Shown here: one piece after another, positions 1-64,000 of the stretch
Position numbering within the stretch: position 1 is the first letter of the stretch
Layout: every line of letters starts with the position of its first letter
Origin: Nitratireductor sp.
Lineage (GTDB): Bacteria > Pseudomonadota > Alphaproteobacteria > Rhizobiales > Rhizobiaceae
Assembly: GCA_017854535.1 (NCBI GenBank)
Contig: JAFMHL010000003.1
Location: forward strand, 50,018-114,017
Direction of reading: 5' to 3'
DNA: 64,000 bases
The notes under the pieces: model-generated
What the model saw: the letters and a program-made list of their open reading frames with translations, nothing else
Databases searched by the model: none
What the model was told of the DNA's origin: nothing
Position numbers and translations under genes: made by a program

Positions 1-1
1 C

Positions 2-799
2 GCTCTTGCAATCTTCTTTGCGCTTCGCGGTCGTATCCGTGTTGAGCACGGTATGTCTGGCAAAAAGATAAAGCGCTTTTCTGACGTTGAAAGAATGGGC
101 CATTGGTTGATGGCTATTTCGTTCATCATTTTGGCTATCAGTGGATTGAATGTGACTTTTGGTAAATATGTGTTGATGCCTGTGATCGGCAAAGATGCGT
201 TTGGTCCGCTTTCTCTGTTCCTAAAAACTACGCACCATTATATCGCATTTGCTTTCATGCTCGGCTTGGCCATCGCATTTGTTTGCTGGGTCATCCACAA
301 TATCCCAAGTCGCCATGATATTGGTTGGCTATTAAAAGGTGGCGGCTTGTTCTCAAAGGGCGTTCATCCACCAGCCAAAAAATTCAATGCGGGTCAAAAA
401 ATGATCTTTTGGTTGACCATGATAGGTGGCCTTTCGCTTTGCTTGTCTGGGTGGCAATTGCTGTTCCCGTTCGAGTATAACTATTTTGCTGATACGTTCA
501 CCATGCTCGCAAAAATCGGCATCGATATCCCCGCTATGATCGGTATTGCTGCGCCTCCTTATTCGGGAATCCAAGAGCAACAATTTGCAACCATTTGGCA
601 TGTGATCATGGCGGTTGTAATGATCTGCGTAATCATGGCTCACATTTATATAGGCTCTGTTGGCATGGAAGGCGCATTTGATGCCATGGGTTCTGGCGAA
701 GTAGATGAAAACTGGGCTATCGAGCACCATTCTCTGTGGGTCGATGAAGTTAAAAATGCCAAAGGCGCGAACGCACCAAAGACTCAGCCAGCTGAATAA
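2..799 (+). CDS. formate dehydrogenase gamma subunit (cytochrome b556), 5'-truncated by window edge
   Basis: This is the membrane cytochrome b subunit of a respiratory-type formate dehydrogenase, which passes electrons from the Fe-S subunit to quinone. The ORF track starts at the ATG at 53, but the same frame is open to the window edge and encodes ALAIFFALRGRIRVEHG just before it. That is the hydrophobic segment and RGRIR...G loop normally found before the conserved RF..ER..HWL motif, so the true start is very likely outside the window. Hydrophobic helices follow, with candidate haem-ligand histidines in ERMGHWL, THHYIAF and the late HVIMAVV...MAHIYIG helix. The C-terminus is hydrophilic (cytoplasmic tail). 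The partner alpha and beta subunits would lie upstream. The family call is strong; only the N-terminus is missing. Confidence 0.9.
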   Translation, partial: ALAIFFALRGRIRVEHGMSGKKIKRFSDVERMGHWLMAISFIILAISGLNVTFGKYVLMPVIGKDAFGPLSLFLKTTHHYIAFAFMLGLAIAFVCWVIHNIPSRHDIGWLLKGGGLFSKGVHPPAKKFNAGQKMIFWLTMIGGLSLCLSGWQLLFPFEYNYFADTFTMLAKIGIDIPAMIGIAAPPYSGIQEQQFATIWHVIMAVVMICVIMAHIYIGSVGMEGAFDAMGSGEVDENWAIEHHSLWVDEVKNAKGANAPKTQPAE

Positions 800-809
800 A
801 CCATTGAGC

Positions 810-837
810 GACATGGCCGATCCATTGCGGCCATGTC
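810..837 (+). terminator. 10-bp perfect hairpin after the formate dehydrogenase gamma gene
   Basis: GACATGGCCG (810-819) and CGGCCATGTC (828-837) form a perfect 10-bp stem with an 8-nt loop, starting 10 bases after the stop codon. There is no following T-run, so it may be an mRNA-stabilising or weak termination hairpin rather than a classical intrinsic terminator. Confidence 0.5.
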
Positions 838-896
838 TGTAAACTGGATATCAAATCACGGAGTTTGCTCTGGGTATTGTTCCAAAGTTTGTCATT

Positions 897-2255
897 TTGT
901 TTGCTCTTTCGCTCGGATTTGCTTTCTCGGCGAACGCTCAGTCATCGCAACTGCCTGACAAACTTGTTGGTCACGGCGGACCGGTAAAATCGGTCCAACT
1001 TGATTCAGCTGGTACGCGGGCTTTAACGTCTTCCTTTGATTATTCGATCATGCTTTGGGATCTGGAAGATACCCCGGCCAAGGTTCTTCATAGAATGATT
1101 GGGCATAACGCTGCGGTCAACGATATAGCGTTTGTTCAAAGCGGTGCAGTCGACGCCAAAGAAGATATAGCCGTCTCTGTGTCGGATGATGGGGCATTCG
1201 GAATTTGGGATATTGCCTCTGGCAAGATGATCTCCATGATTAAGGATGGCGAAGAAAAGATGCTTGATGTGGCGGTATCAAGCGATGGATCTCTTGCTGC
1301 TAGTGCAAAATGGGATGGAACAGCAAGGGTTTATGACTTGCAATCGCGTACTGAAATATTCCGTTTGGAAGGTCATAAAGGCCCGGTCAATGCTGTTACA
1401 TTTTCGCCTAATTCCAGCGTTGTTTTTTCCGGTTCTTATGATGGAGACATCCGTTTTTGGAGGCTGAAAGAGCCGAATTCGCCAGATCAATATTCTATGA
1501 TGCAACATGGTTCAGTGCTCTATTCTAACGGGTGGGGTATCAATGTTTTGCAAGTAATGCCTGATGGCAATGGCATTTTGTTCGGAACCGTAAATGGCTT
1601 GGTTGGTATTCTCGATTTAGCATCCCGTGATGTAAAGCAACTTGGCTCATATGAGCATCCTATTCTTTCCATTGCGATCAGTGAAGAAGCAGGCTGGATT
1701 GCTGCTGGCAGTGGAGATGGGTATATAAGGGTCTATGATCTTAATTCACTTGATTTGATAGAGCAGCGGCAGGATGCCTATGGTCCCGTATGGGGAATGG
1801 CTTTTTCTGCTGATGGGCGTCAAATTCTTAAAGCAGGATTGGATGATTTTGTTGGGCAATGGCAGGTTTCACCGCGTAAACCCATTGAACTTTCACAAAG
1901 CGAGTTTCCCCGCCGCTTCCAAGTAAACAATGGCGATGATCCAGGTGAAACAGAATTCAAACGCAAATGTTCGGTTTGTCATACCCTCTTGCCCGACGAC
2001 AAGAATAGGGCAGGGCCTACCTTGTACAAATTGTTTGGGCGCAAAGCAGGAACAGTGCCTGGCTATGTATATTCCAAAGCCTTGCTGAATTCTGATATCA
2101 TCTGGACAGAAGAAAGCGTTGGCCGCTTGTTTGACGAGGGGCCCGACATTGTGACACCAGGCACCAAAATGCCAATTCAGCGATTGAAAAGCGTGGAGCG
2201 GCGCAATGATTTGATTGCATATTTGAAGCGGGCCACTTTGGGCGGTGTAGAATGA
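897..2255 (+). CDS. periplasmic WD40 beta-propeller fused to a C-terminal cytochrome c domain
   Basis: The N-terminal two-thirds contains WD40-type repeats: repeated GH...V..V and SxDxxxxxWD/RVYD-like units between roughly residues 25 and 320. The last ~100 residues are a class I c-type cytochrome with one haem motif (CSVCH near residue 357), an AGPTLYKLFGRKAGT motif and a distal methionine in GTKMP. The protein is therefore expected to be exported and to carry haem. The start is uncertain. The track uses TTG at 897 without a good ribosome binding site. The frame is open back to 843, and CACGGAG at 857-863 precedes CTG 870/ATT 876, which would give a better signal peptide (...VPKFVILFALSLGFAFSANA). 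Its place directly after the formate dehydrogenase membrane subunit suggests an electron-transfer or assembly role, which is inference. Confidence 0.75.
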   Translation: MFALSLGFAFSANAQSSQLPDKLVGHGGPVKSVQLDSAGTRALTSSFDYSIMLWDLEDTPAKVLHRMIGHNAAVNDIAFVQSGAVDAKEDIAVSVSDDGAFGIWDIASGKMISMIKDGEEKMLDVAVSSDGSLAASAKWDGTARVYDLQSRTEIFRLEGHKGPVNAVTFSPNSSVVFSGSYDGDIRFWRLKEPNSPDQYSMMQHGSVLYSNGWGINVLQVMPDGNGILFGTVNGLVGILDLASRDVKQLGSYEHPILSIAISEEAGWIAAGSGDGYIRVYDLNSLDLIEQRQDAYGPVWGMAFSADGRQILKAGLDDFVGQWQVSPRKPIELSQSEFPRRFQVNNGDDPGETEFKRKCSVCHTLLPDDKNRAGPTLYKLFGRKAGTVPGYVYSKALLNSDIIWTEESVGRLFDEGPDIVTPGTKMPIQRLKSVERRNDLIAYLKRATLGGVE

Positions 2256-2350
2256 GGGTTTTATAATTTTGCTGCTTGCAAATAGGTGCGCAAAATTGTG
2301 AAATGAAATTTAGAACAATAGGTGGATTTTAATCGGCCTAATAGGATTGG

Positions 2351-2485
2351 ATGAAGAGTATGAGAGCCTTTTTGATGGCAATGGTTTTAATGTTGGTAGT
2401 CGCTTTGGGAACTGGTTTCCTATTGGACGGCGTGCTTGGCGAAAGCTCGAGCCAAGCGTTCACTTCTCCTTCAGCGCGCCTCTGA
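2351..2485 (+). CDS. 44-residue single-membrane-span/secreted small protein, unknown function
   Basis: This gene is too short for the ORF track. It starts ATG AAG AGT ATG AGA and encodes a hydrophobic segment (MRAFLMAMVLMLVVALG...) followed by a short polar tail ending SPSARL. It resembles a class of short alphaproteobacterial proteins with one N-terminal helix and a tail ending in S-x-R-L, which I recognise only by general appearance. It overlaps the upstream extension of the next ORF (track start 2436), one reason to trim that gene. No clear function can be offered. Confidence 0.5.
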   Translation: MKSMRAFLMAMVLMLVVALGTGFLLDGVLGESSSQAFTSPSARL

Positions 2486-2519
2486 TTTGCTACTAACTGG
2501 TAACTTTGCCTTGGGTAAA

Positions 2520-3485
2520 ATGCTATTCAGCACGCTTGCTCTGTTCGCTTGTGCTGGTTTCGCGCTAATCGGCAACGTCGAAGCCCAAACTACAACGGAA
2601 AATTGGCGTGAAGCGCTCATCGAAGATAAGATCGCTTCGATTGTATCTGTGCTTCCACAGGTAGGCGGCAATCGGGTCAATGCCAATGAACCCGAAGGAA
2701 CGGGCGTTGCGATTGATGGCTATATTCTCACTGCCGATCATGTTCTTGGGAATGCGAATAGAATTTTGATCAGGGCAGCAAATGGGGATGTGAGCGAGGC
2801 AAATATTTATCTTCGAGACAAGGCTACTGATTTAGCGCTGTTAAAACCGTCGGCAAAATTCAACTCTCTTTCCATTGCTTCAGAAAATTCGCGCATCGGG
2901 ATCGGGCATGATGTTTGCGTAATTGGCAATGCATTTGGCCTCGGTCTTACACTTTCTTGCGGTGTGGTTTCCGCCAATGAGCAACGTGGGATTGGATTTA
3001 ATTTTGTTGAAGACTTCATCCAAATTGATGCTGCTGTAAATCCAGGCATGTCCGGCGCACCCTTGTTTAATGACAAAGCAGAAATGGTTGGTTTGGTAAC
3101 AGCGATTTTCACCAAACAATCAGATGGTAACTTAGGTGTGAACTTCGCTGCATCCAGCAATCTGATTTCAGCATTTTTAAGCGATGCAAAAGACGGGAAA
3201 CTTGATCGCGCGAAGGCAGGCATAGTTATGCAGAAAGCGCCACTGCCTGGAGAGACTGGCCGCGCTGGAGGCTTGATCAAAGCTGTCGCAAGTAACAGCA
3301 TTGAGGAACAATCAGGGCTCTTAATGGGGGATCTCGTTTTGTCTGCAAATGCCATTAAGGTTAGGGGTCAAGCCGACTATCTTGCCGCTTTGGTTTTGGC
3401 TGGTGAAGATGGTCAAATTCGTTTGCAGATTTCGAGAGAAGGTCTAGAACAAACTATCGAATACAAGGTTAAGAAAACGGACTGA
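2520..3485 (+). CDS. secreted trypsin-like (S1C/DegP-type) serine protease with PDZ domain
   Basis: The catalytic triad of an S1C protease is visible: His in TADHVLG, Asp in DKATDLALLKP, and Ser in NPGMSGAPLF (the family's usual GNSGGP, here GMSGAP). The C-terminal ~90 residues form a PDZ-like domain (GLIKAVASNSIEEQSGLLMGDLVLSANA...). The track start at TTG 2436 overlaps the small upstream gene. ATG 2520 gives a proper signal peptide (MLFSTLALFACAGFALIGNVEAQ) and a 321-residue protein; TTG 2511 (MGKML...) is an alternative. It would act in the periplasm on unknown substrates. It lies inside the formate dehydrogenase accessory cluster, so a role in quality control of exported subunits is possible but unproven. 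Confidence 0.75.
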   Translation: MLFSTLALFACAGFALIGNVEAQTTTENWREALIEDKIASIVSVLPQVGGNRVNANEPEGTGVAIDGYILTADHVLGNANRILIRAANGDVSEANIYLRDKATDLALLKPSAKFNSLSIASENSRIGIGHDVCVIGNAFGLGLTLSCGVVSANEQRGIGFNFVEDFIQIDAAVNPGMSGAPLFNDKAEMVGLVTAIFTKQSDGNLGVNFAASSNLISAFLSDAKDGKLDRAKAGIVMQKAPLPGETGRAGGLIKAVASNSIEEQSGLLMGDLVLSANAIKVRGQADYLAALVLAGEDGQIRLQISREGLEQTIEYKVKKTD

Positions 3486-3511
3486 AATTATGTCGATTTT
3501 TGGAGAAAATG

Positions 3512-3700
3512 ATGAGTGAAGAAAATTTCAACATGTCGCTACGCAAGTTTTTAAAACAGGTTGGCGTGACTTCCCAACGTGAGATTGAAGAGGCCGCCCG
3601 GGCTATGGGCTCAGCTGGTAAATTGAAAGTCAAAATGGTTTTGACTGCCGAGGGCACAGCGCTCAATCATGTTGTTGAAGGTGAAATTGATCTTCCTTAA
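3512..3700 (+). CDS. DUF6494 family protein
   Basis: This is a 62-residue soluble protein with the family's typical opening (MSEENFNMSLRKFLKQVGVTSQREIE) and ending in a short beta-rich stretch (VVEGEIDLP). GGAG at 3502-3505 sits six bases before ATG 3512, so that start is preferred over TTG 3500. It is a short charged protein without catalytic motifs. I recall the family as linked to formate dehydrogenase gene clusters; function unknown. It lies 26 bases after the protease and 21 bases before the ligase-like gene, so co-transcription is likely. Confidence 0.7.
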   Translation: MSEENFNMSLRKFLKQVGVTSQREIEEAARAMGSAGKLKVKMVLTAEGTALNHVVEGEIDLP

Positions 3701-3721
3701 CAGATAGTTGGAGCTAGAAGC

Positions 3722-4516
3722 TTGAGTAAACTTGTCGATCCAGAATTCCCTCCGTTGATAAACGGTATTGCTGCTGAAATGGATGAAGATCCAGTGCAGA
3801 TAGCATTTGCGCGCGCTAAGTCTGGTGAAGTGGGCGCTGGTGATTTGATCTGGTCTCGCAATGAGAATAGTGTGAGTTTGGCAATTGTACTCGAGCCGGA
3901 AGTTACAGCTGAGCATGCCCTTACCATGTTGCCGCTTGCCATGGTTGCGCTTGCTGATTCTATTGGTGCAATTGGCCCGCCAAATCTTCCCATTACGTTT
4001 GACTGGCCGAAGACAATTTTGGCAAATGGCGCTGTTGTTGGTGGGCTTGATATGGTGTTTCCAGAGAACACCAAAGGTAGTGAGATACCTGCATTTGCCG
4101 TTCTTTCTCTGGGACTGGATATTACCTGGGCTGCGCATCAGTCGACAGGAACGCATCGTACTGAATTTGAACCGGGCGAAAACATGCTTCGAACCGTATT
4201 GCATGAAGAGGGTGCGGGAGATTTGGATAGAACAATGATTATCGAATCTTGGGCAAGGCATTTCACAGCTTGGATAGATACCTGGGAGCAAGACGGGTTT
4301 AAACCTGTTCACGAAAATTGGTTGTTTCGTGCAGACAAACGGAATGAAACGGTCGTGGTGAAAACGGCAAACGGGAATGAGGCCGGTACCTTGATCGGTA
4401 TGGACGAAATGGGCGGACTACTTGTGAAGCAGGATACTATAACGCGTCTCATTTCTCTGGGAGAAATCTGGTTTGGCGTAGAAGGCACAAGTGCTGACAA
4501 AGCGGTGCTTCAATGA
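3722..4516 (+). CDS. biotin/lipoate A/B protein ligase family protein, atypical active site
   Basis: The 264-residue protein matches the biotin/lipoate ligase fold family that appears in formate dehydrogenase accessory clusters. A TTG start at 3722 is supported by GGAG at 3710. The central strand-turn-strand (FDWPKTILANGAVVGGLDMVF) aligns with the BirA/LplA region KWPND...GRKLAGIL, but the lysine that contacts the adenylate is replaced by valine in GAVVGG and the N-D pair by K-T. It may therefore be a non-ligase homologue or use another residue. The C-terminal part (~190-260) looks like a small beta domain (GNEAGTLIGMDEMGGLLVK), similar to the BPL C-terminal SH3-like domain. The stop overlaps the next start by four bases (ATGA), implying translational coupling. 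Confidence 0.7.
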   Translation: MSKLVDPEFPPLINGIAAEMDEDPVQIAFARAKSGEVGAGDLIWSRNENSVSLAIVLEPEVTAEHALTMLPLAMVALADSIGAIGPPNLPITFDWPKTILANGAVVGGLDMVFPENTKGSEIPAFAVLSLGLDITWAAHQSTGTHRTEFEPGENMLRTVLHEEGAGDLDRTMIIESWARHFTAWIDTWEQDGFKPVHENWLFRADKRNETVVVKTANGNEAGTLIGMDEMGGLLVKQDTITRLISLGEIWFGVEGTSADKAVLQ

Positions 4517-5556
4517 GCACGACCTCAGAAATCTCCAAACCTCGAATGATATGGAAGTCTTCAGGACTTCATTTAACGCGCAAACAGAAAAATGGTTGGC
4601 TTGAAGTTACGCCTGATTTGTTGCGGGCTTACTATACCAGACCGGAAATTCATCCAGTTGATGAATCCTGCGATCAAGAGCATTTGCTTTTTGAACGATT
4701 GATGGAAGATCCGTCAGCGCTCGTTGGGCCTGAGGAAATTGATAAAATTGCAGATGAAGATGCGGCGGAAAATTATCGAATTATTCTTCGCTTTCGTGAT
4801 CATCTTGTCAAAATGCAAACCGTAGAACAGGCCTATATGGCCTTGTTCACGATGGAAAATCCGCCGCTAGTGCCGCCTGTATTCATAGAGCAAATGGTGC
4901 ATCTTATTATTTCGGGAATGCTTTCTAATTCATTTGATCCTTTTGTGGTTCGCGCTGCTGAGATCTTTTTTAGAGATCAGAAAGTCACCAACGAGGACGG
5001 GCAAATCATGTTTGCTGACAGTGAGGTCGTGGAAGTTTATTCTGAAACGGGCGGCATGGGAGGTTTGGGTGGACTGCTTGCAGAAGCTGGAACTCAAATG
5101 CGCGAAGTCTCACTGGATGTGCTGACGGAAGAAAACAAACAGACTTATTGGGATAGAGCTGATCAGTTCAATTTTGCGCTTGATTTCAGATATACCCAGC
5201 CTGGCCCTGACGCATTTGGACGGATGCTTGAAAAATGGATCAGGCATATGCTTGGTATCGATAGTAAGATAACGTCTGTGCAATCGGTCAATGACCAAAA
5301 ATGGAGTTGGCATGTTGGTCTGGATCTTCAATCTACCAAGATTTTGAATGATTTGTATGAAGGAAAAGCTGATCCTGTTTCTTCGTCAAATCAAATTGCC
5401 GGACTGTTTCGGATGGAATTTGTGAATAGAACCGATCTGACGGATGCTATGCGTGGTAAGGCTGTTTATTTGGGACTTGCCATGTCACCAGAAAAACTTA
5501 TCTCTATGAAACCACAAAATCTCTTGGTAAATCTACCACTTAGAAAAAAGAACTAA
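4513..5556 (+). CDS. DUF6352 family protein
   Basis: This 347-residue cytoplasmic protein without signal peptide or membrane span shows the family's pattern: SGLHLTRK...LEVTPDLLRAYYTRPEIHPVDESC near the start, a mid-region with VPPVFIEQMVHLII and a following DPFVVRAAEIFFR block. It starts within the stop of the ligase-like gene (ATGA overlap), so the two are likely made together. I know no biochemical function. Family members recur in formate dehydrogenase loci, so a maturation or regulatory role is an inference from context. Confidence 0.65.
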   Translation: MSTTSEISKPRMIWKSSGLHLTRKQKNGWLEVTPDLLRAYYTRPEIHPVDESCDQEHLLFERLMEDPSALVGPEEIDKIADEDAAENYRIILRFRDHLVKMQTVEQAYMALFTMENPPLVPPVFIEQMVHLIISGMLSNSFDPFVVRAAEIFFRDQKVTNEDGQIMFADSEVVEVYSETGGMGGLGGLLAEAGTQMREVSLDVLTEENKQTYWDRADQFNFALDFRYTQPGPDAFGRMLEKWIRHMLGIDSKITSVQSVNDQKWSWHVGLDLQSTKILNDLYEGKADPVSSSNQIAGLFRMEFVNRTDLTDAMRGKAVYLGLAMSPEKLISMKPQNLLVNLPLRKKN

Positions 5557-5576
5557 CCAGAACAGGAACGAAAAAC

Positions 5577-5900
5577 ATGCCCGCACAAAATTCGTATTTT
5601 TTGAATGGAACACTTGCCCGTGTACTCTTTGCTGTTTTGGCAGTTATTCTAGCCATTTTTGCATGGTTTCAATATCAGCAGATTGGTGATTTGAAAGCGG
5701 ATAAAAATATGGTTCTCAACGCATCGGAAGTAGCTGCAATGGGAAGCAACCCTGCAGTTGCAAGTTGTGCTGAGACCCGATTTGCGCAGATTGATCAACG
5801 TGTGGCGGATGGATTTCTCGATGCTGAGTTAGTTGCTGCAGAGAGAGAACATGCCATGAGCCTATGTATCGTTCGAGTGCGCGAAAGCGGCCCAAACTAA
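5577..5900 (+). CDS. small single-span membrane protein, unknown function
   Basis: This is a 107-residue protein with one N-terminal hydrophobic helix (ARVLFAVLAVILAIFAWFQY, residues ~14-33) and a short soluble domain with two cysteines (ASCAETR and MSLCIVR) about 40 residues apart, which could form a disulfide if the domain is periplasmic. AGGAACG precedes the ATG. It is the last plus-strand gene before a convergent gene and follows DUF6352 by 20 bases, so it probably ends the same operon. I do not recognise a family. Confidence 0.6.
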   Translation: MPAQNSYFLNGTLARVLFAVLAVILAIFAWFQYQQIGDLKADKNMVLNASEVAAMGSNPAVASCAETRFAQIDQRVADGFLDAELVAAEREHAMSLCIVRVRESGPN

Positions 5901-5932
5901 TTCAGCGTAGTCTCATAAGATCTGACAAATTG

Positions 5933-5967
5933 GATGGTTAAGCGCCGTAGCTAAGGGTTTAACCATC
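5933..5967. terminator. 9-bp inverted repeat between convergent genes
   Basis: GATGGTTAA (5933-5941) and TTAACCATC (5959-5967) are perfect inverted repeats with a 17-nt loop. The right arm covers the stop codon of the minus-strand ferredoxin gene. There is no long T-run on either side, so this is a possible bidirectional hairpin rather than a clear intrinsic terminator. Confidence 0.35.
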
Positions 5968-8025
5968 GTCTTTCGCCAAAAAGTCGTCGATGCTTAAGCC
6001 TTCGCGTTCGGCAACCAGATAATCGTCAGTTGTGCGTGGAACAGGGCGATTTGCTATTGCAAACGGGTCCCCGCCATCGGCCGCGAGCGTTTCCATCTTG
6101 CAGGTGTCGCACATTTTCAAAAGTTCAGACTGGGCTTTGTTGGCAAACATTCTGTGGCTGCCAGCTAGCTGAGCGCTAATGCGTTCAATGGTAGAGCGCG
6201 ACGCAAATGGCGTTTCGCATTTGATGCACTTAAATGGCTCCTCTTCATAAAGCGTTACTGGTTGCATTGCGTTTGGCGCAAGATTAAAGCGCGGGCTTAT
6301 GCTGATCGCATTTTCAGGGCAGGTAGCTTCACAAATGCCACATTGCACACAAGCTGTTTCAACAAACCGCAATTGCAGCGTATCAGGATTATCTCTTAAA
6401 GCGTCTGCGGGGCATGACGATACACATGCCAGACAAAGCGTGCATGCTTCTGTATTTACATTAACCGCACCATAAGGTGCGTCCGCCGGCAGAGGTATTT
6501 CTTTTAATTTCGTTTTTGCAGCGGTTGCAAGAATAGTAATCGCGTTGCGGGCAACTTCACGTTTATTTCCCAAAGGAACAAAGGATTTTGCTGTGATTTG
6601 TTTTTCAGGTGACAAGGACCAAAGCTTTGTTTCAACCAGATCAGGATCCGTCTCAACAAATAGCTGAAGGCGATCTTTTCCAAAGCCAAGCACATTGGTG
6701 AATGAAGCCGTAAGCTCTATCTCTTTTTTTAACGCATCAAACTCTTCGAGCTTGGAAGGATCAGCGAGAATTACGATTTTCGTAAAACCGCAGCCTAAAG
6801 CAGCGATCATTGCATCATGGCCTATCCCCGAAGTGCTGTGCATTTCATAAGGAATAACATTATGCGGCAAACCTTTTCCAAAGCGCGCCATTGCATTGAT
6901 CAAATCCATTCCATGTTTGGTGTCATGGCAAAGGAGAACTGCGTTTTTTCCACCTGCTTTGTGGTATGTTTCTGACAGCAGATGCAGTCCCCGAATGGTG
7001 TCATGGCGTTCCGGGTAGGAATAGGTCACTGCGCCAGTTGGACAATGGGCGGAGCAATTTCCACAACCTCCACAAATATCGTTGTCTACTTTAACGATAT
7101 CGCCATTGGAGGTGATTGCGCCTGCAGGGCAGTTGTCGATACATTTTGAGCAACCGGTTTTTTTAGAACGGGAATGAGCACAAATTTCAGAGTCGTAAGT
7201 GACATAGATTGGCTTTTCGAATTCCCCTACCATTTCGCCAGCATCAATGATGGCTCGCATTACCGCAGCTGGATCTTTTGGATCGGCTCTGAAATAGCCA
7301 TCACGTCCTTGGTGGCGGGTGAACAGAGGCGAGCCGCCAGTTAAATCAAGCATCACGCTACATCTTGATTTTGCCCCGTCGCGTAACATTGCAAAATCGG
7401 GCGATGACTTGGAGGAAGGGAGCATGGATGCATATTGATCAACGATAACGTCAAATGCGCCGAGTGTGCCGCTGGCCGAATTCATCTTGCCGCTGAAAAC
7501 AGGAAATTCAAGCTTATGAGGCAAAAGGATATCATCTGTTGAGGTCAATAATAGGGTTACTGATAGGCGCTTATTTAAAAGGAGCGCCGCATCAAATGTC
7601 GAATGACCTTTGCCTATAACCAGGCATAAGCCGTCACTGATGATGCTTTTTGCACGGGCAGGCTTTTGTTCCAGATTTGCAAGAGCAACAAGGGCGGCAG
7701 CTTTAGGGGATGCCTTCTTTGCATCGCTGCTCCAACCGGCTTTTTCCCTGATGTTAAAATAAACGGGTTCAGGACGGTTATTTTCTGCGGCGATTTCAGA
7801 AAACAGAGCGGATTCTTGTGTGCAACCTATGCATAATTGGGTGTCTGGGTTTTCGGAGAGTGCTTTTTCGAACCTGCCAATTCCTGAACGACACAAGTGG
7901 GTGTGAACTTCGACATCCTTTAGATCTTCACCTTGTGAAGAAAACGCATTGGCTAAAACCGATGGGGTTAATTGCATTGTGTTTTCACAATTACAAATCA
8001 GTGTGGATCTCTTTTTTCCGCTCAT
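5959..8025 (-). CDS. poly-[4Fe-4S] ferredoxin-domain protein of the formate dehydrogenase locus
   Basis: This large (688 residues from the chosen start) cytoplasmic iron-sulfur protein carries two bacterial ferredoxin-type pairs. One is mid-protein (CSKCIDNCP and CGGCGNCSAHCP, around residues 300-340 of the track ORF). The other is near 545-580 (CTLCLACVSSCP and CVQCGICEATCP). Extra cysteine pairs are CNC near the N-terminus, CIKCETP (~616) and CDTCKME (~655). The track start at 8067 is replaced by ATG 8025, which has GAGG five bases upstream and begins MSGKKRSTLICNC. It is divergent from the DUF3305 gene across 91 bases, so a shared promoter region is likely. Similar proteins accompany formate dehydrogenases; electron transfer or Fe-S/molybdenum-cofactor maturation is inferred. 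Confidence 0.8.
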   Translation of the reverse strand: MSGKKRSTLICNCENTMQLTPSVLANAFSSQGEDLKDVEVHTHLCRSGIGRFEKALSENPDTQLCIGCTQESALFSEIAAENNRPEPVYFNIREKAGWSSDAKKASPKAAALVALANLEQKPARAKSIISDGLCLVIGKGHSTFDAALLLNKRLSVTLLLTSTDDILLPHKLEFPVFSGKMNSASGTLGAFDVIVDQYASMLPSSKSSPDFAMLRDGAKSRCSVMLDLTGGSPLFTRHQGRDGYFRADPKDPAAVMRAIIDAGEMVGEFEKPIYVTYDSEICAHSRSKKTGCSKCIDNCPAGAITSNGDIVKVDNDICGGCGNCSAHCPTGAVTYSYPERHDTIRGLHLLSETYHKAGGKNAVLLCHDTKHGMDLINAMARFGKGLPHNVIPYEMHSTSGIGHDAMIAALGCGFTKIVILADPSKLEEFDALKKEIELTASFTNVLGFGKDRLQLFVETDPDLVETKLWSLSPEKQITAKSFVPLGNKREVARNAITILATAAKTKLKEIPLPADAPYGAVNVNTEACTLCLACVSSCPADALRDNPDTLQLRFVETACVQCGICEATCPENAISISPRFNLAPNAMQPVTLYEEEPFKCIKCETPFASRSTIERISAQLAGSHRMFANKAQSELLKMCDTCKMETLAADGGDPFAIANRPVPRTTDDYLVAEREGLSIDDFLAKDDG

Positions 8026-8116
8026 TAGGCCCTCGTTTATCGGCAGGTGAATGGACAAATTGACCATTGCATTCTGGCTACCAAACAGTAACTTGTAATA
8101 TGAAGCAAGGGTAAAA

Positions 8117-8680
8117 TTGAAATGGTGGTCCGTGTCTAGAGAGTTGCGAATTCACGTGGGCGTTATTGCCGAAAAACGAAAATCATCTTCCCAATGGGCG
8201 GAGGACTACTGGATTCCGACGGCCGTTTTAGAAAGTCATGTAAATCACCACGAAGGCGACGTATTATATGAAACGGATACGGTAAAACGCTATTTCATGG
8301 GTTATAGTGAAATCTACTGCCATGCCAAAGAGACCGAGGCTTATATTCATAATTTTGAAAGCCGTGTTCCAGCTATCTATGTCATTTTGCGGCGGGATGA
8401 CGAGAACAAATATCCGCTGAATTGGTATGTTCATGCAGTGACTGTTTCGCCTTATGAAGCACAGGATTACTCTGATTCTTCAGAAGACATTGTTGAGCGT
8501 GTGGCCATGCCTGTTGGGATAGCAAAGATAGTAATGGATTTTATTGATCTTCATCATGTGGAAGAAGAATTCAAAAAACGTAAGCGCAAAGACTTTAAGA
8601 GTGAGCCACGTCAGTTCGGAAAAGATCCCATTTTCCTTGAACGCAGTCGACCAAACAAGAATGGCGGATTTGATGCCTGA
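8117..8680 (+). CDS. DUF3305 domain-containing protein
   Basis: This 187-residue protein shows the DUF3305 pattern: an opening beta strand and W-rich turn (SRELRIHVGVIAEKRKSSSQWAEDYWIPTAVL), then YFMGYSEIYCHAKETEAY and PAIYVILRRD. AAGGG precedes TTG 8117 by five bases, supporting this start. The C-terminus is basic and disordered-looking. In the family it is paired with DUF3306 and a poly-ferredoxin in formate dehydrogenase clusters, and that pairing is exactly preserved here. The stop at 8680 overlaps the start of DUF3306. Function unknown; an assembly role is inference. Confidence 0.75.
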   Translation: MKWWSVSRELRIHVGVIAEKRKSSSQWAEDYWIPTAVLESHVNHHEGDVLYETDTVKRYFMGYSEIYCHAKETEAYIHNFESRVPAIYVILRRDDENKYPLNWYVHAVTVSPYEAQDYSDSSEDIVERVAMPVGIAKIVMDFIDLHHVEEEFKKRKRKDFKSEPRQFGKDPIFLERSRPNKNGGFDA

Positions 8681-9377
8681 AAAAGAAATTGAAGATGGTT
8701 TCTTAAGCCGATGGTCTCGTCGCAAACGTCATGGCGAGATTGTTGAAGAGGGTGAAGCTGATTCACCCGAAACTTTAGATGTCCACCCCGAGCAAATAGT
8801 ATCAAGTGGTGATTCTGAAGATGTTGATGGAAATCTAGTTGCTGAACCGACGGAAGAAGAATTGGAAATGCAAGCCAATCTTGAGGCCGCTGAGGCGATA
8901 AATCTGGAAACGTTGGAATATGAATCCGATTTTGCATTGTTCATGAAAAAAGGGGTTCCGGACGCTCTCAAAAACGCTGCGATGCAGAAGCTGTGGCGCA
9001 GCAATCCTATGCTTGCTGTCCTTGATGGCTTAAATGATTATGATGAGGATTTTGGCGATCCAAAGCTTAATGTTTATAAATCTGCTTGGGAAGTTGGACG
9101 CGGATTTTTAACCGATACGGAAATGAACCACAGCCCAGCTGATAAAGTTCAGGCATTTGTGGAGAAGCTGCTGGAAGAACCACCGCAAGATGGCGCTGAG
9201 GAAAAGGTTGAGGAACAATCAGAGATTGATAATGATGAAGAATCGGCAGTAGTTGATGAAGACATTGTGGAAGCCGAACATAGTGAGTTGGACGGTGATG
9301 ACAATGATGAAGATCAACCTGTTCAACGGGTGTCGATGAGAAGTCGTATCTTTGACTACTCTGAGGATACAAATTGA
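8661..9377 (+). CDS. DUF3306 domain-containing protein
   Basis: The recognisable part begins MADLMPEKEIEDGFLSRWSRRKRHGE, and the core continues to a LWRSNPMLAVLDGLNDYDEDFGDP motif, both typical of DUF3306. The track start at 8544 lies deep inside DUF3305 and gives unrelated sequence, so ATG 8661 was chosen; ATG 8673, with GGCGGA upstream, is an alternative. The region after residue ~175 is extremely acidic and repetitive in E/D, probably disordered. It overlaps the DUF3305 gene by 20 bases, suggesting coupled translation. Function unknown. Confidence 0.75.
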   Translation: MADLMPEKEIEDGFLSRWSRRKRHGEIVEEGEADSPETLDVHPEQIVSSGDSEDVDGNLVAEPTEEELEMQANLEAAEAINLETLEYESDFALFMKKGVPDALKNAAMQKLWRSNPMLAVLDGLNDYDEDFGDPKLNVYKSAWEVGRGFLTDTEMNHSPADKVQAFVEKLLEEPPQDGAEEKVEEQSEIDNDEESAVVDEDIVEAEHSELDGDDNDEDQPVQRVSMRSRIFDYSEDTN

Positions 9378-9498
9378 GATTTTGCATAAATTTAAACTAG
9401 TAATAAGCGGGCAGATACCTATGTTCGCTGGAATTAATTTGGGTGAAAACAGAAGTTGATCCTGCCACCTGCAATTCACCCCGAATGGAAAGATCGAA

Positions 9499-10677
9499 AT
9501 GACAGCGCCGACAAAAGAAATAGTTTTAAGCGAACTGAAAAAAGTTAAGGGGCCTGATCTAAAGAGCAATATTGTTGATTTGGGGCTTGTGTCCGAGATC
9601 TTTATCTCAGACGGCAAAGTGATCTTTTCGCTAGCGGTTCCCGCAGAGCGAGCAAGCGAGCTTGAACCACTTCGCGCTGCAGCAGAAAAAGTGGTGACGC
9701 AGATTGAAGGCGTAAAAAGCGCGATGGTTGCGCTTACTGCAGAGAGAAAAGGTGGCAAGGATCAAGCTGCTCGTCCTGCTTCTAGCGCCGGGCAGGCCGG
9801 AAGTGCACCTCCCCCAATGGCTGGTGGAGATTTTGTTCCAGGTAGACCGCAACAGGCGCCAACCCCGGATAAGGCTGGGGTGCCTGGGATCAAATCGATT
9901 ATTGCAGTTGCCTCAGGAAAAGGTGGCGTTGGCAAATCGACAACATCAGTGAACCTTGCTTTAGCCTTGCAAGCAAATGGTCTGAAAGTTGGCATTATGG
10001 ATGCTGATATTTACGGACCTTCTATGCCGCGTTTGCTCGGTATTTCCGGACGCCCCCAACAAGTTTCTGGACGCATAATCAAGCCGATGGAAGGCTTTGG
10101 ACTTAAAGTTATGTCCATGGGCTTTTTGGTGGATGAAGAAACGCCTATGATCTGGCGCGGTCCAATGGTTATTTCGGCGCTAACTCAAATGCTGAGAGAA
10201 GTGCAATGGGGCGAGTTAGATGTTTTGGTGGTTGATATGCCTCCTGGAACAGGTGATGCGCAACTGACCATGGCCCAGCAAGTTCCTTTAGCAGGGGCGG
10301 TCATCGTTTCAACACCGCAAGACCTTGCTTTGATTGATGCCCGAAAGGGGCTTAATATGTTCCGGCGCGTTGATGTGCCGTTGTTGGGGATCATCGAAAA
10401 TATGAGCTATTTCATCTGCCCAGATTGCGGCAGCCAGCACAATATTTTTGGTAATGGTGGCGCTATGAATGAAGCTGAACGCATTGGTGTGCCATATCTT
10501 GGGGCCGTACCGTTGCATATGGATATTCGTGAGAATTCTGATGCAGGTACACCTGTTGTGGTTTCGGCGCCTGATGGTCCTCATGCCAAGATTTATCGAG
10601 GTATAGCAGATAAAGTTCTTGAGCGGTTGAACGCTGAAAAAGAAATGCAAGGTGGCCCAGCGATCGTCTTTGACTAG
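9499..10677 (+). CDS. mrp: Mrp/NBP35-type Fe-S cluster carrier ATPase (ApbC family)
   Basis: The 392-residue protein combines an N-terminal MIP18/DUF59 domain (residues ~1-85) with a deviant-Walker P-loop ATPase. The signature ASGKGGVGKSTTSVN is at ~135-150, MDADIYGPSMPRLLG follows, DMPPGTGDAQLT is a downstream ATPase motif, and the cluster-binding CPDCG is near residue 307. A proline/glutamine-rich linker joins the domains. Mrp/ApbC proteins bind and transfer Fe-S clusters in the cytoplasm. Its place next to a multi-Fe-S formate dehydrogenase accessory set fits that role, though mrp is also a general housekeeping gene. A 121-base gap separates it from DUF3306, so it may have its own promoter. 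Confidence 0.92.
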   Translation: MTAPTKEIVLSELKKVKGPDLKSNIVDLGLVSEIFISDGKVIFSLAVPAERASELEPLRAAAEKVVTQIEGVKSAMVALTAERKGGKDQAARPASSAGQAGSAPPPMAGGDFVPGRPQQAPTPDKAGVPGIKSIIAVASGKGGVGKSTTSVNLALALQANGLKVGIMDADIYGPSMPRLLGISGRPQQVSGRIIKPMEGFGLKVMSMGFLVDEETPMIWRGPMVISALTQMLREVQWGELDVLVVDMPPGTGDAQLTMAQQVPLAGAVIVSTPQDLALIDARKGLNMFRRVDVPLLGIIENMSYFICPDCGSQHNIFGNGGAMNEAERIGVPYLGAVPLHMDIRENSDAGTPVVVSAPDGPHAKIYRGIADKVLERLNAEKEMQGGPAIVFD

Positions 10678-10706
10678 GCGTCAACTGGATTAGAATGGGC
10701 GTACCT

Positions 10707-11003
10707 CTAAACGGATGGATCTGCCAGGTGATTGCGAAGCATCTCCTGGTAGGCCTTCAACATCGTATCTACAAACGGCTCGTGTTCTTCAACTTCCATT
10801 ACATTCTTGCCCACATGCGCGTTGTATCTTGCCGCGGCATATAGAAAAGCCATGTGTAATTCAGTGGCACTAACGGACTGATTTTCACGATTGGCCACGT
10901 CGATGAACTTATCTGCTATTTGCATGAATCGCTTATCAGTCATCTCACCTTTGGACTCAGCTGCGCGACGTTCTTTTCGATTGGGTTTGTGATAATCATC
11001 CAT
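10707..11003 (-). CDS. DUF3144 family protein
   Basis: This is a 98-residue helical cytoplasmic protein. The core MQIADKFIDVANRENQSVSATELHMAFLYAAARYNAHV matches the DUF3144 pattern of an alpha-helical segment ending AAARxNAxV. The N-terminus is basic (NRKERRAAESKG). It is convergent to mrp with a 29-base gap and is followed upstream by a gene-poor 318-base stretch. No function is known for the family. Confidence 0.6.
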   Translation of the reverse strand: MDDYHKPNRKERRAAESKGEMTDKRFMQIADKFIDVANRENQSVSATELHMAFLYAAARYNAHVGKNVMEVEEHEPFVDTMLKAYQEMLRNHLADPSV

Positions 11004-11321
11004 CGTGTTGGTCCATATATAAATGTGAGTTTTTGCTAAGTTACATCGTTTGGAAAATAGCAGAGCAATACAAGATTATCCAGCAGGATAAATGTGCCCA
11101 CTGTTCAATCCAATTGGCATTTTTCACGACGCCAATGGTGCACCTTTTTGCAAGTAAGCAAGAACTAGAAAAAACTTTTTGTGACATAGGTCATTTTCAA
11201 AGTCATAGCCAACACAAACTCGCAAAAAAACATGTGAACCATGACGGTTATTATCATGGTTAGGGTTTTTGAAGCCACTCACCATGTGTCTTCGATTAAA
11301 ACCTAGGTTTCTTTTGAAACA
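11004..11321. other. gene-free interval with two small palindromes
   Basis: These 318 bases separate the divergent DUF3144 and UDP-sugar dehydrogenase genes. The 76-codon TTG-initiated ORF in the track (11033-11263) has no ribosome binding site and a composition unlike a folded protein, so it is not called. Two structures are visible: TGAC-ATAG-GTCA at 11182-11193 and an 8-bp hairpin at 11237-11261. Promoters for both flanking genes presumably lie here, but no convincing -35/-10 pair stood out. Confidence 0.5.
11237..11268 (+). terminator. 8-bp hairpin followed by T-rich run
   Basis: AACCATGA (11237-11244) and TCATGGTT (11254-11261) are perfect inverted repeats with a 9-nt loop, followed by AGGGTTTTT. 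The stem is A/T-rich for a terminator and could instead be an operator or leader hairpin of the downstream sugar dehydrogenase gene. Confidence 0.35.
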
Positions 11322-12731
11322 TTGCTGGTTTTGAATGATGCTGATATCAGCAATTATTCAGATCGGGTTTTATTGGCAGGTAACAGGATTTTGACAACAT
11401 TTATCAATACGCTCCATGAGCGCATCGTTTCATCTAAATGCATCGTGGGCGTAGTTGGTCTTGGATATGTAGGCTTGCCTTTGGCTATTGCGCTATCCAA
11501 TGCCGGATTGTCAGTTGTTGGCTTTGACATTGACGCGAGCAAGATCGAGAATTTGAGGGTAGGCAAGTCCTATATCAAACACATTGCCAGCTCTGATGTG
11601 GCGAACCTGATTCAGAAAAATAATGCAGAGTTTTACTCAGATTTCAGTGTCGTTGAAAAATGCGATGTGGTTATTTTATGTGTTCCTACGCCACTCAACA
11701 AGCATATGGCTCCGGACTTAAGTTATGTTACCGATACCACCAGATATGTTGCAGAACACATGCGACACGGTCAGATGGTAATTCTTGAATCAACAACTTA
11801 TCCCGGGACTACCAGTGAAGTCCTTGCTCCATTAATCAATGAGGTATCTGGACTTCGGTTGGACGAGGATTTTTTCCTTGCTTACTCGCCAGAGCGGGAA
11901 GACCCGGGTAATCTAAATTTTGTTACTCGAACAGTTCCAAAGGTTGTGGGGGCTGACAATCCTGAGGCACTAAAAGCAACCATCGCTTTATACAATCATA
12001 TCGTTGATCAGGTAGTGCCTGTGTCATCTGCAGCAACGGCTGAAGCGGTGAAGTTGACTGAGAATATTTTCCGGTCAGTGAATATTGCCTTGGTCAATGA
12101 GTTGAAGACAATTTATGCGCCCATGGGGATTGATGTGTGGGAGGTTATTGAGGCTGCGTCTTCAAAGCCATTCGGGTTTATGCCGTTTTACCCAGGCCCG
12201 GGACTTGGCGGGCATTGCATCCCGATTGATCCTTTTTATCTCAGCTGGAAAGCTAAAGAATTTGGTCTGACTGCCAAATTCATTGAACTTGCGGGTGAAG
12301 TGAATAGGCGCATGACTGATTATGTGATTGCTAATCTGGTGGACCTTTTAAGTGAACATGCAGGCAAGGCAATTAAGGGTGCTAACATATTAGTGCTTGG
12401 CCTGGCTTATAAGAAAAATGTCGGTGACCTAAGGGAAAGCCCTGCGCTGGTGATTATCAACCAGCTTGAAAAAAAGGGAGAGCGCACTGCCTATTATGAT
12501 CAGAATATTCCGATAATTACTCCGACGCGTGAGCATCCCGAGTTTACAGGTAGGCAATCGGTTGATTTGACTGCAGAAGAGGTTAGAAAATACGATGCTG
12601 TCCTAGTGGTAACTGATCACGATGATACGGATTGGCAGTTGATCGCAGATAACGCAAAGCTTGTGGTTGATACGCGCAATGTGATGAAAAATTATGGTCA
12701 GGGCGAACGCGACCTCATATTCAAGTCTTGA
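11322..12731 (+). CDS. UDP-N-acetylglucosamine/UDP-glucose 6-dehydrogenase family (nucleotide sugar dehydrogenase)
   Basis: The protein has an N-terminal Rossmann NAD domain (VGLGYVGLPLAIALSNAG at ~41-60), the central helical domain, the catalytic-cysteine motif GPGLGGHCIPIDPFYLSWKA (Cys near residue 298) and a C-terminal UDP-binding domain (YKKNVGDLRESPALVI). The GGHCIPIDP form and C-terminal features are closer to WbpA/UDP-GlcNAc dehydrogenases than to classical Ugd, but substrate cannot be fixed from sequence alone. It oxidises a UDP-hexose to the uronate for surface polysaccharide. The TTG start at 11322 lacks a clear ribosome binding site, and the first ~40 residues may be partly untranslated. 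It stands alone here, without other polysaccharide genes. Confidence 0.85.
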   Translation: MLVLNDADISNYSDRVLLAGNRILTTFINTLHERIVSSKCIVGVVGLGYVGLPLAIALSNAGLSVVGFDIDASKIENLRVGKSYIKHIASSDVANLIQKNNAEFYSDFSVVEKCDVVILCVPTPLNKHMAPDLSYVTDTTRYVAEHMRHGQMVILESTTYPGTTSEVLAPLINEVSGLRLDEDFFLAYSPEREDPGNLNFVTRTVPKVVGADNPEALKATIALYNHIVDQVVPVSSAATAEAVKLTENIFRSVNIALVNELKTIYAPMGIDVWEVIEAASSKPFGFMPFYPGPGLGGHCIPIDPFYLSWKAKEFGLTAKFIELAGEVNRRMTDYVIANLVDLLSEHAGKAIKGANILVLGLAYKKNVGDLRESPALVIINQLEKKGERTAYYDQNIPIITPTREHPEFTGRQSVDLTAEEVRKYDAVLVVTDHDDTDWQLIADNAKLVVDTRNVMKNYGQGERDLIFKS

Positions 12732-12782
12732 TGAAGGAATGAGTACACGCGTTAGAACGGAATTGTACTAGAGGATAGCTAT

Positions 12783-13910
12783 ATGTCCGGTCCCCTTGAA
12801 GGATTGCGAGTTGTGGAAATGGCAGGGCTTGGCCCTTGTCCTTTGGCTGGGCAGTTGCTGGCTGATCTTGGCGCCGATGTCGTTTTGATAGATCGCAAAT
12901 CCGGGAAGGTTGACCCTGCGAATATTAACAACCGCTCCAAGCGCTCAATAGCGCTCAATCTTAAGTCTGAAGCGGGCGTTCACGCTGCCAAAAAGGTTAT
13001 CGCAAAAGCTGATATTTTGATCGAGGGCTTTCGCCCCGGTGTGATGGAGAAATTGGGATTGGGGCCTAAGGACTGCTATAAGTTCAACAAGGGTTTGGTC
13101 TTCGGGCGGATGACCGGTTGGGGGCAAGAAGGGCCTCTTTCGCATACTGCGGGCCACGACATCAATTATCTTGCTTTGAGTGGTGCTTTGCACGCAATTG
13201 GCAAGGCAGGAGAACCGCCGACCCCGCCGCTTAATCTGGTCGCAGATTATGCAGGCGGAACCATGTTCTTGTTGCTTGGTGTGCTGTCAGCTCTTTATGA
13301 GCGTCAAAAGTCAGGTCTTGGGCAGGTGATTGATGCGGCGATGGTCGATGGCGTGCCAGCATTAATGGGGCTCATTCATATGATGGTTGCCAAAGGCCAA
13401 TGGTCGAGCAATCGAGAGGAAAACTGGCTTGATGGCGGCGCACCTTTTTATCGGACCTATGAGACTAGTGATGGAAAATACATTTCCGTCGGTCCGTTAG
13501 AGCCGCAGTTTTTTGCTCAACTTGTAGAGAAATCTGGACTGCCTGCTGAAGACTTGTCATCTCAATATGATGTTGCAAATTGGCCTGAACGCCACAACCA
13601 ATACGAAGCCATTTTCAAATCGAAAACCCGTGACGAATGGGTAGATATTTTTGAAGGAAGCGATGCTTGTGTTGCACCCGTTCTCGATTTTTCTGAAGTT
13701 TTTGACAACAAACACAACAAGGCGAGAGGTATATTCAAAGAAGTGGGGGGCGTTTTGCAAGCTGCCCCTGCTCCGCGATTTGACCGCACGCCAGCTGGGC
13801 CTATTGGTGCGCCTTGTGCGCCAGGTGCTGATGGGGAAGCAATTTTGAACGAGTGCGGTTTGTCTCAAGATGAAATAGCAGAGCTTAGGGCAAATGGTGG
13901 CTTAAGCTAA
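12783..13910 (+). CDS. alpha-methylacyl-CoA racemase-like CaiB/BaiF family protein
   Basis: The 375-residue protein is a class III CoA-transferase-fold protein. The opening GPLEGLRVVEMAGLGPCPLAGQLLADLGADV and the AMACR hallmarks GHDINYLALSGALHAIG (catalytic His/Asp region) and NLVADYAGG are all present. AMACR enzymes epimerise 2-methylacyl-CoAs by proton transfer. It starts 51 bases after the sugar dehydrogenase and is convergent with the P450 gene, their stop codons overlapping at 13907-13910. Beside an aromatic/CoA-thioester cluster, it may handle branched acyl-CoAs, but no link to that pathway can be shown. Confidence 0.88.
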   Translation: MSGPLEGLRVVEMAGLGPCPLAGQLLADLGADVVLIDRKSGKVDPANINNRSKRSIALNLKSEAGVHAAKKVIAKADILIEGFRPGVMEKLGLGPKDCYKFNKGLVFGRMTGWGQEGPLSHTAGHDINYLALSGALHAIGKAGEPPTPPLNLVADYAGGTMFLLLGVLSALYERQKSGLGQVIDAAMVDGVPALMGLIHMMVAKGQWSSNREENWLDGGAPFYRTYETSDGKYISVGPLEPQFFAQLVEKSGLPAEDLSSQYDVANWPERHNQYEAIFKSKTRDEWVDIFEGSDACVAPVLDFSEVFDNKHNKARGIFKEVGGVLQAAPAPRFDRTPAGPIGAPCAPGADGEAILNECGLSQDEIAELRANGGLS

Positions 13911-15112
13911 ATTCGCATATCAATTCTGTTGAAGCCTCTAAAGCGTGCGAGGCCCATGATGGTGACTTCACCAGAGAGTTGTAAATCTGGAAAGCGCTTC
14001 ACCAGTCGGCCAATTGCGATGCGTCCTTCGATCCTAGCCAGTGTTGCGCCAAGGCAAACATGTATACCGGTAATAAAAGCCAAATGACGGTTCGGGTTGC
14101 GGCCAATGTCGACTTGATCAGGATTATCAAATATTTCAGGATCACGATTAGCTGCGCCAATCGAGGTGTGAACATAGGTTCCAGCTTTTAAAGTCTTGCC
14201 AGAAAAAGTCATGTCCTTGGTTAGCAGGCGATTGCCGATCTGCAATGGGCTTTGGAAACGCAAAAACTCTTCCACCGCTGGCGCAATCAAATCTGGTTCA
14301 TCTAAGAGGCGTTTGTGTTGGTCACGATGTGTGAGCAAGATATGAGTCCCGTTTCCCACAAGGCTTGTGGTGGTTTCGTGTCCTGCGTTCAGCAGAAAAA
14401 TACAGTTCTGGATCAATTCTTCTTGTGTAAGCCGACGGCCGTCATGCTCTCCAAAAATCAGCGCTTCCAGAATTTCGCCCTGCCCAGCGCCTTCAGGGTT
14501 CTTTCTGCGATGTTCAATGAGATCATCAAGTAATTGCCCAAATTCTGTTACCGCATCATTACCTTCTTTCAATCGATCCTCAGGAACAACGGGATCAAGC
14601 GCTCCCAAGATTGCCATGGAGAACCGACGTAATTTGTGGCGATGCTCTTCGGGAACGCCAAGCATGAACGAGATTAATTCTGTTGGCAGTTGTTTTGAAA
14701 AAGCATCGATAAAGTCAAACTCTTTCAGATCTTCCAACTTATCCAGCAAACCATCCACGATCTGTTCTATGAGCGGTTCAAGCTCGGTCAGTTTGCGCGG
14801 GGTGAATGCGCCAGCCAAGAGTTTGCGCACGGTTGTATGGTAAGGCGGATCATTGAATATCAAACTCGTGGTGTGGTGTGTGTAAAGCGGGCATTGACCG
14901 AACTTTTCCTTGAACGCCACTACTTTGTCAGAACTCATAGAGCGTTCCTGATAGACCGTTTTGACGTCTTCATAGCGGGTCAAATAATACGATCCATCCT
15001 TGTTGCGATGAACGGGGTCATGATCGCGCAGCATTTTTAATGTTGGAAATGGATCATTGATGAAATCTGATCCAATCGTATTCAAATCGAAATGGTCTAT
15101 TTTTTCGTTCAT
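13907..15112 (-). CDS. cytochrome P450
   Basis: This soluble bacterial P450 of about 401 residues has the I-helix LLNAGHETTTS (~245), the K-helix motif in VEEFLRF and the haem-binding loop FITGIHVCLGATLARIE, with the thiolate cysteine near 352. The track start (15196) was trimmed to ATG 15112, preceded by GGGAGG with good spacing; this also removes overlap with the upstream hydroxylase. No redox partner (ferredoxin/reductase) is adjacent. It is the last gene of the minus-strand gentisate operon, so it may act on an aromatic or on a side substrate. The substrate is unknown. Confidence 0.9.
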   Translation of the reverse strand: MNEKIDHFDLNTIGSDFINDPFPTLKMLRDHDPVHRNKDGSYYLTRYEDVKTVYQERSMSSDKVVAFKEKFGQCPLYTHHTTSLIFNDPPYHTTVRKLLAGAFTPRKLTELEPLIEQIVDGLLDKLEDLKEFDFIDAFSKQLPTELISFMLGVPEEHRHKLRRFSMAILGALDPVVPEDRLKEGNDAVTEFGQLLDDLIEHRRKNPEGAGQGEILEALIFGEHDGRRLTQEELIQNCIFLLNAGHETTTSLVGNGTHILLTHRDQHKRLLDEPDLIAPAVEEFLRFQSPLQIGNRLLTKDMTFSGKTLKAGTYVHTSIGAANRDPEIFDNPDQVDIGRNPNRHLAFITGIHVCLGATLARIEGRIAIGRLVKRFPDLQLSGEVTIMGLARFRGFNRIDMRI

Positions 15113-15146
15113 CAATGCGCCTCCCAGTCGCTTATGTTTGAGCCTA

Positions 15147-16370
15147 TTAGGCCGTATTCCTATTTGGCATGGTTTCTGATGATACGGCCCCATCAAGCCC
15201 AGTGCTACCGTAAAGCCATTCGATCGAGTTAAACCAGTCTTCGGGCTGTTTTGCCTGCATCAACTGATTGCGCAATTCAGCATGGGCGCCTGACGGATGA
15301 TATATGTGGTCACCAATTGCTCTTGATTGCAATTGCACTCTAGCGGTACGGGCTTTACGTTTATGCTGGTAGTTTGCAAATGTCTTTTCAATATCGCCCG
15401 AGTTTGCGTGCATTTCCGCTGAAAGGCACACACCATCTTCCATCGCCATACAGGCACCTTGGGCGAAGTATTGCATCATTGGATGGGCAGCATCTCCCAA
15501 GAGTGCCACACGTCCATCAATCCAATTGTTGATAGGGTCGCGGTCGCACAACACCCAAAGTTTCCAGTCTTTGCCGCGCTCTATGATTTCACGCGCTACC
15601 GGGCTCACATGCTCGAAGCCTCGGCAGACTTCTTCATGGCTTACAGGTTTTCCCGCAACAGGCTCTGGGGCTTGGTTGTGATAAGTCACGACAAGATTAA
15701 AAACTTTCCAGCCAGAAAGCGGATAATGAACGATATGGCACTTTGGGCCTGCCCAAAGGGTAGCGGCATTCCAGCGCAAATCTTCTGGCATTTCCTCAGT
15801 TGGAATGACAGAACGATAGGTGGAATGACCCGAGATACGCGGAGCGCCATCGCCAACCAGTTGTTTGCGGATATTGGACCAAAGGCCATCAGCGCCAATT
15901 AACGCAGATCCTTTTATCTGTTCGCTGTTCTCCAATGTCACGGTCACTGATTTTTCGTCTTGCTCATAGCTTTTCACTGCACTGTTTACGCGCAACTCAA
16001 TGAGATTATGGGCCATGCATGCCTTTAAAAAAACACCATGAAGATCACCACGGTGAACAACTGCATAAGGGTTCTTAAAGCGCTTGCGAAAGGCTTCATC
16101 CAGCGGAACCCGTGTAATCTCGTCGCCTGAAAGGGCATCCATTAATCGAAGGCTATCAATGTAGACTGCCATTGCTCTGGCGGCATCCCCCACGCCAAGA
16201 TAGTCGAAAGCGTGAAATGCATTTGGGCCAAGTTGAATCCCTGCGCCGATTTCGCCTAACTGAGCGGCTTTTTCGAGAACGAGTGAGCGATAGCCTTTTT
16301 GGGCGAGGCCCATTGCAACTGCTAAGCCGCCAATGCCACCGCCGGCGATTAAAATGCGATCATGTGTCAT
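15147..16370 (-). CDS. FAD-dependent 3-hydroxybenzoate 6-hydroxylase (salicylate hydroxylase family)
   Basis: This group A flavoprotein monooxygenase of 407 residues has the dinucleotide motif GGGIGGLAVAMGL at 10-22, the DG motif in IGADGLWSNIR (~160) and the GD motif LLGDAAHPMMQYFAQGACMAMED (~290). The family includes salicylate and 3-hydroxybenzoate hydroxylases. Gentisate dioxygenase and fumarylpyruvate hydrolase directly upstream in the same operon favour 3-hydroxybenzoate 6-hydroxylation to gentisate (NADH, O2). Salicylate 5-hydroxylase is normally a multicomponent enzyme, so that route is less likely. The 14-base gap to the hydrolase gene supports co-transcription. Confidence 0.85.
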   Translation of the reverse strand: MTHDRILIAGGGIGGLAVAMGLAQKGYRSLVLEKAAQLGEIGAGIQLGPNAFHAFDYLGVGDAARAMAVYIDSLRLMDALSGDEITRVPLDEAFRKRFKNPYAVVHRGDLHGVFLKACMAHNLIELRVNSAVKSYEQDEKSVTVTLENSEQIKGSALIGADGLWSNIRKQLVGDGAPRISGHSTYRSVIPTEEMPEDLRWNAATLWAGPKCHIVHYPLSGWKVFNLVVTYHNQAPEPVAGKPVSHEEVCRGFEHVSPVAREIIERGKDWKLWVLCDRDPINNWIDGRVALLGDAAHPMMQYFAQGACMAMEDGVCLSAEMHANSGDIEKTFANYQHKRKARTARVQLQSRAIGDHIYHPSGAHAELRNQLMQAKQPEDWFNSIEWLYGSTGLDGAVSSETMPNRNTA

Positions 16371-16384
16371 TGAGAATCATCTCG

Positions 16385-17083
16385 CTATTCTGCCGGACCT
16401 ATTGCCAATTCGATTGGAGCCAGGCCGTTGATGGAACCAAAAATTTTGTCACCAGAAACAACCGGACCAACGCCAGCCGGTGTTCCAGTCATGATGACAT
16501 CGCCGGGTTGCAAATGATAAAATTTCGAAAGATCGGATACGATTTCTTCAACGCTCCAAATCAGATCAGACAGGTGAGCGTCCTGTTTGGTTTCCCCGTT
16601 TACAGAAAGATGAATTCTTTGCGGGCCGACTTTGCCAAAGCTTTCAGCCTTCGTAATCGTCGAGACAACTGCCGAGTTTTCAACATCCTTGCCAAGGTCC
16701 CAAGGGCGCTGCTTAGAGCGCGAGGCTTGTTGCAAATCGCGGCGGGTCATATCTAGGGCACAAGCATAACCGTAAATAGCGGAGGCTGCATTAGAGACAG
16801 CTATCTTGAACGCAGGTTTGCCGATTACCAGAGCCAACTCCATTTCATAGTGAAAATTTTCGCTCCCGGGCGGGTAGGGGATTGTCGCGCCGGAGGCTAT
16901 GTAGGCTGATGGTGTTTTCGTGAAATAGAAAGGCGCTTCCCTGTCTACTTCAACCCCCATTTCGGCAGCATGAGCGGCATAATTCCTACCAACACAGAAT
17001 ATGCGGTGAATTGGATATTCAGCGCTCTCGCCAGAAACGGGAATTGATTTTGATGCAAGTGGGGGAAATAGAAATTGGCTCAT
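16385..17083 (-). CDS. fumarylacetoacetate hydrolase family: fumarylpyruvate/maleylpyruvate hydrolase
   Basis: The 232-residue protein has the FAH fold motifs IFCVGRNYAAHAAEMG, PFYFTKTPSAYI and HYEMELALVIGK, which bind the catalytic divalent metal, and a C-terminal PGDVIMTGTPAGVGPV. In the gentisate pathway this enzyme splits the ring-cleavage product to pyruvate plus fumarate (or maleate). Its start overlaps the end of the dioxygenase gene by four bases. No glutathione- or mycothiol-dependent maleylpyruvate isomerase gene occurs in the cluster, so either it hydrolyses maleylpyruvate directly or the isomerase lies elsewhere. Confidence 0.88.
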   Translation of the reverse strand: MSQFLFPPLASKSIPVSGESAEYPIHRIFCVGRNYAAHAAEMGVEVDREAPFYFTKTPSAYIASGATIPYPPGSENFHYEMELALVIGKPAFKIAVSNAASAIYGYACALDMTRRDLQQASRSKQRPWDLGKDVENSAVVSTITKAESFGKVGPQRIHLSVNGETKQDAHLSDLIWSVEEIVSDLSKFYHLQPGDVIMTGTPAGVGPVVSGDKIFGSINGLAPIELAIGPAE

Positions 17084-18117
17084 CGTTGGCGTTCCTCATA
17101 GTAGCCTAGTTTTTCCTGCAGAGGTTTATCGTGGACCCTGACCAGAAATGCTTCTTCATTTGCTTTGTGTGTAATTTTCGAAAAGACATGGGCTGAGAAT
17201 GTATCTTTCGGTCCCCAAGTGATTTTCGTGCAGTCAATTGTTGTTTCGCCGCTGCCTTTAACCACATGATAAACAGCAGAAGATGAGCGCAGCGGTGGTG
17301 TTTCCGACTGGCCAGATGCAAACATCATGGCTGTAAAGCCCATGGTTGGGAGCACATAATCACCCGTTTCCGGATTTACAAAGTCGACCTCGGCAATGGC
17401 GTCATCACCATATTTAGCCAATTGGCGAAGGGCTGCTTCTGTTCGTGACCACGGAAAGCGCATCATCGGATAGCGTTTCTTGATCGCATTTTTCTTGCGC
17501 GATGGGGCAAGGCCAGCCGCCAGATATTCTACTTGGCTTGAGTCGGGGCGATTTCGCTGTGCCTGGAGCTCTGCTTCTTCAGCATAGGAGCCTTCAAGAT
17601 AAACAAACAGTGGAAGATCAAGCGCATCCAACCAGATAACGGGTTCATCTCCATCATGGCCGTGATCGTGCCATTCTCCACCGGGCGTTAGGACAAGATC
17701 GCCTTCCTCCATCGGTAATTTTTCGCCTTCCACAACGGTATATCCACCTTTGCCTTCGACGATGATGCGCGCGGCGGAGGGTGTATGGCGGTGGGCTGGC
17801 GCTGTTTCGCCCGGAAGTAAAAGCTGCATGCCAGTATAGATGGAGGACGTGGCCTGCATGGCACCTGTGCCTCTGCCCGGGTCCGAGAGCACGAGAACAC
17901 GGCGTTCTGCTTTTTCAACAGGTGTCAGTTCTCCAGCTCTAATCAATAGCGGGCGCAGGTCCTTAAAAGCCCAGTGTCCGGGACGCGTCACTGGATTTGG
18001 AGCGTCATGGGGTAAGACATTTCTCATCATTGGCCATAAAGGCGCTACGCCAGCTTTAGACATCGCATCGCGATAGTCTTGTGGCAGTTCTTCAAGAGTT
18101 CCTAATTGCTCTGACAT
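17080..18117 (-). CDS. gentisate 1,2-dioxygenase
   Basis: This 345-residue bicupin opens the aromatic ring of gentisate with non-haem Fe(II) and O2 to maleylpyruvate. The first cupin carries the metal-binding APAHRHTPSAARIIVEG (~106-122) and GGEWHDHGHDG; the second cupin is more degenerate (SSAVYHVVKGSGETTI). The track start (TTG 18135) was trimmed to ATG 18117, preceded by GGGAGG at six bases. It is the first gene of the minus-strand operon and is divergent from a MarR regulator, with a palindrome between them that may be the operator. Confidence 0.9.
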   Translation of the reverse strand: MSEQLGTLEELPQDYRDAMSKAGVAPLWPMMRNVLPHDAPNPVTRPGHWAFKDLRPLLIRAGELTPVEKAERRVLVLSDPGRGTGAMQATSSIYTGMQLLLPGETAPAHRHTPSAARIIVEGKGGYTVVEGEKLPMEEGDLVLTPGGEWHDHGHDGDEPVIWLDALDLPLFVYLEGSYAEEAELQAQRNRPDSSQVEYLAAGLAPSRKKNAIKKRYPMMRFPWSRTEAALRQLAKYGDDAIAEVDFVNPETGDYVLPTMGFTAMMFASGQSETPPLRSSSAVYHVVKGSGETTIDCTKITWGPKDTFSAHVFSKITHKANEEAFLVRVHDKPLQEKLGYYEERQR

Positions 18118-18148
18118 CACTTTCCTCCCATACAATATAGTCGATAAT

Positions 18149-18160
18149 AGTATGCATACT
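18149..18160. promoter_or_regulatory. 12-bp perfect palindrome between gentisate operon and marR (candidate MarR operator)
   Basis: AGTATGCATACT is a perfect palindrome in the 122-base divergent interval between gentisate dioxygenase and the MarR gene, placed 32 bases before the dioxygenase start. MarR proteins usually bind short palindromes of this kind next to their own gene. A related ATAGTAT half-site recurs at 18733-18752. Confidence 0.5.
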
Positions 18161-18239
18161 TATCATTAGCATGCTTGTCAACAATCGCATATGCAGTTAG
18201 CTTTGGGATCAATGTGATCTAATAACGGAATTGTAAGAC

Positions 18240-18701
18240 TTGGCTGATATCTCCAAAATGGCTGGGCACTTGATAAGACGGCTCAATCAAATTTCAGTTT
18301 CTGTGTTTACAGAAAAAGTAAGCGCGACAGGCTTTGATCTTACGCCTGTGCAATTTGCTGCCTTGAACTCGCTCAAAGAAAACCCTGGAATAGACCAAGC
18401 AAGTCTTGCGGGTCTTATTGCTTATGATCGGGTTACCATTGGCGGTGTCGTTGATCGTCTTGAGCAAAAAGGCCTTTTGCGCCGTGAAATAAGTGTGAAA
18501 GACAGACGGGCTAGAGAATTGCATTTAACGGAAGCGGGTACGGCAATCATCCAATCTATCACGCCGATTGTCATCAAATTGCAAAACGATATTTTGCAAG
18601 GCTTGAATGCAATCGAACGGGAGCAATTAGTTGCGCTTTTGGAAAAAGCAACCTTGGGCGGCAATGCTTTAAGCAGAGCGCCTAAGCGTGAATTGAAATA
18701 A
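18240..18701 (+). CDS. MarR family transcriptional regulator
   Basis: The 153-residue protein has a winged helix-turn-helix of the MarR type: LTPVQFAALNSLKENPGIDQASLAGLIAYDRVTIGGVVDRLEQKGLLRRE, then the wing DRRARELHLTEAG. It starts at a TTG. It lies between the gentisate operon (divergent) and the TRAP/benzoate operon (downstream, same strand), so it is well placed to control one or both in response to an aromatic acid or its CoA thioester. That ligand is inferred from context only. Confidence 0.88.
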   Translation: MADISKMAGHLIRRLNQISVSVFTEKVSATGFDLTPVQFAALNSLKENPGIDQASLAGLIAYDRVTIGGVVDRLEQKGLLRREISVKDRRARELHLTEAGTAIIQSITPIVIKLQNDILQGLNAIEREQLVALLEKATLGGNALSRAPKRELK

Positions 18702-18732
18702 AACTTTGTAGCCTCCATTGCAGTTAACGAAA

Positions 18733-18752
18733 ATAGGACGTATACTATCTAT
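18733..18752. promoter_or_regulatory. 20-bp imperfect palindrome upstream of the TRAP operon (second MarR-type site?)
   Basis: ATAGGACGTATACTATCTAT is palindromic at 7 of 10 positions per half and shares ATAGTAT (on the other strand) with the palindrome at 18149. It lies ~180 bases before the dctP start in a 233-base interval. The same interval also holds a GAAATTTC palindrome (18762-18769) and a GTTACA...TGTAAC pair (18855/18889) within a very A/T-rich stretch just upstream of the gene. Confidence 0.35.
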
Positions 18753-18934
18753 ATTGAAATGGAAATTTCAAAGATTGATGTGGGCAGGGGAGCTTTAAAA
18801 AATCGGGTATCTGGATGAAGATGTATTGACTCCGTGTTCGATTTTGTATGAGTTGTTACATAATTTTTTCAGTTATCATTTTTTGTAACTGTTGATTTTT
18901 AGCGTTGAGGAAACTTTCCAAGGGAGGAAATAAT

Positions 18935-19972
18935 ATGACTGGATTTATGAAGAAACTTGCGGGTGTCGGGATTGCTGCGCTGTTGAGCGCTACTGCAATG
19001 TCTTCGGCATTTGCCCAAGAAGTAACATTGAAGCTGCATCAGTTTTTGCCAGCACAAGCCAATGTTCCAAAACTGGTTTTGGATGTTTGGGCTGACAATG
19101 TTGAAAAAGATTCAGGTGGACGCATCAAGGTCGAGCGCTATCCTAGCATGCAGCTTGGCGGCAAGCCGCCAGAGTTGATGGATCAAGCAATTGACGGTGT
19201 TGCTGATATCGTCTGGACAGTGGTTGGTTATACGCCAGGCCGCTTCCCAAGCACCGAAGTGTTTGAAATGCCATTCATCATGACAAATGCCGAGGCTGTT
19301 TCTCGCGCTTATTGGATCATGTTTGAAAAGCACATGAAGGACACAGAATTCAAGGATGTTCATATTCTTGGAACTTGGGTTCATGGCCCTGGTCTTATCC
19401 ATGCCAACAAGCCAGTCGCAAAAGTTGAAGATTTGAATGGCATGAAAATACGCGGTGGTTCGCGCACTATCAACAATCTTCTAACACGCTTTGGAGCGAC
19501 GCCTGTAGGTATGCCTGTTCCTGCGGTTTCTGAGGGTTTGTCTAAAGGGGTTATCGATGGAACAACCATTCCATGGGAAGTGACTGCAGCTTTGAAAGTT
19601 CCTGAATTGGTGAAAAACCATACAGAGTTTTCAAACAAAGCGCTTTACACGCTTACTTTCGTTCTTGCTATGAACAAGCCGAAATATGAGAGCCTTCCGG
19701 ATGATCTGAAGAAAGTCATCGATGATAATTCCGGTTTGGAATTCTCAGCTTTTGCAGGCAAAACGCAGGAAGCATCTGACGCTCCAGCACGAGCGGCAGC
19801 GGTTGCTCTTGGTAATAACATCATCACGCTTACAGACGAACAAGTCGCTGAATGGGAAGCTGCTGCTGCCCCAATCATTGATGAGTGGGTAGCTGAAGTG
19901 ACCGCCAAAGGTATCGACGGTCAAGCGCTGGTGGATGAAGCCAGAGCGTTGATTGCAGAAAATACCAAGTAA
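18935..19972 (+). CDS. TRAP transporter substrate-binding protein, DctP family
   Basis: This 345-residue periplasmic binding protein has a clear signal peptide (MTGFMKKLAGVGIAALLSATAMSSAFAQ). DctP-type features are LQLGGKPPELMDQAIDGVADIVW and the arginine motif LNGMKIRGGSRTINNLL, where the conserved Arg binds the substrate carboxylate. The track start (18905) was trimmed to ATG 18935, preceded by GGGAGG. It is followed by dctQ and dctM and then benzoate-CoA ligase, so an aromatic carboxylate such as benzoate or 3-hydroxybenzoate is the likely substrate (inference). Confidence 0.9.
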   Translation: MTGFMKKLAGVGIAALLSATAMSSAFAQEVTLKLHQFLPAQANVPKLVLDVWADNVEKDSGGRIKVERYPSMQLGGKPPELMDQAIDGVADIVWTVVGYTPGRFPSTEVFEMPFIMTNAEAVSRAYWIMFEKHMKDTEFKDVHILGTWVHGPGLIHANKPVAKVEDLNGMKIRGGSRTINNLLTRFGATPVGMPVPAVSEGLSKGVIDGTTIPWEVTAALKVPELVKNHTEFSNKALYTLTFVLAMNKPKYESLPDDLKKVIDDNSGLEFSAFAGKTQEASDAPARAAAVALGNNIITLTDEQVAEWEAAAAPIIDEWVAEVTAKGIDGQALVDEARALIAENTK

Positions 19973-19981
19973 AAATGAATT

Positions 19982-20012
19982 TGTGGCGGGCGAAAGTCCG
20001 CCACACTTCTTT
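19982..20012 (+). terminator. GAAA-loop hairpin with T-run between dctP and dctQ (attenuator)
   Basis: TGTGGCGGGC-GAAA-GTCCGCCACA forms a 10-bp stem (one G-T pair) with a GAAA tetraloop, followed by CTTCTTTTT. It sits in the short gap after the binding-protein gene. Such hairpins usually let binding-protein mRNA accumulate over the permease part by partial termination or 3'-end protection. Confidence 0.75.
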
Positions 20013-20026
20013 TTAGCTGAGGCTTT

Positions 20027-20647
20027 ATGGTGCGAGGCGATGCTGGAGTAATCTGGCGCAAAGATATGATGAATAAATTTATGACGACCATTGCCAAATG
20101 GATGGCTCTGCTTGGCGGCGCTGTGCTGGTTTTGCTGATTGTAATTACATGTCTAAGCGTAATTGGACGCAGCTTGAATACCATTGGCCATTACGATTAT
20201 CTTGAAGATAACGTGGCGTTCATCGCACATTTCTTCCAATATTTTAAACCTATTTCTGGTGACTTTGAGATTGTTGAAGCAGGCATAGCCTTTGCTATTC
20301 TATCCTTCTTCCCTTGGTGTAGTTTGAACCGTGGTCACGCGACCGTCGATATTTTTACCTCAGGTCTTTCTGATTCAAAAAATCGATTTTTGGCGTTTTT
20401 TTGGGAAGTGATTTTCTTCGCAATCATCACCTTAATCACGTGGCGCATGTTTGTAGGCATGAGTGACAAGGTGCGTTACGGCGAAACGACCTTGTTATTG
20501 CAGACGCCCGTATGGTGGGGATTTGCGGTTTGTGCCTTTGCTTCAAGCGTCGCAACCATGGTTGCGGGCTATTCAGCTTATTGCAGATTTCAAGAATTGA
20601 GGCGCGGTTTTGATCTTACGCATGCCAGCGGGAGTGCAGGGCATTGA
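20027..20647 (+). CDS. TRAP transporter small permease, DctQ family
   Basis: The 206-residue protein has four hydrophobic helices (WMALLGGAVLVLLIVITCLSVIGR; the FEIVEAGIAFAILSFFPW region; FLAFFWEVIFFAIITLITW; VWWGFAVCAFASSVATMV) and the DctQ-typical CSLNRGHATVDIF loop. It is longer than minimal DctQ in the first periplasmic loop. GAGG precedes ATG 20027. The stop overlaps the dctM start (TTGA), so both membrane parts are translated together. Confidence 0.88.
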   Translation: MVRGDAGVIWRKDMMNKFMTTIAKWMALLGGAVLVLLIVITCLSVIGRSLNTIGHYDYLEDNVAFIAHFFQYFKPISGDFEIVEAGIAFAILSFFPWCSLNRGHATVDIFTSGLSDSKNRFLAFFWEVIFFAIITLITWRMFVGMSDKVRYGETTLLLQTPVWWGFAVCAFASSVATMVAGYSAYCRFQELRRGFDLTHASGSAGH

Positions 20648-21966
20648 GTAATTTTGAAATTGGCCTGATCTCCATTCCTATTTTGATGGCTTTGATTTTC
20701 ATGCGGATGCCCATCGGGTTGGCGATGTTTGTGGTCGGCATTGCGGGTACAGCTATTATATCCGGCAACACGATTGCTGTCATGGCGCGCTTGAAAACAG
20801 AAACCTATTCTACGTTTTCAAGTTATTCGCTTTCAATCGTTCCGTTGTTTTTGTTGATGGGCCAATTCGCGACGCTCGGCGGCATGTCAAAATCACTGTT
20901 CAAAGCTGCCGAGAGTTTTCTTGGGCATCGCAAGGGCGGGGTAGGCATGGCGGCCATTGGAGCTTGTGCCGGATTTGGTTCTATTTGCGGTTCGTCTCTT
21001 GCCACTGCGGCCACCATGGGGCAGGTCGCTCTGCCCGAGTTGAAGCGCTATGGATATCCAGGTGGCTTTGCAACTGCCACTTTGGCAGCGGGTGGTACGC
21101 TTGGAATTTTGATCCCGCCCTCAGTGGTATTGGTCATCTATGCGATTTTGACTGAGCAAAATATTGCCAAATTGTTTATGGCTGCATTCATTCCTGGGAT
21201 CCTCGCGGCGATCGGATATATGATTACCATATCCATTTATGTGCGGTTATATCCTGGATCATCAGGTGTTCGCGAACGTGTGCCTTATTCTGAACGGTTC
21301 AAAGCGATCCTCGAAGTGTGGCCTGTATTAACGGTGTTCACATTGGTCGTAGGCGGGATTTATCTTGGCTGGTTTACGCCGACGGAAGCCGCTGCCATCG
21401 GTGCTGCTGGCACGGGCATCATCGCTTGGGCCAATGGCGGGATGACCAAAAAATCATTGACTGAATCGATGCTAATTACTGGCAGTAGTTCAGCCATGAT
21501 TTTCATGATCGTGCTAGGCGCTGGTTTCTTCAATGCGTTTTTGGCTCTTACCCAAGTGCCGCAGGAGTTGTCGTCACTCATCGTTTCTCAGGGCTATAGT
21601 CCATGGCTTGTTTTGACGATTATACTTTGTCTCTATCTGATTTTCGGCTGCATCATGGACAGTCTCTCGATGATCCTTTTGACCATACCAATCTTCTTTC
21701 CAATCATATCAGGTCTGGATTTTGGACTTACGCCTGAAGAGACAGCAATTTGGTTTGGTATATTGGTGCTGATTGTTGTGGAGGTAGGATTGATAACCCC
21801 ACCAGTTGGGATGAACTTGTTCATTATCAATTCCATGGATCCTGAAACGCGTATCGTAGACACCTATAAAGCTGTGTTGCCCTTCGTTGCGTCGGATATA
21901 ATCAGGACAATCATTCTGGTCATGTTCCCGGGAATTACACTTTATTTGATGCGGGTATTTTACTGA
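20644..21966 (+). CDS. TRAP transporter large permease, DctM family
   Basis: The 440-residue polytopic membrane protein has the DctM signatures: an N-terminal LISIPILMALIFMRMPIGLAMFVVG helix, the repeated GSSLATAATMGQVALPELKRYGY and PPSVVLVIYAILTEQNIAKLFMA elements, and GCIMDSLSMILLTIPIFFPI. It forms the sodium-driven translocation channel with DctQ. A TTG start overlaps the dctQ stop. Next to benzoate-CoA ligase, it probably imports an aromatic acid. Confidence 0.92.
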   Translation: MSNFEIGLISIPILMALIFMRMPIGLAMFVVGIAGTAIISGNTIAVMARLKTETYSTFSSYSLSIVPLFLLMGQFATLGGMSKSLFKAAESFLGHRKGGVGMAAIGACAGFGSICGSSLATAATMGQVALPELKRYGYPGGFATATLAAGGTLGILIPPSVVLVIYAILTEQNIAKLFMAAFIPGILAAIGYMITISIYVRLYPGSSGVRERVPYSERFKAILEVWPVLTVFTLVVGGIYLGWFTPTEAAAIGAAGTGIIAWANGGMTKKSLTESMLITGSSSAMIFMIVLGAGFFNAFLALTQVPQELSSLIVSQGYSPWLVLTIILCLYLIFGCIMDSLSMILLTIPIFFPIISGLDFGLTPEETAIWFGILVLIVVEVGLITPPVGMNLFIINSMDPETRIVDTYKAVLPFVASDIIRTIILVMFPGITLYLMRVFY

Positions 21967-21996
21967 TCAAGATCAACGCTGCCATGGGAGGAAGAG

Positions 21997-23535
21997 ATGA
22001 GTTCAACCAAAGCAAACGCTGCCTTATACTTTGTTGACAGGCATCTGAATTCCAAGATTGCAGATAAGCCTGCTTATGTTGAGGCTGATGGTAGGCAGAG
22101 GAAGATCTCCTATCAAGAGATTGCGGTGCAGTCTTCTAAGATGGCGGATTTATATGCGTGCCATGGTATAAATCGCGAAGATCGCGCCGCACTTTTATTG
22201 CTTGATGCAATCGAGTTTCCCGTAATTTTTTGGGGAAGTTTGAAAGCTGGCGTAGTTCCTGTTCCGCTGAACACCTTGTTGAGCACTGAGGTTTACAACA
22301 CGATTTTGAACGATAGCCGTGCAAAAGTGTTGTTTGTTTCCAAGCCTTTGCTGGAGACCGTTAAGCCAGCTTTGGCAAGCAATCCCTATTTGAAAACTGT
22401 ATTCGTCATAGGCGATGAGCAGAGTGAGCATTTGTCATTCGAACGCGAAATCACCAAGTGTAAACAAAGCCCGGTTATTGATGTCGTTCCCGATGAAGTG
22501 GCATTTTGGCTTTATTCATCGGGCTCAACTGGTCAGCCCAAAGGTGTGCGTCATGTGCATAGTAGCCTTCAATACACATCAGATACCTATGGCGCTCAAG
22601 TGCTTGGTATCCATGAAAGCGATGTGGTTTATTCTGCAGCAAAGTTTTTCTTTGCCTATGGCCTCGGCAATGCGTTGACGTTTCCCATGGCTGTTGGAGC
22701 AACGACAGTGCTGCTGTCAGGAAGGCCAACGCCTGATATCGTTATCGACATATTGAACACGCACCAGCCCAGCATTTTTTGTGGTGTGCCTACCTTGTAT
22801 GGCGCGCTGGTTGCTTATGTGGAAACTGGCAAAGCTACGATCAACACCAAGTTGCGCCGCTGTATTTCTGCTGGGGAAGCACTGCCATCTGAAATCGGCA
22901 AGAAATGGGAAAAGACGACTTCCTGCGAAATCTTGGACGGTGTTGGATCAACCGAGATGCTGCACATCTTCCTATCCAATCTACCAAAAGACGTTGAGTA
23001 TGGAACATCCGGTATTGCAGTGCCTGGGTATGAACTGCGTCTTGTCGATGATGAAGGTGCAGAAGTTGGCGTTGGAGAAGTGGGCGAGCTGCTGGTCAAA
23101 GGCGGTTCCTCGCCGTTGGATTATTGGAACCAACTTCAAAAAAGTAAGTCTACATTCGAGGGGCACTGGACACACACAGGCGATAAATATGAGCGGCGTG
23201 AAGATGGACGTTTGATTTATTGCGGGCGTACAGACGATATGTTCAAGGTTAGTGGAATTTGGGTTTCTCCTTTTGAAGTAGAGCAATCCCTGATTTCCCA
23301 TCCGTCTGTTTTGGAAGCGGCCGTTGTTGCCCAGCGTGATGAAGATGGTTTGGAAAAACCAAGAGCTTTTATTGTTTTAAAGGACAATGCGAATGGCGAG
23401 GGAATGGAGCAATCCCTAAAAGATCATGTAAAAGAGCAAATCGGAAAATGGAAATACCCCCGTTCAATTGCGTTTGTATCAGAGCTGCCAAAAACGGCGA
23501 CAGGGAAAATCCAACGTTTCAAGTTACGGGATTGA
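21997..23535 (+). CDS. benzoate-CoA ligase
   Basis: This 512-residue ANL-superfamily enzyme has the AMP-binding loop YSSGSTGQPKG (~169-180), the aryl-CoA-ligase motif KFFFAYGLGNALTFPM typical of benzoate-CoA ligases, the DGVGSTEMLHIF acyl-adenylate motif and the C-terminal catalytic lysine in PKTATGKIQRFKLRD. It activates benzoate to benzoyl-CoA with ATP, feeding the Box epoxidase encoded downstream. GGGAGGAAGAG precedes the ATG. One base separates its stop from the following hydrolase start, showing operon structure. Confidence 0.92.
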   Translation: MSSTKANAALYFVDRHLNSKIADKPAYVEADGRQRKISYQEIAVQSSKMADLYACHGINREDRAALLLLDAIEFPVIFWGSLKAGVVPVPLNTLLSTEVYNTILNDSRAKVLFVSKPLLETVKPALASNPYLKTVFVIGDEQSEHLSFEREITKCKQSPVIDVVPDEVAFWLYSSGSTGQPKGVRHVHSSLQYTSDTYGAQVLGIHESDVVYSAAKFFFAYGLGNALTFPMAVGATTVLLSGRPTPDIVIDILNTHQPSIFCGVPTLYGALVAYVETGKATINTKLRRCISAGEALPSEIGKKWEKTTSCEILDGVGSTEMLHIFLSNLPKDVEYGTSGIAVPGYELRLVDDEGAEVGVGEVGELLVKGGSSPLDYWNQLQKSKSTFEGHWTHTGDKYERREDGRLIYCGRTDDMFKVSGIWVSPFEVEQSLISHPSVLEAAVVAQRDEDGLEKPRAFIVLKDNANGEGMEQSLKDHVKEQIGKWKYPRSIAFVSELPKTATGKIQRFKLRD

Positions 23536-23536
23536 T

Positions 23537-24364
23537 ATGACCAAGTTTGAGTGGGAACCGGGCGAAACCAACTTTATCGATATTGATGGGGTAAAGCTGG
23601 AAGCGGTTTGCTATGGGCCAGCCCCGCAAGATGCCCCGACAATTATCATGTTGCATGAAGGGCTTGGATGCGTTGCCTTATGGCGCGACTTTCCTCAACA
23701 GATTGCCGCCGAGACAGGGCTTGGCGTTTTTGTTTATTCCCGTGTTGGATATGGAGAGTCTGATCCGGTTAACCTTCCGCGCCCGCTGGACTATATGCAC
23801 CAAGAAGCTGATATGGTCCTGTCGATAGTGCTGGATGAAATCGGGTTTCAATCTGGCATATTGCTTGGGCATTCTGATGGGGCGAGCATAGCTGCCATCT
23901 ATGCTGGAACGCGCGAAGATCATCGAGTTAGGGGGCTGGTGTTGATTGCTCCGCATTTTTTCACAGAAGATATCGGCATAGCGTCGATTGCTGAGGCACG
24001 CGAGGCGTATGAGAGCGGGAACTTACGCGACAAGCTCGCGAAATATCACAAAGATGTAGACAATGCTTTTCTGGGTTGGAATGGTGCTTGGCTCGATCCT
24101 AAATTCAGGCAGTGGAATATTTCCGAGGTAATCGATTATTGGCGTATTCCGGTTTTGGTAATTCAGGGCAGGGAAGATCAGTATGGGACGCTTGCACAAA
24201 TTGATGAAATACAAAGCCGAATTTACTCGCCTTTGGATGTGGCAATCATCGATGATTGCAAGCACTCACCGCATCTTGAAGCTACTGATAAGGTCATCTC
24301 GGTAGTTGGTGAGTTTGTGGAACGGCTTTCAAGAATGGAAAATGAGCATGTTGAGATTAGGTGA
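23537..24364 (+). CDS. alpha/beta hydrolase of the benzoyl-CoA (box) cluster
   Basis: The 275-residue alpha/beta hydrolase has the oxyanion region HEGLGCVALW, the nucleophile elbow LLGHSDGASIA (Ser near 112), the acid in QGREDQYGT and the catalytic His in DDCKHSPH. The track start (23468) lies inside the ligase gene; ATG 23537, one base after the ligase stop, was chosen. Hydrolases of this type recur in box clusters and are sometimes called enol-lactonase-like, but the substrate is unproven. It may hydrolyse ring-opened or dead-end intermediates. Confidence 0.82.
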   Translation: MTKFEWEPGETNFIDIDGVKLEAVCYGPAPQDAPTIIMLHEGLGCVALWRDFPQQIAAETGLGVFVYSRVGYGESDPVNLPRPLDYMHQEADMVLSIVLDEIGFQSGILLGHSDGASIAAIYAGTREDHRVRGLVLIAPHFFTEDIGIASIAEAREAYESGNLRDKLAKYHKDVDNAFLGWNGAWLDPKFRQWNISEVIDYWRIPVLVIQGREDQYGTLAQIDEIQSRIYSPLDVAIIDDCKHSPHLEATDKVISVVGEFVERLSRMENEHVEIR

Positions 24365-24422
24365 TTTGGCTGTTTCGATTTGGAGCGCATCACGATTTTG
24401 TAATTCTGCAAAGCAAACTTAA

Positions 24423-24920
24423 ATGGAGCGGGGGCTTCAAAAACTTCCCTTGCCGGAAACTGCGCATATCCCCGGAATCAATCCCCGCCCGGACTTGATG
24501 TTTCTGGAAAGTGTTTCAGCTTACGCCTTGGCGGTTACCGATGAAAAACATTGGAAAACCAATCTGCCTTGGCTCTACGGGCTAAAGCTTTTCAATAACA
24601 GGTTCTATTGGGAGGCACATGAGGTTTGGGAAACAGTTTGGATGAATGCGCCCCCTAACAGTCACGAAAAGCTATTTGTTCAAGGTGTAATTCATTTTGC
24701 AAATGGTTTGCTAAAAATTAGAATGAGCCGACCCAAGGCGGCGTTGAAACTGTTTGCCTTATCTGCACAAGATATTGAACAAGCAGTCCTGCGAAGAGCA
24801 GAGCCTGATAATCAGACCTATATGGGATTGGTACTGGCTGATTTACGGAAAAACCTCGTATCGGCAAGTGGGAAAGATTCAAAGGACATGAATATCAGCC
24901 CTCCAAATTATGTATTATAA
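24423..24920 (+). CDS. DUF309 domain-containing protein
   Basis: The 165-residue helical protein has the DUF309 core FNNRFYWEAHEVWETVWMNAPPNSHEKLFVQGVIHFANGLLK, with a conserved E-x-H and surrounding acidic and aromatic residues. The first ~45 residues are proline-rich and less conserved. It lies between the hydrolase and boxC, with a 58-base gap before it and a strong inverted repeat after it. No biochemical role is known for the family, and its presence inside an aromatic operon gives no obvious function. Confidence 0.75.
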   Translation: MERGLQKLPLPETAHIPGINPRPDLMFLESVSAYALAVTDEKHWKTNLPWLYGLKLFNNRFYWEAHEVWETVWMNAPPNSHEKLFVQGVIHFANGLLKIRMSRPKAALKLFALSAQDIEQAVLRRAEPDNQTYMGLVLADLRKNLVSASGKDSKDMNISPPNYVL

Positions 24921-24932
24921 TTCATATTATTC

Positions 24933-24963
24933 CATTATTTGGCAAATACACACCCAAATAATG
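24933..24963. promoter_or_regulatory. 10-bp perfect inverted repeat upstream of boxC
   Basis: CATTATTTGG (24933-24942) and CCAAATAATG (24954-24963) are perfect inverted repeats separated by 11 bases, in the 124-base A/T-rich interval between the DUF309 gene and boxC. There is no T-run, so an operator or promoter element for boxCBA is more likely than a terminator. BoxR, encoded downstream, is the obvious candidate to bind it, but the repeat was not compared with known BoxR sites. Confidence 0.45.
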
Positions 24964-25044
24964 TATTTTAGTGCAGATGATCATTGATCTTGATTTAATA
25001 TTGCGTATGCTACCTACTTTAAGAATTTGATCAGGGATGATGCA

Positions 25045-26709
25045 GTGACCAAGGTAATCGATTTCCAAACTGACCCTTCCAAATACCGTCATTGGCGTGT
25101 GGAGTATGATGGCGTTGTCGCCCGATTGATTATGGATGTGGACGAAGCGGGTGGCTTGTTTGAAGGCTATGAACTCAAGCTTAACTCCTATGACCTTGGT
25201 GTTGACATTGAGTTGGCAGATATTGTTCAGCGTATGCGATTTGAGCATCCTGAGGTTGGCGCAGTTGTCATGCAGTCTGGCAAAGACAAAGTGTTTTGTG
25301 CTGGCGCAAATATCAGAATGCTAGGCGGCGCGGCTCATACCCATAAAGTTAATTTTTGTAAATTCACCAACGAGACACGCAATACATTCGAAGCTGCAGG
25401 AGCAGAATCGGGTCAGCATTATTTGGCTGCAGTAAAAGGAGCTTGCGCGGGGGGAGGGTATGAACTCGCTTTGGCATGTGATGAGATTTACCTGACTGAT
25501 GATGGGGCAACTTCCGTGTCTTTGCCTGAAGTTCCCTTGCTTGCGGTTTTGCCCGGAACAGGCGGTCTTACGCGCGTTACAGATAAGCGCAAGGTTCGTC
25601 GTGATCTGGCAGATGTTTTTTGTTCAGTTGAAGAAGGCGTAAAAGGCCAGCGGGCGAAAGACTGGCGTTTGGTTGATGAGGTAATTGCCAATTCAAAGTT
25701 TGATGATTTTGTTGCCAACCGGGCAAAGGAAGTTGGCTCAAACGCCAAAGGCGAATTTTCCAGCAAGGGAATTTCACTAGGACCCCTAGACCGGAAAATT
25801 CACGAGGACGGGTCGTTAGCTTATTCCTTTGTTGAAGTTGATCTCGATCGCAGTGCGGGTCTAGCCACGATTACGATCAATGGCCCCAAAGAAGATGCTC
25901 CAGGATGTGTTTCGCAACTACATGAGCTGGGTGACCAATCCTGGATTTTAAAACTGGCCAGAGAATTGGATGATGCCATCTTGCATCTTCGATTGAATGA
26001 GCTGGAGCTTGGTGTTGTTGTTTTTAAAACCGTTGGTGACAGCGCTTTGGTTGCGGCGCATGAGAAAATGGTTCTCGATAACGTCGAAACTGATTGGTTG
26101 TGCTGCGAAATATCGTTGTATTTAAAACGGGTTCTAAAGCGAGTTGATATGACATCTCGCTCGCTCGTGGCGCTGGTTGAAAATGGCTCATGCTTTGCCG
26201 GCTTTTTAGCTGAGCTGCTATTTGCAGTGGATCGCAGTTATATGATGGAAGGAGATTTCGAAGAGGACAATCGCCCAGTCGCTTCGATCATGTTGACTTC
26301 TGCCAATTTCGGACCATTTCCAATGTCCAATGATTTGACGCGATTGCAGACCCGGTTTCTTGGAACGCCAGAACTGATCGCGGAAATCGAGCAGGAAAAA
26401 AATGCGCTGCTGGAGGCGCATGACGCTGAGCGGCTGGGTTTGGTAACATTCGCCTTTGACGATGTTGATTGGGAGGATGAGGTTCGCATTTTCTTGGAGG
26501 AACGCGCCAGTTTTTCACCCGATGCGATGACCGGTATGGAAGCCAATCTGCGTTTTGCAGGCCCTGAAACCATGGAAACACGTATTTTTGGTCGTTTAAC
26601 TGCTTGGCAAAACTGGATTTTCCAACGCCCGAACGCGGTGGGCGAAGCTGGAGCCCTACAACGTTATGGCACTGGTAAGCGCGGCGAATTTGACAGACGG
26701 AGAGTCTGA
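25045..26709 (+). CDS. boxC: BoxC, 2,3-epoxybenzoyl-CoA dihydrolase (benzoyl-CoA-dihydrodiol lyase)
   Basis: This ~554-residue protein belongs to the enoyl-CoA hydratase/crotonase superfamily but is about twice the usual length, as expected for BoxC. The N-terminal half has the CoA/oxyanion motif DKVFCAGANIRMLGGAAHTHKVNF and ACAGGGYELALACDEIYL; the C-terminal half is a second diverged crotonase-like region. BoxC opens the ring of 2,3-epoxybenzoyl-CoA to 3,4-dehydroadipyl-CoA semialdehyde plus formate. GTG 25045, preceded by AGGGA at seven bases, was preferred to the track's TTG 25027. Formate release gives a possible metabolic link to the formate dehydrogenase genes at the left end of the window. 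Confidence 0.92.
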   Translation: MTKVIDFQTDPSKYRHWRVEYDGVVARLIMDVDEAGGLFEGYELKLNSYDLGVDIELADIVQRMRFEHPEVGAVVMQSGKDKVFCAGANIRMLGGAAHTHKVNFCKFTNETRNTFEAAGAESGQHYLAAVKGACAGGGYELALACDEIYLTDDGATSVSLPEVPLLAVLPGTGGLTRVTDKRKVRRDLADVFCSVEEGVKGQRAKDWRLVDEVIANSKFDDFVANRAKEVGSNAKGEFSSKGISLGPLDRKIHEDGSLAYSFVEVDLDRSAGLATITINGPKEDAPGCVSQLHELGDQSWILKLARELDDAILHLRLNELELGVVVFKTVGDSALVAAHEKMVLDNVETDWLCCEISLYLKRVLKRVDMTSRSLVALVENGSCFAGFLAELLFAVDRSYMMEGDFEEDNRPVASIMLTSANFGPFPMSNDLTRLQTRFLGTPELIAEIEQEKNALLEAHDAERLGLVTFAFDDVDWEDEVRIFLEERASFSPDAMTGMEANLRFAGPETMETRIFGRLTAWQNWIFQRPNAVGEAGALQRYGTGKRGEFDRRRV

Positions 26710-26764
26710 TCCAGCCCTGAAAAAAACTTTTAAATAGCGAATTGAATGAACAAAGGAACGAACA

Positions 26765-28216
26765 ATGCTTGATCTCGTAAATGTTGAATATGATACACTG
26801 ATCCCAAACAATGTTGGTCTTTCATCAGACAAGCGTGTTCTTAAAGCGTTGGAGAAATGGCATCCGGGTTATATCAATTGGTGGAATGATCTTATTCCCC
26901 AAAATTTTCAAAATTCATTGGTCTATCTGCGAACAGCGGTGAGCGTCGACCCCAAAGGTTGGGCTAAGTTTGATTATGTTAAGATGCCTGAATATCGCTG
27001 GGGCATCTTGCTTGCGCCGCAAGTGGAAGATCGCATTATTCCTTGCGGTGAGCATACGGGTGAAAAAGCTTGGCAAGAAGTTCCCGGTGAATATCGGGCT
27101 TTGCTTCAGCGCTTGATCGTGATTCAAGGAGATACGGAACCAGGCTCAGTAGAGCAGCAGCGCTTTTTGGGCAAGACAGCGCCATCGCTCTATGACCTTC
27201 GCAATTTGTTCCAGGTGAATGTGGAAGAAGGTCGCCATCTTTGGGCAATGGTTTATCTGTTGCAGAAATATTTTGGCAAGAATGGACGCGAAGAGGCCGA
27301 TGATTTATTGCGCCGCTCTTCCGGATCAGAAGAAGCACCGCGCATGCTTGGCGCGTTCAATGAAGAGACCCCGGACTGGTTGTCTTTTTTCATGTTTACA
27401 TATTTCACGGACCGCGATGGCAAGATGCAATTAGAATCCTTGGCACAGTCAGGATTTGACCCGCTATCTCGCACATGCCGTTTTATGCTGACAGAAGAAG
27501 CCCATCATATGTTTGTGGGTGAGACTGGCGTTAGCCGGGTTATCGAGCGTACTTGCGAAGCCATGAAGCAAGCTGGAATTGATGATCCTTATGACATTGA
27601 CCGGGTGCGTAACCTTGGAGTGATTGATCTGCCTACCATCCAGAAAAAACTGAATATGCATTACACGCTGTCACTGGATTTGTTCGGACAGGAAGTGTCC
27701 ACCAATGCGGCCAATGCATTCAACTCTGGCATTAAAGGACGTTATATGGAGCATCGTCTTGATGATGACCATAGGCTTACAGATGCGACTTATCCGGTAA
27801 CCCAGTTTATTGATGGAGAAATCAAACTGGTCGATATGCCTGCTTTGACTGCCATGAATATGCGCCTGCGGGACGACTACAAACGCGATGCTGCTGGCGG
27901 TCTTGGGCGCTGGAACAAGTTGATTGCCAAGATGGGTGTCGAGTTTGAACTGACACTTCCCCATGAGGGTTTCAACCGTGGTATTGGCGTCTTTGCAAAC
28001 AAGACAATTGATCCTGAAGGTAAATTGCTTGGCGAAACAGAATTTAACGAAAAGAAAAAAGATTGGCTGCCTTCATCAGCAGATGGTGAGTTTATCCAAT
28101 CCTTGATGGTGCCAAATTATGAGCCGGGGAAATATGCGGGATGGATTGCTGCTCCAAAAGTAGGGATCGATAATAAGCCCGGTGATTTTGAATATGTGAA
28201 ACTTCATATGGCGTAA
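26765..28216 (+). CDS. boxB: BoxB, benzoyl-CoA 2,3-epoxidase oxygenase subunit
   Basis: This 483-residue di-iron oxygenase opens MLDLVNVEYDTLIPNNVGLSSD and has the helix-bundle iron ligands in NLFQVNVEEGRHLWAM and in the later CRFMLTEEAHHMFVGETG. The length equals that of characterised BoxB proteins. It epoxidises benzoyl-CoA with O2, using electrons from BoxA. A 55-base gap separates it from boxC, with AAAGGAACGAAC as ribosome binding site. Confidence 0.95.
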   Translation: MLDLVNVEYDTLIPNNVGLSSDKRVLKALEKWHPGYINWWNDLIPQNFQNSLVYLRTAVSVDPKGWAKFDYVKMPEYRWGILLAPQVEDRIIPCGEHTGEKAWQEVPGEYRALLQRLIVIQGDTEPGSVEQQRFLGKTAPSLYDLRNLFQVNVEEGRHLWAMVYLLQKYFGKNGREEADDLLRRSSGSEEAPRMLGAFNEETPDWLSFFMFTYFTDRDGKMQLESLAQSGFDPLSRTCRFMLTEEAHHMFVGETGVSRVIERTCEAMKQAGIDDPYDIDRVRNLGVIDLPTIQKKLNMHYTLSLDLFGQEVSTNAANAFNSGIKGRYMEHRLDDDHRLTDATYPVTQFIDGEIKLVDMPALTAMNMRLRDDYKRDAAGGLGRWNKLIAKMGVEFELTLPHEGFNRGIGVFANKTIDPEGKLLGETEFNEKKKDWLPSSADGEFIQSLMVPNYEPGKYAGWIAAPKVGIDNKPGDFEYVKLHMA

Positions 28217-28283
28217 GGCTAACCCCAGCCATAAATGGGCAATTATTTTGCCCAATTCTTTTTCCTAGACCATTGGAAACCAA

Positions 28284-29477
28284 ATGACAGCACCGTTCAA
28301 ACAACATTTGATTGATCCGGAAATTTGTATCCGGTGTCATACCTGCGAGATGACCTGTCCGATTGAAGCCATCACGCACAATGACGACAATGTGGTGGTC
28401 GATTTTGACAAGTGCAATTTCTGTATGGATTGTATCCCTGTTTGCCCAACAGGCTCGATTGATGAATGGCGGGTTGTAACAACTCCTTATTCGGTTGAAG
28501 AGCAGCTGGGCTGGATGGAGATGCCCGAGCAAGAAAAGTTTTCGGACACTGCGTCGGAAGCCGATACTTCCATTGAAGCCTTGGATGACGGGATCTCGAA
28601 GCTGCTGAGCGAAGCGCATGCGGGAGCAGGTGGGAAAGCAAAAGCACCTGCGTCAGCTTCAAAGCCAAGTATTAATCTTTACTCCATGAACAAACCTGTC
28701 GAAGTTAGCGTTCAAGGCAATTACAGGCTAACCGAAGACGCAGATCATGACGTTCGCCATATTATTCTTGATCTTGGAAATTTGCCATTTCCAGTTTTGG
28801 AAGGCCAGAGCATAGGCGTTATTGCTCCCGGCGTAGATGCGAATGGTAAGTCTCATTTGCCAAGACTATATTCGATTTCAAGTCCGCGCGATGGCGAGCG
28901 GCCAAACTTTAACAATTTGTCTTTGACAGTGAAGCGCGAAGAGGGCGGTATTTGCTCAAATTATGTTTGTGACTTGAGCAAAGGCGACAAGGTTAAAGTC
29001 ATTGGTCCGTTTGGTTCGACATTCTTGATGCCAAACGACAATGATGCGCGGATTTTGATGATTTGCACCGGCACTGGATCGGCGCCTTTTAGGGCAATGA
29101 CAATGCACCGCCAGCGCACTAATCCCAAGGCAAAAAACATGATGACCCTTGTCTTTGGCGCTCGCACCGCAGGATCACTTCCCTATTTTGGGCCTTTGAA
29201 AAAAATACCGGACAGCTTGTTGAAAAAGAATCTTGTCTTCAGCAGGACGGAGGAAGGCTCAAAGCGCTATGTACAGGATGAACTACGCCTGATGGAAGAC
29301 GAAATTGCGGATATGCTGGGTGATCCAAATACTTATATTTATATCTGCGGGTTGCGCGCTATGGAAGAAGGGGTAGAAGCCGCCTTTACGAACATTGCTG
29401 AAATCACTGGTCAACAATGGCAATCTGTCCGCGATGTCATGCGCTCTGAAGGGCGTTACCATGTTGAGACCTATTGA
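28284..29477 (+). CDS. boxA: BoxA, benzoyl-CoA 2,3-epoxidase reductase subunit
   Basis: The 397-residue protein has an N-terminal two-cluster ferredoxin domain (CIRCHTCEMTCP and CNFCMDCIPVCP, residues ~17-60), a linker rich in alanine and acidic residues, and a ferredoxin-NADP reductase-like flavoprotein domain (FAD loop PRLYSISSPRDGE, NADPH motif CTGTGSAPFRAM). It transfers electrons from NADPH to BoxB. Its stop overlaps the start of the thioesterase gene (TGATG), so the genes are translationally coupled. Confidence 0.95.
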   Translation: MTAPFKQHLIDPEICIRCHTCEMTCPIEAITHNDDNVVVDFDKCNFCMDCIPVCPTGSIDEWRVVTTPYSVEEQLGWMEMPEQEKFSDTASEADTSIEALDDGISKLLSEAHAGAGGKAKAPASASKPSINLYSMNKPVEVSVQGNYRLTEDADHDVRHIILDLGNLPFPVLEGQSIGVIAPGVDANGKSHLPRLYSISSPRDGERPNFNNLSLTVKREEGGICSNYVCDLSKGDKVKVIGPFGSTFLMPNDNDARILMICTGTGSAPFRAMTMHRQRTNPKAKNMMTLVFGARTAGSLPYFGPLKKIPDSLLKKNLVFSRTEEGSKRYVQDELRLMEDEIADMLGDPNTYIYICGLRAMEEGVEAAFTNIAEITGQQWQSVRDVMRSEGRYHVETY

Positions 29478-29902
29478 TGGAAGAAAAGCTTCCCACTCGC
29501 TTTATACATCAAATCAGGGTTAGTTGGGCTGACTGTGATCCGGCAAAGATTGTTTATACGGGTCGTATTCCACAATTTTGTCTCGAAGCTATAGATTGCT
29601 GGTGGGAGGCGGTGATTGGCCTTGATTGGTTCAAAATGAATGTGGATCGCGATATCGGCACGCCATTTGTTCATCTCAGTTTGGATTTCCGGTCGCCTAT
29701 TACGCCAAGAGACTTACTGGATTGTGCTGTCTCATTGATAAGAATGGGTGAAAGCTCTGTTCGGCTTAAAGTTGTTGGATCGCAGGATGGGCGGTTGTGT
29801 TTTGAGGGAGAGTTTGTCGAAGTTTTCGTGGCTGCAGAAGCGCATCAGAAGACGAATATTCCTTCTGACTTCCGTGAAAAACTTGCAGGGCAGCTCGTGT
29901 GA
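29477..29902 (+). CDS. acyl-CoA thioesterase (4-hydroxybenzoyl-CoA thioesterase family)
   Basis: This 141-residue hotdog-fold thioesterase has the 4HBT signature RVSWADCDPAKIVYTGRIPQF, in which the Asp after the first strand is the catalytic residue. It starts at ATG 29477, overlapping the boxA stop; the track's TTG at 29474 is one codon earlier. In box operons such thioesterases probably free CoA from benzoyl-CoA or dead-end thioesters. Substrate is inferred from context. Confidence 0.85.
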   Translation: MEEKLPTRFIHQIRVSWADCDPAKIVYTGRIPQFCLEAIDCWWEAVIGLDWFKMNVDRDIGTPFVHLSLDFRSPITPRDLLDCAVSLIRMGESSVRLKVVGSQDGRLCFEGEFVEVFVAAEAHQKTNIPSDFREKLAGQLV

Positions 29903-30801
29903 TGAACAAAAATTCACCCGTAGGAAAAGACCTGACTGTACGGGTTGGCGTTGAAGCTAAAAAACGCGATGTTGACGAATTTGTTGCGCAGGTGGGCGAG
30001 CAGGTTCGCTTGGCGCGTATGCAAAAGAAGATAACAAGAAAAGTTCTATCTGATCTTTCAGGGGTTTCAGAGCGTTATTTAGCTCAGCTAGAGGGCGGTA
30101 GTGGCAATATATCGATTGCTCTATTGTTCAGAGTTTCGCATGCTTTGAATTGGCCCATAGATGAGTTTTTCAAACCTTTATCGGCTTCAGATAGTCTTAC
30201 CGCGCTATATCGTAATGCGTCGCCGGATATACAGAACCAGGTTGATGCATTGTTGAATTACCGGAATGCAAGGGCAAAGAAAGCCAAACGAATTTGCCTT
30301 ATTGGCCTTCGCGGTGCGGGAAAATCTACCCTTGGAAAACTCCTTAGTGAAGATCTGGAATTGCCGTTTCTTGAACTTAATAAAGAGATTGAAGAAGACA
30401 GTGGCATGGCCGTCAATGAGGTGATTGCCCTTTATGGTCAAGAGGGCTACCGCCGCCTGGAGCGTCAGGCATTGGAGCAAATTGTCGGTGCAAAGGACCA
30501 ATTGGTTCTAGCGGTCGCTGGCGGCATTGTTTCCGATCAGGGAACATACGAATTCATGCTGGACCATTTTCATACTGTTTGGCTGAAAGCAGCGCCAGAA
30601 GAACATATGGATCGCGTTAGAAAACAGGGAGACGAGCGACCCATGTCTGGAAACCCGAAGGCTATGGAAGCGTTAAAAACCATTTTGCTGGATCGCGTTG
30701 CTTTGTATTCGCAGGCCGATACGATGGTTGATACAAGTGGTAGAACGGTAGAGGAAAGTAGGGCGGAATTGCTCGCCGCCTTTGAGTCTTTTGATTTGTA
30801 A
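29902..30801 (+). CDS. boxR: BoxR-type regulator: XRE helix-turn-helix fused to a shikimate-kinase-like domain
   Basis: The 299-residue protein has an N-terminal XRE-type helix-turn-helix (~30-90: VRLARMQKKITRKVLSDLSGVSERYLAQLEGG...ISIALL) and a C-terminal shikimate-kinase-like domain with the P-loop GLRGAGKSTLGKLL (~135-148) and AVAGGIVSD. This architecture is that of BoxR/BzdR, repressors of benzoate degradation that sense benzoyl-CoA through the kinase-like domain. ATG 29902 overlaps the thioesterase stop. BoxR would be the pathway-specific regulator of this operon. Confidence 0.92.
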   Translation: MNKNSPVGKDLTVRVGVEAKKRDVDEFVAQVGEQVRLARMQKKITRKVLSDLSGVSERYLAQLEGGSGNISIALLFRVSHALNWPIDEFFKPLSASDSLTALYRNASPDIQNQVDALLNYRNARAKKAKRICLIGLRGAGKSTLGKLLSEDLELPFLELNKEIEEDSGMAVNEVIALYGQEGYRRLERQALEQIVGAKDQLVLAVAGGIVSDQGTYEFMLDHFHTVWLKAAPEEHMDRVRKQGDERPMSGNPKAMEALKTILLDRVALYSQADTMVDTSGRTVEESRAELLAAFESFDL

Positions 30802-31400
30802 TGTCAGGGATATTGGAACAGCCAACAGATGGAAATCAAATTGCAGAGCGCTTGGTAGAGAGGCTTTTGGCCTCCATCCATTTGCTCTTGGTTAAAGGCG
30901 CTAGCCCATTTGAAATTGACCAGACGCTTGTGGATTTTGGCTTCGCCATGGGGCCTCTGGAAACTCAAGACCTTGTTGGCTTGGAAGCGTCTTATAAGTC
31001 CCGAAAGTCTTCTGGTGTTGACCGAAAATCCAGAAAATATCTTGAAAGTGGGATGATGATTTCTGACCGTATGGTGCAAGAGGGGCGCCTTGGCAAGATT
31101 GCTGGTGTTGGATGGTATCGTTATCCAGGCGGCAAAGGAAAAGTTGAAGACCCGCTTCTTGAGGACCTTATCCGGGAAGAAGCTTATTTCGCGGGAATTG
31201 AACAAAAGTCTTTTTCAACTGATGAAATCGTTCCATATGTATTGTCGGCAACAGCAAACGAAATGAAACTTATTCTGGGTGAAACCGCATCGATATCATT
31301 AAACGAATTGGATCAGATTGCGGTCAATGCGCTTGGTTTCCCTCATGAAAAGGGAAGTCTGCTTGACTATGGTTCTGGCACTAGGGATCTGGTTAGATAG
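30801..31400 (+). CDS. free-standing 3-hydroxyacyl-CoA dehydrogenase C-terminal domain protein
   Basis: The 199-residue protein contains two copies of the 3HCDH C-terminal helical domain (residues ~30-112, with FGFAMGPLETQDLVGLE and GRLGKIAGVGWYRYPG; and ~138-192, ending LGFPHEKGSLLDYG). It has no N-terminal NAD-binding Rossmann domain. Normally this half follows the ~185-residue NAD domain in one polypeptide (FadB/PaaH). The start codon overlaps the boxR stop (TAATG), so it is not a chance fragment. It may work with a separately encoded NAD domain or have another role in substrate binding; no function is claimed. Confidence 0.75.
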   Translation: MSGILEQPTDGNQIAERLVERLLASIHLLLVKGASPFEIDQTLVDFGFAMGPLETQDLVGLEASYKSRKSSGVDRKSRKYLESGMMISDRMVQEGRLGKIAGVGWYRYPGGKGKVEDPLLEDLIREEAYFAGIEQKSFSTDEIVPYVLSATANEMKLILGETASISLNELDQIAVNALGFPHEKGSLLDYGSGTRDLVR

Positions 31401-31463
31401 ATTGAATTAGTCGAGTTTTGCGGGAAGCGAAACGAGAGATCACCATCTTTGGGAGGAGATGAC

Positions 31464-33293
31464 ATGGAAGATGCAAACAGATTTTTACCGCATAAAGTAT
31501 CTTTAAAGCGTGATGCCCATGGCATTCTTTTAATGGAGTCAGGTTATGACTTACTTGAGGGCGTCAACAGCACAGGCGACTGGCTTGAGAAATGGGCCGA
31601 TGAAACACCTGACCGTGTATTCATTGCTGAGCGTTCGGGCGAAGATTGGCGAAAAGAAACCTATCGCGAATCTTTGGAGAAAGTTCGTGCTCTTGCGTCG
31701 CATTTGCTTGGCAAAGGGTTGAATAGTCAAACGCCGATCCTGATGATTTCCGGCAATAGTGTTGATCATGGGCTCTTGATGTTGGCAGCCCAATATGTGG
31801 GAATCCCAACAGTTCCGGTGGCTGAACAATATGCGTTGATACCCCAAGCCCATGATCGACTTCGTTATGTCATTAAGTTGGTAAAGCCAGGATTGGTCTA
31901 TGCAGATGATGGGGATAAATATGCTGATGCATTGAACCTTGCAGAGTTTGATATTGTAGCCAAAGTTTCCTCACGTCCGGGCGTGAGCGGGGCAGCTTCG
32001 ATTGATGATAATCTAAAAGGAGATGCGGGGGTAGATCTTGCAGGAGAGCACTCGAAAGTAGGCCTAAACACGGTTGCTAAAATCTTGATGACTTCTGGGT
32101 CCACATCTCAGCCCAAAGGTGTAGTTACCACCCAGCGCATGATGTGTGTCAACCAAACCCAGATTGCATCCGCTTTGCCTTTCCTAACCGAAAAGCCGCC
32201 TATCATTTTGGATTGGCTGCCATGGAACCATGTGTTTGGAGGTAGTCACAATTTCAATATGATGCTGGCCAATGGCGGGAGTCTGTATATCGATGAAGGC
32301 AAGCCTGTGAAGGCTTTGTTCGCAAAGACATTGGAAAATCTGCAAAAAGTAGCGGGTACCTTGTCTTTCAATGTTCCAGTTGGGTTTGGGCTATTGCTTG
32401 AAGCGTTGGAGCAAGATCCTAGACTTGCTGCGCGGTATTTTGAGAACCTAGATATGGTTTTTTATGCAGGAGCTTCTTTGCCTCAAGATACTTGGCAGGG
32501 TCTGGAAAGACTGGCGAAGAAATATTCCGGCACTGTTCCCCTGCTGACCTCTTCTTGGGGCCTTACTGAAACTGCACCAGCTTGTACTTTGCAGCATCAA
32601 CCTCCAGAAAGCTCAGGCGTAATTGGCGTTCCACTGCCTGGCATTTCAGTAAAGTTACTGCCTCAAGACGATGGGGGTGAACTTGATCAGCGTTATGAGA
32701 TCAGGGTTAAAGGTTCCAGTATCTTTAAGGAATATTTCAATGACGATGTGAAGTCGAAAGAAGCCTTTGACGATGACGGGTATTTTCTGGCCCAAGATGC
32801 CGTCAGATTTGTAGACGCTGAACATCCAGAAAAAGGACTGCGGTTTGATGGGCGAATTTCCGAGGACTTTAAACTTACTTCCGGAACATGGGTGAGGGCT
32901 GCCCAATTACGTCTTGATCTGCTGGCTACATTGTCTCCGCTGGCAGCAGATGTTGTGATTACAGGCCATGATCGTGATGCGATCGGAGTGCTGATTTTTC
33001 CAAACAGGGAAGCCATAGGGGCGCTGGGTTTTGATGTTGTTGAACAAGATAACTTAATAACCGGAAGCGAATTGCAAGCTGAGATATCAAAGCGGTTGGG
33101 TGAGTTTTCCAAAGGTGGAAGTTCTTCAACACGGGTTTCGGCGGCTTTGATTGTTAGCGAACCTGCTTCCCTCGCGGACGGCGAGATTACAGCCAAAGGT
33201 AATCTCAACTTTCGTTCAGTTTTATCCAAGCGAGCGGCATTGGTTGAAATGCTTTATGCAAGCGAAAAATCGCCTCATGTAATCGTCGTTTGA
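31464..33293 (+). CDS. feruloyl-CoA synthase-like AMP-dependent acyl-CoA ligase
   Basis: This 609-residue ANL-superfamily ligase has the AMP-binding loop MTSGSTSQPKGVVTTQRMM (~208-226), the LPWNHVFGGSHNFNMMLANGG motif typical of feruloyl-CoA synthases and a TSSWGLTETAPACT adenylate motif. ATG 31464, preceded by GGGAGGAG, was preferred to TTG 31449. The C-terminal catalytic lysine region is ITAKGNLNFRSV. It is the last gene of the box operon (63-base gap after the 3HCDH gene) and may activate another aromatic or aryl-propenoic acid; the substrate is not fixed. Confidence 0.82.
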   Translation: MEDANRFLPHKVSLKRDAHGILLMESGYDLLEGVNSTGDWLEKWADETPDRVFIAERSGEDWRKETYRESLEKVRALASHLLGKGLNSQTPILMISGNSVDHGLLMLAAQYVGIPTVPVAEQYALIPQAHDRLRYVIKLVKPGLVYADDGDKYADALNLAEFDIVAKVSSRPGVSGAASIDDNLKGDAGVDLAGEHSKVGLNTVAKILMTSGSTSQPKGVVTTQRMMCVNQTQIASALPFLTEKPPIILDWLPWNHVFGGSHNFNMMLANGGSLYIDEGKPVKALFAKTLENLQKVAGTLSFNVPVGFGLLLEALEQDPRLAARYFENLDMVFYAGASLPQDTWQGLERLAKKYSGTVPLLTSSWGLTETAPACTLQHQPPESSGVIGVPLPGISVKLLPQDDGGELDQRYEIRVKGSSIFKEYFNDDVKSKEAFDDDGYFLAQDAVRFVDAEHPEKGLRFDGRISEDFKLTSGTWVRAAQLRLDLLATLSPLAADVVITGHDRDAIGVLIFPNREAIGALGFDVVEQDNLITGSELQAEISKRLGEFSKGGSSSTRVSAALIVSEPASLADGEITAKGNLNFRSVLSKRAALVEMLYASEKSPHVIVV

Positions 33294-33339
33294 TGCACTT
33301 CGACACAAGGTAATCGGCACCCAATTGCGCACAGCTCTA

Positions 33340-35628
33340 TTAAGCGTAGTTCTGAACTGGCGTTCCGGCCAGAGCGCCGATGTTAATCAAGCCGCGCACT
33401 GTAATGGATGGATTGACGATATGTGCGCGGTTTGCCATGCCCATTAGAATTGGACCAACCTCAAGTCCGCCAGCGACGGTTTTCAAGGCATTCCTAACGG
33501 CGCTTGAAGTTTCTGAATTTGAAAAGACAACAACATTGGCTGCGCCTTTGATGCGAGAATGAGGAAAGACACGCTCTCTTAATTCTTCGTCCAACGCTGC
33601 ATCCAATTGCATCTCGCCTTCAAAATCAAAATCACATTGATCTGCTTCAAGCTGTGCTAAAGTTGCTCGAATACGGTTGGCGTTTTCGGTTTGCAGATTG
33701 CCAAATTGCGAGTTGGAGCAAAGAGCTACAACAGGCGTAATGCCGAAACGGCGTACATGGCGTGCTGCCGCTTTTACTGTCCAGGTCAATTCTTCAACTG
33801 TTGGTTCTGAATAGACCTGCGTATCGGCAATAAACAAAGGACCATTGTCTAGGATCATCAAAGACAGCGCGCCAGCAGGGTGTTGGGTTGGCGTTTCCAG
33901 AATTTGGCGAACATAATTTAGATGCCAGGAGTATTGGCCAAATGTACCACAGATCATGCTGTCGGCGTCGCCGCGCTTTACCATCACCGCTGCAATAGCA
34001 GTGGTGTTCGTGCGCATGACGGCTCGGGCAATATCAGGGGTTACGCCTTTGCGGGCCATCGCCAAATGATAGGTTTCCCAATAGTCGCGATAACGAGCAT
34101 CTGACTCTGGATTGACGATTTCAAACTTGTCTTTGGTACCAGCGGGCAGAGCAGACTGCTCACATCTCCGCTCGATGATATCTGGGCGGCCTATCAAAAT
34201 GGGCGTGTCGGTTGTTTCTTCTGACATGGCCAAAGCTGCGCGGATCACGCGTTCATCTTCACCTTCTGCAAATACGATCCGGCGTGAAGCAGTTTTTGCT
34301 GCTTCGAATACCGGGCGCATGATCATGGAAGAACGATACACCGCTGCCTTCAGACTTTCCTCATAGGCAGCCATATCCGCAATCGGACGCGTTGCAACAC
34401 CTGTTTCCATAGCAGCTTTTGCAACCGCGCCAGCGACCACTTGTTGAAGGCGAGCATCAAAAGGTTTGGGGATTAGATAGTCAGGTCCGAATTTGAGTTT
34501 CTCTCCGCCGTAGACAGCCGCCGTTTCCGCCGTACTGGTCATACGGGCAAGTTTGGCGATCCCTTCAACGCAGGCGATTTTCATTTCGTCATTGATCTGG
34601 GTCGCGCCTACATCAAGGGCGCCTCGAAATATGAATGGGAAACATAGAACATTGTTGACCTGATTTGGGTAATCAGAACGCCCGGTTGCAACGATGGCAT
34701 CAGGCCGGACTTCATACACATCTTCCGGCATGATTTCCGGGTTAGGATTTGCCAAGGCAAAGATGATGGGTTTTGTTGCCATCAGCTTGATCATTTCCTG
34801 CTTCAATACTCCGGGGCCAGATAGGCCGAGAAATAGATCAGCATCCTTGATCGTGTCGATGAGTTCCCGGTTGCCGCCCTTTTGGGCATAGGCGGCTTTC
34901 TCTGGGTTCATGTCGATCTCTCGACCTTCATGAACAAGCCCATTGATATCGTGGAGGAAAACATTTTCGCGTTTTACGCCCAGCTTTATGAGCATATTCA
35001 GGCAGGCAATACCCGCAGCGCCGCCGCCAGTCGTTGCGATTTTAATCTCTTCAAATTTGCGCCCTGTTAGTTCCAGAGCATTGCGAACAGCGGCGCAGAC
35101 CACGATGGCTGTTCCGTGTTGATCGTCATGAAAAACCGGAATGCCCATGCGTTCACGGCAGATTTTTTCAACGATGAAACAATCAGGAGCTTTGATATCT
35201 TCCAGATTAATGGCCCCAAAAGTTGGCTCAAGGGCGATTACATGCTCTGCAAACTTAAAGGGATCGGTCTCGTTAATCTCAATGTCGAAACAATCGATAT
35301 TGGCAAATTTCTTGAAGAGAACCGCTTTGCCTTCCATGATTGGCTTTGAGGCTAGTGCGCCAATATTGCCAAGGCCTAGGGCTGCCGTCCCGTTTGATAT
35401 GACCGCAACAAGATTGCCCCGTGTCGTATAGCGGGCCGCTTCCAATGGATTTGCTTTAATGGCCAAACAGGCTTCAGCAACACCGGGGGAATAGGCGCGT
35501 GACAAATCCCGTGGTGTTGCCATGGGTTTGGTTGGTCTTATTTCCAGTTTTCCAGGTTTGGGGAATTCGTGATAATACAGGGCAGCCTTGCGGAGTATTT
35601 CCTCTGCCGCTTCATCTCTTTTTACCAC
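33340..35628 (-). CDS. maeB: NADP-dependent malic enzyme with phosphotransacetylase-like domain
   Basis: This 762-residue MaeB-type enzyme has an N-terminal malic domain ([22 protein letters not shown](P) site with [17 protein letters not shown]) and a C-terminal phosphotransacetylase-like domain after residue ~430 ([18 protein letters not shown]). The latter is regulatory rather than catalytic in known homologues. It makes pyruvate from malate with NADPH. It starts at GTG with AGGGAGA upstream. It is convergent with the box operon and not obviously part of it, but C4 acids from aromatic degradation would feed this reaction. Confidence 0.93.
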
Positions 35629-35682
35629 GATTTTCTCCCTGAAATCATTTTTATAGTCATCCGAATTTTTGGCTTGTTTGCC

Positions 35683-36927
35683 TTAAGAGCCTTGTACCGC
35701 GCTTTGATACCAGTTTACCAGAAGCTTGCGCTCGTCATTTGCTAGCGCAACGCCGAACTTACGGGCATTTGGTGGAGGCATAGCATGGCTGCGACCAGCC
35801 TGAAGATAGATTTCACGGGCATGGTTTGCGATTTGGCGTTCCGTTTCCAGCAAAACGCCTTTGGGTGCATTGATCATACCCTCCCATCCCGGCACCTGTG
35901 CGTGGCACATGGAACAGCGCCCTTGGACAAGTTCCACAACATCGCCAAATCCTGCGGCGCTGGCGAAGCGCTGGTCATGAGTAGAAAGAGCGGCAGTTTC
36001 TTCTTCTCCGCTCAATACTCTTGGAACGGTTGAAAGCCACATTATCAAAACAAAGATGATGGTCGTTGCCAGCCAAGTCCAGTGTGGCCCTTTGCCTGTT
36101 GCATGCATTGTATTGAAATAATGGCGAATGGTGACGCCCATCAAAAAGACAAGCGATGCAATAATCCAGTTATATTCCGTAGCAAATGACAACGGGTAAT
36201 GGTTCGAAAGCATCAGGAAAATCACTGGCAAAGTCAGGTAATTATTATGGGTAGAGCGAAGTTTTGCAATTTTGCCATATTTTGGATCCGGAGAGCGATC
36301 TTCTTGCAAGTCCTTCACCACAATGCGTTGGTTTGGCATAATGATGAAAAACACATTGGCGGTCATGATTGTTGCGGTGAAGGCACCCAGATGTAGCATC
36401 ATGGCGCGGCCAGTGAATATCTCATTGTAACCCCATCCCATGATCACTAGTAAAACAAACAAAAGAACCATTAGCGCCGTAGGTTGTTCGCCAAGTTTGG
36501 ATTTGCATAAGAGATCATAGATGATCCATCCAATGGTAAGAGATCCAGCGGAAATCAAAATGGCCTGCCACATGGATAGGTCAGCTTTTGTAGGGTCGAT
36601 GAGATACAGTTCCGCACCAGTCCAATAGATGATCATCAGTAGTGCGGCGCCGGACAGCCAGGTCGAATAGCTTTGCCATTTGTGCCAGGTTAAGTGTTCA
36701 GGCAATCGGGCAGGGGCAACAAGGTATTTGGTTGTGTGATAAAAGCCGCCGCCATGCACTTCCCACTCTTCGCCATAGGCGCCCTTGGGCATGTCAGGCG
36801 CAGGTTTTAGCATCAAGTCGAGGGCGATGAAGTAGAAACTAGCGCCAATCCAGGCCATCGCGGTTATGACGTGGAGCCATCGAACCGCGAATCCAATCCA
36901 GTCCCAGACAATTGCCAACTCAAACAT
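35683..36927 (-). CDS. puuD: PuuD, membrane-bound urate hydroxylase with cytochrome c domain
   Basis: The 414-residue protein has an N-terminal multi-span membrane domain (WLHVITAMAWIGASFYFIALD and about eight further hydrophobic segments, DUF989/urate oxidase N) and a C-terminal cytochrome c domain with CSMCHAQVPGWEG near residue 338 and a late methionine (AMPPPNAR). PuuD oxidises urate to 5-hydroxyisourate and passes electrons into the respiratory chain without making peroxide. GGGAGAGAG precedes the ATG. It is divergent from a LysR gene and close to uraH and puuE. Confidence 0.92.
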   Translation of the reverse strand: MFELAIVWDWIGFAVRWLHVITAMAWIGASFYFIALDLMLKPAPDMPKGAYGEEWEVHGGGFYHTTKYLVAPARLPEHLTWHKWQSYSTWLSGAALLMIIYWTGAELYLIDPTKADLSMWQAILISAGSLTIGWIIYDLLCKSKLGEQPTALMVLLFVLLVIMGWGYNEIFTGRAMMLHLGAFTATIMTANVFFIIMPNQRIVVKDLQEDRSPDPKYGKIAKLRSTHNNYLTLPVIFLMLSNHYPLSFATEYNWIIASLVFLMGVTIRHYFNTMHATGKGPHWTWLATTIIFVLIMWLSTVPRVLSGEEETAALSTHDQRFASAAGFGDVVELVQGRCSMCHAQVPGWEGMINAPKGVLLETERQIANHAREIYLQAGRSHAMPPPNARKFGVALANDERKLLVNWYQSAVQGS

Positions 36928-37041
36928 GTTCTCTCTCCCAATAACTCAATCCATTGTCCCATATAATCCGCACATTGTGGAGCAGGATTTGTTTGGGTTG
37001 AATAGACATAATCTTCAAGGACTTTCAAACAAAACCTTATA

Positions 37042-37977
37042 ATGCTAGATTTTCATATGGCCTATATTGAAAATGTGAAAACCTTTGTGCGTATTTATGA
37101 GCTTGGCAGTATGTCCGCCGCTGGGCGGGATCTGCGCATATCTGCCGCTGTCGCAAGTAGCCGGATTGCTGATCTTGAGCGGCGCCTGGGAGTTCGGTTG
37201 TTTAACCGCACAACCAGGAGTTTGAAGCCAACGGAGCAAGGCGAGTTATACTATAAGGGCGCTATCAAAATTCTAGATACCATTGACGAAGTCGAAAGCA
37301 GTATCGCGGAAATTACAGCCAATCCCAAAGGTACGATTTTCATTTCAGCCCCTTTGGGCATAGGCAAAAAACTGGTCGCGCCTTTCGTGCCGGAATTCAA
37401 AGAGCAATATCCTGATCTAAATGTTCGTCTGCGCTTGTCTGACAGAAGCGTTGATATCACCAGCGAGGGATTGGATGCTGCCTTTGTCTTGGGTAACCAG
37501 ACCGATTCGGAAATGCGAATTCGCCCTATTCACGAGTTTGAACGCGTGCTTTGCGCATCTCCCGCTTACATAGAGAAATTTGGAATGCCCGAAAACGGTG
37601 ATGAATTATTTCTCAATCAGCATAAATGTTTGATGTTGCGGTTTCCAGGGGTGGTTGAGTTTTACTGGACCCTTCAGGTTGGCCGCACACCAAAGCGCTA
37701 TCAATTTGAAGCGCCATTGGAGAGTGATGATGGGGATGTTCTGACTGATTGGGCGCTGGCGGGAAGCGGTATTATCAACAAGACACGCTATGAAGTTGCG
37801 CCCTATCTGCAAAGCGGTCAATTGGTAGAGGTCGCCAAATTCACGCCGCCAACAAGCCAGCCGTTTTCATGTGTTTATCCCCATAAGAGGCTGCAAGACA
37901 TGAAGGTTCGGCTCTTTATCGACTATATGGTCAATCGATGTCGGAAACGATTGGGGGCTTCGACTGTTAAAGCTTAG
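37042..37977 (+). CDS. LysR family transcriptional regulator of the urate cluster
   Basis: The 311-residue protein has the LysR winged helix-turn-helix at ~7-66 (FVRIYELGSMSAAGRDLRISAAVASSRIADLERRLGVRLFNRTTRSLKPTEQG) and a periplasmic-binding-like effector domain. It is divergent from puuD (114-base interval) and convergent with uraH, so it probably controls urate breakdown in response to a purine-derived ligand. ATG 37057 (MAYIEN) is an alternative start; neither has a clear ribosome binding site. Confidence 0.87.
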   Translation: MLDFHMAYIENVKTFVRIYELGSMSAAGRDLRISAAVASSRIADLERRLGVRLFNRTTRSLKPTEQGELYYKGAIKILDTIDEVESSIAEITANPKGTIFISAPLGIGKKLVAPFVPEFKEQYPDLNVRLRLSDRSVDITSEGLDAAFVLGNQTDSEMRIRPIHEFERVLCASPAYIEKFGMPENGDELFLNQHKCLMLRFPGVVEFYWTLQVGRTPKRYQFEAPLESDDGDVLTDWALAGSGIINKTRYEVAPYLQSGQLVEVAKFTPPTSQPFSCVYPHKRLQDMKVRLFIDYMVNRCRKRLGASTVKA

Positions 37978-37990
37978 GGTCGGGACCCTA
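37975..37990. repeat. 16-bp palindrome carrying the stop codons of two convergent genes
   Basis: TAGGGTC-GG-GACCCTA contains the TAG stop of the lysR gene (37975-37977) in its left arm and the TAG stop of uraH (37988-37990, minus strand) in its right arm. It could fold into a short hairpin on either transcript and may serve as a weak bidirectional terminator. Confidence 0.4.
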
Positions 37991-38359
37991 GCTGCCGCGA
38001 TAGGTTGAATAGCCATAGGGCGAAAGCAGCAAAGGCACATGATAGTGCGCGCTTACATCATTGATGCCGAATCGAATGGGTATCTCGCTCAGAAACAGAT
38101 TTTGCTCTGAAGTGCTGACCTGATTGTTTGCCTTGAGGTAATCGGCAACAGCGAAGACCAATTCATATTGACCGACGGCAAATTTGTCTTTCGGCAAGAT
38201 TGGGCTATCTGTCCGTCCATCATCATTGGTGACGGTGCTTGCGATTTCTTCACGAGCATGGCCTGAAACCTTAAACAGAGTAATCGAAATGCCTTTGGCA
38301 GGACAGCCTTTGGCGGTATCAAGAACATGCGTTGTTAAGTAGCCTTCGTGGTTGCTCAT
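37988..38359 (-). CDS. uraH: 5-hydroxyisourate hydrolase (transthyretin-like)
   Basis: The 123-residue protein has the HIUase signatures LTTHVLDTAKGCPAKG near the N-terminus, a central DGR loop and the C-terminal YRGS tetrapeptide that closes the active site. It converts 5-hydroxyisourate, the PuuD product, to OHCU. No signal peptide is present, so it acts in the cytoplasm. It is divergent from the puuE fusion gene across 159 bases containing a LysR-type site. Confidence 0.95.
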   Translation of the reverse strand: MSNHEGYLTTHVLDTAKGCPAKGISITLFKVSGHAREEIASTVTNDDGRTDSPILPKDKFAVGQYELVFAVADYLKANNQVSTSEQNLFLSEIPIRFGINDVSAHYHVPLLLSPYGYSTYRGS

Positions 38360-38462
38360 TGTAACCTCAATTTGCCGATTCTAATGGTGGCTTCATTTCT
38401 GACGGCAGTTTCCGGCATGAGTCAACTGCGGGATAACCCATAATCTTCTTCAGTTTTTTTTT

Positions 38463-38481
38463 GATAATACCTATGATTATC
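38463..38481. promoter_or_regulatory. LysR-type inverted repeat upstream of the puuE-uraD fusion
   Basis: GATAAT-N7-ATTATC is an inverted repeat containing the T-N11-A pattern of LysR-family operators. It lies 38 bases before the puuE start in the divergent uraH/puuE interval. The nearby LysR gene is the obvious candidate regulator; no matching copy was seen in the lysR/puuD interval. Confidence 0.35.
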
Positions 38482-38518
38482 TTGTATATGATAGGGAAAA
38501 CTTGGGGAGAGTTTTCAA

Positions 38519-39937
38519 TTGTCACGTTATCCAAGAGATATGCAAGGCTATGGTTCAAAGCCACCGAAGGTCCAATGGCCGAACGGTGCTTCTATAGCTG
38601 TGCAATTTGTTGTGAATTACGAAGAAGGCGGCGAAAACAACATTCTTCATGGGGATGCAGCTTCAGAAGCCTTTCTGTCGGAGATTGTTGGCGCGGCTCA
38701 ATGGCCGGGTCAGCGCCATTGGAACATGGAATCGATCTATGAGTACGGCGCGCGCGCAGGCTTTTGGCGATTGCACAAGATGTTCACGGATGCAAAAATT
38801 CCTGTAACGGTTTATGGCGTTGCAACAGCGTTGCAACGTTCGCCTGAACAAGTTGCCGCTATGCTTGAAGCCGATTGGGAAATTGCTTCTCACGGTTTGA
38901 AATGGATTGAATACAAAGACGCAACGCGTGAAGCTGAAGCGGCTGATATGGCTGAGGCAATTGCAATTCATGAACAAGTAACCGGTTCAAAGCCACGTGG
39001 CTGGTATACAGGGCGTTGTTCGGTAAACACGGTTGATCTGGCCAGTGAGACCGGAATTCTGGATTATGTCTCGGATTCCTATGCCGATGATCTTCCCTAT
39101 TGGCATCATCATCAAGGCCGTGATCAGTTGATCATACCCTATACGCTTGATGTGAATGATATGCGGTTTGCCATTCCTGCAGGGTTTAATTCTGGCGACC
39201 CGTTCTACACCTATCTAAAAGATACTTTTGATGTGTTGTATGCAGAGGGCAAAGCTGGCGCGCCAAAGATGATGAATATCGGCCTGCATTGCCGTTTGGT
39301 TGGAAGACCGGGCAGGGCTGCGGCCTTGAAGCGCTTTATTGAGTATGCGCAATGCCACGATAATGTTTGGTTTGCCAAGCGTATTGAGATTGCTGAGCAT
39401 TGGGCAGAACATCACCCTGCTGAAACAAATCGTCTGCGCCCTTCTCAAATGGAAAAATCCGATTTTGTAAAACGCTTTGGCGGCGTATTCGAGCATTCGC
39501 CCTGGATTGCAGAACGTGCGTTTGACGGCGAAATGGGAGCTGCAAATGACAGTGCCATTGGTCTGCATGCAGCGTTGGCAGCTCAGTTTCGAGTAGCGAC
39601 CCACGAGGAGCGGCTTGGTGTTTTGACAGCTCACCCTGATCTTGCTGGAAAACTTGCCGCTGCCAAACGTTTGACTGCTGAGTCCACCAGTGAGCAGGCA
39701 GGAGCGGGGCTAGACTCGTTGACTGACGAAGAGCGCGCAACTTTTACCAAATTTAACGAGACCTATACGGATAAATTTGGTTTCCCTTTCATTATTGCAG
39801 TGAAGGGTCTCAACAAAGTACAAATTCTGGAAGCGTTTAAAACACGTATCAATAACAGTGTCGAAGAAGAGTTCTCAACGGCATGTAAACAGGTAGAGCG
39901 CATTGCTTTGCTTCGTCTAAAAGATTTGCTCGGTTAG
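38519..39937 (+). CDS. bifunctional allantoinase PuuE - OHCU decarboxylase fusion
   Basis: The 472-residue protein has an N-terminal polysaccharide-deacetylase-fold allantoinase (~1-300: NYEEGGENNILHGD, GRCSVNTVDL, YADDLPYW, MMNIGLHCRLVGRPGR) and a C-terminal OHCU decarboxylase domain (~305-472: FVKRFGGVFEHSPWIAERAFD, LTAHPDLAGKLA, FNETYTDKFGFPFIIAVKG). It can therefore turn OHCU into S-allantoin and then allantoin into allantoate. A TTG start is supported by GGGGAGAG at seven bases. This fusion is known in other alphaproteobacteria. Confidence 0.9.
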   Translation: MSRYPRDMQGYGSKPPKVQWPNGASIAVQFVVNYEEGGENNILHGDAASEAFLSEIVGAAQWPGQRHWNMESIYEYGARAGFWRLHKMFTDAKIPVTVYGVATALQRSPEQVAAMLEADWEIASHGLKWIEYKDATREAEAADMAEAIAIHEQVTGSKPRGWYTGRCSVNTVDLASETGILDYVSDSYADDLPYWHHHQGRDQLIIPYTLDVNDMRFAIPAGFNSGDPFYTYLKDTFDVLYAEGKAGAPKMMNIGLHCRLVGRPGRAAALKRFIEYAQCHDNVWFAKRIEIAEHWAEHHPAETNRLRPSQMEKSDFVKRFGGVFEHSPWIAERAFDGEMGAANDSAIGLHAALAAQFRVATHEERLGVLTAHPDLAGKLAAAKRLTAESTSEQAGAGLDSLTDEERATFTKFNETYTDKFGFPFIIAVKGLNKVQILEAFKTRINNSVEEEFSTACKQVERIALLRLKDLLG

Positions 39938-39954
39938 TCCGAGCTCTAGAAAGA

Positions 39955-40800
39955 ATGAAAATGTCTGCGAAGCAAAAAGATAAACAGTTCTACAGCACTC
40001 CAATGGGGGGACATCCGCCCCAAACGGATTTGCTGACAGGCCGTGCTGTTTTTACCGAATCATATGCGTTCATTCCAAAAGGAACGATGCGGGATATTGT
40101 GACCAGCAATATTCCTTTTTGGGATAAAACCCGCGCTTGGGTATTGGCCCGTCCATTATCAGGATTTGCTGAGACGTTTTCGCAATATATTATGGAAGTT
40201 GCCAAAGGTGGGGGAAGTGAAAGACCTGAAACGGAACCTTCCGCACAGGCGGTCTTGTTTGTTGTTTCAGGTTCTATGGATCTCAAGATAGATGGCAAAG
40301 CTCACAAATTGGCAGCAGGCGGATACGCCTATATTCCCCCACAGGCAAAGTGGTCAGTGAAGAATAAAGGGGCTGCGCCATTACAGTTTCATTGGGTTCG
40401 CAAAGCCTACGAAACTGTAGAAGGCATTGATATACCAGAAGCTTTTGTAACGAGCGATCAGGAGGTCGCACCAATTCCGATGCCTGGCACTGACGGAAAA
40501 TGGGCGACCACGCGCTTTGTTTCTTCTGATGATATGCGTTACGACATGCATGTAAACATCGTAACCTTTGAACCCGGCGCTGTTATCCCATTTTGTGAAA
40601 CCCATGTGATGGAGCATGGCTTGTTCGTTTTGGAAGGTAAAGCTGTCTACCGTTTGAATAAAGATTGGGTTGAAGTGGAAGCAGGAGACTTCATGTGGCT
40701 CAGAGCTTTTTGTCCACAGGCTTGTTATGCTGGTGGTCCCGGGAAATTTCGTTATCTGTTATATAAAGATGTGAACCGTCACATGAAATTGAAAATCTAA
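39955..40800 (+). CDS. (S)-ureidoglycine aminohydrolase, cupin type
   Basis: The 281-residue bicupin opens YSTPMGGHPPQTDLLTGRAVFTESYAFIPKGTMRD. The second cupin carries the metal-binding residues in FCETHVMEHGLFVLEGKAVYRLN and ends with FCPQACYAGGPGKFRYLLYKDVNRH, all typical of AllE/UGLYAH. It releases ammonia from (S)-ureidoglycine to give ureidoglycolate. It is separated by 17 bases from puuE-uraD, so probably co-transcribed. ATG 39961 is a near alternative start. Confidence 0.9.
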   Translation: MKMSAKQKDKQFYSTPMGGHPPQTDLLTGRAVFTESYAFIPKGTMRDIVTSNIPFWDKTRAWVLARPLSGFAETFSQYIMEVAKGGGSERPETEPSAQAVLFVVSGSMDLKIDGKAHKLAAGGYAYIPPQAKWSVKNKGAAPLQFHWVRKAYETVEGIDIPEAFVTSDQEVAPIPMPGTDGKWATTRFVSSDDMRYDMHVNIVTFEPGAVIPFCETHVMEHGLFVLEGKAVYRLNKDWVEVEAGDFMWLRAFCPQACYAGGPGKFRYLLYKDVNRHMKLKI

Positions 40801-40841
40801 TTGAATACCCTTTTGGCCCCAGGGATGGGTGGGCCGCGAAA

Positions 40842-40881
40842 AAAAAGAATGTCTTTTCTCAATTTGTGAAGCGTTCTTTTT
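40842..40881 (+). terminator. hairpin with A-run/T-run after the ureidoglycine aminohydrolase gene
   Basis: AAAAAGAATG (40842-40851) pairs with CGTTCTTTTT (40872-40881), allowing one wobble, with a 20-nt loop, ending in a T-run. The stem is weak. It lies 42 bases after the stop codon and before the permease gene. Confidence 0.35.
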
Positions 40882-40942
40882 GAATAAAACAATTCGGCAT
40901 TTCTTTGCGGGATTGAGAAGCTAAAACTGGAGGGAAAACCAC

Positions 40943-42304
40943 ATGGCAACGAATAACTCGGCGTTGGGGACGCCAGAACAACTTAGAGACCCCAATTATA
41001 CACCGCCGCTAGGACAAGCTGTTCCGCTCGGCATCCAACACGTATTAGCAATGTTTGCGTCAAACGTTACCCCGGCAATCATCGTTTGCGGTGCTGCTGG
41101 AATTGGATTTGGTTCAGATCAGGGCGCTCTCGGCTTCCCGGATATGACTTATATGATCCAGATGTCGATGTTCTTTGCGGGTATTGCAACGCTTATTCAA
41201 ACAATTGGAATGGGCCCAGTAGGCGCCAGGTTGCCAATTGTTCAAGGTACGTCTTTTGCCTTCTTGCCAGTTATGATTCCAGCGGTTGCTGGACTTGGCA
41301 CTGCGGGCCTTGGAGGCTTGATGACCGGTGTTGTGATCGGTGGTATTTTCCACTTTTTCATTGGCACTTTTGTAAAGAAAATTCGATTTGCTTTGCCGCC
41401 ATTGGTAACAGGTTTGATCGTTCTGATGATTGGTCTTGCACTTGTTAAAGTTGGCATACAATACGCTGCTGGCGGTGTTCCTAACATGGGCAAACCACTC
41501 TTTGGTTCGCTTGCGATGTGGATGCCGGCGCTTGTTGTGATCATTGTGACGCTTGGATTTAAGTTCTTCACAAAAGGCATGATGTCCGTTGCTGCAGTCC
41601 TTATAGGTCTTATTGCTGGTTACATTGTCGCCTTCATGATGGGCCAAGTTGATTTTAGTAAAATCGGTTTCGCTGCTGCGTTTGGTCTTCCAAACCCATT
41701 CCGTTGGGGATTTGAGCTGAATTGGGCAATCATTATCGGCATGTGCCTGATGGCGTTCATCTCAGCGATTGAGACTGTCGGTGATGTTTCAGGTATCACA
41801 AAAGGTGGTGCTGGCCGTGAAGCAACTGATGAAGAAATCCAAGGCGCAACATATGCGGATGGTGCTGGTACGGCGATTGCTGGTATATTTGGCGGTCTTC
41901 CAAACACCTCCTTCTCGCAAAACGTTGGTTTGATTTCCATGACTGGAATTATGAGCCGTCATGTCGTGACAATTGGCGCGATCATTTTGATCATTGCTGG
42001 CTTAATTCCAAAGGTCGGTGCGATTATTAACACTATCCCAATCAATGTTCTTGGCGGCGGTGTTATCGTGATGTTTGGTATGGTTGCATCAGCGGGCTTG
42101 TCAATGTTGGCAGATGTTAAATGGAACCGCCGTAATATGGTGATTTTCGCAACTGCGCTTTCAATTGGCCTTGGCCTTCAATTGGTTCCGGAGGCGCTAC
42201 AGCATCTTCCTGGAACGCTGAAAATCTTGCTGACATCAGGTCTTTTGCCAGCTGCGATTATAGCGATTGTGCTAAACTTGGTTATTCCTGAAGATATCGA
42301 CTAA
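40943..42304 (+). CDS. NCS2 family nucleobase:cation symporter (uracil/xanthine/urate permease)
   Basis: The 453-residue permease has about 12-14 membrane spans. NCS2 signature elements are PLGIQHVLAMFASNVTPAIIV near the N-terminus, the helix-8 motif SAIETVGDVSGITKGG and the FSQNVGLISMTGIMSRHV motif in the substrate-binding region. Context with urate-degrading enzymes suggests urate or xanthine as substrate. CTGGAGGG precedes the ATG. Confidence 0.9.
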   Translation: MATNNSALGTPEQLRDPNYTPPLGQAVPLGIQHVLAMFASNVTPAIIVCGAAGIGFGSDQGALGFPDMTYMIQMSMFFAGIATLIQTIGMGPVGARLPIVQGTSFAFLPVMIPAVAGLGTAGLGGLMTGVVIGGIFHFFIGTFVKKIRFALPPLVTGLIVLMIGLALVKVGIQYAAGGVPNMGKPLFGSLAMWMPALVVIIVTLGFKFFTKGMMSVAAVLIGLIAGYIVAFMMGQVDFSKIGFAAAFGLPNPFRWGFELNWAIIIGMCLMAFISAIETVGDVSGITKGGAGREATDEEIQGATYADGAGTAIAGIFGGLPNTSFSQNVGLISMTGIMSRHVVTIGAIILIIAGLIPKVGAIINTIPINVLGGGVIVMFGMVASAGLSMLADVKWNRRNMVIFATALSIGLGLQLVPEALQHLPGTLKILLTSGLLPAAIIAIVLNLVIPEDID

Positions 42305-42329
42305 TCACTAATATTTTTAAAATCGAAAG

Positions 42330-42354
42330 GCCCGGATTATTCCGGGCTTTTTTT
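42330..42354 (+). terminator. intrinsic terminator after the NCS2 permease
   Basis: GCCCGGA-TTAT-TCCGGGC is a 7-bp G/C-rich stem with a 4-nt loop followed by seven T residues. It ends the plus-strand purine operon and touches the 3' end of the convergent ureidoglycolate lyase gene. Confidence 0.9.
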
Positions 42355-42847
42355 ATGGCAGCTCGACTATGAAGGGGGTGTCAAAGAAATACTCTTCAAG
42401 ATTATTTCCATCACCCACACGATCAATAACGACAAAATCGCCCTCTTGTCCCAAAGGCGTCAGAACCCCATGCCACTGACCTTTTGAAAGATTGATGCCT
42501 TGGCCCGGCTCTGTAACAAATGCCTCCGGTGTTCCCGGCTTACCGTTATCGTCAGGGCAAACAACCACCAGAAATGGCCTGTCATGCATGGGCACAAATG
42601 CCTGACTGCCAAGGGGATGGCGTTCAACCATTTTTAATAAGAGCGGCATTTCATAAGGCTGACCGCAAAAGATGTTGATAGAAGGTTCAGCCCTTGGTCC
42701 ATCCAGTTCGATTTTCGCAAGATCATGATGGCGAACGCAGTTGCCATTGTTGATCACCCGCTCTTCGCTACCTTGTTTCTCGATCACTTGGCCATATGGG
42801 GCAAAGGAAGATTTGGTGAGTGGTTTGGCGATAATTGTTTTAGCCAT
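42353..42847 (-). CDS. allA: ureidoglycolate lyase
   Basis: The 164-residue protein has the ureidoglycolate lyase pattern: KPLTKSSFAPYGQVIEK near the start, MVERHPLGSQAFVPM in the middle and LSKGQWHGVLTPLG with the active-site histidine. It splits ureidoglycolate to glyoxylate and urea, the urea then feeding the urease encoded upstream in the same direction. Three bases separate it from ureG, so it belongs to the urease transcription unit. Confidence 0.93.
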   Translation of the reverse strand: MAKTIIAKPLTKSSFAPYGQVIEKQGSEERVINNGNCVRHHDLAKIELDGPRAEPSINIFCGQPYEMPLLLKMVERHPLGSQAFVPMHDRPFLVVVCPDDNGKPGTPEAFVTEPGQGINLSKGQWHGVLTPLGQEGDFVVIDRVGDGNNLEEYFFDTPFIVELP

Positions 42848-42850
42848 GTT

Positions 42851-43459
42851 TCACAGGCCCCCGAAAGACTTGATGAATGTAGTAATATCTTCAGTTCCTT
42901 TGCCGGATCGCAAATCGCTGAAGACTGTCTGGCGCTCTTGGCGCGATTTTTTTGCATCCAGTTTCATGCGTTCAAGGTCAGCGCCCACATGAGGTGCAAG
43001 ATCAGTTTTATTGACAATAAGCAGGTCTGATCGTGTTATCGCTGGCCCGCCTTTGCGTGGAATATCGTCACCCTGACAAACGGAAATCACATAAAGGGTT
43101 AGGTCCGCGAGATCAGGGGAAAAGGTTGCTGCCAGATTGTCGCCGCCAGACTCAATAAAGATGATATCGAGATCCTTGTGGCGCGCATTTAATTCGGCGA
43201 TTGCCTGAAGATTAATCGACGCATCTTCGCGAATTGCCGTATGTGGGCAGCCTCCAGTCTCAACGCCCACGATACGATCTGAAGGCAGCGCCTGCATGCG
43301 TACCAAAGCCTCAGCGTCCTCTTTTGTATAAATATCGTTGGTCACTACAGCAACCGAGTAGTCTTCGCGTAATGCTTCGCAAAGCCGCGCCGTAAGTGTT
43401 GTTTTTCCTGAACCAACGGGGCCGCCAATACCAACGCGAAGAGGGCCGTTTTTATTCAT
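42851..43459 (-). CDS. ureG: urease accessory GTPase UreG
   Basis: The 202-residue SIMIBI-class GTPase has the P-loop [13 protein letters not shown], the metal-binding CPH motif in [18 protein letters not shown], the [15 protein letters not shown] switch and the [11 protein letters not shown] base-recognition motif. It delivers nickel to the urease active site with UreD, UreE and UreF. The start overlaps the ureF stop by four bases. Confidence 0.97.
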
Positions 43460-44139
43460 GATCGGAATATCCTTGATGGCATGGTTTCGTGACGCATGGA
43501 TGCAATGTCAGCCATAATCGTAGCGCTTCCAAGATCATCTATGGTCGCAGTTGATATTCTTTCCACGGTTTCCAAGATCATTGGTTCCATTTGTTTCATC
43601 ACCATCAAACCATTTTGCTGACCTAATTTCATTAGCCGCAAAGCCGATTGAACTTGGTTTGATACAAAGGCATGGAGAAACGCGATTTGTGTTTCCTGTT
43701 TTTCCAGAGATTCTGCGGCGGCAAAAACACCAATGGCAATCGGAAGTGGGCAAATAACAGGCAACAAGCTTGCCGCTTGTTTGTTCCATTCACCGGCCGC
43801 GGTGACAAAAGCATTGCCTTGGGCAGTTGTTTCCAAATACCGTTCTTTTGACCCGGCAAGGGCCAATGCCAAATCGCTAAGATCTAAAATCGTACCTTTT
43901 TGCTTTCCCGCTTCTAAAGTCAGACCTAGAAAGATTGCATCATTTCGCGCGGGTCCAAGACGCAGAAGATCGCTTAGCCAGTCAGCAAGGCTCTCTTTGT
44001 CATGCACCTGCCCATCGTGAATTGCCGATTCAAGTCCGCTTGAATAGCTGAACGAACCGATGGGGAAGGCTGGGGAAAGCCAGGTTAGGAGTTTGAGCAA
44101 AGACTGGGGATTTCCATGATTTGGCATTTCAATGCTCAT
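43456..44139 (-). CDS. ureF: urease accessory protein UreF
   Basis: The all-helical UreF protein is recognised by [26 protein letters not shown] and by [25 protein letters not shown]. The track start (44226) would overlap ureE by almost 100 bases. ATG 44139 (MSIEMPNHG), overlapping the ureE stop by 11 bases, was chosen; ATG 44145 and 44127 are alternatives and none has a strong ribosome binding site. UreF assists UreG and UreD in loading nickel. Confidence 0.92.
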
Positions 44140-44590
44140 GTCCATGGTCAGGAAGCCCGCCATAAGCGCCACCTTCTGGGTTGAATGGCTCTTCGATTTC
44201 AATAACAGTTGCGCCCAAGCCCTCAAGCATTGCTTTGATCACATGGTCAGGCCGGATGCGGATTGTGTTTTTGCGGATATCTGCGGCTAGATGGCGGTTA
44301 CCAATATGCCAAGCCAAGACTAGCAAGCAGGCAGGGCTTTCGGCAGTAATTTCATAGAGGGTTTCGGGCTTTGCGCGCACTTCAATCACGCTGCCATCTT
44401 CGAGCTTTAGGCCATCACCATGGCGAAGCAATACAGCTTGAGGGAGATCAAGTAAGAATTGGATGGTTGAGCCATTTGCCATGCGGTCGCTCGTCATGGC
44501 CATACGACGGCGATGGCGAGCGGTTTCGTCCAGCGTAATGGAGGCTATAGGATCATGGCAGTGATCGGTCACAGAAATGGCTCGGATCAT
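44129..44590 (-). CDS. ureE: urease accessory nickel chaperone UreE
   Basis: The 153-residue protein has a UreE N-terminal domain (ISVTDHCHDPIASITLDETARHRRR) and C-terminal metal-binding domain (VLAWHIGNRHLAADI, with the conserved His). It ends with a short histidine tail, DHGHEH, that can bind nickel. It is the first of the distal urease accessory genes, separated from ureC by the BrnTA, monooxygenase and DUF1127 genes. Confidence 0.95.
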   Translation of the reverse strand: MIRAISVTDHCHDPIASITLDETARHRRRMAMTSDRMANGSTIQFLLDLPQAVLLRHGDGLKLEDGSVIEVRAKPETLYEITAESPACLLVLAWHIGNRHLAADIRKNTIRIRPDHVIKAMLEGLGATVIEIEEPFNPEGGAYGGLPDHGHEH

Positions 44591-44618
44591 ACTGCCTCCG
44601 CCATTTCGATTGTTGGGT

Positions 44619-44843
44619 TTAAGCTTCGTCGCTTTCGCTCAGCACATAGGCTGTGATCTGATCGCGTGTGATTCCCATGGAGCGAAGTTCTCCATCGGAC
44701 ATCGCGTTGAGTTCGCGGATTTCCTGAAGATGATCTTCTACTGCCTTGTTCAACTCGTCTTCGTTCACCAGCCAGCTGATGGTTGTCGACAGCATGCTCA
44801 ACAGGAACGGCGTTACAGTGTGTTGTTTGTGAATATGTTGCAT
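44619..44843 (-). CDS. DUF1127 domain-containing small protein
   Basis: The C-terminal part (LQEIRELNAMSDGELRSMGITRDQITAYV) matches DUF1127, a short helical domain common in alphaproteobacteria. Upstream is a histidine- and threonine-rich N-terminus (MQHIHKQHTVTPFLL). The track start at 44885 was moved to ATG 44843, which has AGGA eight bases upstream. Some DUF1127 proteins bind RNA or affect phosphate and carbon metabolism; here its place within the urease region has no known meaning. Confidence 0.7.
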   Translation of the reverse strand: MQHIHKQHTVTPFLLSMLSTTISWLVNEDELNKAVEDHLQEIRELNAMSDGELRSMGITRDQITAYVLSESDEA

Positions 44844-44964
44844 TATCATGATCCTGGTAAAAGCCCCTGCTTTTATTGAGTACAAGGCCAGTTGAGCCTC
44901 TTTCCCCGGATATGACTGTGCATTTAGTCACAATCATGAAAAGATCATGTCTTTCCCGTGGCAT

Positions 44965-45261
44965 TTAACGAATTTCCACGTCTGCGTTCTCGATGATCTC
45001 GATTTTGCGGTCGAGGAAATATTGTCCGCCCGCGTCGCGCCAGGCAATTAGATGAGGGGTATGAAAATGGGCCTCAAGGGCTGCTTTGTCGGTCCAGCGT
45101 TCAACGAATACCAAAGTGTCTTCGTCGGTAATAGATTGGTGCAGGTCATAGGAGATGCAGCCATTTTCCTTGCGTGTTGCATCAATGCAGGGAGCAACTG
45201 CTTTTTTGATGGCGTCCAGAGAACCGGGTTTAATCTTGAGCGTGGCGATGAGATAGAGCAT
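44965..45261 (-). CDS. antibiotic biosynthesis monooxygenase (ABM/YgiN) domain protein
   Basis: The 98-residue ferredoxin-like dimeric fold protein shows the ABM pattern: MLYLIATLKIKPGSLDAIKK, ENGCISYDLHQSITDEDTLVFVERW, and AALEAHFHTPHLIAWRDA. Such proteins are quinol monooxygenases or related small enzymes; specificity cannot be read. It lies between the BrnA antitoxin and DUF1127 genes in the minus-strand urease block. Confidence 0.82.
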   Translation of the reverse strand: MLYLIATLKIKPGSLDAIKKAVAPCIDATRKENGCISYDLHQSITDEDTLVFVERWTDKAALEAHFHTPHLIAWRDAGGQYFLDRKIEIIENADVEIR

Positions 45262-45345
45262 GTTTGGGCTTTCGAAATGTGTAAATCACGAGGTTATTAT
45301 GCAGTGTCTGTTTATCGATGCAATCGCGAAATAACCGCCATCCCC

Positions 45346-45624
45346 TCACTTCTTCATAGCATCGACATAAACTCTAAGCACTTCGTTCATTCGCGTCTGG
45401 TAACCGCGACCCTGAGCTTTGAAGAAGTCGATGATGTCTGGGTCAAAGCGTAAGGTCAGCTGCCGTTTTTGCCAATCTTCAGGCTGCATGGTTACAGCGT
45501 TTTTCCACATTTCATCGGTGATTTCAGGAATATCGGAAAAGTCGATGCCTTCGTCTTTCAGGTCGACTAATTCCTGCGTTGTTAGTTCACGAGCGAAGGG
45601 AGGCTTCAAATGTTTTTTGTTCAT
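45346..45624 (-). CDS. brnA: BrnA-type antitoxin
   Basis: The 92-residue protein ends with a ribbon-helix-helix DNA-binding domain (LTLRFDPDIIDFFKAQGRGYQTRMNEVLRVYVDAMKK), as in BrnA. The acidic N-terminal half (DEGIDFSDIPEITDEMWKNAV) is the toxin-binding part. It overlaps the end of brnT by 38 bases. BrnA neutralises BrnT and represses the pair's own promoter; a 28-bp palindrome lies just upstream of brnT. Confidence 0.88.
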   Translation of the reverse strand: MNKKHLKPPFARELTTQELVDLKDEGIDFSDIPEITDEMWKNAVTMQPEDWQKRQLTLRFDPDIIDFFKAQGRGYQTRMNEVLRVYVDAMKK

Positions 45625-45865
45625 AGCGTGTTGCCTTTCTTGCTGAGATTATTCGGATTTTTCCGTTTCTATCGGTGTTAACTACAGCAAGTGTAATCAA
45701 ACCATCGAGTATGCCGATTGTTAGCTCTCGAACTTTTCCATCTAGAGTTATTTCCTCTTTCAGTACTTTCGTTGGCCCGTAGAAGATTGTCTTTGCACGC
45801 TCAAAACCAACACCGTTTTTGCGGATATTGGATTGGTTTTTCGCCTCATCCCATTCAAATTCCAT
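45587..45865 (-). CDS. brnT: BrnT-type ribonuclease toxin
   Basis: The 92-residue protein begins MEFEWDEAKNQSNIRKNGVGFERAKTIFYG, the characteristic BrnT opening, and ends IRIISARKATRYEQKTFE, containing the conserved R-x-x-S-x-R-x-A motif. BrnT is a RelE-fold ribonuclease. The track start at 45910 would place a large palindrome inside the coding region, so ATG 45865 is preferred. The pair interrupts the urease operon between ureC and ureE. Confidence 0.88.
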   Translation of the reverse strand: MEFEWDEAKNQSNIRKNGVGFERAKTIFYGPTKVLKEEITLDGKVRELTIGILDGLITLAVVNTDRNGKIRIISARKATRYEQKTFEASLRS

Positions 45866-45880
45866 ATAACGCACTCTGAT

Positions 45881-45908
45881 GAATGAAACTACAAATGTAG
45901 TTACATTC
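45881..45908. promoter_or_regulatory. 28-bp palindrome upstream of brnT (candidate BrnA operator)
   Basis: GAATGAAACTACA-AA-TGTAGTTACATTC has 13-base arms with one mismatch around a two-base centre, located 16-43 bases before the chosen brnT start. Ribbon-helix-helix antitoxins such as BrnA bind palindromes at this position to repress their own operon. Confidence 0.7.
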
Positions 45909-45950
45909 AAGTTGTATGTGGGTTTTAGTTTTTTGTGGGTTTGGATGTTG

Positions 45951-47663
45951 TTAAAACAGAAAATAGCGTTGTGCCATAGGCAATTCAGTAGCTGGTTCGC
46001 AGGTTAGCAATTCACCGTTGGCGCGAACTTCATAGGTTTCCGGATCAACCTCAACATCTGGCGTGGCGTCGTTTAATATCATGGAAGCTTTTGAAATACC
46101 GCCTCTGGTATTTTCAACGGCAACCAGTTGTTTTTCAATGCCAAGCTGTTCAGCAAGATTGCTTTCGGCTGCTGCGCGGGAAACGAAAACTACTGATGAA
46201 TTGGTCAAAGCTTTTCCGTAAGCGCCAAACATAGGTCGATAGTGAACTGGCTGTGGGGTAGGGATGGAGGCATTCGGGTCACCCATTGGTGCTGCCGCGA
46301 TTGAACCGCCGATCAATACCATTTCGGGTTTTACGCCAAAGAAGGCTGGGCTCCATAAAACAATATCAGCCCGTTTGCCAACTTCCAGTGAACCGATTTC
46401 TTTTGACATGCCTTGGGCAATGGCAGGATTGATCGTATATTTTGCGATATAACGGCGAACACGGAAATTGTCGTTGTCGCCAGTTTCTTCTTTTAAGCGG
46501 CCACGCTGCTTTTTCATCTTGTCAGCGGTTTGCCATGTACGAATTAATACTTCGCCAACACGGCCCATTGCCTGACTGTCTGAAGCGATGATAGAGAAAG
46601 CGCCCATATCGTGAAGAATATCTTCGGCGGCAATAGTTTCCTTGCGGATGCGGCTTTCGGCAAAGGCGATGTCCTCAGGGATCGAATTGTCGAGGTGATG
46701 GCAGACCATCAACATATCTAAATGTTCGGCGATTGTGTTGACCGTATAGGGGCGGGTCGGGTTTGTGGAAGAGGGCAGGACATTTGGTTTTCCGCAGACT
46801 TTAATAATATCAGGCGCGTGGCCGCCACCTGCGCCCTCGGTATGAAACGCATGGATGGTGCGGCCTTTGAAAGCGTCTACGGTGGTTTCAACAAACCCCG
46901 ATTCGTTCAGCGTATCGGTGTGGATCATGACTTGAACATCAAAGGCATCAGCAACCGTAAGGCAATTGTCGATTGCTCCGGGGGTCGTTCCCCAATCTTC
47001 ATGCAGTTTGAGCGCGCAAGCTCCAGCGCGGATCATCTCTTCCAGCGGCGCAGGTTGGGATGCATTGCCCTTGCCGGAAAACCCTAAGTTCATGGGGAAC
47101 GCATCGGCTGATTGGATCATTCTTCCGATATGCCATGAGCCGGGTGTGCATGTGGTCGCAAGCGTGCCATGGGCAGGGCCGGTTCCCCCGCCAAGCATCG
47201 TTGTGACGCCGCTCATCAAGGCTTCTTCAATTTGTTGCGGGCAGATGTAATGGATGTGACTGTCAAAACCACCAGCAGTTACGATCTTGCCTTCGCCTGC
47301 GATGATTTCAGTTCCCGGACCGATGATAATATCAACGCCAGATTGGGTATCAGGATTTCCGGCCTTACCGATGGCGCAAATACGTCCGTTTTTTAGACCG
47401 ATATCCGCTTTGAAAATGCCTGTATGATCGACAATCAACGCATTGGTGATGACAGTGTCAACTGCTCCGCCAGCGCGGGTTACCTGACTTTGGCCCATAC
47501 CATCGCGGATGACTTTACCGCCGCCGAATTTTACCTCTTCGCCGTAGGATGTGAGATCGCGCTCAACCTCGATGAACAATTCTGTGTCTGCAAGACGCAC
47601 TTTGTCGCCTGTGGTTGGACCGAACATTGCAGCATAAGCGGCTCTTGATAAAGTGGCTGGCAT
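45951..47663 (-). CDS. ureC: urease alpha (catalytic) subunit UreC
   Basis: The 570-residue amidohydrolase has the nickel ligands in HIHYICPQQ and [13 protein letters not shown], the carbamylated lysine in [11 protein letters not shown] and the mobile active-site flap [21 protein letters not shown] with the catalytic His; the last ligand Asp lies in [12 protein letters not shown]. Length and motifs are those of a complete enzyme hydrolysing urea to ammonia and carbamate. It is preceded by the lprI-like gene and followed by the BrnTA module. Confidence 0.98.
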
Positions 47664-48074
47664 TTAGTTTCCTTCCGTCAGGCTAAGCAGTTCGGCGGTT
47701 CTTCTCTCGGTTATTTCTGTCAAACAGGTATTGCGTACCAATGGCAGGATAGATCCACCATGAAAGCCTTCTGCTTCAGCTTCACAATGGCCATCGCGAT
47801 AATCAATCCATGCCCTTTGTGACTTCAAAAGTGCGTCGGCACGGCTTGGTGCAGATGAGCCGTCCTGCCATACTTCTTTGTCCCATTGTTTCAACGAGGC
47901 AAAAACAGTTTTCCAAGCTGTATTGAGTTTTTCGTCAGCTGCATCGTAATCCCGCCCTGAACAAACATTCATTTCAAACTGTGATTGTGGGTCGGCGCAA
48001 TTAGGTTCTTGGGCGAAGGACGAAGCTGAAAACAAGCAGAGAAAATTGACGGAAATCACAATAAAACGCATCAT
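47664..48074 (-). CDS. DUF1311/LprI-family secreted protein between ureB and ureC
   Basis: This 136-residue exported protein has a signal peptide ([22 protein letters not shown]) and the LprI/DUF1311 pattern: [47 protein letters not shown] and a final cysteine-containing stretch, with cysteines able to form disulfides. LprI members inhibit lysozyme in some bacteria. It overlaps the ureB stop by four bases and touches ureC directly, so it is co-translated with urease. I recall the same placement in related rhizobial ureases; its role there is unknown. Confidence 0.83.
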
Positions 48075-48376
48075 AGTTTCCCCATCACTTTTTGATTAAA
48101 GCCATAAACTTCTTTCTTGCCGCCTAGCAGGATCAAAGTGATGTCCCGGCTTTGACCCGGCTCAAAACGAACCGCCGTTCCAGGGGCTATATCCAAGCGC
48201 TGACCTCTTGCTTTTTCACGGTCAAAATCAAGCGCAGTATTTGTTTCATAAAAATGATAATGGCTGCCAACTTGTATGGGTCGATCACCCGTATTGGAAA
48301 CTTTCAATACTGTGGTTTTGGCACCAACATTAAATGTGATATCGCCTTGTGGCGTGATGATTTCGCCAGGGATCAT
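48071..48376 (-). CDS. ureB: urease beta subunit UreB
   Basis: The 101-residue subunit shows the UreB pattern: [46 protein letters not shown], followed by [34 protein letters not shown]. It packs against UreC and UreA in the urease complex. It lies ten bases after ureA. Confidence 0.97.
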
Positions 48377-48385
48377 TTGGAACTC

Positions 48386-48688
48386 CTATCGTATCGGCTC
48401 ATGGACAGTCACCAATTTGGTTCCGTCGGGAAACGTAGCTTCCACTTGCACATCATGGATCATTTCCGCGATGCCTTCCATCACTTGGGCGCGGGTGATC
48501 ACATGTGCTCCGGCCTCCATCAAATCCGACACGGAGCGGCCATCGCGTGCGCCTTCCACGACAAAATCAGTGATGAGGGCGATGGCTTCTGGATGATTGA
48601 GTTTTACGCCGCGCTCAAGCCGGCGCCGGGCAACGATAGCTGCCATGGATATCAGCAGTTTGTCTTTTTCTCTCGGCGTCAAATTCAT
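48386..48688 (-). CDS. ureA: urease gamma subunit UreA
   Basis: The 100-residue subunit shows the UreA pattern: [53 protein letters not shown] and [30 protein letters not shown]. It follows ureD by 13 bases and completes the structural genes ureA, ureB and ureC. Confidence 0.97.
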
Positions 48689-48700
48689 CTCATAACCTTT

Positions 48701-49546
48701 TTAAAGTGACCAACATTTAGGCAATGTTGCCCCATCATTGAGCAATGCGATGAGGGGGATCAGTGTTTTCCGCAATTCATAGCTGTCTTTGCCCAAGACC
48801 CTTGCAAGGAGCTTACCAGTTTTGGCAATTTCGAAATGGCTTGCTCCACCACATTCGCCTATTAGGTCTCTGGCTTGCGCCAGCTTTGCTTCCGCTGTTG
48901 GCGACACCAAAACTAACGTTGCCATTGCGATGTGGTCATTTGCAATTGAAGGCTGTTTTAATTGCTCATTGATCTGGCCTGAAAGTTTGAAATGCTCTGC
49001 ATGGAAAAGCTGCCCATCGCAGCAAAATTGCCACCTATCTTGTAGTGAGCCTTCTTCAACTGTTTCGTCCATCATGGCACGGCCAAAAACAACCGATTCA
49101 ACGAATAGTAATTTCGAGGATGCAGCCATATCTACTGAAATATCACGACTAAACCGGGATTGATCGAACAGGATCGTTTCTTGCGGCAGCCAGGCAAAGG
49201 AAGAGCCGTTGTGGAGTTTGATTTTCACATCAGTTCTGGCGGTGCCGCCTGTGGATTTGTAAATGCGTTCGCAGGCTTGAGTCGTGATGATAGCGCTTGT
49301 GTTGTCGCCCGTTTCAAAATGCCAATCTATGTGGTCGCCGCCGGTCATTCCGCCCGCGGTGTTGATCATCACAGCTTCAAGGGCAACACCTGTATGTGTT
49401 TTTGGGATTCGTATTCTGGCACACCCGTCTTGGAACAGATTTTCAATTCGGCTTTTTACCAAAGAAGATTTGATCGTTAGACGTGCTGATCCTCGGCTCC
49501 GTTGAGCGGAAAAAGACGCGTGTTGAGGTTGCACTTTTTGAAGCAA
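48701..49546 (-). CDS. ureD: urease accessory protein UreD
   Basis: The 281-residue protein has UreD features: LMRIPKTHTGVALEAVMINTAGGMTGGDHIDWHFET-like N-terminal half and QACERIYKSTGGTARTDVKI, with WLPQETILFDQSRFSRDISVDMA. It is a scaffold for UreF and UreG in nickel insertion. It starts at TTG with no clear ribosome binding site; GTG 49534 is possible. It is the first gene of the urease operon, and the 163-base gap to the divergent oxidoreductase gene should hold its promoter. Confidence 0.93.
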   Translation of the reverse strand: MLQKVQPQHASFSAQRSRGSARLTIKSSLVKSRIENLFQDGCARIRIPKTHTGVALEAVMINTAGGMTGGDHIDWHFETGDNTSAIITTQACERIYKSTGGTARTDVKIKLHNGSSFAWLPQETILFDQSRFSRDISVDMAASSKLLFVESVVFGRAMMDETVEEGSLQDRWQFCCDGQLFHAEHFKLSGQINEQLKQPSIANDHIAMATLVLVSPTAEAKLAQARDLIGECGGASHFEIAKTGKLLARVLGKDSYELRKTLIPLIALLNDGATLPKCWSL

Positions 49547-49709
49547 GCTTATGGCTCTCCATGGATGGAGTAGAACTTAACGCTACATAAATGGTTGCGC
49601 AAATTTTTTGGGTGGGAAGTGCCGGAAAATCTATTGTTTCGGGCGCAATATGAATTGCGTAAAAATCTACTATGAGCCATATTTTCAAAAAAATTGGATT
49701 GGATTTCGG

Positions 49710-51014
49710 ATGTCTGAAAAATATGACGCAATAATTATCGGTGCAGGGGTGATCGGGGCTTGTGTTGCCTTTGAATTGGCGAAAAAAGGAATGAAGACCC
49801 TTTCTGTGGATAAACTGCCAGAGGCTGGTTATGGATCTACATCTGGCTCCTGCGCAATCATTCGCACCTACTATTCAGCCTTTGAGACCTGCGCTATTGC
49901 CTTTGAAGGTTGGCACTACTGGAAAGGCTGGGATGACTATATGGGCGTTAAAGACGACCATGGCATGATTACCTATCACGACACTGGGTGCCTCGTTATC
50001 AAGACAGAACATAATGGCTATCTCAAAAAAGGCATGGAGATAATGGAGCAGGTCGGGTGCCCCTATGAACAGGTGGCGCCGCAGGATATTCCAAATTATA
50101 TTCCTCATGCCGATCTGCAGACCTATTCTCCCGCACGGCGGATTGAGGACCCTGACTTTGGCGAGCCGAATGGCGGAACTGTACCAGGGGGCGTGTTTTT
50201 CCCTCGTGGCGGTTATGTAAATGATCCAAAACTTTCGGCGCATAATGCCCAACGGGCCGCTGAGGCTCATGGATCTAAGTTTTTATTCAATAGAAGCGTT
50301 GTTAAAATCTTGGCTGAGAATGGCCGGGCCAGTGGTGTTGAGTTTGATGATGGATGCGTTGTTCATGCCCCAGTGGTCGTGAATGTTGCCGGACCTCATT
50401 CGTCTAAAATCAATGAAATGGCCGGCGTTGCCAAGAATATGAAGATGTCAACGCGGGCGCTTAGGCATGAAGTTGCCCATGTGCCAGCTCCTGAAGGTTT
50501 CGCGCCGGGCTATGGTATTGTCTATTCCGACAGTGATATCTCGACCTATATTCGCACCGAGGGCAATGGTAATTTGTTGATCGGCTCGGAAGATCCCGAA
50601 TGCGATGACCGCGAATGGGTGGATGATCCAGATAGTTTCGATCATAACTTTACGACCCAATGGAAAACCATGGTGATGCGGGTTGGCCAAAGGCTGCCCA
50701 AATTGGGTATCCCTGATACAGCCAAAGGCGTGGTTGCGCTTTATGATGTCTCAGAAGATTGGATGCCAATCTATGACAAGAGCGATCTGCCGGGCTTCTA
50801 CATGGCGTGTGGCACCAGCGGGAACCAGTTCAAGAACGCGCCTGTCGCTGGCAAAATCATGGCCCACATCATTGAAGCATGTGAGGCGGGGCATGATCAT
50901 GACGCCGATCCGCTTCAGTTCCATCTTGAGAACATTGACAAGACGATTTCGCTAGATTTTTGTTCGCGGAACCGAGACATCAATATGCAATCAAGCTTTT
51001 CTGTTATCGGTTAA
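49710..51014 (+). CDS. FAD-dependent oxidoreductase of the DAO (glycine/sarcosine oxidase-like) family
   Basis: The 434-residue flavoprotein has an N-terminal FAD motif IIIGAGVIGACVAFELAKKG and a GYGSTSGSCAIIRTYYS loop common in sarcosine/dimethylglycine-type dehydrogenases, followed by FFPRGGYVNDPKLSAHNAQRAAE and a C-terminal GFYMACGTSGNQFKNAPVAG. The track start (49608) was trimmed to ATG 49710, which starts the Rossmann fold correctly. It is a single-domain protein, without the folate-binding C-terminal domain of dimethylglycine dehydrogenase. The substrate, an N-methyl amino acid or related amine, is not defined. Confidence 0.82.
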   Translation: MSEKYDAIIIGAGVIGACVAFELAKKGMKTLSVDKLPEAGYGSTSGSCAIIRTYYSAFETCAIAFEGWHYWKGWDDYMGVKDDHGMITYHDTGCLVIKTEHNGYLKKGMEIMEQVGCPYEQVAPQDIPNYIPHADLQTYSPARRIEDPDFGEPNGGTVPGGVFFPRGGYVNDPKLSAHNAQRAAEAHGSKFLFNRSVVKILAENGRASGVEFDDGCVVHAPVVVNVAGPHSSKINEMAGVAKNMKMSTRALRHEVAHVPAPEGFAPGYGIVYSDSDISTYIRTEGNGNLLIGSEDPECDDREWVDDPDSFDHNFTTQWKTMVMRVGQRLPKLGIPDTAKGVVALYDVSEDWMPIYDKSDLPGFYMACGTSGNQFKNAPVAGKIMAHIIEACEAGHDHDADPLQFHLENIDKTISLDFCSRNRDINMQSSFSVIG

Positions 51015-51026
51015 ATATCGTTTGTT

Positions 51027-51809
51027 TTATTCTTCGCTGATCTGTTCCGTAGGAATATCAGGGAAGTCACATAAACGATATCCGCCATTTCGTTCGGCTA
51101 TATCCAAATGTAGATGGTCTTCGTGGTTTTCATCGCTGAAAGGTCCAAGGACAGTTGTAAAATATAGACAGGCGCTAAAACGTACAGCTTTTTGGAAGCT
51201 TTCATCCAGATTTCCTGTCCGTTGCCTTGGCTCAATAGCTATCGACTTACCGCTTTCAAACTCAAATCCTACAATATCAATAGCTGAACCTTTGGCATGC
51301 TCGGATAATTTGGCACCTGCAACGCGATTGCGAGTTCTGCAAACATAGGTGGAACCGTGGGTTATGCCGGATAGTTTGTCTTTTGGAAATGCTGCTTGTG
51401 CAGCAGGTATGACGCTCGCTTTGATCCATTTGCTTGCAGCAAGTGCAGTCTTGCAGCTTAGTTCCGATCGCGGGACAAGCGCGACATTGTCTGCGAATCT
51501 CGAAACTGAAACAGGCGTTTGAATGCCGCACTCTCCTTCACCAGCGATGGTTGGCAAGATCTCAAATTGCGCGCCCGAAAGCTCCAAAGCTTTCAGGCAT
51601 TGTTTTGTTTGACTATCAACAGAACTGGTTTTCGGTTCATTGACCTTTGCAGGCAGAGACGCTTCAAGCGGTTCTATATCTTCGGTGCTCTCAATGATAA
51701 CCGGACGTTTTGTTGGGATTGGCAATTCAGCGGATAATACAGGTGACGTAAAAATGATCGCTGCCGTGGTCACAAAACTTATTCGGTTTTTCCGCTTTAA
51801 ACAGTTCAT
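51027..51809 (-). CDS. extensin-like C-terminal domain protein, secreted
   Basis: The 260-residue exported protein has a signal peptide (MNCLKRKNRISFVTTAAIIFTSPVLSA), a spacer rich in P, S and E, and the extensin-like domain: CLKALELSGAQFEILP, YVCRTRNRVAGAKLSEHAKGSAIDIVGFEFESG, and DHLHLDIAERNGGYRLC. The H-x-x-G-x-A-x-D-I and D-H-x-H-x-D elements resemble zinc peptidase (LAS-type) sites, suggesting a cell-wall hydrolase, though this is unproven for the family. Confidence 0.82.
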   Translation of the reverse strand: MNCLKRKNRISFVTTAAIIFTSPVLSAELPIPTKRPVIIESTEDIEPLEASLPAKVNEPKTSSVDSQTKQCLKALELSGAQFEILPTIAGEGECGIQTPVSVSRFADNVALVPRSELSCKTALAASKWIKASVIPAAQAAFPKDKLSGITHGSTYVCRTRNRVAGAKLSEHAKGSAIDIVGFEFESGKSIAIEPRQRTGNLDESFQKAVRFSACLYFTTVLGPFSDENHEDHLHLDIAERNGGYRLCDFPDIPTEQISEE

Positions 51810-51956
51810 GTTTTTGTCCTTCGGCCTGTTCTCTCATATGGTTGGGCACTTTGACTGCGAAATGGGCTTTTTGTGAGTTTTATTCGAAACTGCATGAAAT
51901 CTGAGCACTAGCCCACAGATAATATCCTTTGAGAAATAGGGCGCGAGCAGCTGAAA

Positions 51957-51970
51957 TTGATTCAGATCAA
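51957..51970. promoter_or_regulatory. perfect FNR/FixK-type box upstream of cytochrome c and hemA
   Basis: TTGAT-TCAG-ATCAA matches the FNR/FixK consensus TTGAT-N4-ATCAA exactly. It lies ~121 bases before the cytochrome c start at 52091, within the 281-base interval between the extensin-like gene (divergent) and cytochrome c. It suggests oxygen-responsive expression of the cytochrome, perhaps extending to the downstream ALA synthase. Confidence 0.8.
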
Positions 51971-52090
51971 TGTTGTAGCTCAAGATGCGGCATATTGCAT
52001 AAGGGATGTTGACTGGGATTTATGGTTAGAAACCCTAACTTTAGAACGGAACTGATTAGTTTAGATTCTTATATCCTGATGGAGATTATT

Positions 52091-52483
52091 ATGAAAATAA
52101 CACTTGGAACTGCTTTTACGCTTGCTTTCATGGCTGTTGGAACTCTTTCTGCCCATGCTGATGGTGATGTTGTTGCCGGTGAAAAGGTGTTCAAAAAATG
52201 TGCTGCATGCCATGTTGTTGATAGCGATAAAAAGAAAGTTGGACCATCTTTGAAGGATGTTATCGGCCGCACAGCTGGTACGCATCCTGATTTCAAATAC
52301 TCTAAAGTAATGGTTGAAGCAGGTGAAGGTGGTTTGGTTTGGGATGATGAAAGCCTGACAGGATATTTGACTAATCCAAAAACCTATATGAAAGGCAATA
52401 AAATGAGCTTTGCCGGGTTGAAGAAAGAAGAAGATCTTGCAAATGTAATTGCTTACTTGAAGCAATTTACGCCAGTACAGTGA
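52091..52483 (+). CDS. periplasmic cytochrome c (class I, c2/c550-like)
   Basis: The 130-residue protein has a signal peptide (MKITLGTAFTLAFMAVGTLSAHA), one haem motif KKCAACHVV at about residue 40, the loop VGPSLKDVIGRTAGTHPDFKYS and a distal methionine in GNKMSFAG, and ends LANVIAYLKQF: a complete mono-haem cytochrome c. GGAGA lies six bases before ATG 52091; the track start at 52022 is not supported. An FNR-type box lies upstream. Confidence 0.93.
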   Translation: MKITLGTAFTLAFMAVGTLSAHADGDVVAGEKVFKKCAACHVVDSDKKKVGPSLKDVIGRTAGTHPDFKYSKVMVEAGEGGLVWDDESLTGYLTNPKTYMKGNKMSFAGLKKEEDLANVIAYLKQFTPVQ

Positions 52484-52613
52484 GTTTTAGTTTGACGATC
52501 TTGTTTACAGTCTGTTTATGAGAAAAATCATGTGAATTTGTTGCCAAAAGGTAGCTTTTGAAGAAAAGTCAGACCAGATTGTTTAGGTTTGATGAAGTGA
52601 GTAGGACGAGAAG

Positions 52614-53828
52614 ATGGATTTTGAGGCGTTTTTCGGGGAAAAACTTGAAACCCTACATGAAGACGGACGGTACCGTGTTTTTGCGGATCTCGAACGTCAT
52701 GCAGGTAGTTTCCCAAAAGCAAAACGCCATGTTGACGGCAAAACCCAAGACGTGACCGTTTGGTGTTCAAACGATTATTTGGGTATGGGCCAAAATCCTG
52801 CCGTTATGAATGCCATGAAAAACGCTGTTGATGCCTATGGTACAGGGGCGGGCGGCACCCGCAATATTTCGGGCACCAATCACACCCATGTTTTACTCGA
52901 ACAGGAATTGGCCGATTTGCACCGTAAGGAATCTGCGCTTCTCTTCACATCCGGCTATGTGTCCAATTGGGCCAGCCTTGGGACATTGGCTTCTCTGCTT
53001 CCTAACTGCGTTGTTTTTTCTGATGAGAAAAACCATGCATCCATGATTGAAGGCATTCGCCATTCGCGTGCTGAAAAGCATATTTTCAAACATAATGACT
53101 GGCACGATCTAGATGCGAAATTGGCGAAGGTTGCGCCAGGTCGCTCTATTATTGTGGCGTTTGAATCAATCTATTCGATGGACGGTGACATTGCGCCAAT
53201 CGCTGAAATTTGCGCAGTTGCCAAGAAATATGGTGCGTTGACCTATCTCGATGAAGTTCATGCGGTTGGCATGTATGGCCCGCGTGGCGGCGGTGTTTCC
53301 GAAGAGCGCGGATTGGCTGATCAGTTGGATGTTATCGAGGGTACACTCGGTAAAGCATTTGGCGTGATGGGCGGATATATTACGGCTTCAACCAAATTAT
53401 GTGATTTCATTCGTTCTTTTGCGTCAGGTTTTATATTCACCACGGCTTTGCCACCAGCATTGGCTGCTGGCGCTTTGGCTTCGATCCAGCACCTAAAGCA
53501 AAGTGCCGCCGAACGGGATATGCAAAAGGCCAATGTTGCCAAAGTGCGCGCTGGTCTTGAGAAAATGGGCATCCCCTATATGCCAAATGACGGGCATATC
53601 ATTCCAGTAATGGTAGGTGATGCGAAAAAAGCCAAATGGATCAGCGATATTTTGCTGGATCAATATGGCATTTATGTTCAACCGATCAATTACCCGACTG
53701 TGCCGGTGAAAACCGAACGCCTGCGTATTACACCTGGACCTTTGCACAGTGATGACGATATTCGCCATCTCGTTCAATCACTGAGCGAATTATGGTCTCA
53801 GTGCGCATTGGCGCGACAAGTAGCGTAG
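52614..53828 (+). CDS. hemA: 5-aminolevulinate synthase
   Basis: The 404-residue PLP enzyme of the alpha-oxoamine synthase family has [34 protein letters not shown], the [12 protein letters not shown] aspartate motif and the PLP lysine in [15 protein letters not shown]. It makes ALA from glycine and succinyl-CoA for haem in the cytoplasm. It follows the cytochrome c gene by 130 bases, which makes sense for haem supply. C4-pathway ALA synthase marks the organism as alphaproteobacterial. Confidence 0.96.
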
Positions 53829-53852
53829 TACTCAAACTACATTTCAAATTAC

Positions 53853-53886
53853 AAAGGCGGAGTGAGGTTCTCAGCCGCCTTTTTTG
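53853..53886 (+). terminator. intrinsic terminator after hemA
   Basis: AAAGGCGG (53853-53860) and CCGCCTTT (53875-53882) form a stem, with an inner TGAG/CTCA pairing, followed by a run of six T from 53880. It lies 25 bases after the hemA stop. Confidence 0.85.
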
Positions 53887-53902
53887 TTGGAAACTTTTGG
53901 CT

Positions 53903-54250
53903 TCAAGCTCGTATTGGTTTGTTACGCCATAGGCATATAAAAAGCGATGCCAGCGCCACAGTGTTCGCCAGTGCCATAGACCCATAAGCCCAAGCAGGCA
54001 CAGTGGTGCCGTTGAACGAAAATCCAAAAGCTATGAGCGTTCCGAGCAATAAGATAATAAACGCGAGATGAGCGACCCAACGCATTTTTGCACGTAGCCC
54101 CCAAGCGAAAAATAGATATAGAGCGCCGATTGGGAGTAGTATCAATGCGTCTTGGGTAAGTCCTCGAGCGAATATTGGCGAAACAAGATGTAGCATGGCG
54201 CTTATAGCAACGAACAGAGCTCCAAGTTTATAAAACATGTAATTTACCAT
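53903..54250 (-). CDS. small multi-span membrane protein, unknown function
   Basis: This ~115-residue protein with four hydrophobic helices (KLGALFVAISAMLHLVSP; ALILLPIGALYLFFAWGL; WVAHLAFIILLLGTLIAFGFS; YGSMALANTVALASLFICLW) has no signature I recognise. The start was moved from 54298 to ATG 54250, since the track start overlaps the cytochrome gene and encodes a polar leader. It lies 3' of the molybdenum hydroxylase cluster on the same strand and may be its last gene. Confidence 0.55.
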   Translation of the reverse strand: MVNYMFYKLGALFVAISAMLHLVSPIFARGLTQDALILLPIGALYLFFAWGLRAKMRWVAHLAFIILLLGTLIAFGFSFNGTTVPAWAYGSMALANTVALASLFICLWRNKPIRA

Positions 54251-54266
54251 TGGTTTCTTGAACCTT

Positions 54267-54871
54267 TCATTCGGTCGGGCAAGGCATGCCAGCGACACCC
54301 CAAGCTAACATGTCATTGGTGTGTTCTTGGATGGAATAAGGAGCAGGTTCGCGACCTGGTCCTGGCTTCCAGCCCCAATGAACCAATTCGTCAAACCCCA
54401 CATGTTCTGCCAAGGCCATCATATCTTTGTCGCCATTGGTTTCAGGATTTTTCAGCTGATTGCATATTTCAACGGTGGATTTGCCAAACCATTGCATTTC
54501 CACAGGTGGCAAATGCCAAACTTCTGCGCCCGGCGCGCCGTGAGGCAAATCTGTGTTTTGAGCCGTGTGACAAGTGGAGCATTGCAGGGTTTCTGCGCTA
54601 ATCCGACTTTCACCTGCATCAATGTTCATCCCATGAGGACGCGTTTTACCATAGCTTGCACCAGACCACATAGGCCTGTTGTCTGCACCAACATGGCAAT
54701 TGGCGCAGCGGGGATGTGAAACAACCTCATAAATACGCGACCAAGCTTCCAACCCTTGCTTAATGGTTACACTCCCCTCAGGGGAGGGTTGATGACGGTT
54801 TCTGCATTTGCCATTTGCGGGGCTACGCTTATTGCCAAGGCAACAAGGGATGTTTTGACTATGGATCTCAT
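54267..54871 (-). CDS. di-haem cytochrome c of the molybdenum hydroxylase, apparently frameshifted after the signal peptide
   Basis: The track ORF (54267-54752) encodes a cytochrome with two haem motifs (PRCANCHVG and LQCSTCHTA) but starts at a TTG without a signal peptide. Just upstream, in another frame, an ATG at 54871 with AGGAGACAAAGG before it encodes a perfect signal peptide (MRSIVKTSLVALAISVAPQMANAETVINPP), then stops at 54767. Adding one C to the C-run at 54781-54784 (minus strand CCCC) would join the two parts as ...INPPPEGSVTIKQGLEAW. So the gene is either broken by a one-base deletion or there is a sequence error. It starts ten bases after the large subunit stop. It would carry electrons from the molybdenum enzyme to the respiratory chain. 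Confidence 0.75.
54772..54786. repeat. 15-bp palindrome at the frameshift site
   Basis: CTCCCCT-C-AGGGGAG is a palindrome with two four-base homopolymers, lying exactly at the point where the cytochrome frame is lost. It can explain a slippage mutation or a base-calling error. Confidence 0.6.
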
Positions 54872-54881
54872 CCTTTGTCTC

Positions 54882-57122
54882 CTAAACAAAATTGATGTGC
54901 TTGTTAAAAGGCATTTTGCGGATACGTTTGCCGGTTGCGGCAAAAATAGCGTTTGCCAAAGCAGGCGCTGCAGGGGGAACAGGCGGTTCACCGATGCCTC
55001 TGACTTTCGTTCCGTTTTCTAATCCGCGCACCTCAATAATTGGGCATTGATACATGCGCATACCTTCATAAGCGTGATAGTTGGATTGCTCGGCCACACC
55101 GTCAGAATATGTGATTTCACAGTTCATGGCATGGCCCAAGCCCCAGACTACGCCGCCCATTACCTGGTTTTCAAAATTGATGGGGTCCATGATCTTGCCG
55201 ACTTCGGCAGCAACAAAAACCTTATCAATTTTAATGCCCTGTTCTGTGTTGGTAACTTCAACCACTTCAGCGACCGCCGCGCCGAAGGACATGCAAAAGG
55301 CTACGCCACGTCCGCGATTCGGGCCCAAATCAGAACCCCAGTTAGACATTTCTGCTACGGCTTCCAGTGTCTTTCGAGATGACTCATGCCACATTAAACG
55401 GATGCGTTCCTCCATAGGGTCTGCACCCGCAGCATGGATCAATTCGTCTAAACCGCTTTCATGAAAGAACGCATTTGATGATGCGCCAACAGAACGCCAT
55501 GAACTTATGGGCGCCAGTTCAGGCGCGCGATAGCCGAACACCCGATAGTTTGGAATTGCATATGGTTGTTCCCAAGCCCCTGCCATGATTTGTGGGTTGG
55601 GGCCAGGTATAGAAATGCCTTCGCGGCCCATTTGGGAGCTGATGACTGACGGCATGGCGATCCCAAGATCATATGTTTCCACACGGCCATCTTTGATTGT
55701 TCCCCGCGCTTTGCCCATGGCAATCTGACGTGGGAAATCATGGACGAAATCTTCTTCACGGCTATAGGTCAATTTAACCGGAGTACCCTTCATTTCCATG
55801 GCGATTTTGGTTGCCTGTTTGATGATGTCGTTTTCCAGTCGATGGCCAAAACTGCCGCCTACATAAGGTACGTGGATATGGACATTTTCAGGTTCCAGTC
55901 CCGTCAGTTTTCCAACTGCGTCTTTGGCAAAGCCGGGAATCTGTGTTCCGTTCCAAACATCAACGCGCTCATCAGTAACTTTTACAATGGCTGAAATTGG
56001 CTCTAAGGGAGCATGGGCGAGATAGGGTGCGCGATAATCCGCGTTGATTGCGCTGCCTTCTGCCAAAGCGGTAATGGCATCGCCATCATCTCTAGTGCGC
56101 GCATCAAGCTGCTTTTCGTTGAATGAGTTTTCCAACGTATTCCAATGCTCATCCATTTCTGCAGGATAGGGTGCACTTTCCCAATCAAACTCGATAGCAT
56201 CAGCGGCTTTGAATGCCCGCCAAGTATTGTCGGCAATAACGGCAACGCCATTATCCACCGGTATGATTTTTTGAACACCACGCATTTTTTCGGCGGTTGC
56301 GGCGTTAAAACTTTTCATTTTTCCGCCCTGGCGCGGATTGGTTTTGATCGTAGCGTGAACCATGCCTTCAAAAGCAAGGTCAATTCCGTAGGTTAGAGTG
56401 CCTGTAGATTTTGCAATCGTATCGTGGCGAAGCATTGGTTTGCCAAGCAAGCGCCATTGAGTGGGATCCCGCAATGTCACTTCAGTTACAGGTTCGAAAG
56501 TTGCGGCAATGGCAGCTAGAGAGACATACGTCCTTTTGCTGCCGTCAGGCATGATCACTGCGCCATTTGCAGTCTTAAGTTCGGATACAGCAATATCTGT
56601 TTCTTTTGAAGCAGCGGCTTTTAAAGTTTCTCGTGCAACGGCTCCTGCGCGGCGAAGTTTTTCGTAGCCGTCTGGAACAGTGGTTGAAACACCGGTTGCT
56701 TGAACGCCAAGAAATTTGATCACTGAATCCACGCCTGTTCGGGCAGCTTCAGCGATAAAACTTTCATCTGTCGGGCGGAAAGGCGCACCTTCTTCGGAGA
56801 ATGCCGTGTTGTAGTAGACGGGGCTTGGTGGGCCGGGATCAACCATCACCTGATCCAGCTCAACGTCCAATTCCTCAGCAATCAATGCCGCTTGAACTGA
56901 ATAGGCCCCTTGGCCCAAATCTGTGCGCGGGGTGATAAGGGTAATTCCATCAGCGGTAATTTTTACATACGGGGTAATGGCTGCTTCGCCGTTATCCACG
57001 TCAGCTAATAGAGGGTTTTTGCCTGGGGTTTGGTAAGCGTAAATTCCGAATGCAACGCCGCCTGCAATGGCTGAAGAACCGACTAAAAAGGCGCGGCGGG
57101 TAAATGTTTTCAACTTGCCCAT
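54882..57122 (-). CDS. molybdopterin-binding large subunit of an isoquinoline 1-oxidoreductase/aldehyde dehydrogenase-type enzyme
   Basis: The ~746-residue protein has a twin-arginine signal (FTRRAFLVGSSAIAGGVAFG) and two Ald_Xan_dh_C2-type molybdopterin domains, with GQGAYSVQAALIAEELDVELDQV, YVGGSFGHRLENDI and a late RGRGVAFCMSFGAAVAEVVEV followed by GGVVWGLGHAMNCEIT. Such periplasmic enzymes hydroxylate N-heterocycles or oxidise aldehydes with a [2Fe-2S] partner and cytochrome c. The track start (57245) was trimmed to ATG 57122, which gives the Tat signal and lies two bases after the small-subunit stop. Confidence 0.9.
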   Translation of the reverse strand: MGKLKTFTRRAFLVGSSAIAGGVAFGIYAYQTPGKNPLLADVDNGEAAITPYVKITADGITLITPRTDLGQGAYSVQAALIAEELDVELDQVMVDPGPPSPVYYNTAFSEEGAPFRPTDESFIAEAARTGVDSVIKFLGVQATGVSTTVPDGYEKLRRAGAVARETLKAAASKETDIAVSELKTANGAVIMPDGSKRTYVSLAAIAATFEPVTEVTLRDPTQWRLLGKPMLRHDTIAKSTGTLTYGIDLAFEGMVHATIKTNPRQGGKMKSFNAATAEKMRGVQKIIPVDNGVAVIADNTWRAFKAADAIEFDWESAPYPAEMDEHWNTLENSFNEKQLDARTRDDGDAITALAEGSAINADYRAPYLAHAPLEPISAIVKVTDERVDVWNGTQIPGFAKDAVGKLTGLEPENVHIHVPYVGGSFGHRLENDIIKQATKIAMEMKGTPVKLTYSREEDFVHDFPRQIAMGKARGTIKDGRVETYDLGIAMPSVISSQMGREGISIPGPNPQIMAGAWEQPYAIPNYRVFGYRAPELAPISSWRSVGASSNAFFHESGLDELIHAAGADPMEERIRLMWHESSRKTLEAVAEMSNWGSDLGPNRGRGVAFCMSFGAAVAEVVEVTNTEQGIKIDKVFVAAEVGKIMDPINFENQVMGGVVWGLGHAMNCEITYSDGVAEQSNYHAYEGMRMYQCPIIEVRGLENGTKVRGIGEPPVPPAAPALANAIFAATGKRIRKMPFNKHINFV

Positions 57123-57123
57123 A

Positions 57124-57582
57124 TCATGCGCTCCTAAGGTTTTTGGCTGCTGTCTTGATAGCAGCACGTATGCGCGGATAGGTTCCACAGCGACACAGAT
57201 TTGCTGACATAGCCAAATCGATATTTTCGTCACTAGGATCTTCATTTGTATCTAAAAAAGATGCAGCGGACATCATCTGGCCTGACTGACAATAGCCGCA
57301 TTGGGCGACCTGATGCTCTATCCAAGCTGCCTGCACAGCGTGAAGCGCTTCGGGCGTGCCTAATCCTTCAATCGTAGTAATATCGCCATCCACATCGCCC
57401 ACGGCTAACTGACACGAGCGAACTGCCGTGCCATTTACATGAACGGTGCATGCGCCGCATTGGGCAATGCCGCATCCATATTTGGGGCCTGTAATACCTA
57501 ATTCATCGCGTAAAACCCAAAGCAAGGGCATCTCAGCCTCAACGTCTACTTCGTGTGACTTTCCATTGATGGTTAGATTCAT
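57124..57582 (-). CDS. [2Fe-2S]-binding small subunit of the molybdenum hydroxylase
   Basis: The 152-residue protein has the plant-type cluster [21 protein letters not shown] and the second, molybdenum-enzyme type cluster [16 protein letters not shown]...[10 protein letters not shown]. This is the small (iorA/coxS-like) subunit. It has no signal peptide and would ride with the Tat-exported large subunit. It is first in the minus-strand operon and divergent from a TetR gene. Confidence 0.93.
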
Positions 57583-57613
57583 GATCTATGCCCCGATCTT
57601 TATGAGTTTACTT

Positions 57614-57640
57614 TCTGACAATATTCGTAAATTTGTCAGA
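57614..57640. promoter_or_regulatory. 8-bp inverted repeat in the divergent interval (candidate TetR operator)
   Basis: TCTGACAA (57614-57621) and TTGTCAGA (57633-57640) are perfect inverted repeats with an 11-base spacer, followed by another TTGTCAA. They lie in the 92-base interval between the [2Fe-2S] subunit and the TetR gene. Confidence 0.6.
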
Positions 57641-57674
57641 TTGTCAACGTTTCAAAATGTGCTATGACTGATGT

Positions 57675-58295
57675 ATGGCAATAAACATGCTCGAAACTTT
57701 GATATCAAATAGGGCCGATGGTTCACAAACCAAGGCATATGAAAAGCGTGCTGCTATTTTGCAGGCAGCGCATAACGTCATGTTGCGTTACGGGTTTAGC
57801 CGTGTGACGATGGATGACATCGCAAAAGAATGCGGAATTTCGCGGCCGGCTTTGTATCTTTTTTTCAAGAACAAGCAGGAAATCTATCGTGCGACGACGC
57901 GTGTGATGTGTGACCTTGCGCTTGATATTTTGAAGGGTGAATTGGCCAAAGATGGCTCTCCAAAACAGCTATTGTTCAATGGGTTGAAGCTTGGGCTGCT
58001 GGATATGATGGTAGAACTTGCAGCTTCCACCCATGGCAGTGAGTTGCTGGATATGAAGGCTGATCTGTCCGACGACATCATTGCAAAATTTGTCGAGGAA
58101 ATGGCACAGGAAATTGGTGGGCATTTCGCATCGTTTTCAAATAATGGTGCTTTCCCACCTGACATGATGGCTATGAACTTGATGTTATGGCTTGAAGGGA
58201 TGAAGGCACAAATCAAAGAGCCTGCTGAACGGGAAAAAGCGCTCGATGGTTTTCTAACCATGCAATTTGCCGCGCTCGAAGCGCCTAAACCTTAA
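57675..58295 (+). CDS. TetR/AcrR family transcriptional regulator
   Basis: The 206-residue protein has a TetR N-terminal helix-turn-helix (KRAAILQAAHNVMLRYGFSRVTMDDIAKECGISRPALYLFFKNKQEIYRAT) and a variable C-terminal ligand domain. It is divergent from the molybdenum hydroxylase operon with an operator-like repeat between, so it probably represses that operon and itself. The ligand is unknown. Confidence 0.88.
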   Translation: MAINMLETLISNRADGSQTKAYEKRAAILQAAHNVMLRYGFSRVTMDDIAKECGISRPALYLFFKNKQEIYRATTRVMCDLALDILKGELAKDGSPKQLLFNGLKLGLLDMMVELAASTHGSELLDMKADLSDDIIAKFVEEMAQEIGGHFASFSNNGAFPPDMMAMNLMLWLEGMKAQIKEPAEREKALDGFLTMQFAALEAPKP

Positions 58296-58304
58296 TCAGT
58301 ATCC

Positions 58305-58907
58305 TTAGCGGTGCATTGAGTGATATTCGTCGTTCGGCTGCTTGTCTGTGGCAGCGCTCATGCGGTTGGTCATATTAAAGAAGGCGGCAACAGCAGCAAT
58401 GTCCCAGATTTCCCGATCTTTCCATCCCGCTTTGCGCAGCGCTTTACGATGCTCTTCTTCAATCAATTCCGGCTCTTTTGTCAAAGTCCAAGAAAAGTCG
58501 AGCATGGCTTTTTGCTTCTTGTCCAAATCAGCAGTGCGATAGTTCATCACCAATTGCTCACCAAGCTTAGGGTCGTCCGACAATTGGCGAACGGCAGCGC
58601 CATGGGCTGTCAGACAATAATAACAGCGATTAGCCGATGACACGACGACAGCGATCATCTCGCGCTCAAGTTTTGAAAGACCAGACTCGCCGAGCATCAG
58701 GTCGTTATACATTTCCGTAAAAGCAGCAAATTTGGTCGAGTGCCAAGCATATGCCTGCAAAACATTTGGCACAAAACCGAGTTTGTCTTTCGCAACAGCA
58801 AGATATTTTGCTTGCCGCTCAGTGAGGGCCACTTCTGACTTTGGCATTTTTAGCGCTACAATTGGCGTAGATTTCTTCGTTGTTTTCTTTGAAGCTGCTT
58901 TGGCCAT
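58305..58907 (-). CDS. peroxidase-related AhpD/carboxymuconolactone decarboxylase family protein
   Basis: The ~200-residue protein has the AhpD-like active-site motif SANRCYYCLTAHGAAVR (C-x-x-C and His), an N-terminal lysine/threonine-rich leader and a VPNVLQAYAWHSTKFAAFTEMYNDLM helix pair typical of the peroxidase-related enzyme family. The track start (59021) was trimmed to ATG 58907, with AGGAG eight bases upstream. It probably acts as a disulfide reductase in peroxide defence; no partner AhpC is adjacent. Confidence 0.85.
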   Translation of the reverse strand: MAKAASKKTTKKSTPIVALKMPKSEVALTERQAKYLAVAKDKLGFVPNVLQAYAWHSTKFAAFTEMYNDLMLGESGLSKLEREMIAVVVSSANRCYYCLTAHGAAVRQLSDDPKLGEQLVMNYRTADLDKKQKAMLDFSWTLTKEPELIEEEHRKALRKAGWKDREIWDIAAVAAFFNMTNRMSAATDKQPNDEYHSMHR

Positions 58908-59044
58908 TTTCGATCTCCTCTTTTCATCATCGTAACACTGGAAATCCCAATTTGAACAGAAGTTTATCCAATGGCTAATTGCAAAAATGACAACTGGGAT
59001 GAATCGGTTTACGAGGATCAAACACAGTATTGAAAGACAGTCAT

Positions 59045-59644
59045 ATGATTGAGAAAGTTCCGGGAAAGAAGATCAAAGGACGCGTTTCCAGCCTTTTGAA
59101 AGCTGAGGGTAAGGACTTTGTTTCCCAGCTTGTGGATTCTTTGACGTTGACCTTCGAAGGGATCGAAGGTGATTTCCACGCTGGCATTGCGCGCAAGTCC
59201 GGTGGCCGAGAACCTTGGTATCGGCGCGGCACCGAGATGCGAAATGAGCGGCAAGTCTCCATTCTTTCTGAGGAGGAATTGATCGAGATCGCTGGCGGTT
59301 TGAATATTGAAAAACTTGAACCGGGCTGGGTTGGTACAAATCTGGTTTTGGAAGGCATACCGAATTTAAGTTTTTTGCCGTCCCGCACGCAGTTATTTTT
59401 CGAAGGCGGTGTGACGCTTCGCGTTGACGGCTATAATGCGCCTTGCCGTTTGGCAGGAGGTTCTATTGCTAAGCATTTGGGACTAAGCGAGCCTAACGGT
59501 GACTTTACAAAGACTGATATGGCGCTGGCGTTCAAGGACGCTGCCTATATGAAGCGCGGCGTTGTGGCTTGGGTGGAAAAGGAAGGCGTTATTTCACAGG
59601 GCGAGAAAGTCAGCGTCCGCGTTTGGGAACAGTGGATTTACTAA
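59045..59644 (+). CDS. MOSC domain-containing protein
   Basis: The ~199-residue protein is a stand-alone MOSC domain: FEGIEGDFHAGIARKSGGREPWYRRG near the front, RQVSILSEEELIEIAGGLNIEKLEPGWVGTNLVLEGI, and the conserved Cys in DGYNAPCRLAGGSIAKHLG. MOSC domains bind molybdenum cofactor or act as sulfur carriers and are found in YiiM-like reductases. ATG 59045 (MIEKVPG) was preferred to TTG 59030. Confidence 0.85.
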   Translation: MIEKVPGKKIKGRVSSLLKAEGKDFVSQLVDSLTLTFEGIEGDFHAGIARKSGGREPWYRRGTEMRNERQVSILSEEELIEIAGGLNIEKLEPGWVGTNLVLEGIPNLSFLPSRTQLFFEGGVTLRVDGYNAPCRLAGGSIAKHLGLSEPNGDFTKTDMALAFKDAAYMKRGVVAWVEKEGVISQGEKVSVRVWEQWIY

Positions 59645-59669
59645 ATAGGTCTCATACGGCTTGGAACCA

Positions 59670-59984
59670 TCAGTCTGTTTCGTTTTCCTCAATTCGGCGC
59701 AAACATCCCCATTCAGCCAGCTTCTCATTCATTACGCCTAACACGAAGTGGCGTGCTGAATCGCTGTCATAGCCTTCCTCCAGCAATTGGTCATATTCCG
59801 TGTGATTGTGCCTGACATGGGTGGTGATGGCCTGCCAGGCGATAATGCCCGGAGGCAGGTGCCGAAGATGCCCGCGCTCTGCAATCTCTTCGATGGCTTT
59901 GAAATCAGCCAAGGTTATTCTTGGTAGCATTTCCCTGAGCATTTTCGACAATTTTGGATGAGGTCTATGGCGAAGGCGGCGCAT
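59670..59984 (-). CDS. DUF2293 domain-containing protein
   Basis: The 104-residue protein has the DUF2293 pattern: PGIIAWQAITTHVRHNHTEYDQLLEEGYDSDSARHFV, with conserved W, the H-x-R-H block and the Y-D pair. The N-terminus is arginine-rich (MRRLRHRPHPKLSKML). It is convergent to the MOSC gene with a 25-base gap. Function unknown. Confidence 0.78.
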   Translation of the reverse strand: MRRLRHRPHPKLSKMLREMLPRITLADFKAIEEIAERGHLRHLPPGIIAWQAITTHVRHNHTEYDQLLEEGYDSDSARHFVLGVMNEKLAEWGCLRRIEENETD

Positions 59985-60060
59985 GGGATTCCAGTTTTTG
60001 CTTTTGTTTGCGTCATTTAAAATGAAAAAGAGGAAATTTGAAGCCTGGGTATTGCCAAAT

Positions 60061-60082
60061 CATATAAAGATATGTTTATATG
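60061..60082. promoter_or_regulatory. 22-bp palindrome upstream of the arsR-methyltransferase gene (autoregulatory site)
   Basis: CATATAAA-GATATG-TTTATATG has perfect 8-base arms around a six-base centre, 37 bases before the start codon. ArsR-family repressors bind such AT-rich palindromes. It resembles what I recall of alphaproteobacterial sites controlled by SAH-responsive (SahR-type) regulators, but this was not compared with any collection. Confidence 0.65.
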
Positions 60083-60118
60083 ATTTTTATCAAATGATTT
60101 AGCTTAGGGAAATGCTTC

Positions 60119-61102
60119 ATGCTCCGCAAGACTCAATTGCCTCTGGACCTGACGGTCAATCTGCTGAAGGCAGCGGGTGAGCATACGCGTTTGCGTCTTT
60201 TGGCATTGCTGTCGCGCAGTGACCTGACCGTTTCTGATCTGATTGATATTCTTGGTCAATCTCAACCGCGCATATCGCGCCATCTGAAATTGCTTTCAGA
60301 AGCTGGTTTGTTAGAACGCTATCAAGAGGGCGCCTGGGCGTATTTTAGAGGTGTGGATGATGGCGCGCCTGCTGAGTTTGTTGCTTCTTTACTGGCTCAT
60401 ATGAGCGAGAACGATCCGCAATTGGCGCGCGATCAAGAGCGCCTGGAAACAGTAAGAGCGCGGCGTACAGCGCTGGCTTCTGAGTATTTCTCTGCCAATG
60501 CGGGTGAGTGGAACGCGATTCGATCTTTGCATGTGGATGAAAGCAAGGTTGAAGAAGCTATTTTGAAATTGGTTGGAAACAAACCGTTTCAGGCGTTGTT
60601 GGACCTTGGCACGGGCACGGGGCGTATTCTTGAATTGCTAAGTCCTTATTTTGCCAAAGCTGTGGGGATTGATGCAAGTCGTGAAATGCTGGCCATTGCC
60701 CGCTCTGCGCTTGAGAAGGCCGACATCAACAATGTGCAAATCCGCCAGGGTGATTTGATGAACCTTCCAACGGCTGATGAAGCTTTTGACCTGGTCACAA
60801 TTCATCAGGTTTTGCACTATCTCGAAGATCCTGCGCGGGCGATCCGAGAAGCCTCCAAAGCTCTAAAGCCGGGTGGGCGTTTGTTGATCGTTGATTTCGC
60901 GCCCCACGAGCTTGAGTTTCTGCGCGATGAACATGCCCATCTTCGTCTCGGTTTTCCAACAGATCAGGTCAGTAGCTGGTTGGAAGCAGCAGGACTTGAG
61001 GTTCAAAAAACTGAAAAATTGACAACAAAACAAAGCGACAAAGAGAAATCTCTTGTTGTCACGCTTTGGTTGGCGAAAAACAACAACATGCTCATGGCCT
61101 AG
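60119..61102 (+). CDS. ArsR-family regulator fused to a SAM-dependent methyltransferase domain
   Basis: The 327-residue protein has an ArsR winged helix (~15-80: LKAAGEHTRLRLLALLSRSDLTVSDLIDILGQSQPRISRHLKLLSEAGLLERYQEG) without obvious CxC metal site, and a class I methyltransferase domain (~150-320: LLDLGTGTGRILELL, GIDASREMLAIAR, LVTIHQVLHYLEDPARAIREASKALKPGG). Such fusions are found next to metF in alphaproteobacteria and are thought to sense SAM or SAH. It lies 82 bases before metF on the same strand, so control of one-carbon/methionine metabolism is the favoured role. Confidence 0.87.
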   Translation: MLRKTQLPLDLTVNLLKAAGEHTRLRLLALLSRSDLTVSDLIDILGQSQPRISRHLKLLSEAGLLERYQEGAWAYFRGVDDGAPAEFVASLLAHMSENDPQLARDQERLETVRARRTALASEYFSANAGEWNAIRSLHVDESKVEEAILKLVGNKPFQALLDLGTGTGRILELLSPYFAKAVGIDASREMLAIARSALEKADINNVQIRQGDLMNLPTADEAFDLVTIHQVLHYLEDPARAIREASKALKPGGRLLIVDFAPHELEFLRDEHAHLRLGFPTDQVSSWLEAAGLEVQKTEKLTTKQSDKEKSLVVTLWLAKNNNMLMA

Positions 61103-61184
61103 GGGCAGGTGTCACCGTTGAGTGATCCTGACCGCATTAAAACTCTAAACAGATTCATATTTCTATATTTCCACGGAGACCATC

Positions 61185-62090
61185 ATGGCCCTTGCAAAAC
61201 TTTCCAGACTTCCATCCCGCGCAGTTAATGTTTCATTCGAACTTTTTCCGCCCGCAAGCGATGCAGCAGAGGAGGGGCTTTTTGAAACGGTTAAACGTCT
61301 TGAAAAACTGTCGCCTTCTTTTGTGTCGGTGACCTATGGGGCTGGCGGCTCCACTCGCGAAAGAACGATCCGGACAATTAAGAAAATCAAAGAAGAAACC
61401 AAGCTTGAAGTTGCCGCGCATTTAACCTGTGTGGATGCAACGAAAGATCAAGTTGATGGTGTTGTTCGTGATCTTTGGAAAATTGGTGTGAAGCGTTTTG
61501 TTGCCCTGCGCGGTGATCCTTGCGGCGGTGTTGGCAAAAACTATGAAGCTAAAGACAACGGCTATAATAATGCGTCTGAACTTGTTGCTGGTTTGAAGGC
61601 ATTTTCCAACTTTGATATCAGCGTTGCGGCTTATCCAGAAAAGCACCCTGAAAGCGCTGATTTTCAAACCGATTTAGATATGCTGAAACGTAAGGTTGAT
61701 AACGGAGCTACCCGGGCAATGACTCAGTTCTTTTACGACAATGATCAGTTCGAGAGTTATCTTGAAAAGGTGCGCCGAGCCGGGATTTATATTCCCATCG
61801 TGCCTGGCATTTTGCCGATCCATCATTTTGGTAAAGTTGCTAATTTTGCTGGCAGGTGCGGGACCGCAATTCCACAATGGCTTGCTGATCGGTTTGATGG
61901 TTTGGACGATGATCCACAGACGCGCTCATTGGTGGCTGCTGCTGTTGCTGCGGAACAAGTGGCAGATCTTTCCCATAGAGGCGTGAGCGATTTTCATTTT
62001 TACACCATGAACAGGGCTGAACTTCCGGTTGCGATTTGTCGACTGTTGGGCATTCATGAAAAGAATCCGGTTGATGCAATAGCTGCTTGA
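61185..62090 (+). CDS. metF: 5,10-methylenetetrahydrofolate reductase
   Basis: The 301-residue TIM-barrel FAD enzyme has the MetF motifs SFELFPPASDAAEEGLFETV, PSFVSVTYGAGGSTRERT, AAHLTCVDATKDQ, VALRGDP and a final HFYTMNRAELPVAIC. It reduces methylene-THF to methyl-THF for methionine synthesis. CACGGAG precedes the ATG. Together with the ArsR-methyltransferase gene upstream it forms a one-carbon unit. Confidence 0.96.
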   Translation: MALAKLSRLPSRAVNVSFELFPPASDAAEEGLFETVKRLEKLSPSFVSVTYGAGGSTRERTIRTIKKIKEETKLEVAAHLTCVDATKDQVDGVVRDLWKIGVKRFVALRGDPCGGVGKNYEAKDNGYNNASELVAGLKAFSNFDISVAAYPEKHPESADFQTDLDMLKRKVDNGATRAMTQFFYDNDQFESYLEKVRRAGIYIPIVPGILPIHHFGKVANFAGRCGTAIPQWLADRFDGLDDDPQTRSLVAAAVAAEQVADLSHRGVSDFHFYTMNRAELPVAICRLLGIHEKNPVDAIAA

Positions 62091-62126
62091 TTTTATTGTA
62101 AAATTTGATGCAGATAATGTGTTGAT

Positions 62127-63038
62127 TCAAGCGCTCCGGCGCTTGAACAATCTGCCGTCCAAGATCACAAGGCCGAGAGCAATCAGGATCATTCCTGCCA
62201 TATGCCAAGGTGTCAGGCTTTCATTGAGGAAGATGATGCCGAGAATTATTGCGCTCACGGGAACCAGAAATGTCACCAATGATACATTGGTCGCGCCTGC
62301 GCTTTGAAGTATTTTGAAAAACAAAACATAGGCAAATGCCGTGCAGGGAATTGCCAATCCTAACACCGACCAAATGACGATTTCAGAGGGTGTCGAGAAC
62401 CCATCGGTGCTTCTTGATACAAACACTATAATGGCCATAAAAATGGTTGAAGCGGTTAATTGCCCTGCTGCAATCAATAGCGGGTCATGGCCTTTGAAAC
62501 GCTTGCCAAAAACACCTGCAAAACCATAACTGATGGTTGCAACCAAAACGCTGGCTTGGGCAAAAGCAGACGCGCTTAATCCTTGCAAAAGATCGCCCCC
62601 CATCAAAACGGCTACGCCTAAAAAACCAGCTACAATTCCCAATATTTTTCGTGTCGTCATCTTTTCATCTGATGTGAGAAAGTTCGCAATGATGACGGTC
62701 CAAATGGGGGTCATCGCATTGACGATAGATGCAAGGCCAGAGCCGATTTCCTTTTGCCCTTGAAGAATAAACGTGAAGGGAATGACATTGTTTAATATCG
62801 CCATCCCTGCGATGTTGATGACCAGCCATTTTGTGATTGTGATTTTACGCCTTGTTACAAGGATAAATACCCAAAGGCATAAAGCGGCGATGAGCACTCG
62901 AAACAGGGTAAGTAGCAGTGGTGAAATTTCTTGAACCGCGATACGACCAAAGAGAAATGACCCTCCCCATATTCCTGCCAACAGAAGAAGCAATAGCCAG
63001 CTTTTTGTTGTCATCAAATTGGCGGGCGCAGTATTCAT
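62127..63038 (-). CDS. EamA/DMT-family transporter
   Basis: The 303-residue protein with ten hydrophobic helices has two EamA repeats: WLLLLLLAGIWGGSFLFGRIAVQEISPLLLTLFRVLIAALCLW and, in the second half, the FSTPSEIVIWSVLGLAIPCTAFAYVLFFKILQ to LVTFLVPVSAIILGIIFLNESLTPWHMAGMILIALGLV region. The family exports small metabolites such as amino acids; the substrate here is unknown. It is convergent with metF. Confidence 0.9.
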   Translation of the reverse strand: MNTAPANLMTTKSWLLLLLLAGIWGGSFLFGRIAVQEISPLLLTLFRVLIAALCLWVFILVTRRKITITKWLVINIAGMAILNNVIPFTFILQGQKEIGSGLASIVNAMTPIWTVIIANFLTSDEKMTTRKILGIVAGFLGVAVLMGGDLLQGLSASAFAQASVLVATISYGFAGVFGKRFKGHDPLLIAAGQLTASTIFMAIIVFVSRSTDGFSTPSEIVIWSVLGLAIPCTAFAYVLFFKILQSAGATNVSLVTFLVPVSAIILGIIFLNESLTPWHMAGMILIALGLVILDGRLFKRRSA

Positions 63039-63204
63039 GGTCGTACTTTCTGAATTAGGAAGTGCAGCGATACGCCTTTGAACCGTTGTTAGCCACCCGT
63101 TTCTTGCCAGTTACTCTTTTGAACCGGGGATGAAATCACGTTGGTCGATTTGGCTCTTGTTTCAAGAAAGGTGTTTTTAACCTTCGTTCGGTATCCTTTG
63201 GACT

Positions 63205-63786
63205 ATGAACAAGCATTTTATCAAACGAATTGGGCTGGAGCCTTCACGCAGGGACGTTGTGGCAGGCGGATCAGCCTTGCTGGTGTCGTCATTTTTACTG
63301 CTGGCGGGATGTGCCAATGGTTCTTCAAGCCACGCTGGGCGCAGAGCGCGTTCTGAAGTTTCAGCTACGCCCTTGCAGTTTGATGTGACGGAAGGCTTTG
63401 CCAAACTTAATAAAATTCGCAGAAAACATTGGTTGTCAGAGTTCCGCCAAGATGTGCGTTTGCAAAAGGCAGCGCAAGATTATGCTGATTTGATGGGTTC
63501 ACGCGGCTTATATGGCCATGAAATTGGCCCTGGGACGGATTTCAAAACCCGCATCTTTGCCGTGAACTTTAAAGAATCTTCTGGCGAGAACATCGGCGTT
63601 GGCTATGGTTCTGTCGATGAGGCCCTTCTAGGCTGGCTGGATTCGCCCGGTCATCGAAAGAACATGCTAAAAAGCAGGTACTCTCTTGCTGGCCTGGCCT
63701 ATGGGTTCAATACCTCGGGCATCAACCCGCGTTACACCCATTATTGGGTGCTTATCATGGGGAAAAGTGACGGATTGAATTCATAG
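63205..63786 (+). CDS. CAP-domain (SCP/PR1-like) lipoprotein
   Basis: The 193-residue protein has a twin-arginine element (EPSRRDVVAGG), a hydrophobic h-region and a lipobox LLLAGC, so it is likely a Tat-exported lipoprotein. The CAP domain follows (~55-190): LNKIRRKHWLSEFRQDVRLQKAAQDYADLMGSRGLYGHE, ENIGVGYGSVDEALLGWLDSPGHRKNML and HYWVLIMG, with the two conserved histidines and glutamate of the CAP cavity. Function is unknown for bacterial members. Confidence 0.88.
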   Translation: MNKHFIKRIGLEPSRRDVVAGGSALLVSSFLLLAGCANGSSSHAGRRARSEVSATPLQFDVTEGFAKLNKIRRKHWLSEFRQDVRLQKAAQDYADLMGSRGLYGHEIGPGTDFKTRIFAVNFKESSGENIGVGYGSVDEALLGWLDSPGHRKNMLKSRYSLAGLAYGFNTSGINPRYTHYWVLIMGKSDGLNS

Positions 63787-63801
63787 GGGCAAGGGATAGC
63801 C

Positions 63802-64000
63802 TCAGTAATTGGGGATGCGTTCCTCTTTGGAACAGTTTTCTACAATCTTGAGAATGCGACTGGCGCGTGTTTCGGGTTTCTTTGCCGATGCCAGCCAGCG
63901 CAAAATGTTTCGTCGGTACCAGGGAGGGCAAGCTGCAAAGTATCGCTTTGCGGTCGCCTCCTTATTCAAGAGTATTTTGAGATCCATCGGGACACTTAAG
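63802..64000 (-). CDS. YdeI/OmdA-like (OmpD-associated) family protein, 3' part only
   Basis: The track starts at ATG 63987, but the frame is open to the window edge and reads LSVPMDLKILLNKEATAKRYFAACPPWYRRNILRWLASAKKPETRASRI. That is the conserved C-terminal region (V-P-x-D-L ... P-S/P-x-Y-R-R-x-I-x-W-I-x-x-A-K-K-x-E-T-R) of the YdeI/OmdA family. The gene therefore begins outside the window and only its last ~65 codons are visible. Confidence 0.78.
   Translation of the reverse strand, partial: LSVPMDLKILLNKEATAKRYFAACPPWYRRNILRWLASAKKPETRASRILKIVENCSKEERIPNY

Follow-up and report, generated by a model that had tools for sequence, protein, structure and literature searches.

In 2015, genes for TorD, a Tat protein, DUF3305, DUF3306 and a 4Fe-4S protein were reported together with fdhGHI, linking them to formate dehydrogenase (Bay et al., PMC4464133). 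It is the only relevant paper on DUF3305/DUF3306 that our literature search retrieved, and the search for DUF6352 and DUF6494 found no paper. PDB 9VAP is the cysteine-tungsten (Cys-W) enzyme SoFdhAB (PMC13397495). For CO2 reduction, there is a demand for metal-dependent formate dehydrogenases that tolerate oxygen. In Shewanella, SO4504 and SO4505 are presumably the genes for DUF3306 and DUF3305, respectively. Both of them, as well as SO4506 and fdhA (SO4509), were lowered in one regulator mutant, in a study that gives no gene-level function (PMC2535785). For a different tungsten enzyme, Me-FDH1, getting the catalytic subunit to mature in a foreign host has been reported as a bottleneck (PMC13396061).

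The window analysed here is a stretch of 64,000 nucleotides from Nitratireductor sp. An earlier note on this DNA had described the locus as an undescribed maturation or electron-transfer system for a molybdenum/tungsten formate dehydrogenase. The link to the enzyme is strongly supported by the co-occurrence of DUF3305 and DUF6352 with it, but the two roles are better divided between compartments than taken as alternatives. The fdh link of the core genes has been published since 2015; DUF6352, the ligase-like protein and a 44-residue membrane protein appear to be undescribed so far.

Gene content and enzyme type

All genes named in the earlier note are present where it places them, and all but the one for the small membrane protein at 5577-5900 have support from Pfam or NCBIfam (Table 1). 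The window begins inside the gene for the gamma subunit, which starts 424 bases upstream (L002:13576) and encodes 407 aa at full length. Genes for a TorD-type chaperone, a Tat-target protein, FdhA and FdhB lie 5' of the window (L002:8877-14799, including the start of the gamma gene). At the other end, the gene for Mrp/ApbC has counterparts in 11 of 84 DUF6352 loci.

Table 1. Features of the formate dehydrogenase accessory module in the window.
Feature	Position	Strand	Support or remark
FdhG/FdhC, formate dehydrogenase gamma (cytochrome b membrane subunit), C-terminal part	2..799	+	TIGR01583, 147 bits (cut-off 115.85)
WD40 beta-propeller fused to C-terminal monohaem cytochrome c	897..2255	+	Pfam WD40, 5e-37; CxxCH at residue 358
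Unannotated 44-aa single-helix membrane protein, conserved C-terminal VRL/ARL	2351..2485	+	Missed in the earlier note
S1C (HtrA/Deg-like) secreted serine protease, one PDZ domain	2436..3485	+	TIGR02037, 164 bits, below cut-off
DUF6494, small cytosolic protein	3500..3700	+	PF20104, 5.5e-28
Biotin/lipoate ligase-like protein (pseudo-ligase)	3722..4516	+	PF16917, 3.6e-57
DUF6352, cytosolic	4513..5556	+	PF19879, 6e-73, 246.3 bits (gathering score 25)
Small single-helix membrane protein, two invariant cysteines (64, 97)	5577..5900	+	One hydrophobic helix
Cytosolic poly-ferredoxin, four 4Fe-4S motifs	5959..8067	-	Pfam Fer4 matches
DUF3305	8117..8680	+	PF11749, 1.1e-32, 113.6 bits (gathering score 25)
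DUF3306, strongly acidic cytosolic protein	8661..9377	+	PF11748, 1.5e-23
Mrp/ApbC iron-sulphur carrier ATPase, occasional module member	9499..10677	+	NF008669, 366 bits (cut-off 348)

Coordinated expression had been proposed for these genes. The overlaps behind that proposal are real: the genes for the ligase-like protein and DUF6352 share 4 bases, and DUF3306 most likely starts at the ATG at 8661, judged from its FLSRWSRRK start region, which gives an overlap of 20 bases with DUF3305. The poly-ferredoxin gene is, however, divergent on the minus strand, and the module is therefore not one transcript. Scans for promoters and terminators found no more of them than shuffled sequence gave, and a repeat search found none.

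The sequence assigns the enzyme to the FDH3 type and relates it to a tungsten enzyme. As an FDH3-beta equivalog, FdhB matches NF038355 with 350 bits (cut-off 240); TIGR02811 is also above its cut-off and was counted with NF038355 toward the enzyme type. FdhA carries a twin-arginine (Tat) signal with the motif RRSFL. This signal, the Tat-target protein and the TorD-type chaperone together place the active site in the periplasm. FdhA has Cys in place of Sec in the sequence ARICHST, at the position that we take to be the metal ligand from knowledge of FdnG rather than from structural superposition. The best match of both FdhA and FdhB is the S. oneidensis enzyme in PDB 9VAP, with a full-length alignment of 1414 bits for FdhA against chain A and 76% identity for FdhB against chain B. 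A cysteine-ligated tungsten or molybdenum bis-MGD is proposed as the metal centre.

Co-occurrence with FDH3 across genomes

The distribution of these families was surveyed in a phylum draw of 249 genomes (41 with FDH3, 208 without) and in a separate class draw. In the phylum draw, DUF3305 and FDH3-beta occupy the identical set of 41 genomes, and all 18 genomes with DUF6352 carry FDH3. Occurrence with fdh was the test that the earlier note had itself put forward, and both families pass it; in the phylum draw they are seen only with FDH3 (41/41 and 18/18). Strong homologues of the ligase-like protein (PF16917 clade) are found in 22 genomes, all among the 41. In the class draw, FDH3 is present in 20/21 carriers of DUF3305 and 17/18 carriers of DUF6352, with one exception each (G107 and G006, respectively). 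Hypergeometric p values range from 6e-48 to 2e-16, uncorrected for phylogeny. DUF6494 is not specific to fdh as had been supposed: FDH3 is absent from 7 of its 22 class-draw carriers and from 2 of the 16 in the phylum draw. DUF6352 is missing from 23 of the 41 FDH3 genomes, and thus it is not generally required.

The genome G107 has no FDH3 but retains DUF3305, DUF3306, the poly-ferredoxin and FdhD. These genes may be a relic or may serve something else. A location beside an Fds-type formate dehydrogenase was considered and rejected, as the neighbours are imuA and dnaE2.

The accessory genes could be passengers: linked to fdh and transferred horizontally along with it, they would contribute nothing to its activity. 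The compact module frequently lies on large plasmids, and only one of 14 phylum-draw genomes from the family of the window has FDH3, which suggests transfer. This explanation is nevertheless very improbable, because DUF6352 is kept in FDH3 genomes even where it is unlinked to fdh: in five of its 18 carriers in the phylum draw (G023, G139, G287, G305 and G348) and in G041, G089, G109 and G116 of the class draw. The co-occurrence is therefore more than neighbourhood. Isolated DUF6352 loci have no constant neighbour. Gene content also persists between related loci while gene order changes, and cysteines are invariant over 42-48 homologues.

Genes for TupABC (TupA recognised by NF041772), FdhD, MobA and MoeA-like proteins adjoin many related copies of the module; TupABC was not found in the window and its flank, where it was searched for. 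In several loci, TupABC and its PBP-type HTH regulator are encoded next to DUF6352, the ligase-like protein and DUF6505, as would be expected if these last three proteins served a general homeostasis of tungstate/molybdate or pterin and not the assembly of FDH3. It is an improbable reading, as DUF6352 and strong PF16917 homologues are found in none of the 208 phylum-draw genomes without FDH3. Other molybdoenzymes are expected in many of those genomes. Several helper genes, nearly confined to FDH3 carriers, most likely build or load the enzyme.

Predicted cytosolic and exported proteins

No signal peptide was found in DUF3305, DUF3306, DUF6352, the PF16917 protein or the poly-ferredoxin. The poly-ferredoxin has further invariant cysteines at 25, 27, 59, 82, 296, 614, 617, 653 and 656 (48/48 homologues) and is weakly similar to HdrA-type and hydrogenlyase ferredoxins. 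These features and its four 4Fe-4S motifs agree with a branch that carries electrons from the working enzyme, perhaps by bifurcation to a cytosolic acceptor, and to which DUF3305/DUF3306 and DUF6352 would also belong. Such a branch is unlikely, because the active site of FdhA is predicted to be periplasmic and the accessory proteins, cytosolic and without signal peptides, would receive no electrons from it. Moreover, DUF3305 is tied to MobA rather than to redox partners; in NF011058 (69.9 bits), a model of a MobA fusion, its domain forms the C-terminal part. A maturation role is thus more likely for these proteins.

Confident models were obtained for DUF6352 (AlphaFold2, pLDDT 91.8) and DUF3305 (pLDDT 89.3), from alignments that left out rows from plasmid records. 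Neither has a usable fold match in PDB by Foldseek (best E 1.0 and 0.19, respectively), and their alignments used as profiles found nothing among PDB sequences. Consequently, structure gives no function for either. The closest structure to the ligase-like protein is 3BFM (full-length match, 3.8e-29). At the position of BirA Lys183 (KLAGIL-type motif) the ligase-like protein has Val, and 62 of 64 homologues lack Lys, which is kept in only two. Without the conserved catalytic lysine, the protein is classified from its sequence as a pseudo-ligase and not as an active biotin/lipoate ligase. DUF6494 lies beside succinate dehydrogenase genes in four loci, on the opposite strand in L087, the one checked; a role as a shared Fe-S factor was considered.

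The WD40-cytochrome c is a predicted exported protein. Its homologues have a signal peptide, and a non-standard codon near 870-876 is the probable start of its gene, which would then encode a full signal peptide. CxxCH lies in the C-terminal 40% in 50 of 52 long homologues. The 44-aa protein has no Pfam or NCBIfam match; its homologues are encoded by 56 ORFs in FDH3 module loci, directly 3' of the WD40-cytochrome gene in 39 loci, and the ORF is under selection, with pN<pS in 391 of 394 pairs. The S1C protease has the triad motifs DHVL, TDLAL and GMSG, which place it in HtrA/Deg, with matches to Trypsin_2 (7e-21) and PDZ_2 (4.3e-5, below its gathering score). Its gene is present in 23 of 84 related loci. 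The other small membrane protein matches no family, and its two cysteines are kept in 42/42 homologues.

Proposed working and comparison with known systems

The module is probably the accessory part of the gene set for FdhABC, an FDH3-type formate dehydrogenase that is exported by Tat to the periplasm, with roles in both maturation and electron transfer. Most likely, it consists of a cytosolic kit for cofactor loading and assembly, and a periplasmic and membrane set for electron transfer and quality control. In the cytosol, TorD would guard the signal peptide of FdhA, as is known for its family. DUF3305 and DUF3306, with MobA and FdhD, may load W/Mo-bis-MGD into apo-FdhA, and the poly-ferredoxin could provide electrons or clusters for assembly, in some cases with the aid of Mrp. 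A non-catalytic scaffold, added to this core mainly in Alphaproteobacteria, would consist of the pseudo-ligase, DUF6352 and, in many cases, DUF6505. FdhA-FdhB would be exported and then dock on the cytochrome b subunit. The enzyme's electron partner in the periplasm may be the WD40-cytochrome c. The 44-residue protein could belong to the membrane part as a small subunit, and the S1C protease may act in quality control.

A bolder reading, which we hold only tentatively, is that DUF3305/DUF3306/poly-ferredoxin and pseudo-ligase/DUF6352(/DUF6505) constitute an unrecognised machine for selection and insertion of W/Mo bis-MGD in oxygen-tolerant FDH3, with two folds absent from solved structures, plus the 44-residue protein as an overlooked membrane subunit. 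In practice, the strictly co-occurring gene set is a short list for co-expression and deletion; it includes two families without known fold, the pseudo-ligase and a micro-protein absent from the annotation.

Cofactor loading of FdhA, as proposed here, resembles the work of the known formate dehydrogenase maturation factors FdsC/FdsD and FdhD, and the gene of the last adjoins many copies of the module. In contrast, DUF3305, DUF3306 and DUF6352 did not match the models of these factors in Pfam and NCBIfam scans. The pseudo-ligase matches 3BFM, a protein of unknown function with the biotin protein ligase fold, over its full length, but differs from this fold's enzymes in the catalytic lysine of BirA. 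The TorD/DmsD-fdhGHI operons have the same core genes beside fdh, although that survey concerned the neighbourhood of NarJ-family chaperones and not one-to-one co-occurrence with FDH3 (PMC4464133). The enzyme itself is like the FDH3-type fdh3ABC of Methylobacterium in its FdhB, and like SoFdhAB in both FdhA and FdhB. Compared with these two, the Alphaproteobacterial locus adds DUF6352, the pseudo-ligase, the WD40-cytochrome c and the small membrane proteins.

Enzyme Type and Layout of the Locus

FdhA (976 aa, with a Tat motif and a cysteine within ARICHST) and FdhB (198 aa) are encoded upstream of the window (G000:C98:50018-114017, in a genome of 3.53 Mb). FdhB matches the NCBIfam equivalog model FDH3_beta at 350 bits (cut-off 240). 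Among all PDB sequences, FdhA is matched best, and by a wide margin, by 9VAP chain A along its whole length (1414 bits; the second match reaches 310 bits). FdhB is identical to 9VAP chain B at 144 of 189 residues (76%). On these matches, the enzyme is of the FDH3 type. 9VAP is SoFdhAB from Shewanella oneidensis, described as Cys-W and oxygen-tolerant (PMC13397495); the metal is assigned for this homologue only.

The rest of the locus, also upstream, consists of genes for a NarJ/TorD-type chaperone and a 64-aa Tat-target protein above the TIGR02811 cut-off, and of the beginning of the gene for cytochrome b. Every gene named in the earlier note was found in its place with strong Pfam support. 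An Mrp/ApbC gene follows DUF3306. The poly-ferredoxin gene, on the minus strand, is divergent from DUF3305, an arrangement repeated in most related loci showing both genes. DUF6505 is absent from this locus, where the ligase-like gene (PF16917) runs directly into DUF6352. At the WD40-cytochrome gene (about 870-896), no standard start yields a full signal peptide; one would result from CTG at 870 or from ATT at 876.

The neighborhoods of 84 DUF6352 loci were collected from named genomes and plasmids, including Aurantimonas, Stappia, Roseibium, Azospirillum, Ferrovibrio, Sinorhizobium, Bradyrhizobium, Microvirga and others; due to contig ends, the counts are lower bounds. A plasmid of Sinorhizobium meliloti carries the whole set: the tungstate transporter, a regulator, DUF6494, WD40-cytochrome, 4Fe-4S protein, ligase-like protein, DUF6505, DUF6352, DUF3305, DUF3306, TorD, the Tat protein, FDH3, MoeA-like protein, MobA and FdhD. 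Its TupA scores 239 bits against NF041772, under the model cut-off of 400.

Features of the module, with positions in the window for some, and their frequency around DUF6352
Feature	Position	DUF6352 loci (of 84)	Remark
44-codon ORF	2351-2485		between WD40-cytochrome and protease genes; unannotated, absent from the earlier note
S1C protease	2436-3485	at least 23	
Ligase-like gene	3722-4516	at least 62	
DUF3306		at least 49	
FdhA		at least 47	
DUF3305		at least 46	
DUF6494		at least 46	
DUF6505		at least 45	
WD40-cytochrome		at least 44	
Small Cys membrane protein		at least 36	
TupB-type		at least 21	
FdhD		at least 14	
MobA		at least 13	
Mrp		at least 11	

Members of the family to which the 44-codon ORF belongs are about 42 residues long, contain a single hydrophobic helix and carry VRL, with an invariant Arg, at the C-terminus. 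Homologues were observed as 56 ORFs in FDH3 module loci, directly behind the WD40-cytochrome gene in 39 loci. In 391 of 394 pairs, amino-acid changes per site are fewer than silent changes. The window protein has no match in Pfam or NCBIfam models. Read most simply, it would be a small additional subunit in the membrane part of the enzyme. The family is also found in loci without the S1C gene.

Co-Occurrence with FDH3

The earlier note had named strict co-occurrence with fdh as support. The class draw comprised 124 genomes taken evenly across the class, and the phylum draw 249 genomes. In the class draw, FDH3-beta, the marker of FdhB, is present in 20 genomes; DUF3305 is present in all 20 and in G107, and DUF6352 in 17 of them and in G006. 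In the phylum draw, DUF3305 and FDH3-beta occupy an identical set of 41 genomes, which includes all 18 carriers of DUF6352 and all 22 carriers of strong PF16917 homologues (E below 1e-40). The expected link thus holds for DUF3305 and DUF6352 with one exception each, and fails for DUF6494, which lacks FDH3 in 7 of 22 carriers in the class draw and in 2 of 16 in the phylum draw.

The hypergeometric p values for DUF3305, DUF6352 and PF16917 range from 6e-48 to 2e-16, with shared ancestry ignored. Shared ancestry is unlikely to be the sole cause of the co-occurrence, because the class draw contains nearly one genome per family (its 18 DUF6352 carriers represent 18 families), and because the only FDH3 genome among 14 from the window's family in the phylum draw also has DUF3305 and DUF6352. 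DUF6352 is distant from fdh in G023, G139, G287, G305, G348, G041 and other genomes, where FDH3 is nonetheless present. Among 72,556 plasmids, FDH3-beta is present in 96 and DUF3305 in 88, with nearly equal counts per genus. Many Sulfitobacter and Pseudosulfitobacter plasmids (records H33-H90) carry FDH3-beta, and DUF3305 is seen in nearly the same genera.

G107 retains DUF3306-DUF3305-FdhD and poly-ferredoxin genes (locus L085, contig C3), adjoined by imuA and dnaE2; these genes may represent a relic, an assembly gap or a second role. The genome of G006 is fragmented, and the absence of fdh may be an assembly gap, as the 10 kb contig with DUF6352 (L073) also bears fragments of the WD40-cytochrome gene and encodes a PBP_like_2 protein resembling TupA. 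In several genomes, isolated DUF6352 genes without other FDH genes nearby (L160, L162, L175, L176, L180, L074 and L075) share a downstream gene which, by eye, resembles vitamin B12-dependent ribonucleotide reductase. In four other genomes (L087, L088, L090 and L092), DUF6494 has succinate dehydrogenase genes as neighbors; their identity was confirmed by Pfam in L087, where they lie on the opposite strand, and in L092. The role of DUF6494 may thus extend to other respiratory Fe-S enzymes.

Accessory Proteins and Their Proposed Roles

Proteins with a Tat signal are exported to the periplasm. The enzyme of this locus works there, because its catalytic subunit has a Tat signal. A simple scan found no signal peptide or transmembrane segment in DUF3305, DUF3306, DUF6352, the ligase-like protein (one marginal hydrophobic stretch) or the poly-ferredoxin, so these five should act before export. 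The earlier note suggested a maturation or electron-transfer system. For the cytosolic set, cofactor loading and assembly are favored over electron transfer, due to the lack of export signals and the MobA/FdhD/tungstate gene context; which protein would serve which step is our inference. Electron transfer is kept for the exported WD40-cytochrome c, a candidate electron partner.

3BFM, a structure of ligase type with unknown function, aligns with the ligase-like protein. At the position of the lysine used by BirA (Lys183), the window's protein has valine, and only 2 of 64 homologues have lysine; a true ligase is thus unlikely. Beyond its four 4Fe-4S motifs, the poly-ferredoxin contains nine more cysteines, all invariant in 48 of 48 homologues; in the small membrane protein, two cysteines are conserved in 42 of 42. 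DUF3305 corresponds to the C-terminal part of the MobA fusion model NF011058. AlphaFold2 models of DUF6352 (pLDDT 91.8) and DUF3305 (pLDDT 89.3) are confident; Foldseek found no solved structure alike (best E 1.0 and 0.19, respectively; TM-scores about 0.2 or less).

Comparison with Known Systems

No paper on either DUF6352 or DUF6494 turned up in a literature search that covered few subscription papers. In the earlier note, the module was said to look undescribed. This does not apply to DUF3305, DUF3306, the fer4 protein and the Tat protein, which were linked to fdh and a NarJ-family chaperone in 2015 (PMC4464133); as far as searched, DUF6352, the ligase-like protein and the small ORF appear undescribed. 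Within the same literature, the new features are the one-to-one match between DUF3305 and FDH3 in occurrence, the restriction of DUF6352 and the ligase-like protein to FDH3 genomes even if unlinked, the missing lysine, the two models without a fold match, and the small ORF.
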